This document shows, one piece after another, positions 1-22,305 of a stretch of 22,305 bases of DNA. This stretch comes from a virus, in IMG/VR virus record IMGVR_UViG_3300032050_000883, positions 1-22,305 of that record; one strand, given 5' to 3'. The notes beneath the pieces are model-generated. The model ran no database searches. It was given only the letters and a program-made list of their open reading frames with translations, and was not told where the DNA came from. The first letter of the stretch is position 1. Each line of letters starts with the position of its first letter. The translations under genes and the position numbers were made by a program.

Positions 1-151
1 GCACTTGGATACGTACCTATCTGTGTTTGATAATCAGCTAGAACAGCTTGAGGCCAGCATGGATAATGGTGTATGGAACGCAAAGACCAGCCCGTTATGT
101 GGTTGGTGCCCAGTTAAAAGCTGTGAGCATTGGAAACCACGGAGGCATTGA
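1..151 (+). CDS. PD-(D/E)XK (Cas4/AddB-like) nuclease, C-terminal end only
   Basis: The reading frame starting at base 2 is open from the window edge to TGA at 149-151; only the last 49 residues are present. The tail holds three closely spaced cysteines in LCGWCPVKSC, followed by EHWKPRRH. This C-x2-C-x4-C ending is typical of phage PD-(D/E)XK exonucleases related to Cas4 and AddB, in which three C-terminal Cys plus one upstream Cys hold an iron-sulphur cluster that staples the nuclease fold. The catalytic core lies left of the window, so the assignment rests on the tail and on context: it is followed by an HNH-like gene, a helicase and a primase. The likely role is 5'-3' DNA end processing in phage replication or recombination. 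The stop overlaps the next start by one base (TGATG), suggesting translational coupling. Confidence 0.65.
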   Translation, partial: HLDTYLSVFDNQLEQLEASMDNGVWNAKTSPLCGWCPVKSCEHWKPRRH

Positions 152-429
152 TGGCAAGGGATTACAAAGCCGAGTACGATAAATACCACGCTCGCCCAGA
201 GCAGAAGAAGAACCGTGCTTCGCGCAATGCGGCCCGTGCCAAGATGACTAAAGCCGGTAAGGTGCACAAGGGCGATGGTAAAGACGTTGCCCACGTAAAA
301 GCATTCGACAAAGGTGGTTCCAATAAGACGGGACTGCGTGTAGAAAGTAAGGCCGCTAATCGGTCGTTCCTCCGTGATAAGAAGGGTAACCTCGTGTCGG
401 AGCGCAGCAAACGGGAACGCAAGAAGTAA
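151..429 (+). CDS. Small basic HNH-endonuclease-like protein
   Basis: A 92-residue, Lys/Arg-rich protein. I chose ATG 151 because GGAGG at 141-145 sits 5 bases upstream and the start overlaps the preceding stop; an in-frame ATG at 130 has no such site. The segment KGDGKDVAHVKAFDKGGSNK followed by TGLRVESKAANRSF matches the HNH layout: a first His after a beta strand, a GG(S)N turn, a Leu-containing strand and a final Asn. Typical HNH proteins have Asp/Glu/His before the first His; here it is Ala. Either this is a divergent nuclease or a DNA-binding relic that has lost activity. HNH proteins in phages nick DNA or assist packaging, but here it lies among recombination genes. No membrane or signal segments are seen. 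Confidence 0.55.
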   Translation: MARDYKAEYDKYHARPEQKKNRASRNAARAKMTKAGKVHKGDGKDVAHVKAFDKGGSNKTGLRVESKAANRSFLRDKKGNLVSERSKRERKK

Positions 430-434
430 CCACG

Positions 435-440
435 AAGGAG
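435..440 (+). promoter_or_regulatory. Ribosome binding site that fixes a GTG start
   Basis: AAGGAG lies 5 bases before GTG 446. It supports GTG 446 rather than the in-frame ATG 374, which would bury the helicase N-terminus inside the preceding gene. The same GAAGGAGCAA string precedes the gene at 2066. Confidence 0.7.
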
Positions 441-445
441 CAATC

Positions 446-1990
446 GTGCAGATAATTGATAACAAGGCGCTGCTAATTACAGCGCCGAACGCACATACTA
501 TACCCCAATACATTACAAAGAGCGCCGTGGTTGAAGGTGGAGCCGTAGCCGTACACTGGGGGCTACACGAGGCTACGCGCTTAGCTCAGCTTGGTTATGA
601 CGGCGTGCCGTCCCCTATGCTCCGCGACTACCAGTGGACTGGTAAGTATGCGCCGTTCGACCACCAGAAAGAGACAGCTTCGTTCTTGTCTATCCGCAAA
701 CGCGCCTTCTGCTTCAACGAGCAGGGCACAGGCAAGACGGCTAGCGTCATATGGACGGCTGACTACCTGATGAAGAAGGGCAAGATTAAGCGCGTACTGG
801 TGCTATGCCCATTGTCGATTATGAAGTCGGCTTGGCAGCGCGACCTATTCACCTTCGCTATGCACCGCTCGTGCAGCGTTGCGCACGGTGCAGCCCCACA
901 ACGCAAGAAGATTATCGAAGCAGGGGCAGAGTTCGTCATCATTAACTTCGACGGTCTAGCTATCGTCAAGGACGAGATAATTGCAGGTGGCTTCGACCTT
1001 ATCGTGGTGGACGAGGCGAACGCATATAAGAACGTGCAGACCAACCGCTGGAAGATTTTTAGCCAGATTGTGAACCTCACTGACCCACGGCTTTGGATGA
1101 TGACAGGTACACCCGCTGCGCAGTCTCCCATAGATGCGTATGGCTTAGCTAAGCTGGTTAACCCAGAAGGTTGCCCTAAATACTACACCGAGTTCCGAGC
1201 TTCTATCATGCACAAGGTGACCCACTTTAAATGGGCACCGAAACCACACGCAGCTGAGTACGTGCATAACATATTGCAGCCAGCCATCCGGTTCGAAAAG
1301 AAAGACTGCTTGGACCTACCCGAAGTTACGCACGTGTCGCGTGACGCACCGCTGACAACACAGCAGAGCAAGTACTACAAGATGCTCAAGGACCAGCTGC
1401 TGATTGAGACGGGCGGCGAGGAAGTCAGTGCGGTCAACGCAGCTACGCAGATAAACAAGCTGCTGCAGATAAGTGGAGGCGCGGTCTATACGGATACTGG
1501 CGAGGTGCTGGAGTTCGATGTGTCTAACCGGGTTAACGTCGTACTCGAAGTCATAGAGGAGGCCAGCAACAAGGTGCTGGTCTTCGTGCCGTTCACGCAC
1601 ACTATTGAGATACTTCGCGCTAGGCTGGAGAAGGAAGGCATCTCGTGTGGCGTCATCAACGGCAAAGTATCACTGAATAAGCGCAGCGACATCATCGAGC
1701 GGTTCCAGACGAGCAAAGACCCACATGTGCTTATCATCCAGCCACAGGCTGCATCGCACGGTCTGACTCTAACGGAGGCGGATACAATCATCTGGTATGC
1801 GCCAGTAACCAGCGTGGAAACATACTTGCAGGCTAACGCCCGTATCGACCGTCCCGGCCAGAAGAACGCCATGACCATCGTGCATATCAAGGGCAGTCCG
1901 GTAGAGGAGCGGCTGTATAGTATGCTCCAGAATAATATCACCAACCACAAAAAACTTATTGACTTGTATAAGGAAGTTATGGAAATATAG
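446..1990 (+). CDS. SNF2-family (superfamily 2) DNA helicase/translocase
   Basis: A 514-residue ATPase with both RecA-like lobes. Visible motifs with residue positions from GTG 446: motif I NEQGTGKT (91-98), motif II DEAN (189-192), motif III TGTPAAQSP (from 220), a C-terminal lobe with VLVFVPFTHTIEILRARL and VINGKVSLNKRSDIIERF, motif V ASHGLTLTEADTIIW, and motif VI QANARIDRPGQKN (462-474). The Q..xRIDRPGQ signature is characteristic of SNF2 proteins, which move along duplex DNA rather than acting as classical replicative helicases. Motif II ends in Asn instead of the usual His, a mild deviation. SNF2-like helicases are common in phage replication or recombination modules and may remodel forks or displace proteins. 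It lies between the HNH-like gene and a promoter-like gap. The family call is firm; the cellular task is inference. Confidence 0.9.
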   Translation: MQIIDNKALLITAPNAHTIPQYITKSAVVEGGAVAVHWGLHEATRLAQLGYDGVPSPMLRDYQWTGKYAPFDHQKETASFLSIRKRAFCFNEQGTGKTASVIWTADYLMKKGKIKRVLVLCPLSIMKSAWQRDLFTFAMHRSCSVAHGAAPQRKKIIEAGAEFVIINFDGLAIVKDEIIAGGFDLIVVDEANAYKNVQTNRWKIFSQIVNLTDPRLWMMTGTPAAQSPIDAYGLAKLVNPEGCPKYYTEFRASIMHKVTHFKWAPKPHAAEYVHNILQPAIRFEKKDCLDLPEVTHVSRDAPLTTQQSKYYKMLKDQLLIETGGEEVSAVNAATQINKLLQISGGAVYTDTGEVLEFDVSNRVNVVLEVIEEASNKVLVFVPFTHTIEILRARLEKEGISCGVINGKVSLNKRSDIIERFQTSKDPHVLIIQPQAASHGLTLTEADTIIWYAPVTSVETYLQANARIDRPGQKNAMTIVHIKGSPVEERLYSMLQNNITNHKKLIDLYKEVMEI

Positions 1991-1993
1991 TAT

Positions 1994-2006
1994 TTGACAC
2001 TGTCAA
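1994..2006. promoter_or_regulatory. Perfect 13-bp palindrome, candidate operator over a -35 box
   Basis: TTGACA-C-TGTCAA is a perfect inverted repeat with a one-base centre. Its left arm equals the sigma70 -35 consensus. It lies in the 75-base gap between the helicase stop (1990) and the next start (2066). A dimeric repressor or activator site is plausible. The small helix-turn-helix protein at 3402-3644 is a possible binder, which is inference only. Confidence 0.4.
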
Positions 2007-2032
2007 AGATTAGTGGTAGCTAACAATATAAC
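1994..2032 (+). promoter_or_regulatory. Candidate promoter for the second half of the replication genes
   Basis: The 1991-2065 gap is AT-rich and contains TTGACA at 1994-1999. With a 17-base spacer the -10 would be TAGCTA (2017-2022), which is poor. A better -10, TATAAC, is at 2027-2032, but the consensus -35 is then too far away. One of these could be used, or a phage-modified polymerase may be involved. The signal is suggestive, not strong. Confidence 0.35.
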
Positions 2033-2065
2033 AAACCACAATCACAACCAAGAAGGAGCAAGCAT

Positions 2066-2467
2066 ATGGATGATTTACCCGTAGACCAGCTTGTGCGCGT
2101 CTATCGCAAGATACGTGATGTCGTGCAGGCTAAGGAAGACGCCCACAAAGCCGAGATTACAGAGCTTAAGGGGCAGATGGACCTAGTTAGCGCCAAGCTA
2201 CTTGAGGTCTGCAACACACAGAACGTGGACAGCCTACGTACCAAAGAAGGTACGATAACTAGGCGCGCTGCTACCCGCTACTGGACGAGCGATTGGGAGT
2301 CCATGTACAAGTTTCTTAAGGAGAATGATGTGATGCATCTTCTCGAACAGCGCATCCACAATGGCAACATGCGTAATTACCTAGAGGAGAACCCCGATAG
2401 TCTACCTGTCGGCCTCAATGCAGATACTAAGTATGTGCTTTCGGTTCGCAAACCAACAACCAAGTGA
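2066..2467 (+). CDS. Conserved phage hypothetical protein (replication module)
   Basis: A 133-residue soluble protein starting at ATG 2066, with AAGGAG at 2053-2058 seven bases upstream. Residues about 5-50 form a charged, likely coiled-coil helix (YRKIRDVVQAKEDAHKAEI and onward). The second half holds a motif pattern I recognise from many phage replication or recombination clusters: NVDSLRTKEGTITRR, then RYWTSDWESMYKFLKEN, LLEQRIHNGNMRNYLEENP and PVGLNADTKYVLSVRK. Its biochemical function is not known to me. Its place before a putative single-stranded DNA binding protein suggests an accessory in DNA metabolism. It is the first gene after the promoter-like gap, and its stop overlaps the region just before the next start. 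No catalytic motif or membrane segment is visible. Confidence 0.75.
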   Translation: MDDLPVDQLVRVYRKIRDVVQAKEDAHKAEITELKGQMDLVSAKLLEVCNTQNVDSLRTKEGTITRRAATRYWTSDWESMYKFLKENDVMHLLEQRIHNGNMRNYLEENPDSLPVGLNADTKYVLSVRKPTTK

Positions 2468-2475
2468 GAGAAACA

Positions 2476-3402
2476 ATGACCAATTTGACCATCTTTAAAA
2501 ACCCAAACGCTATGACTGCCGGAGCACTGCCACCATCCAAGATGGGTACGCAGATTGCTGCGAGCATGGGCGGTTATAACCGCATCGCCACCAACACCAA
2601 CGGCACGTTCAAGCGTATCGTAAACGGTGAGCAGGTCGGCAAAGCCATCCGTGGTGAGTTCAACGCCATCATCCTTGCTATGCTAGAGAAGCCTAGCCGC
2701 AGCTTCTACGCTAGTGACTACGACCCCGACGCTAAGGGCACTGCACCTGACTGCTTCTCTAACCTAGGTGACAAGCCAGAGGCATCCGCCTCCAACCGTC
2801 AGGCGTCTAACTGTGCCAGCTGCCCTAAGAACATAGACGGTTCGGGTAAGAACGGTAAGGGTAAAGCCTGTCGCTTCAGCCGCAAGGTCGCGTTGTTCTT
2901 AGACGGTGACGAGTCCGGCGACGTGTATCAGTTCAACATCCCAGCTAAGTCGCTATTCGGTAAGGGCACCGGTAACACCTTGCCGTTCGAGCAGTACTGC
3001 CGCCACTTGGTGTCTAACGGTGCAGCGCCTGACCGCGTGGTGACCACCATCGCATACAACCTCGACGCAGAGACTATGGAGCTTAACTTCACTGCTGACC
3101 GGTTTATTGACCTAGAAGAGCTGGAGCGCGTCACTGAGGCACAAGAGAACGCCGCCACGACCCGTCTGATTAGCTTCGACATCGTGAAGGCTGCTGCCGC
3201 AGAAGAACCTGCTAAGCTTGCAGCACAAGCCGAGCCGAAGGCGAAGAAGCCATCGTTCTTAGACGCTGATGATGAAGACGAAGAGGAAGAAGAACTTCCC
3301 GAGCCAGTAAAGCGTCCATCCAAGAAGGCCACCGCTGAACCTACCGGCACTATTGCTGCTGTAGTAAGCCGGTGGGGCGACGACGAAGAAGACGACGACT
3401 AA
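2476..3402 (+). CDS. Cys-containing, acidic-tailed protein, putative ssDNA-binding protein
   Basis: 308 residues from ATG 2476. A GTG at 2464 is in frame but overlaps the previous stop, and the weak GAGAG at 2466-2470 fits ATG 2476. Residues 1-90 are basic/polar. Four cysteines at C93, C113, C116 and C132 (C-x19-C-x2-C-x15-C) suggest a zinc-ribbon-like site. After about residue 230 the chain becomes Ala/Glu/Lys-rich and disordered, with an acidic run near 265-275 and a final DDEEDDD. An acidic C-terminal tail is the hallmark of phage and bacterial single-stranded DNA binding proteins such as T7 gp2.5 and E. coli SSB, where it recruits replication partners. I do not recognise the fold, so the ssDNA-binding role is inferred from the tail and from its place before the primase-helicase. 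It could instead be a recombination mediator. Confidence 0.6.
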   Translation: MTNLTIFKNPNAMTAGALPPSKMGTQIAASMGGYNRIATNTNGTFKRIVNGEQVGKAIRGEFNAIILAMLEKPSRSFYASDYDPDAKGTAPDCFSNLGDKPEASASNRQASNCASCPKNIDGSGKNGKGKACRFSRKVALFLDGDESGDVYQFNIPAKSLFGKGTGNTLPFEQYCRHLVSNGAAPDRVVTTIAYNLDAETMELNFTADRFIDLEELERVTEAQENAATTRLISFDIVKAAAAEEPAKLAAQAEPKAKKPSFLDADDEDEEEEELPEPVKRPSKKATAEPTGTIAAVVSRWGDDEEDDD

Positions 3403-3644
3403 TGAGTAGCGGTTATAGCTTACGGATACAGGAGGCAAACGCCAAGGCGAGCAAACACAAGTTGGGTGTTCGCCTAGGTAGGCTCTGCATTGCGCAGGAC
3501 ATTCCTGTAGCCGTAGTCGCTAAGTGTACAGGCGTAACAAGGCAGACAGTATATAATTGGTTCTGTGGGACTTCCATCCCACAGGGCACTCCCGCCGCCC
3601 TTATAGCTGTATACATGGCAAGTCTGGAGAGTTCTGTCTCCTAA
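3402..3644 (+). CDS. Small helix-turn-helix DNA-binding protein
   Basis: 80 residues from ATG 3402, whose A is the last base of the preceding TAA (TAATG), so translation is probably coupled. A longer in-frame start exists upstream but would overlap the acidic tail of the previous gene and add only an Arg-run artefact. Residues about 20-60 form a Cro/XRE-like helix-turn-helix: LGVRLGRLCIAQ (helix 1), PVAVVAKCTGV (helix 2), TRQTVYNWFCGTSIP (recognition helix and turn). It is most likely a phage transcriptional regulator, or a DNA-binding accessory of replication. The palindrome at 1994-2006 is one possible target. Unusually for such a small protein, it sits between the SSB-like gene and the primase rather than at a divergent control region. 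The coding DNA contains a perfect 8-bp hairpin at 3563-3584. Confidence 0.7.
   Translation: MSSGYSLRIQEANAKASKHKLGVRLGRLCIAQDIPVAVVAKCTGVTRQTVYNWFCGTSIPQGTPAALIAVYMASLESSVS
3563..3584 (+). repeat. Perfect inverted repeat (8-bp stem, 6-base loop) within the HTH gene
   Basis: CTGTGGGA (3563-3570) pairs with TCCCACAG (3577-3584) around loop CTTCCA. Two flanking T-G wobbles could extend it. It has no T-tract after it, so it is not an intrinsic terminator. It may be an mRNA stability or processing element, or chance. Confidence 0.45.
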
Positions 3645-3707
3645 CGGAGCAGGGAGCATTTTCTTTTAGAAGTGGGCTTGTGAGTTGCCCTATGGAGTAG
3701 TGTCTGC

Positions 3708-6542
3708 GTGGCGGAGGAATTTGACCTTTTATCAGCGGTGCAGCCTCAAGAGGGTTGGTACGCTATCGTCGGGCTTAGCCCAGACAATAAACAGCAGGAG
3801 TTAGTAGAGACCCGCGAGGAAGCGGACGAATGGGCAAAGACCTTCCTCAACCAAGGTAAGAACGTATTCTTTGGTGTAGCTAAGTACACAGACGGTAAGA
3901 GCCGCAAGAAAGAGAACGTGAAGGCGCTTAAGTCGCTCTGGCTCGACATAGACTGCGGACCAGAGAAGGATTACGATACACAGGACGAAGGCTTCACGGC
4001 TCTTCGTGCGTTCTGTAAGACCGTAGGTATGCCCAAGCCTATCGTGGTTAACTCGGGGCGCGGTTTGCACGTATACTGGCCGCTAACTGAAGAAGTTACA
4101 CGCGAAGAATGGGAGCCAGTGTGCGCACGGTTGAAAGAAGTCTGCGCCACCAAGGGGCTACGTGTAGATAACAGCTGCTTTGAGGCAGCGCGCATCCTGC
4201 GTATTCCCGGCACTTTTAACTTTAAGGGTGATGACCCACTGCGCGTAGAGGTTCTGGTGGTCGGCAAGCCGACGTCCATGGCAGACATACGTGACATACT
4301 TGGCGTTAAAGAGACTAAGCCGTCGCCCCTAGGCGACCTTCCGGTGTTCGCACCTAGCCCGTTATCCAAAGTCATACAGGCTAGCATGGAGTCCAGCTTC
4401 GCCAAGATTATGAACCGTGGGGACAAAGGCTGCGCACAGCTTAACTCCTGTTACGAGGACCGCGAGCATATATCCGAGCCACGTTGGTTCTCGGCGTTGT
4501 CAATCGCAAAGTTCTGTAAGGACCGTAATAGGGCGATACACAAGCTATCTGCAGACCATCCGGACTACGACCCTGACAAGGTTGAGCAGAAGATAGGACA
4601 CATACTCGGGCCGCACACCTGCGCAGAGTTCGAGAAGAACAATCCCGGCGGATGCGGAAAGTGTCCACACGCTGGCAAGATACGCTCACCTATTACGCTA
4701 GGCAAAGAGCTGAAGGAGGCAACTCCGGAGGACAACGTAGTCATAGAAGAGACGAAGCTGGGGGCGATAAAGTTCCACATACCCGAGTTTCCCTTCCCCT
4801 ACGTGCGTGGCAAGCATGGGGGCGTATGGCGCAAGGTTGCGCCCAAGGACGAGGAAGAAGGCGTCGAAGACGTTGCGCTTGTGTATCCGTACGACATCTA
4901 CGTGGCCAAGCGGATGGATGACCCTGTTGAGGGTGGCGTAGCCCTTATCCGACTGCACACACCGCAGGACGGCGTCAAAGAGTTCACGGTGCACAATTCC
5001 AAGATGGCGGACGGCACCGAGCTGAAGAAGCTTCTCGCTTCTAAGCACGTGATGTTGAGTTCGAAGACCGACTACGCATATCTAGTCGATTACATAGTTA
5101 AATCAGTGGCACAGTTTTTTCATAACGAGAAGGTAGAGCAAATGCGAAATCAATTTGGATGGGTCGATAACGACAGTAAGTTTATCATTGGCGACCGTGA
5201 GATAAGTGCGGAGGGGACGTACCATAGTCCACCATCTTCCGTTACCAAGGTAGTAGCGGAGCACATGACAGCTAAGGGCACACTGGATAAGTGGCGCGAA
5301 GTGTTCGACCTGTACGGACGTCCGGGCCTTGAGGGGCATGCGTTTGCAGCAGCCACCGCCTTCGGTGCGCCTCTCTTGCGCTTCTCCGGCCAGCGTGGGG
5401 CGATTATCAACGTGGTGCACCCTAAGTCGGGCACGGGTAAGACGACAGCCCTACAGATGGCTAACAGCGTGTATGGTGACCCTGTGGCGCTATGCGCGAA
5501 GAAGGACGACACGTTCAACTCGAAGGTGTTCAAGATAGGCGTGTTCTGCAACCTGCATATCAGCTTCGACGAAATGTCCAACACTGAACCTAAGCAGTTG
5601 AGTGAGCTTGCCTACCTGATTACACAGGGCACCGGCAAGGACCGCATGAAGGCGTCCGCCAACGAGCTTCGGGCAAACCTGACGTCGTGGCAGACCATAG
5701 CACTGTGCTCGTCTAACCACTCGTTCTACGAGAAGCTGGAAATCAATAAGGGTTCGCCTGATGGTGAAACCATGCGCATCATCGAGTACAGCATCGACTA
5801 TTCTGACGCGATTGACATCGAGTATGGCAAGAAGATGTTCGACCACCAGCTGCTCGAGAACTACGGGCATGCAGGTGACATCTACGCACGGTACCTGATT
5901 ACGCACTATGATGAGGTGAAGGCGCTCTATGCTACGGTCCAACAGCGCATCGACACCAAGCTTAAGCTAACACAGCGTGAGCGTTTCTGGTCGGCAACAG
6001 CGGCTGCTAACATAACGGGCATCTACATTGCCCTACATCTGGGCCTATGTAACTGGGACATTGCTGCCATTTTCAAGTGGACGTGCAAGATGGTGCTCAA
6101 CCTACGCAACACCATGACCCCACCGCCTGAAGGCGACCAGCAGATACTGGGTGAGTTTATGAACGCCCGTCTCGGGAACATTCTTATCGTCAACGACGGG
6201 GTAGACCGTCGCAGCAAGATGGCGGAAGTACCGGCACTAGAACCAAAGCAGGAGCTTATGATACGCTACGAGCCTGACACAGCTAAGGTGTACATAACTG
6301 CTAGCTCGTTCCGTGAGTATTGTGGTGCACGTAACATTGCTTACCGCTCTACGATTAACGCTATGAAGGCCAAGGGCCTGTACCTCGACGCGGAAAACAA
6401 GCGCATGTCCAAGGGCATGAAAGTCAACACGGTGCCAGTGCAGTCGCTAATCTTCGACGCTAACCACCCAGACTTCAGCGGCATTACGGACCTGTTTAAT
6501 AACGTAGTGTCTGCCGCGAAGCCGGACTCCGACGAAGAGTGA
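3708..6542 (+). CDS. Primase-helicase fusion (AEP-type primase plus DUF927/SF3-like ATPase)
   Basis: A 944-residue replication protein, GTG start at 3708 with GGAG at 3694-3697. The N-terminal third looks like an archaeo-eukaryotic primase of the RepB/Prim-Pol type: the metal-binding LWLDIDC gives D80 and D82, SGRGLHVYW (116-124) is the nucleotide-binding SG..H.Y motif, and ARILRIPGTFNFK (161-173) is the third motif. A Cys/His cluster follows (C305, C316, C319, H321), perhaps a zinc or Fe-S site. The C-terminal half is a DUF927/superfamily 3-like helicase with Walker A PKSGTGKT (572-579), Walker B FDEM (620-623) and a CSSN sensor-like segment near 666-669. Such fusions prime and unwind DNA at the phage origin. 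No polymerase gene is in the window; it probably lies left of it. This is the central replication enzyme of the + strand operon. Confidence 0.88.
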   Translation: MAEEFDLLSAVQPQEGWYAIVGLSPDNKQQELVETREEADEWAKTFLNQGKNVFFGVAKYTDGKSRKKENVKALKSLWLDIDCGPEKDYDTQDEGFTALRAFCKTVGMPKPIVVNSGRGLHVYWPLTEEVTREEWEPVCARLKEVCATKGLRVDNSCFEAARILRIPGTFNFKGDDPLRVEVLVVGKPTSMADIRDILGVKETKPSPLGDLPVFAPSPLSKVIQASMESSFAKIMNRGDKGCAQLNSCYEDREHISEPRWFSALSIAKFCKDRNRAIHKLSADHPDYDPDKVEQKIGHILGPHTCAEFEKNNPGGCGKCPHAGKIRSPITLGKELKEATPEDNVVIEETKLGAIKFHIPEFPFPYVRGKHGGVWRKVAPKDEEEGVEDVALVYPYDIYVAKRMDDPVEGGVALIRLHTPQDGVKEFTVHNSKMADGTELKKLLASKHVMLSSKTDYAYLVDYIVKSVAQFFHNEKVEQMRNQFGWVDNDSKFIIGDREISAEGTYHSPPSSVTKVVAEHMTAKGTLDKWREVFDLYGRPGLEGHAFAAATAFGAPLLRFSGQRGAIINVVHPKSGTGKTTALQMANSVYGDPVALCAKKDDTFNSKVFKIGVFCNLHISFDEMSNTEPKQLSELAYLITQGTGKDRMKASANELRANLTSWQTIALCSSNHSFYEKLEINKGSPDGETMRIIEYSIDYSDAIDIEYGKKMFDHQLLENYGHAGDIYARYLITHYDEVKALYATVQQRIDTKLKLTQRERFWSATAAANITGIYIALHLGLCNWDIAAIFKWTCKMVLNLRNTMTPPPEGDQQILGEFMNARLGNILIVNDGVDRRSKMAEVPALEPKQELMIRYEPDTAKVYITASSFREYCGARNIAYRSTINAMKAKGLYLDAENKRMSKGMKVNTVPVQSLIFDANHPDFSGITDLFNNVVSAAKPDSDEE

Positions 6543-6739
6543 AGGTAGCTGGAGTCAGCTACGATATAAACTGGCGCGCCTTTACCAAGGGCGCGTCACT
6601 CTTTTTCCCGTGCCTCGACCCTAAAGCCGCCAAGCGCGAGATACGCCCTGTGCTACGCAGACTGAAGCTAAAAGTGGTGTACCGCAGCGTCGTGGACACC
6701 AAATCTGGTATTAGGGGTTTACGCATCTGGCGAATATGA
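6539..6739 (+). CDS. Small conserved phage hypothetical protein
   Basis: 66 residues, starting at GTG 6539 inside the end of the primase-helicase gene (GTGA overlap of 4 bases), so it is translationally coupled and probably real. The sequence is basic, with an aromatic N-terminal strand (VSYDINWRAFTKGASLFFPC), a helix containing AAKREIRPVLRRLKLKV and a C-terminal strand ending GIRGLRIWRI. The layout looks like a compact alpha/beta fold that might bind DNA. I recognise similar 60-70 residue proteins at the end of phage replication cassettes, but none with a known role. It is the last gene before the intrinsic terminator. Confidence 0.65.
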   Translation: MKVAGVSYDINWRAFTKGASLFFPCLDPKAAKREIRPVLRRLKLKVVYRSVVDTKSGIRGLRIWRI

Positions 6740-6752
6740 CTATGCATGACAC

Positions 6753-6770
6753 CGGAAGATGCTCCTTCCG
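6753..6770 (+). repeat. Small inverted repeat downstream of the last + strand gene
   Basis: CGGAAG (6753-6758) pairs with CTTCCG (6765-6770) around a 6-base loop, followed by only TTTGG. It could be a weak or auxiliary terminator or a 3'-end stabilising hairpin, 15 bases before the main terminator. Confidence 0.35.
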
Positions 6771-6784
6771 TTTGGTTGATACTA

Positions 6785-6819
6785 CCCCCGCTGGCGCTAC
6801 TCCCCGGCGGGGGTTTTTT
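6785..6819 (+). terminator. Strong intrinsic terminator of the replication operon
   Basis: CCCCCGCTGG (6785-6794) pairs with CCGGCGGGGG (6804-6813), a 10-bp stem with one T-G wobble and a 9-base loop, followed directly by six T (6814-6819). The T run overlaps the TAA stop (complement of 6818-6820) of the opposing giant gene. Read leftwards, the hairpin is not followed by a T-tract, so it terminates rightward transcription only. Confidence 0.9.
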
Positions 6820-9800
6820 ATGGGCGGAACATCTCCGCCATGCCGATGTCTTTCCCAGCAGTCTTCTTCTCAAGCCGCATACCCTGCACAGTGCGCTCCC
6901 GAACATCTGCACGACCCTTGAGTGACCGCATGATGCTCTCTTCGGTAATAATAAAGCTAGGGTCTGGATACGTGCGGTTGAATGGAATAATCTCGTCAGT
7001 GATAAACTCTTGCAGCTGTGCCTTAGAGGTAATCTCACCCTCACGTATCTTCCTATCCAAAGTGGATAGCAGCTGGGTCTTTTCTGCTTTTATCTTCTTG
7101 TCGTTTTTACCGCGAGTAATGTAGTAGTCCTGCCAACGAGCAAGGCGTAGTGGGCGGAAGCCCGATATCGTGCGGAACGTATCGAGTGCAGAGATGTCGT
7201 CCTTATCAATGATAACGTCGCCCTTACGGCTAACAACGCCTTCAGCTTCTCCCTGCCCTGCAGCGACCCATGACCGGACAAACGCTGGGGCTAGCTTCTT
7301 TACGGCACCGTACATATCGCCTTCGGCAAAGTTGTCCTTCGCATTGAACGCCTGAATTAGCATCTGCCCACCTGCTACGTTAGCCAGCAGTGTTTTTATT
7401 ACGGTGTCCCCAGTAGAGTCGCCTGTGACAGCTTCACGGAACCACATATTCTTGAGGTCAAGCGACGTACGGCTAGATATTTCTGTGTTCGACAAAGCGC
7501 CAACTGGACCGTGTATAAGAATATCGGCCATCGACACGTCGCCAATCATAGGCTCACCGAACTTGTCCATTATCCATGCACGGAACATGATGTCGGAGTC
7601 GTAGGCGACACGCGGGTCGAGACCCATAAGCTTGCGCACGTCCTCATCGTCTTCTTCATCAAAGCTCTCGGACAGCGCCAATGCCATGACCGTGTATAGA
7701 GGCATGCCGAGAAGGCCACCGAATACGCCAGCCATCATCAACACGCCGCCTAGCTCCTTCATAGCGCCAGCACGTGCAGCTTTTGCTTCTGGTGAAGCTC
7801 CGGGGTACAGCCCACGACCGATATCCCGCATCGCCCCCACTAGGAACTTGGTCTGCAGGATAGGGTGCATCTTGAAGAGGAACAGGGCACGGGTCCAGTC
7901 TTTCTTCATAATGCTAGACCGCTCCCAGTTGGAGTAGTCGCCTAGTGTGTCCCGCACTGTGTCTAGCGCAGTTGTAACGGCCTTATCGAACACTACCTTT
8001 TCGGCTTCGGCGCTAGTATCAGTATTCTTCGCCGCCTCTGCCTTGTACGCCAACTCAAACGCCATGAAGTAGGCCGCTTGACGCGAGATGTTTTCCAGAC
8101 CTTGGAACATAACACCCATGGCCTTACCAGTTAAGGCACGTGCCTCAACAGCGGTGCGCGCCGCACCCGTACGGTGCCTCTTAGCCGTTTCCCGCTCATT
8201 CTGTATTAGAGTATCCTGCACGGTCTCAAGCACGTTGCGCTCCATGCCTGCCGCCAGTGCCCTACGTAAAAGCTTACCCTCGTCAGTATTGGCGTTAATT
8301 AGCTTCGAGCTATTGATATTGGGCATCAGCACATCGAGCTGGTCACCAGCACCGGCCAGACCAGTGCGCGTAGTCTGCACCTTGGCTTTACCCAGTGTGT
8401 TCCATATCTTCATATACTTCAGCCACATACGTGTGCCTTCTGCATACCCGTAGTCACGCCACAGGCGCGGCACCACACGTATCGGTATGGAAGTAAGCTG
8501 CAGCATGGCTGTCGCTGGCGCTGTCAGGTAGTAGAAGTATGACGCACGGTTAAGGGCGTTTATAAACGAACTCTGCGGGCTTGGATTTATCTCGTCCTCG
8601 GCCCGTGTTTCAAGCTCGTCTATAACCGAGTTATACTTCGCCTTGAGCGTTGCATCGCGGTCAGATACGTTATCCCGGGCTTCCTCGGTCTTCAGGCGAA
8701 TGTCCCCGGCATAGGCCAGCTTGCTTAGCTGGTTAGCATAGTTACTAGCTTGCGACGCGAACTGCTGCAGCAAGTCCTGCTGGAAGCCGACTACCTCTTG
8801 AGCATGCATGAACCGGCGGCGCACTGACCGTTCTGGCGTAGATAGCAACCATGTCTGGTAGATACTGTCCGTAAGGTCTTTGAAACTATTAGCGTCGATA
8901 CCCTTGGTGCCCGCAAACTCAGCCTTAGCCTTGCTAACTAGGTCGAATATCTTCTGCATCATTTGGTCGTCAGACTTCATGTTCTCCTGCAGCTGCGCGA
9001 TATCGTACCCTACGGTTATTACACTGCTGTCTTCGGGGTTCACACCTAAGCGCTTAGCTATCGCCTTCTGCGCGTCCTGCATGTCCTTAGCGGAGTAGAG
9101 CTGGTAGAACTCCCGCTCCCGCGAGCCGTCCTTGGCAGCTGCTACACGCACGTAGTACTGGCCTTCGCGCATGAACGGGAAATAGTCTTTGGTGAACAGG
9201 CTGGAGTCGAGGTCGTGGAATATATCTCCGCTCTTCTTAGCCTCATCCGGGTTCATCACTTCGCGCATCATGTCTGCACGTAGGTCGCGCAGGCGCTTAG
9301 CTTCTGCCTCACCAGCAATAGTCGAAATGCGACCATCTAGTAGGGCAAGCTCTGCTTCGAACATGTCTTTGTAGTAGGCGCGCATCTCAAGGTACAGCTT
9401 GTGGCCATTCTTGAGTTTACCCAACTCATCCCACAGCTTGTGCACGTCACGGATACGACGGGTAAGTTCTGCAACCTGCCCAGTCTGGGCGCTAGTCTTC
9501 TGGCGGTCGATAGCAGTCTTAGATAGGTCCGCTACAAGCTTACGCATGTCGTCAGACATTTTTACCTTGTCGCCCTTTACCCCTACTACTTCCTTACCCT
9601 GCATAGTCAGAGCCTTCATCTCGGCTATTATGCGGGCGGCTAGCGCTTTGTCGTTTGAGTTCTTCAGTATGCGGGCTTCGATTTCCTTCATCGCAGGGTG
9701 ATTAGCCAGCGCCTCATCAGCAGACTTGAACTCGTCAGGGGAGTACTCGTTTATACGGGCAGTGCTCTGCAGTGATGCCAGCACTTGCTTTTTGTCTGTC

Positions 9801-12800
9801 AGAAGAAACTCATCCAGCTCACGACCTATATCTTCGGCGGCTTTGATAATGTTGGCCTTCATAGCCACCATCTTCTGCACCAGCGTGTCAATCTCACGTA
9901 TGCTAGGTATGTCTGGGCCAAACCAGTTTAGGATGCCAGACGTTGGTATAGTCTTCAGTATAGCCTTTAGCGTAGGTGGACCCATACCGTCGGAGTTGTC
10001 TTTGAACGCATTAAGGAAGGCGCTGAACTTACGCCCCTGCACAGCTTTCCCTACACCGTCAGCTATGCCGTTAGTGGACGTAGACTTCTGCGTGCGGCGC
10101 AGACCATCGCTCATGGAGGCCGACGTTTCTTCCAGCGCTTCTTTATGCTCAGGGGTGGTCTTAGGCCGGGAGTATTTTGTAGCGCGTGATGTGGTGGTGT
10201 CCCACCCACTGATATACCGCATACCCTTTACGAGCGTGCTTTCCTGTGGGCCGTTTACGACGCGCTCGTGACCTGCGGCCAGTATAGCCTCTACATCCGC
10301 ATCGCTGATTGCTAGGCTGATACCCAGCTTACGTGCAAAGTTACGGATAATAGCCGCAATACGGCTAAGCATATTTGGCCGGATTTGTCCGGTCTCGGAC
10401 ATTTCAGCTAGGACTTCTTCTACTGCACGGGCGACCCGGTCAGTGTCTTTTGCATATGCCTCTGGGTTAGCAGCTAGCCAAGCATCAGTCTTGGTCCGTA
10501 TGTTGCCATTGCCTTTGTATAGCGCGGTCAAAGCGCCGTCTAGTTCGCCACGGAACAGCTTCTCAAGGCCAACGTGACCAAGGGCTTCATGGAACAGCAC
10601 CGCCTTAGCACGCTCTACGGACTCAAGGTTGTCGGCAATCAGATACACTGTGCCGTCAGGAGCCACGAAGCCTTCTGCATTAGTGGCGTTGTCCTGCATC
10701 ACAGCCCGGCGTATCTTAGCGTCAGCTATGTCGTTAACTGACTGTACCACTTCAACTACGGGTGGACCTTTCCACACCGACACGATAGCATCTACCGCTG
10801 CGCGGGCCTTTGACACGTCGGTCTTGGCTTGGCCCGGCTGCGTTTCACCCCTACGGTACTTCGACACACGGCTTTCAGCTAGGTCGATTTTAGCATCGCG
10901 TAGCTCCTTTTGGTCACCTTCCTGCAACGCTTCCTTAATGCGTATCTTGGCACCAAGCTGCTCGTCCTTGCGCATCTCTGACATGGAACGTAGCCGCGAC
11001 CGGATTGGGTTCAGCATGCGATTGTTTACGAGCTTAGCCAGCTTCTCGTTGGCGACCACCAACTCTGCTTCCGCTGCCTTGGCTTCAACGCCTGTGGTGT
11101 TGCGGAACTTGGACATTGCTGCCCGTGCTTCTTCTTCAGCCTTGGCGATGTTGTCCTGTGGGCGACCGAACTTGTCGTACGCAGCGGGACGCTCCAGCTG
11201 GCGGATAAGCTCTGTACGCTGGTTGTTGTCTATCTCGCCACGCTCACGCGCAGCATCAATCTCTGCAGTAAGCTCTTGCACCATCGACGTAGCTACAGTG
11301 GGTTTTGCGGAGTCCGTATCTGGTATAGCCGCAGCGGGAGCAACGTATGGCATGAGGTCCATAGCCTGCTCTTCGAAGTCCTTCAGGGTATCTGCAGCTG
11401 CAAACACCTCACCGTCTGGACCGACAACCCTATATGGCTTCGGGCTAGTCTCATCAACCTGCACACTATACGCTTCGTTAGCAGGGTTAGCACGACGTAT
11501 GGCGTCCTCAATGTTCTTTACGAACTGGGCCTTGTACTGCTCGTCCTTGGCTGCGCGCTCTTGCTGCAGCCTATCAAACTCGTCGGCCTGCGCCTGACGC
11601 TCGGCTTCACGCTGCTCCGGTGCGAGCGCACCCTGCTCCAGCTTGCGCTGCTGGATTTCCTCGAACTTGTCGAGGCGGTTTTCTTCCTGTGTAGGCAGTG
11701 CACCAAACAGACCTTCTTGGCCTGCGGCTTCCACAGTGCTGGCACTGGGTGGACGTCCCCTACGCGAGTATTTGATACCCGTGGGGGAAGCTGCTGCTGC
11801 GTTTAGGCGGTCAACGGCTTCCGCTTCGTCAATTCCGTATTTGTCAGCAAATGCACGGACGCCATCGTCGTTTTGCAGGGTAGCCTCAGCAAATGCTGGC
11901 GTAATAGTGGGCGCAGCGGAACGCGCAGGTGCAGCTTCTGCTTTTGGTGGGGGAGTATAGTCAAACCGACTAACGGCATTACGTATGCGGTCGATGGTAT
12001 ATTCAGGTTTATCCTTCTTACTGATGTCTAACCCTAGACCACGTGCAATCGCGTTTATCCTAGGCGTATTAAAAGGCACACCACCAGCATCAACTGCAGA
12101 GACAAGGTCAATAGCAGACTGCTCTATAGGAGATAGCTTACGGCGCTGTGGCGCAGCTTCTGCTTTTGGTGCAGCCTGCTCAGCAAACAACGGCTCAATA
12201 GTAGAAACTTCGTTACCAACAAACTGCGAGAACGCAGCCATGCGCTCGGGTGCAATAACCTTGTCGATGCCGGTGGTCTTCATGGCGTCAACGTATTGAC
12301 GCGCTATGCTCTCTACGAGTGGTGCCGGTGCTACCTGCCCCTTATCAACAAACGCAGTGTACTCATCTATCTGAGTATTTATGTCTGGTATGGTGCTAGC
12401 AGGCTCGACTCCAGCAGCTTCAGCCTCACGCGCCTGCTGCATGGCGGCTTGCTCTTCGGTGTCAACCGGAGGCAGTGTGGAAAGGTCAGGACCTCCGCCA
12501 ACATCAATATCTTCTTGGGCTAGCCGTTCGGCACGTGCTTTTTCAAGTTCTGCAGCTTGCTTATCAATAGCGGCCTTCTGCTTCACCATGGTGTCTACAA
12601 CCTGCTGGGCTTTCTCCAGCGGGAACCCGCGCCTAGTGAACCGCTCAACTGCAGCGGACACGGCTTCTTCAGTCGGCTCTGGCGGCAGAGCTTCAAGCTC
12701 TTGTGCAATCTCTTTCGTGAGCATCTCACGGTTTTCCGCACGCGTTTCACGCGCACCACCGTAGCCACCTAGGAATAGGGACGCGATGCCTTCAGACGCG

Positions 12801-13765
12801 GCCTGACCGGCTACACCCTTCCACGTATCTACATCGAAGCCTTCGCGCTGCAACGCTAGGTTCTGGGCCAACTGTTCTTGCCCACCTTGTACAGCTTCCG
12901 GTACAGCTTCCGTTACCGCACCTTTAGCGGCTCCGCCTAATACACTGCGCCTTGCGCCGACTTCTACGGCTTCACGCGCTGCCACCTTAGCGGCAACATT
13001 CTTAGCGGCGTTTGCACCTATGGTACGGGCAATCTGTGGAGCAAAACCAGTAGCCGAAGCGAGCGCGCCTATTGCACCACCAAGTGCAATCTGGTCCATA
13101 TTCTTGCCGCCGTACTCCTGCGCCCGCTCAGCTGCGGCTTCGGCGTCTTTCTCAGACGCACCGCTCTTTACAAACTCGTCGTATACGGCGTCGTACACAG
13201 CACCTTTTATGGTACCCACGCCTGACGCCGTGCCAAGCCCGGCCATAGTAGCTATAGGCACAACTCCGGTACCGCCAGTGGCAACACCTGCGGCGACAAA
13301 AGGCACTGCTGAACCTGCTACGCTAGCAATGTTTTCCAAAGGTGCATAAGTGAACGCACGAGCAGCAGCCTTAACTTCTTCCCACACGCCCTTACCTTCG
13401 GCGTCCTTCTGGATTTTGCGGGCAATTTCTAAATCTTCACGAGACCCAGCAGATTTCAAGGCGGCGGCGGCTTTAGACACGTAATCAGCTGCATCGGACA
13501 CAGCATTATCAGCACCAAAGACATCTGAGATAGACTTAACTGTACCGCTTAAACCTTCGGCTACACTCAAAGGTATGTCTGCAACAGGCGCAATCAACCC
13601 GCCGACTAGCGGGATTTTCTCAATAGAGCTAGCACCCTGCTTGGACTTACCACCTTGGTAGTACTCTTTGGCGATATATGATATAGCATCGCGCTCGGTG
13701 GCATTCTTCGGAGCGTTGACAGTGTAGCTCCTGCCGTCCGGGCCTTTTACAGTGTATGAAGGCAC
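6818..13765 (-). CDS. Giant phage polyvalent virion protein, probable ejection protein with zincin-like domain
   Basis: 2315 residues, last gene of the - strand operon; GTG start with AGGAG 8 bases upstream. The first residues SYTVKGPDGRSYTVNAP are a common N-terminus of phage giant proteins. Residues 145-191 form a long Gly/Ala hydrophobic stretch (with another near 227-240), and a strong membrane-like segment lies near 2003-2032 (GGVLMMAGVFGGLLGMPLYT). Long charged helices occur around 350-420 and 690-980. A zincin-like motif HEALGH at 1059-1064 is followed by EEVLAE at 1116-1121. KYSR recurs at 665 and 1197, apparently at domain boundaries. From about 1960 (LFLFKMHPILQTKFL) to GFRPLRLARWQDYY near the end it resembles the LPD38-like C-terminal region of phage polyvalent proteins, from memory. 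The likely role is injection into the host envelope with the genome, like T7 gp16. No RNA polymerase motifs were seen. Confidence 0.8.
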   Translation of the reverse strand: MPSYTVKGPDGRSYTVNAPKNATERDAISYIAKEYYQGGKSKQGASSIEKIPLVGGLIAPVADIPLSVAEGLSGTVKSISDVFGADNAVSDAADYVSKAAAALKSAGSREDLEIARKIQKDAEGKGVWEEVKAAARAFTYAPLENIASVAGSAVPFVAAGVATGGTGVVPIATMAGLGTASGVGTIKGAVYDAVYDEFVKSGASEKDAEAAAERAQEYGGKNMDQIALGGAIGALASATGFAPQIARTIGANAAKNVAAKVAAREAVEVGARRSVLGGAAKGAVTEAVPEAVQGGQEQLAQNLALQREGFDVDTWKGVAGQAASEGIASLFLGGYGGARETRAENREMLTKEIAQELEALPPEPTEEAVSAAVERFTRRGFPLEKAQQVVDTMVKQKAAIDKQAAELEKARAERLAQEDIDVGGGPDLSTLPPVDTEEQAAMQQAREAEAAGVEPASTIPDINTQIDEYTAFVDKGQVAPAPLVESIARQYVDAMKTTGIDKVIAPERMAAFSQFVGNEVSTIEPLFAEQAAPKAEAAPQRRKLSPIEQSAIDLVSAVDAGGVPFNTPRINAIARGLGLDISKKDKPEYTIDRIRNAVSRFDYTPPPKAEAAPARSAAPTITPAFAEATLQNDDGVRAFADKYGIDEAEAVDRLNAAAASPTGIKYSRRGRPPSASTVEAAGQEGLFGALPTQEENRLDKFEEIQQRKLEQGALAPEQREAERQAQADEFDRLQQERAAKDEQYKAQFVKNIEDAIRRANPANEAYSVQVDETSPKPYRVVGPDGEVFAAADTLKDFEEQAMDLMPYVAPAAAIPDTDSAKPTVATSMVQELTAEIDAARERGEIDNNQRTELIRQLERPAAYDKFGRPQDNIAKAEEEARAAMSKFRNTTGVEAKAAEAELVVANEKLAKLVNNRMLNPIRSRLRSMSEMRKDEQLGAKIRIKEALQEGDQKELRDAKIDLAESRVSKYRRGETQPGQAKTDVSKARAAVDAIVSVWKGPPVVEVVQSVNDIADAKIRRAVMQDNATNAEGFVAPDGTVYLIADNLESVERAKAVLFHEALGHVGLEKLFRGELDGALTALYKGNGNIRTKTDAWLAANPEAYAKDTDRVARAVEEVLAEMSETGQIRPNMLSRIAAIIRNFARKLGISLAISDADVEAILAAGHERVVNGPQESTLVKGMRYISGWDTTTSRATKYSRPKTTPEHKEALEETSASMSDGLRRTQKSTSTNGIADGVGKAVQGRKFSAFLNAFKDNSDGMGPPTLKAILKTIPTSGILNWFGPDIPSIREIDTLVQKMVAMKANIIKAAEDIGRELDEFLLTDKKQVLASLQSTARINEYSPDEFKSADEALANHPAMKEIEARILKNSNDKALAARIIAEMKALTMQGKEVVGVKGDKVKMSDDMRKLVADLSKTAIDRQKTSAQTGQVAELTRRIRDVHKLWDELGKLKNGHKLYLEMRAYYKDMFEAELALLDGRISTIAGEAEAKRLRDLRADMMREVMNPDEAKKSGDIFHDLDSSLFTKDYFPFMREGQYYVRVAAAKDGSREREFYQLYSAKDMQDAQKAIAKRLGVNPEDSSVITVGYDIAQLQENMKSDDQMMQKIFDLVSKAKAEFAGTKGIDANSFKDLTDSIYQTWLLSTPERSVRRRFMHAQEVVGFQQDLLQQFASQASNYANQLSKLAYAGDIRLKTEEARDNVSDRDATLKAKYNSVIDELETRAEDEINPSPQSSFINALNRASYFYYLTAPATAMLQLTSIPIRVVPRLWRDYGYAEGTRMWLKYMKIWNTLGKAKVQTTRTGLAGAGDQLDVLMPNINSSKLINANTDEGKLLRRALAAGMERNVLETVQDTLIQNERETAKRHRTGAARTAVEARALTGKAMGVMFQGLENISRQAAYFMAFELAYKAEAAKNTDTSAEAEKVVFDKAVTTALDTVRDTLGDYSNWERSSIMKKDWTRALFLFKMHPILQTKFLVGAMRDIGRGLYPGASPEAKAARAGAMKELGGVLMMAGVFGGLLGMPLYTVMALALSESFDEEDDEDVRKLMGLDPRVAYDSDIMFRAWIMDKFGEPMIGDVSMADILIHGPVGALSNTEISSRTSLDLKNMWFREAVTGDSTGDTVIKTLLANVAGGQMLIQAFNAKDNFAEGDMYGAVKKLAPAFVRSWVAAGQGEAEGVVSRKGDVIIDKDDISALDTFRTISGFRPLRLARWQDYYITRGKNDKKIKAEKTQLLSTLDRKIREGEITSKAQLQEFITDEIIPFNRTYPDPSFIITEESIMRSLKGRADVRERTVQGMRLEKKTAGKDIGMAEMFRP
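12889..12912. repeat. Perfect 12-bp tandem duplication in the giant gene
   Basis: GTACAGCTTCCG occurs twice in a row. In the giant protein it encodes the repeated EAVPEAV near residues 285-292, an in-frame slippage-type duplication. It is a minor feature. Confidence 0.7.
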
Positions 13766-13773
13766 CTTGGGTA

Positions 13774-13778
13774 CTCCT
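13774..13778 (-). promoter_or_regulatory. Ribosome binding site of the giant gene (GTG start)
   Basis: On the - strand, AGGAG lies 8 bases before GTG 13765 and overlaps the TAG stop of the transglycosylase gene (13777-13779). It decides the start of the giant protein and implies close translational linkage of the two proteins. Confidence 0.7.
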
Positions 13779-15360
13779 AGTTACGCGTTGCTGAAAAACC
13801 TTCAAATGGGTCTTTTTCACCGGCACTGCCGCCTGTTTCTCCATCTAGGTTTAGCGAACCTTCCATACCGGTGCCACCAAATTTTGCGTTTATCTTTTCC
13901 ATAGCTATTTTTGCTGCGCCGTAAGCAAACTGCCTAGCTTTGTTTTCTGGATATCCCTTGTCTATAAAGTCTTTGTAGAACGTTTCCACGTAGGCTTCAA
14001 AACTATTTGGTTTGACACCTTCTTTAGCCGTAGCAGCAATCGTCCTAGCAATTAGCTCGTTAGCCGCAATATTTTCCCTGCTGGTAAGCTCACGTTCAAA
14101 CTGCGATGCCTTTAGGCCAGTATTAGACATATCTACAGCGACACCAAGTATCTCTAGGTTTTCCCTACGGGTCTTGTCGTTCATCTGACCCATGATATCG
14201 AGAGCGCGGTCCTTAAGTGCCTTGCGCTCCTTCTTATCTGCACGTGCACCCGGCATAGCTGCGGCAGCGGCTTCACCCACTGCTTGCAGTAGATACGGAG
14301 ACTTAGAGCTGGCCATGTTGAAGCCTATTTCTGCTAACGTCTGGTACATAGAGTCCTTACGCTGCTCTTCGTAATACTCGTCGGACGCCATCTCTTCAGC
14401 GCGGGCCAGACGCTTAGCTTCAACTTCCCGCTGTTTTTCCGTAGGACCAAACTGACGCATCAGGTTTTGGTATTCATCTGCGACTGAACGAGAACGCCCT
14501 TCAGCAGTCCCAAAATCGCGTTCGGGCATTTTGGGTGTGGCTTTACCGCCTAGGATATTGCCAATATATTTTTTCGTTTCAGCAGGCAGCTGCTTAGGGT
14601 CACCACCCTTCTTCAGCCACTTATCGACGTTACCCGGTCCCCAATTATACGCAGCTAGTGCAGTAGCCTCATCGCCGTAACGGCGATACATGGCATCAAG
14701 GTAGTCACGACCAGCACGGCGGTTTTCCGCTTCACTATCGTCCCGCATAGGCGTCACACCAAAACCGGGGTCCTTCATAGTGCCGGGCATAAGTTGCATA
14801 ACGCCACGCGCACCTGCGCTGCTCACGGCATCCTGCTTACCACCGCTTTCCCAATACTCTACGTCGTCATAGAGGTTTGCCATGCCGCCCTTACCGCCAC
14901 TAGCAAACGCAACCATACCGCCACCTGCATAACTGCCGTTATCAGGCTCGTCGAATATAGCGTCAGGCACAGGTAGGGTAGTTAGACCACCCATAGCCAT
15001 ACCCTGTGGAGGTGGGGCCATGCCCATATCTTGAGGAGGCGGAGCCATAGGCATCTGTGGCGGAGCGCCCATACCTTGAGGCGGCATAGGCATACCTTGG
15101 GGTGGAGGACCCATACCCTGTTGTGGGGCAGGGGGAGCGCCTTGTGGTTGCCCACCACCAAGAACCTGCTGCGCTACAGTCGGCTGCTGCGCAGCTTCCA
15201 TAACCTGTGCGGAACGCATCCGGTCAATAAACATACCTGCAAGCACGGCTGCAGTAGGGTCAACGATACCCATTTGCGCAGCCTGCGCAATCTTCTGCTT
15301 ATTACCGGCATATTCCTTAGCGATATTTTCCGGCGCTTGGATACTGAATGGTTTAGCCAA
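13777..15360 (-). CDS. Virion-associated lytic transglycosylase
   Basis: A 527-residue protein with an SLT (soluble lytic transglycosylase, lysozyme-like) domain at about 160-275. EYWESGGKQDAVSSAGARG contains the catalytic Glu (E171) in the classical ESGG context, followed by GVMQLMPGT and, later, AAYNWGPGNVDKWL, all family hallmarks. The enzyme cleaves the MurNAc-GlcNAc bond of peptidoglycan. The N-terminus has a Pro/Gly/Met-rich repeat (PPQGM units, about 70-125), then Gly-rich ALPVP-like and FASGGKGG segments typical of virion structural proteins. The C-terminal half is helical, with a charged stretch near 295-345. Placed beside the giant protein and far from any holin, it is probably carried in the virion to open the cell wall during DNA entry rather than for lysis. 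It starts with the rare TTG. Confidence 0.88.
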   Translation of the reverse strand: MAKPFSIQAPENIAKEYAGNKQKIAQAAQMGIVDPTAAVLAGMFIDRMRSAQVMEAAQQPTVAQQVLGGGQPQGAPPAPQQGMGPPPQGMPMPPQGMGAPPQMPMAPPPQDMGMAPPPQGMAMGGLTTLPVPDAIFDEPDNGSYAGGGMVAFASGGKGGMANLYDDVEYWESGGKQDAVSSAGARGVMQLMPGTMKDPGFGVTPMRDDSEAENRRAGRDYLDAMYRRYGDEATALAAYNWGPGNVDKWLKKGGDPKQLPAETKKYIGNILGGKATPKMPERDFGTAEGRSRSVADEYQNLMRQFGPTEKQREVEAKRLARAEEMASDEYYEEQRKDSMYQTLAEIGFNMASSKSPYLLQAVGEAAAAAMPGARADKKERKALKDRALDIMGQMNDKTRRENLEILGVAVDMSNTGLKASQFERELTSRENIAANELIARTIAATAKEGVKPNSFEAYVETFYKDFIDKGYPENKARQFAYGAAKIAMEKINAKFGGTGMEGSLNLDGETGGSAGEKDPFEGFSATRN

Positions 15361-15367
15361 CTTATAT

Positions 15368-15373
15368 CTCCTT
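15368..15373 (-). promoter_or_regulatory. Strong RBS supporting a TTG start
   Basis: AAGGAG on the - strand lies 7 bases before TTG 15360 and overlaps the TAA stop of the upstream gene (15372-15374). It supports TTG, giving an N-terminus of LAKPFSIQAPEN read as Met. Confidence 0.7.
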
Positions 15374-17378
15374 AACCGCCGAGCGTCCTAGATAGACCCA
15401 ATGCACCTAGACCAGTACCGAGCACTTGAGAAGCCATAGATGGTGGCGGTGCGTATGATGTCTGGGTCGAGTTCAAGCCTACAGGTATGCCGCGAAGCAA
15501 GTTGCTGTACTGGCCCAGCGTCTCCATTGGGTAGTCGCGCTGACGCAGGAAGTCTGCGTAAGCTTGGTCGAGGTATTGCTGCTGTAGACCGCGTTGCTCA
15601 CTCGCTGCCGCCGCTTGGGCTTGCAGACGCTGGAGGTCCGACTGCTGCTGATACTGACCGAGGTTGCCAAGGGTCTGACCCATCTGCCCTGCTGCCTGTA
15701 ACCCGGCAAGACCTTGAGAGGCACCAAACTGGCGCGACTGTTCTGCGAGACGCTGCGCTTCAAGCCCTTGCTGCTGGTTAGCGAGCATAGCCTGCATGTA
15801 GTTCTGTGAGCCAAGCTGCTGCGTATTCATCAGCGCTTCGAGGTTCTGTGAGCCTACCTGCAACCCAGCCTGCTGGTTAGCCAGCGCTGCGCGCATCGCT
15901 TGTTCAGCATTTAGCCCCTGTGTCTGCAACTGAGCAGCTTGGTTCTGCACGTTCGCCTGCTGTGCTGCCGACAAGTTAGCCAACGAAGTCTGCATGCCGA
16001 TATTAGCACCAAGCTCCTGAGTACCTAGTTGTGACTGCAGGTTTGACTGCGCACGGGTAACGTCTACGCCTTGGTTAGCAAGCGCAGCACGTAGTGCGCT
16101 GTCCGCGTTCATCCCCTGTGCTTGGAACTGCTGCGCTTGGTTATTGACCCGCGCCTGCTGCTCGTTCGACAGGTTCTGCATCGCCGTCTGCAGACCGATG
16201 TTAGCGCCAAGCTCTTGAGTACCCAACTGCGACTGTAGGTTCTGTTGTGCCCGCGTTACATCTACGCCTTGGTTAGCAAGTGCGGCGCGCAGCGCGCTAT
16301 CAGCATTCATCCCCTGTGCTTGGAACTGCGTTGCTTGGTTGTTGACCCGTGCCTGCTGCTCGTTCGACAAGTTAGCCAGAGCCGCCTGCATGCCAGTCTG
16401 GAGACCCAACTCCTGCTGACCCAATGCTGCTTGCAAGTTAGTCTGACCTGCGGTCATGCCTGCTGCGCGGTCACGCTCAAACTGAGCTTGCGCATTCTCA
16501 AACGCCGCTTGCGAACCACGTGCTTGGATATCACCTAGCTGCGTACCCAGATTACGCTCACGCTCTAGACCGGCAAGTAGCTGACGGCTACCGCCATAGG
16601 TGCCCTGACGCGCAGCGCCAAGGTCTTGGGCAAGCTGGCTCTTCTTCGCGTCTGTAATGGCTTCGCGCTTCTGTGTGTCTACTACGCTTTGCACATAGGG
16701 AGACATATACTGGTCGGCTTGCGCCTGCCCGAACTGCTCTGGAGCAGACATACGCAACTGTTCAAGTGGGCCTTGGCCAAAAGAAGTCTGAGCACCCTGC
16801 ATAGTAGGCGCGCTAACCTGCTGCGCTGATACCTGCTGAGTAGGTCCAAACTGGAACGCATTTAGGCTCGGGTTGTACCCCGTCTGCGCTCCCTGCATGT
16901 CGGAAGAGCTAACCTGCTGCGCGCCTACGTCACGTGTTCCACCCATTTGAAACGCATTTAGGTTCGGATTATACCCGGTCTGGGCAGTGCCCATCATAGG
17001 CGCGTTTTGCTGCTGAGCAGCTACTCCCATAGCAGGACCCATCTGGTACTGCTGAAGCTGTGGGCCACTGACCTGCTGCGCATTAAACTGCGACGGGTTA
17101 TAGTTCTGCTGCAGTGCACCAAGCCCTGCTTGGTAAGCAAGTGCTGAGCCAGTACCGTACTGGTTCGGTGCACCCATGTTTAGCACATTCTGCTGAATTT
17201 GCTCTTGGGCCGGAGTGTAGCCTGCGATGCGCTGCTGGCTATACGGTGTATACTGCGTGTTGAGCGCGCCTTGCGCGCCTTGCATGAGGCTTTCAAAATA
17301 CGGACGTGCGTATTCGGGCAGGTTGCTCGAAGTAGTAGTTACTTCTTGTTTCGTGGGTGCGCTAGAACCGCCAGCCAT
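15372..17378 (-). CDS. Gln/Ala-rich repeat virion protein, putative internal core or tail protein
   Basis: 668 residues, ATG 17378 with AGGAG 6 bases upstream. It is very rich in Gln, Ala and Asn and nearly lacks charge in the repeats. The N-terminus (YARPYFESLMQGAQGAL) and the middle (DQYMSPYVQSVVDTQKREAI, then GGSRQLLAGLERERN) match a pattern I recognise in virion proteins of environmental phages. Around 130-195 there are two copies of a 32-residue unit with GYNPSLNAFQ. From about 319 to 516 there are three 66-residue units (LGTQELGANIG start), the first two nearly identical, then a degenerate tail. The 66-residue period equals six 11-residue turns, fitting a long coiled or stacked helix. 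Its place upstream of the transglycosylase and giant protein suggests a T7 gp15-like core/ejection component. The exact function is unknown. Confidence 0.75.
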   Translation of the reverse strand: MAGGSSAPTKQEVTTTSSNLPEYARPYFESLMQGAQGALNTQYTPYSQQRIAGYTPAQEQIQQNVLNMGAPNQYGTGSALAYQAGLGALQQNYNPSQFNAQQVSGPQLQQYQMGPAMGVAAQQQNAPMMGTAQTGYNPNLNAFQMGGTRDVGAQQVSSSDMQGAQTGYNPSLNAFQFGPTQQVSAQQVSAPTMQGAQTSFGQGPLEQLRMSAPEQFGQAQADQYMSPYVQSVVDTQKREAITDAKKSQLAQDLGAARQGTYGGSRQLLAGLERERNLGTQLGDIQARGSQAAFENAQAQFERDRAAGMTAGQTNLQAALGQQELGLQTGMQAALANLSNEQQARVNNQATQFQAQGMNADSALRAALANQGVDVTRAQQNLQSQLGTQELGANIGLQTAMQNLSNEQQARVNNQAQQFQAQGMNADSALRAALANQGVDVTRAQSNLQSQLGTQELGANIGMQTSLANLSAAQQANVQNQAAQLQTQGLNAEQAMRAALANQQAGLQVGSQNLEALMNTQQLGSQNYMQAMLANQQQGLEAQRLAEQSRQFGASQGLAGLQAAGQMGQTLGNLGQYQQQSDLQRLQAQAAAASEQRGLQQQYLDQAYADFLRQRDYPMETLGQYSNLLRGIPVGLNSTQTSYAPPPSMASQVLGTGLGALGLSRTLGG
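15831..16424 (-). repeat. Three tandem 198-bp coding repeats in the 668-residue protein
   Basis: Units start (high coordinate) at 16424, 16226 and 16028, exactly 198 bases apart. Units 1 and 2 encode nearly identical 66-residue segments (NEQQARVNNQA, MNADSALRAALANQGVDVTRA). Unit 3 is diverged in its second half. In-frame tandem duplication is evident. Confidence 0.9.
16794..16985 (-). repeat. Two tandem 96-bp coding repeats in the 668-residue protein
   Basis: Units start at 16985 and 16889, 96 bases apart, and encode 32-residue segments AQTGYNP(N/S)LNAFQ followed by an AQQVS segment. A partial third copy (AQTSFGQG) follows. Confidence 0.8.
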
Positions 17379-17381
17379 AAC

Positions 17382-17813
17382 TTACTCCTGTATATCCAAA
17401 GGTAGTTCAAACGACTGCAGGGTTGCTTTATACCCCTCGTCCCGGAACACCCGTTCCCAACCTACGCGCCCATGTGCTTCTATCGCGTCACACTTATTGT
17501 CCTTAGCCCAATTACGGAGCATATCCAACATAGGCTTTTTCCACACTGCGCTTTCCTTACCACCGCACATCTCTAAGGAAAGGCACCGCTTGCGTGGGTA
17601 GTCTATAAACCGAGTTATTACAGCACCCTTTATATCATCACCATCGAAAGCAATCCATAGCGGATAATCATATTCTAGCACGAGAGCTAGCACGTCTTCG
17701 GTTTCGTATTTACCTTGGCTATGCGCAACGGCGTCCCGCACGTACTGCTCCACCTGCGGCCATATATTGGGCACAAGCTCTTTCGGCACCGCAGATACGC
17801 GAACCTCGCTCAT
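17382..17813 (-). CDS. GNAT-like acetyltransferase-fold phage protein
   Basis: 143 residues; ATG 17811-17813 overlaps the upstream TGA by 4 bases (ATGA), implying coupled translation. The pattern fits a GNAT fold: an N-terminal helix pair (PKELVPNIWPQVEQYVRDAV), strands around YPLWIAFDGDDIKGAVITRF and KRCLSLEMCGG, a helix with WKKPMLDMLRNWAKDNKC, a strand AIEAHGRVGWERVF and a last strand KATLQSFELPL. The canonical acetyl-CoA loop (Q/RxxGxG/A) is not obvious; CGGKESAVW sits in its place. Similar small GNAT-like proteins are common inside phage structural operons, where their substrate is unknown. It may modify a virion or host protein, or be a structural descendant without activity. Only 3 bases separate it from the next gene. 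Confidence 0.65.
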   Translation of the reverse strand: MSEVRVSAVPKELVPNIWPQVEQYVRDAVAHSQGKYETEDVLALVLEYDYPLWIAFDGDDIKGAVITRFIDYPRKRCLSLEMCGGKESAVWKKPMLDMLRNWAKDNKCDAIEAHGRVGWERVFRDEGYKATLQSFELPLDIQE

Positions 17814-20680
17814 GCTAGACCTTTCCGAACTTTAGTGTCTTCGCCGCGCTTCGCTTTCTTGCGTGCTTTATGGGCCTTATCCATCAGGGAGTATAGTTTG
17901 GCAGTGCCGCGCTTATCGCTACCACCGCCTATGCGTTTAACTGCTTCTGGTGTGAACAGTACTTCGTCGCGGGCGACACGTGCTTCCTGCTTGCCACCGA
18001 TACGTGCGCGTATCGAGTCGCTTACTCCGTCACCGGGTCCTTGCAGTGGGCGTCCGCCCATGCGGGCCAGAAGCTCCATACCTGCATTACTGCTGCCATT
18101 ACCGAGTTCCGATACGGTACGTGCGTCTACGACAAAAGAGCCGTTACGCATGTCTACTTCACCGCCACGGGCAAATTCACCGAAGTTATCATACGACTGC
18201 ATGCCACTAGGTACGTCAGTAGGTGCCTGCCGGGACGCAGCAAGCTGGTCCTGCAGCTGCTGTAACTGGGCGTATACCCCACTTAGGTCGGTGGATGCAG
18301 GTGTAGGTATAGCATCGAAGCGCGAGTCAATCTGCCCCAACCGGTCGTAGACCCCACTCAGGTCCGTAGCTGCGGGTGAAGGCAGGCTATTGAAGCGTGA
18401 GTCGATTTTCCCAAGACGGTCGTAAACTCCGCTCAAGTCGGTAGCTGCAGGTGTGGGCAGGCTGTTGAAGCGCGAGTCGATTTGTCCAAGACGGTCGTAG
18501 ACACCGCTTAGGTCCGTAGCTGCAGGTGCAGGCATGTTGCTCAGACGTGAGTCTAGGCTTCCCAACTGGTCGTAAACCCCACTAAGGTCAGTGGATGGGA
18601 TACTTTCAAAACGTGAGTTTATCTGCCCCAACTGGTCGTACACCCCACTCAAGTCAGTGGCTGGCATGTTGCTTAGACGTGAGTCCAAATTGCCCAGCTG
18701 TGAGTAAACACCGCTCAAGTCGGTGGACGGGATGCTGTCGAAGCGCGAATTTATCTGCCCCAGCTGGTTGTCGAGTTCAGAGTCTAGCTGCCCTATCTGC
18801 TCACCAAACCTATTTTCCAGCTGCCCAAACCGGTCGTAGACCCCACTCAAGTCAGTAGTGGGCAGCGTATTAAACCGTGAGTCTATCTGGTTAAACCGGT
18901 CATTTAGACCGGAGTCTATTTGGTTGAACTGGTCGGCAAAGTTAGTCTCAACCTGCCCAAGCCGGTTGTTTAGCCCCGAGTCCAGCTGGTTGAACTGGCT
19001 AGCAAAGTTGTTCTCAAGCTGCCCAAACCGGTTATTGAGGCCAGAGTCTATATTGTTAAACTGGTCAGCGAAGTTAGTCTCAACCTGCCCAAGCCGGTTG
19101 TTTAGCCCCGAGTCCAGCTGGTTGAACTGGCTAGCAAAGTTGTTCTCAAGCTGCCCAAACCGGTCGTTGATACCGGTAAGCGCCGGAGTTATAGAGTCCT
19201 GCATGATATTGAACCGGGAGTCGTACTGGTTAAACCGGTCGTCAATACCTGAGTCTATCTGCCCCAACTGCTCACCAAAGCGGCTTTCAAGCCGTCCAAA
19301 CCGGTCATCAAGCGCACTGTAGTCAGGGTTAATTATGCTGTCTTCCATACGCCCAAACCGGTCGTATAGGCCGGTGAGGAAAGCTTCATCGTACCCCCCG
19401 AAACCACCAGTAGCGTTACCGCCACCACCGCCACCCGCTATTGGGTTAGGGTTAGGGATTAGATTTGTGGAAGGGCGGTTAAAGCTCATTATCTCCCCGG
19501 CCCCGGAAGGGGGAAGGCCAGCGTAATCAGGCCGCATCGACGCAGTTATAGCACCGGGACTATTTGCACTAAAATAGTTCACCATAGACTGAAAATCATT
19601 GGATGCTGGCAGTGATGCAAGACCGCCCTCGGCAAACCCATACTGGGCCCGCTCTTCGGGGGTTAGCTCATTTACTGAACGAGGCGGTGGGTTAGATGGA
19701 GTAAAGTACTTATGCTCCGCGCCGCCAGAAGCCTGCATCTGCGCTGGAGATTGGAAAGACAGCTCACGCTTACCGGGCACATACGGGCCATTATAGTTGG
19801 ACTTATATTCGTCCTCTTCGTTGTAAGTGGGCATCTTCGGCTGCATCGCGCCTGACACAGAGCTAAGCAATCCTGTACCAGCCAGCATAGGCGCAGCTTT
19901 AGTTATCATGCCGGGAGTGCCAGCAGGTAGCCCCTGAGTTACACTTTGCCCGAACTTGGAGAGCAAACCACCAGCAGCTGGAGCAGTGGTGCCAGCGGTA
20001 GTAGCAGCATTCGACGCTAGGCCAGCGATATTAGTACCCGACCCAATAGCACCATTAGTGACAGCTAAGGCTGGGCTGCTCACTGCGCCTGCGGCACTGG
20101 TAAGGGTAGGTGCAACAGTACCGGCACCCATATTGGCCCCGAACATTCCGGCACTATCACCCAACAAGCCAGCGGCATTACCGCCAAGAATAGAGCCGCC
20201 AGCACCAACAGCGCCAGCAAGACCAGCACCACCGAAGGCACCGAGGCCAGCCATAAGACCTTTGCTCAAGTCTCCAGTAAGTGCAGTCTGTCCTGCGGCT
20301 ACCATACCAGCAGCGAGTGGGGCACCGACACCAGTAGCAGCAAGACCGAAGCCGATAAGTGTTGGAAGAAGTTTACCGAGCCAGCCAGCTTCGGGCAGAC
20401 CAGTATGTGGGTTGATTGTAAGAGAGCCGCCATGCGCCATAGCTAGCTGCTGCAGCCCGTTGACTTCACCGGGGGTCATATGCACGAGCATCTTGTCGTC
20501 GCCACGACCGTAGCTCTGTAGCTGCTTAGCCATAGGGTTCTGAGTTACGGACAGACCACCAACCGCAGGCATACCGCCAGTAGTGCCGGGAACCATAGCA
20601 CCAAGCTGGGGAGCAGACCCTGTTACTGAAGCATTCGACGCTGAGTTAATAATCGGTGGCATGGTGCGCGTGTCCGTCAT
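17810..20680 (-). CDS. Repeat-rich coiled-coil virion protein with Gly/Ala membrane-like region
   Basis: 956 residues, ATG 20680. Residues 63-110 hold MLVHMTPGEVNGLQQLAMAH then GGSLTINPHTGLPEAGWL, a module I recognise from environmental phage structural genes. Residues about 105-175 form a long Gly/Ala hydrophobic stretch that could insert in membranes. Residues about 465-800 are an almost uninterrupted 11-residue repeat of RFGQLENNFAS type, then TDLSGVY-starting units of 22 or 25 residues. The C-terminus has two related modules, GSFVVDARTVSELGNGSSNAG and DEVLFTPEAVKRIGGGSDKRG, each ending with L..(L/M). The last 30 residues are very basic. It is probably an elongated trimeric or dimeric virion component: a tail fibre-like shaft, tail needle or internal core protein. 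It sits between the appendage gene and the GNAT-like gene. The function is unproven. Confidence 0.75.
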   Translation of the reverse strand: MTDTRTMPPIINSASNASVTGSAPQLGAMVPGTTGGMPAVGGLSVTQNPMAKQLQSYGRGDDKMLVHMTPGEVNGLQQLAMAHGGSLTINPHTGLPEAGWLGKLLPTLIGFGLAATGVGAPLAAGMVAAGQTALTGDLSKGLMAGLGAFGGAGLAGAVGAGGSILGGNAAGLLGDSAGMFGANMGAGTVAPTLTSAAGAVSSPALAVTNGAIGSGTNIAGLASNAATTAGTTAPAAGGLLSKFGQSVTQGLPAGTPGMITKAAPMLAGTGLLSSVSGAMQPKMPTYNEEDEYKSNYNGPYVPGKRELSFQSPAQMQASGGAEHKYFTPSNPPPRSVNELTPEERAQYGFAEGGLASLPASNDFQSMVNYFSANSPGAITASMRPDYAGLPPSGAGEIMSFNRPSTNLIPNPNPIAGGGGGGNATGGFGGYDEAFLTGLYDRFGRMEDSIINPDYSALDDRFGRLESRFGEQLGQIDSGIDDRFNQYDSRFNIMQDSITPALTGINDRFGQLENNFASQFNQLDSGLNNRLGQVETNFADQFNNIDSGLNNRFGQLENNFASQFNQLDSGLNNRLGQVETNFADQFNQIDSGLNDRFNQIDSRFNTLPTTDLSGVYDRFGQLENRFGEQIGQLDSELDNQLGQINSRFDSIPSTDLSGVYSQLGNLDSRLSNMPATDLSGVYDQLGQINSRFESIPSTDLSGVYDQLGSLDSRLSNMPAPAATDLSGVYDRLGQIDSRFNSLPTPAATDLSGVYDRLGKIDSRFNSLPSPAATDLSGVYDRLGQIDSRFDAIPTPASTDLSGVYAQLQQLQDQLAASRQAPTDVPSGMQSYDNFGEFARGGEVDMRNGSFVVDARTVSELGNGSSNAGMELLARMGGRPLQGPGDGVSDSIRARIGGKQEARVARDEVLFTPEAVKRIGGGSDKRGTAKLYSLMDKAHKARKKAKRGEDTKVRKGLA
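18293..18856 (-). repeat. Tandem TDLSGVY coding repeats (66/75 bp units)
   Basis: Seven full units, each starting TDLSGVY, of 44, 22, 22, 25, 25, 25 and 25 residues, followed by an eighth partial unit from 18292 down. The 25-residue units add a Pro/Ala spacer to the 22-residue form. Unit lengths are multiples of 11 or 11 plus a linker. Confidence 0.9.
18899..19162 (-). repeat. Near-perfect 132-bp tandem duplication in the hendecad coil
   Basis: Units 19031-19162 and 18899-19030 encode the same 44 residues (RFGQLENNFASQFNQLDSGL and onward) with very few base changes; an 81-base stretch beginning at 18961 and 19093 is almost identical. It is a recent in-frame duplication of four 11-residue repeats. 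Confidence 0.92.
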
Positions 20681-20688
20681 CTCGTATC

Positions 20689-21633
20689 CTATCTTGTGAT
20701 TACGCTTATAGCGCCAATTTCACCAAAACCAAAGACCGGAAGTGGTGCTACTCGTGTTACCGGCGGAAATTGTGCCGAAACATGCGTAATACCTATAATC
20801 GCAGATGGTGTAGCTGGGATTGCAGGGGTTACACCGGGGCTGGCAGCGACCGCAGGAAAGTGCTCAATCGACACGCCTGTATTCTCGACGCGCCACATAA
20901 TTTCGATATAGCCATTGTCCGCAGGAATATCGACCACGATAGGTGTTACGGCAATAAGATGCGACGGGTCCCCCGCAGATTTACGCGACGGTATGGTAAA
21001 CCGACTGTTAGAATTGGCGATGTCAGTCCCGTTGTACCGCAGCCAAATGTCGATGTCCTGCTGGTCGTTGGTCGTGTTCTTGAACTGGATGCTATAGGAC
21101 ACATTATAGATGCCCTGCTGCGCAAAGGTTATGCGTGAACTACTGACGATGGAGATGCCGTTGGGAAACTCGTCACCGTTAAGAGTAAGTGCATAAGCAA
21201 CGGCCACACTCGCAGCGGTCTGGTCTTGGTCGCTCGTTAGCTGGTTATATGATGTCGATACGTAACGGCCATCACCATAGAGGAAGTCGGCGTAAAGCCG
21301 GTTCGTCATGATTTGGTCTGAAATCTGAGCGCCGTTACGGTGGCCATCCGAAATCAACGCAGAGGTACGAATGCCGTCGGAGTCTTGGTAGTTAATCTGC
21401 GCCTGCACCGCGCTTAGGGTCGTCGTGGCAACGCTGGTCGCGTTTATCGAAGTGCCGCTAAAGCTGCCACCTACAAACTCGTCGGCTGTATACTTCTGCG
21501 CATTGTTGGGTGTGCGCGAGTCCAGCTGGGAGAAGTAGTTTTCTATGACGCGCATAAACTGCCGCATATACTGCGGGTCGTATTCTGTTGGAGCGTTGGG
21601 TAGCGGCGCGGCCTTAAACCTATCAAGTGCCAT
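20689..21633 (-). CDS. Virion appendage/tail-fibre-like protein with C1q/TNF-like C-terminal domain
   Basis: 314 residues, ATG 21633 overlapping the upstream stop by one base (TAATG). The N-terminal 40 residues (LDRFKAAPLPNAPTEYDPQY, then MRQFMRVIENYFSQLDS) are a common virion-attachment start in podovirus appendages, ending in a helix. Residues about 45-130 are Ser/Thr/Ala-rich, likely a beta-rich connector. From about 140 to 285 the strand pattern GIYNVSYSIQFKN, IDIWLRYNGTDIANSNSRF and NGYIEIMWRVENTGVSIEHF fits the jelly-roll of C1q/TNF-like phage domains, which form trimers and often bind glycans or cap fibres. The Pro-rich ASPGVTPAIPATPSAI is followed by a final strand. The likely role is receptor recognition or particle decoration. 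It is followed 8 bases later by the repeat protein gene. Confidence 0.75.
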   Translation of the reverse strand: MALDRFKAAPLPNAPTEYDPQYMRQFMRVIENYFSQLDSRTPNNAQKYTADEFVGGSFSGTSINATSVATTTLSAVQAQINYQDSDGIRTSALISDGHRNGAQISDQIMTNRLYADFLYGDGRYVSTSYNQLTSDQDQTAASVAVAYALTLNGDEFPNGISIVSSSRITFAQQGIYNVSYSIQFKNTTNDQQDIDIWLRYNGTDIANSNSRFTIPSRKSAGDPSHLIAVTPIVVDIPADNGYIEIMWRVENTGVSIEHFPAVAASPGVTPAIPATPSAIIGITHVSAQFPPVTRVAPLPVFGFGEIGAISVITR

Positions 21634-22305
21634 TAGCGGCGTCCGTCAGGTCGTGCGTCTAGGCGCGGTGCACCTAACTGCCACTGTACCCCAAGCTCAC
21701 CGGAAGAAACTTTTAGCGCCATCTGACGTGCACGGGCACGGACAAACACTTGGTCTGTATAAGCACCGACTGAAGTCTCAATAACACGCTGGCTATCCGC
21801 AGGGTCCACACGGAACGCACTACCGGGGAAGTTGCGTGGCCGAACAGTCAGCGTCACTTCTGGAGCTTCAGCAGTCGAGCCGTCAAAGCTTATGTCGGGT
21901 ATCATACGCCTAGTGAGCATGAAGTTGTCGCCGTCATCGAGGTCAAAGTCAGACGACTGGATGTAGCTGTCCATAGGCAACTCGTCGTCATTTACCCCAA
22001 GTTCGTGGGAGTATAAGTAGCCACTGGTTGCACCGCCCGTCGTGTTCGCAGCTTGCGGGTAGTAGCGTATAGAAGTGTCGAGCCACGCTGTGCGGGGTAT
22101 ATAGCCATAATACCAGATACGTTCGAGGTGGTTGTAGACCACATAGGCGTTGTTATAGTCGCTATCTGCGGTGGGGTAGAACCACCAGACTTCGTTCCAC
22201 TGCTCGTTAGTACCACATATAACTTGGTCGGCTTGCTGAAGATTGAAGTCATTGAATACGTGGTTACGCAAGGTGCAAGGCAGCGTCTCGACGCGACCGG
22301 TATAA
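21633..22305 (-). CDS. Phage stabilisation/tail-type structural protein, C-terminal 223 residues
   Basis: The frame is open to the right edge: eleven more codons (YTGRVETLPCT) precede the apparent TTG at 22271, so the gene continues beyond the window and its start is not visible. LRNHVFNDFNLQQADQVICG, TNEQWNEVWWFYPTADSDYN, YVVYNHLERIWYYG and RTAWLDTSI, followed by SYIQSSDFDLDDGDNF and RRMIPDISFDGS, are the repeated aromatic/beta pattern of the phage stabilisation protein family of P22 and marine podoviruses. These proteins close the head-tail junction or form the short-tail tube/nozzle, keeping DNA in the capsid. Its presence is the best evidence here for a short-tailed morphology. The last codons share one base with the next start. 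Confidence 0.75.
   Translation of the reverse strand, partial: YTGRVETLPCTLRNHVFNDFNLQQADQVICGTNEQWNEVWWFYPTADSDYNNAYVVYNHLERIWYYGYIPRTAWLDTSIRYYPQAANTTGGATSGYLYSHELGVNDDELPMDSYIQSSDFDLDDGDNFMLTRRMIPDISFDGSTAEAPEVTLTVRPRNFPGSAFRVDPADSQRVIETSVGAYTDQVFVRARARQMALKVSSGELGVQWQLGAPRLDARPDGRR

Follow-up and report, generated by a model that had tools for sequence, protein, structure and literature searches.

The window analysed here, a viral record, spans 22,305 bases. Its minus strand carries an open frame for a giant polyvalent-type protein (Table 1) that matches the NCBIfam family NF032893 (E 2.1e-67) and the DarB-like PHROG 10089 (E 4.6e-36). The NF032893 score exceeds the family's own cut-off and places the protein among the PLxRFG, or tail-700, proteins, and the PLxRFG domain forms the C-terminal third of the giant. 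Against Pfam, the whole protein matched no family at E ≤ 1. A predicted zincin-like metallopeptidase domain follows a long N-terminal part and precedes the C-terminal PLxRFG domain. The products of the minus-strand genes that precede the giant include a protein matching a virion structural family, a 956-residue protein with tape-measure matches and, just upstream, an SLT-domain protein that is likely an internal or ejection protein. This gene order suggests a virion/ejection layout. Since the giant gene closes the virion gene run, its product is most likely packaged in the particle and ejected. Genes for an SNF2-type helicase and a DUF927 primase/helicase-like protein are convergent with this run.

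Table 1. Features of the window, with residue numbers of the giant protein where they apply
Feature	Position in window	Residues	Strand	Basis
Giant polyvalent-type ('DarB-like' / PLxRFG) protein	6818..13765	2315 aa, GTG start	-	Open frame, NF032893, phrog_10089
PLxRFG ('tail-700') domain	6860..9184	1528-2302	-	NF032893, 228.1 bits, cut-off 100
Predicted zincin-like metallopeptidase domain	10256..10816	about 984-1170	-	AlphaFold2 model, pLDDT 87.9, pTM 0.86; 107 distinct related domains
EEVLAE, E1117 as predicted third zinc ligand	10403..10420	1116-1121	-	Motif search; E1117 in 107/107; model helix 1110-1125
HEALGH, two predicted zinc-binding His and general-base Glu	10574..10591	1059-1064	-	Motif search; kept in 106-107 of 107
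Three-strand stretch preceding the active-site helix	10637..10756	1004-1007, 1032-1034, 1040-1043	-	DSSP on model
Gene with SLT transglycosylase domain, just upstream of the giant	13777..15360		-	PF01464, E 9.5e-18; phrog_2013, phrog_342
SNF2-type helicase and DUF927 primase/helicase-like genes	374-1990 and 3708-6542		+	Gene matches

The motif pair that an earlier note had read from the sequence, HEALGH followed by EEVLAE at a distance of 57 residues from start to start, was found exactly where that note had placed it, with FVAPDGTVYLIADNL just upstream. Each motif is the sole match of the giant to its pattern, namely HE plus two or three residues plus H for the first and EE...E for the second. 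When the giant sequence was shuffled 5000 times, HE...H occurred in 0.38% of the shuffles and HE...H followed by EE...E at 53-63 residues (start to start) in none, a rough guide only because the motif had been picked after being seen. Conservation is a stronger test. Among 107 distinct related domains, H1059 is kept in 106, E1060 in 107, H1064 in 106, E1116 in 102 and E1117 in 107. This set comprises 112 distinct segments from a profile search minus five that end before the second helix, and an 80% identity filter reduces it to 74. As many as 93 of the 107 domains stem from loci caught by a DNA pattern in which H1059, E1060, G1063 and H1064 are fixed and E1117 is free. Hence, the 14 domains found by similarity provide the fairer test for the first motif; they retain H1059, E1060, H1064 and E1117 in all 14 and E1116 in 13. 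Several of these domains are closely related to the window, and the H-E pair formed part of one of the six peptide patterns that retrieved them. Loss of the site residues among homologues, the outcome named beforehand as speaking against a zincin site, was thus looked for and did not occur.

AlphaFold2 was run on 58 of the 70 aligned rows, and confidence in the resulting model was low at about model residues 161-180, the stretch beyond the E1117 helix. The model starts with an N-terminal helix (984-995), and after the three strands it has helices at 1050-1085 with HEALGH, at 1087-1099 and at 1110-1125 with E1117. Zincin-like metallopeptidases (MPTases) of polyvalent proteins are described in passages of Iyer et al. 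2017 (PMC5512222) by the same layout. Accordingly arranged in the model are three predicted strands, assumed to form a single sheet, with an N-terminal helix, the HEXXH or HEXXXH motif on the first C-terminal helix, and the Glu on the second, here with helix 1087-1099 intervening between the HE and Glu helices. The window domain is also part of a multidomain protein of a mobile element, as seen from the PLxRFG domain of the giant and from further domains in its relatives.

Comparison with known structures gave a less specific picture. With the domain model, Foldseek found no significant row in the PDB, the top one being the tubulin carboxypeptidase MATCAP at E 0.21. Among the VIA-align matches listed, 27 entries reached Z of at least 5, comprising 20 anthrax lethal or edema factor chains, five Pro-Pro endopeptidases and two MATCAP entries. 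The best among these listed matches was lethal factor (Z 7.0, rmsd 4.2, 152 aligned), which is middling by the tool's own yardstick, and it was accompanied by a Pro-Pro endopeptidase (Z 5.8, rmsd 4.6, 142) and MATCAP (Z 5.5, rmsd 4.5, 123). Three of the 20 listed lethal/edema factor chains align in their N-terminal region, which is non-catalytic. Pro-Pro endopeptidases and lethal factor, as the top VIA-align rows (Z 5.0-7.0), share about 10% identity with the window domain and differ from it as secreted proteins with an HExxH motif. MATCAP/TMCP tubulin carboxypeptidases likewise have HExxxH and use a Glu for the third ligand, according to passages of PMC10499314, but are eukaryotic exopeptidases with no sequence relation shown to the window domain. 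By sequence, the single domain retrieved one PDB row (E 0.068), which is a ribosomal protein, and the profile 19 rows with a best E of 0.29 and no peptidase among their names. In BFVD, 13 viral models matched at E ≤ 0.001, and four of these are named large polyvalent proteins.

Zincin-like MPTases are the commonest domain of polyvalent proteins, fall into 12 clades and include a HEXXXH set, as stated in passages of PMC5512222. With this set, the window domain shares the motif, the strand and helix layout, the Glu on the second helix and the setting in giant phage proteins; nothing decisive differs from what these passages describe, the likeness being one of description and not of clade alignment. 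Judged by sequence and model together, the domain belongs to this already described HEXXXH kind of polyvalent-protein metallopeptidase. Its identity as a zincin is well supported and very probable, and conservation and the predicted layout agree with H1059, H1064 and E1117 as the likely ligands. The link to phage polyvalent proteins drawn in the earlier note is borne out by the published layout and by the BFVD matches.

Family models cover this kind of domain sparsely. For the 58 domain members searched at E ≤ 0.1, no Pfam family matched more than five and no NCBIfam family more than two. In contrast, PHROG 14770 matched 57 of the 58, but it is a 3427-position family of whole giants with unassigned function. 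An hhalign comparison with PF18818 (MPTase-PolyVal) gave a probability of 5.4% against six rows, with both motifs aligned, and EE[LI]xAE occurs in all five distinct PF18818 sequences inspected (seven places found). A weak match to Pfam DUF6782, a 'putative metallopeptidase' (13.9 bits versus a cut-off of 27), was set aside, and a match of residues 1115-1177 to the 'excisionase' phrog_1840 was taken as chance.

The earlier note had likened the motif pair to dipeptidyl peptidase III (DPP III) of family M49, on the grounds that HExxxH is the hallmark of that family and that its motifs are likewise 57 residues apart. The first ground stands in part: passages of PMC10499314 call HExxxH characteristic of M49 and yet report it for tubulin carboxypeptidases too, and PMC5512222, in the passages on MPTases, describes it for polyvalent proteins. 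HExxGH and EExxA[ED], which M49 and the window domain have in common, do not discriminate for M49 because other sets share them. The spacing of 57 does hold for the DPP III chain 3t6b (human), where EECRAE begins at 507 and HELLGH, or a mutated version of it, at 450, as well as for the DPP III chain 5yfb; it is 56 in 3csk, the yeast enzyme. It is 27-31 in all 22 bacterial M49 proteins examined (27-29 in the 18 with HExxGH, 30-31 in the four with HExxH), each of which comes from a different genome among 40 in the class of a Parabacteroides genome. The phage domains show spacings of 50-85, with 53 as the commonest value (44 of 107) and 57 in just 18. Given the bacterial values and the rarity of 57 among the phage domains, we rejected the spacing as evidence, and the shared value looks like a coincidence.

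Profile tests point the same way. The M49 model PF03571 had no match in the giant at E ≤ 1 and no candidate in the window record, and hhalign of the phage profile against M49 gave probabilities of 1.5% for the whole domain and 3.7% for the catalytic part, in an alignment that reached only the HE motif. Moreover, the M49 model has 548 positions, as compared with about 190 residues predicted for the phage domain. M49, a family with a two-lobed fold, is absent from the best 50 VIA-align rows listed, although such a list excludes no family. On the profile tests and the bacterial spacing we rejected M49 membership, and a phage-borne DPP III that is a true M49 member is extremely improbable. As a separate observation, four short M49-profile matches (L172-L175, 547-574 aa) have HEVAH, an HExxH form, instead of HExxGH, which suggests that both forms of the motif exist in M49 as well.

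Relatives of the domain are found in phages, viral contigs and plasmids. The domain alone retrieved 21 viral-contig loci and nine phage records at E ≤ 0.1, which include Achromobacter phage CF418P1, Methanosarcina virus MetMV and Bacteroides phages, and the DNA pattern for LFHE[AV]xGHxGL-type sites added 115 further stretches. A relative's domain matched ten plasmid records (H38-H47); several of these are annotated with PLxRFG, LPD38, LPD23 or LPD5, and five are Acinetobacter plasmids of about 55 kb. Scanning genome_contigs with the window domain gave no relatives among 70 candidate stretches, and a profile search of one bacterial class found the domain in 2 of 198 genomes. A 598-residue bacterial frame (L180, G104:C236:64358-64579) with HEILGH and AEEVFAFVAE perhaps has the same domain in another setting. 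Three chosen relatives scanned against Pfam carry ART-PolyVal, InPase and methylase domains (L037), LPD1, LPD5 and LPD37 (L072), or helicase domains only (L059); the first two thus have domains that are typical of polyvalent proteins. One giant (L150:2-9604(+)) has two copies of the domain, at residues of about 275-444 and 2482-2657, with HEVVGH at one site and RESVAN at the second. Two relatives bear annotations that look wrong, an OppA-like oligopeptide-binding protein in Rollin (L196:8333-14887) and a putative portal in CF418P1 (L022:1861-9915).

The PLxRFG region of the window matches 25 phage records, and the zincin profile matched 7 of 12 giants examined from among these; as the giants of Parlo and 1F273_PE002 had been picked for their zincin match, counting only those chosen through their PLxRFG match gives 5 of 10. 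As in the window, these seven giants have the putative zincin ahead of a similar C-terminal region, with 246-390 residues between the end of the zincin and the start of the PLxRFG match (348 in the window), and their phages infect Ochrobactrum, Klebsiella, Serratia, Vibrio and Pseudomonas. They differ from the window protein in that six of the seven are longer and five have the HExxH form (POI1126, ZX1, SopranoGao, Parlo and Rollin), the HExxxH form being present in douglas 12A4 and 1F273_PE002. No notable profile match was seen in the other five of the 12, namely PBC5, Mwe-JY07, Atu_ph08, Pavtok and Itty13, the last being a C-terminal piece only. In the giants of Mwe-JY07 and Pavtok, an HExxH of uncertain assignment occurs near 3792-3798.

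Both forms of the motif thus occur at the same place in related giants. A profile built from five HExxH copies gave 99.6% (E 2.8e-24) in a comparison with the main alignment, which is not independent because a related profile had served to find most of these copies. In a quick tree of 70 rows, the HExxH label needs four changes, at least two of them forced by well-supported branches; 33 of the 67 inner branches are weak and several end branches are long, and with the over-sampling of HExxxH by the DNA pattern the number of switches is a rough one. We tentatively suggest, with some doubt, that the zinc motif may have changed several times between HExxH and HExxxH within one virion-borne zincin family. 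If so, the catalytic helix would tolerate gain or loss of a residue, and HExxxH would be a form easily reached and no mark of M49. Three viral-contig giants contain both forms, HExxH in the first copy and HExxxH in the second (L073:1-5682(-), L078:1-3702(-) and L121:2-5656(+)), and under the same assumption these proteins would hold two differently tuned proteases.

The idea that the particle carries a protease gains support from phage JC1. Its DarB-like giant gp69 has HEAFH at 3465 and, in single-sequence searches, matched the zincin profile with an i-Evalue of 9.7e-8 and window residues 1020-1227 by blastp with E 3.8e-6. Passages of PMC9144972 report 51 unique peptides of gp69 from virions purified on CsCl and do not mention if the protein is intact. 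Thus, a giant bearing this kind of domain does occur in particles, and by extension the window's protein may be carried in the same way. As gp69 had no match to NF032893 at E ≤ 0.01, this virion evidence rests on the homology of the zincin.

For the window's protein, we favour, as somewhat probable, an HEXXXH-kind zincin in a packaged giant that acts in cis on its own polypeptide or on partner proteins. In the proposed mechanism, H1059, H1064 and E1117 would be the ligands of a zinc ion and E1060 the base that activates water, as conservation and the predicted fold suggest, and the zincin might then cut the giant itself or partner proteins, either at assembly or after entry. The domain is probably a working protease. 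Purely structural or regulatory zinc binding in a fold with no protease activity is a quite improbable alternative; it would fit the L150 copy in which the site reads RESVAN and the rest of the domain persists, but the general-base Glu is present in 107 of 107 domains and the ligands in 106-107, and a structural site has no need of a Glu base.

That the target of such a protease would be its own giant or partner phage proteins has about an even chance. A precedent for processing is DdrB of phage P1, which is cut before packaging, and a counter-example is the virion RNA polymerase of N4, which has an MPTase and yet is packaged uncut (both from passages of PMC5512222). DdrB and DarB are listed as P1 virion proteins in passages of PMC9024508, which do not mention DdrB cutting. 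Alternatively, the zincin could be an effector that is ejected with the DNA and cuts a host protein, for example one of defence or transcription. Passages of PMC5512222 propose that polyvalent proteins enter together with the DNA, and name MPTases as possible host-directed effectors; the ADP-ribosyltransferase and methylase domains of the relative L037, and the detection of the domain in 7 of 12 PLxRFG giants and not in every one, would be in agreement with such a function. We nevertheless regard it as unlikely, since the domain keeps one fixed place, 246-390 residues ahead of PLxRFG, in seven giants across five host genera, and such constancy across hosts fits an internal role better than one that is specific to the host.

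The motifs of the window domain strikingly match those of a well-studied peptidase, and convergence is the best reading of this likeness. The domain can instead be placed in a widespread phage family that, in the searches of 58 members, had no covering Pfam or NCBIfam model. Many giants now named 'DarB-like' or PLxRFG can hence be annotated as carrying a likely protease, and H1059, E1060, H1064 and E1117 are the residues with which to ask whether these giants process themselves.
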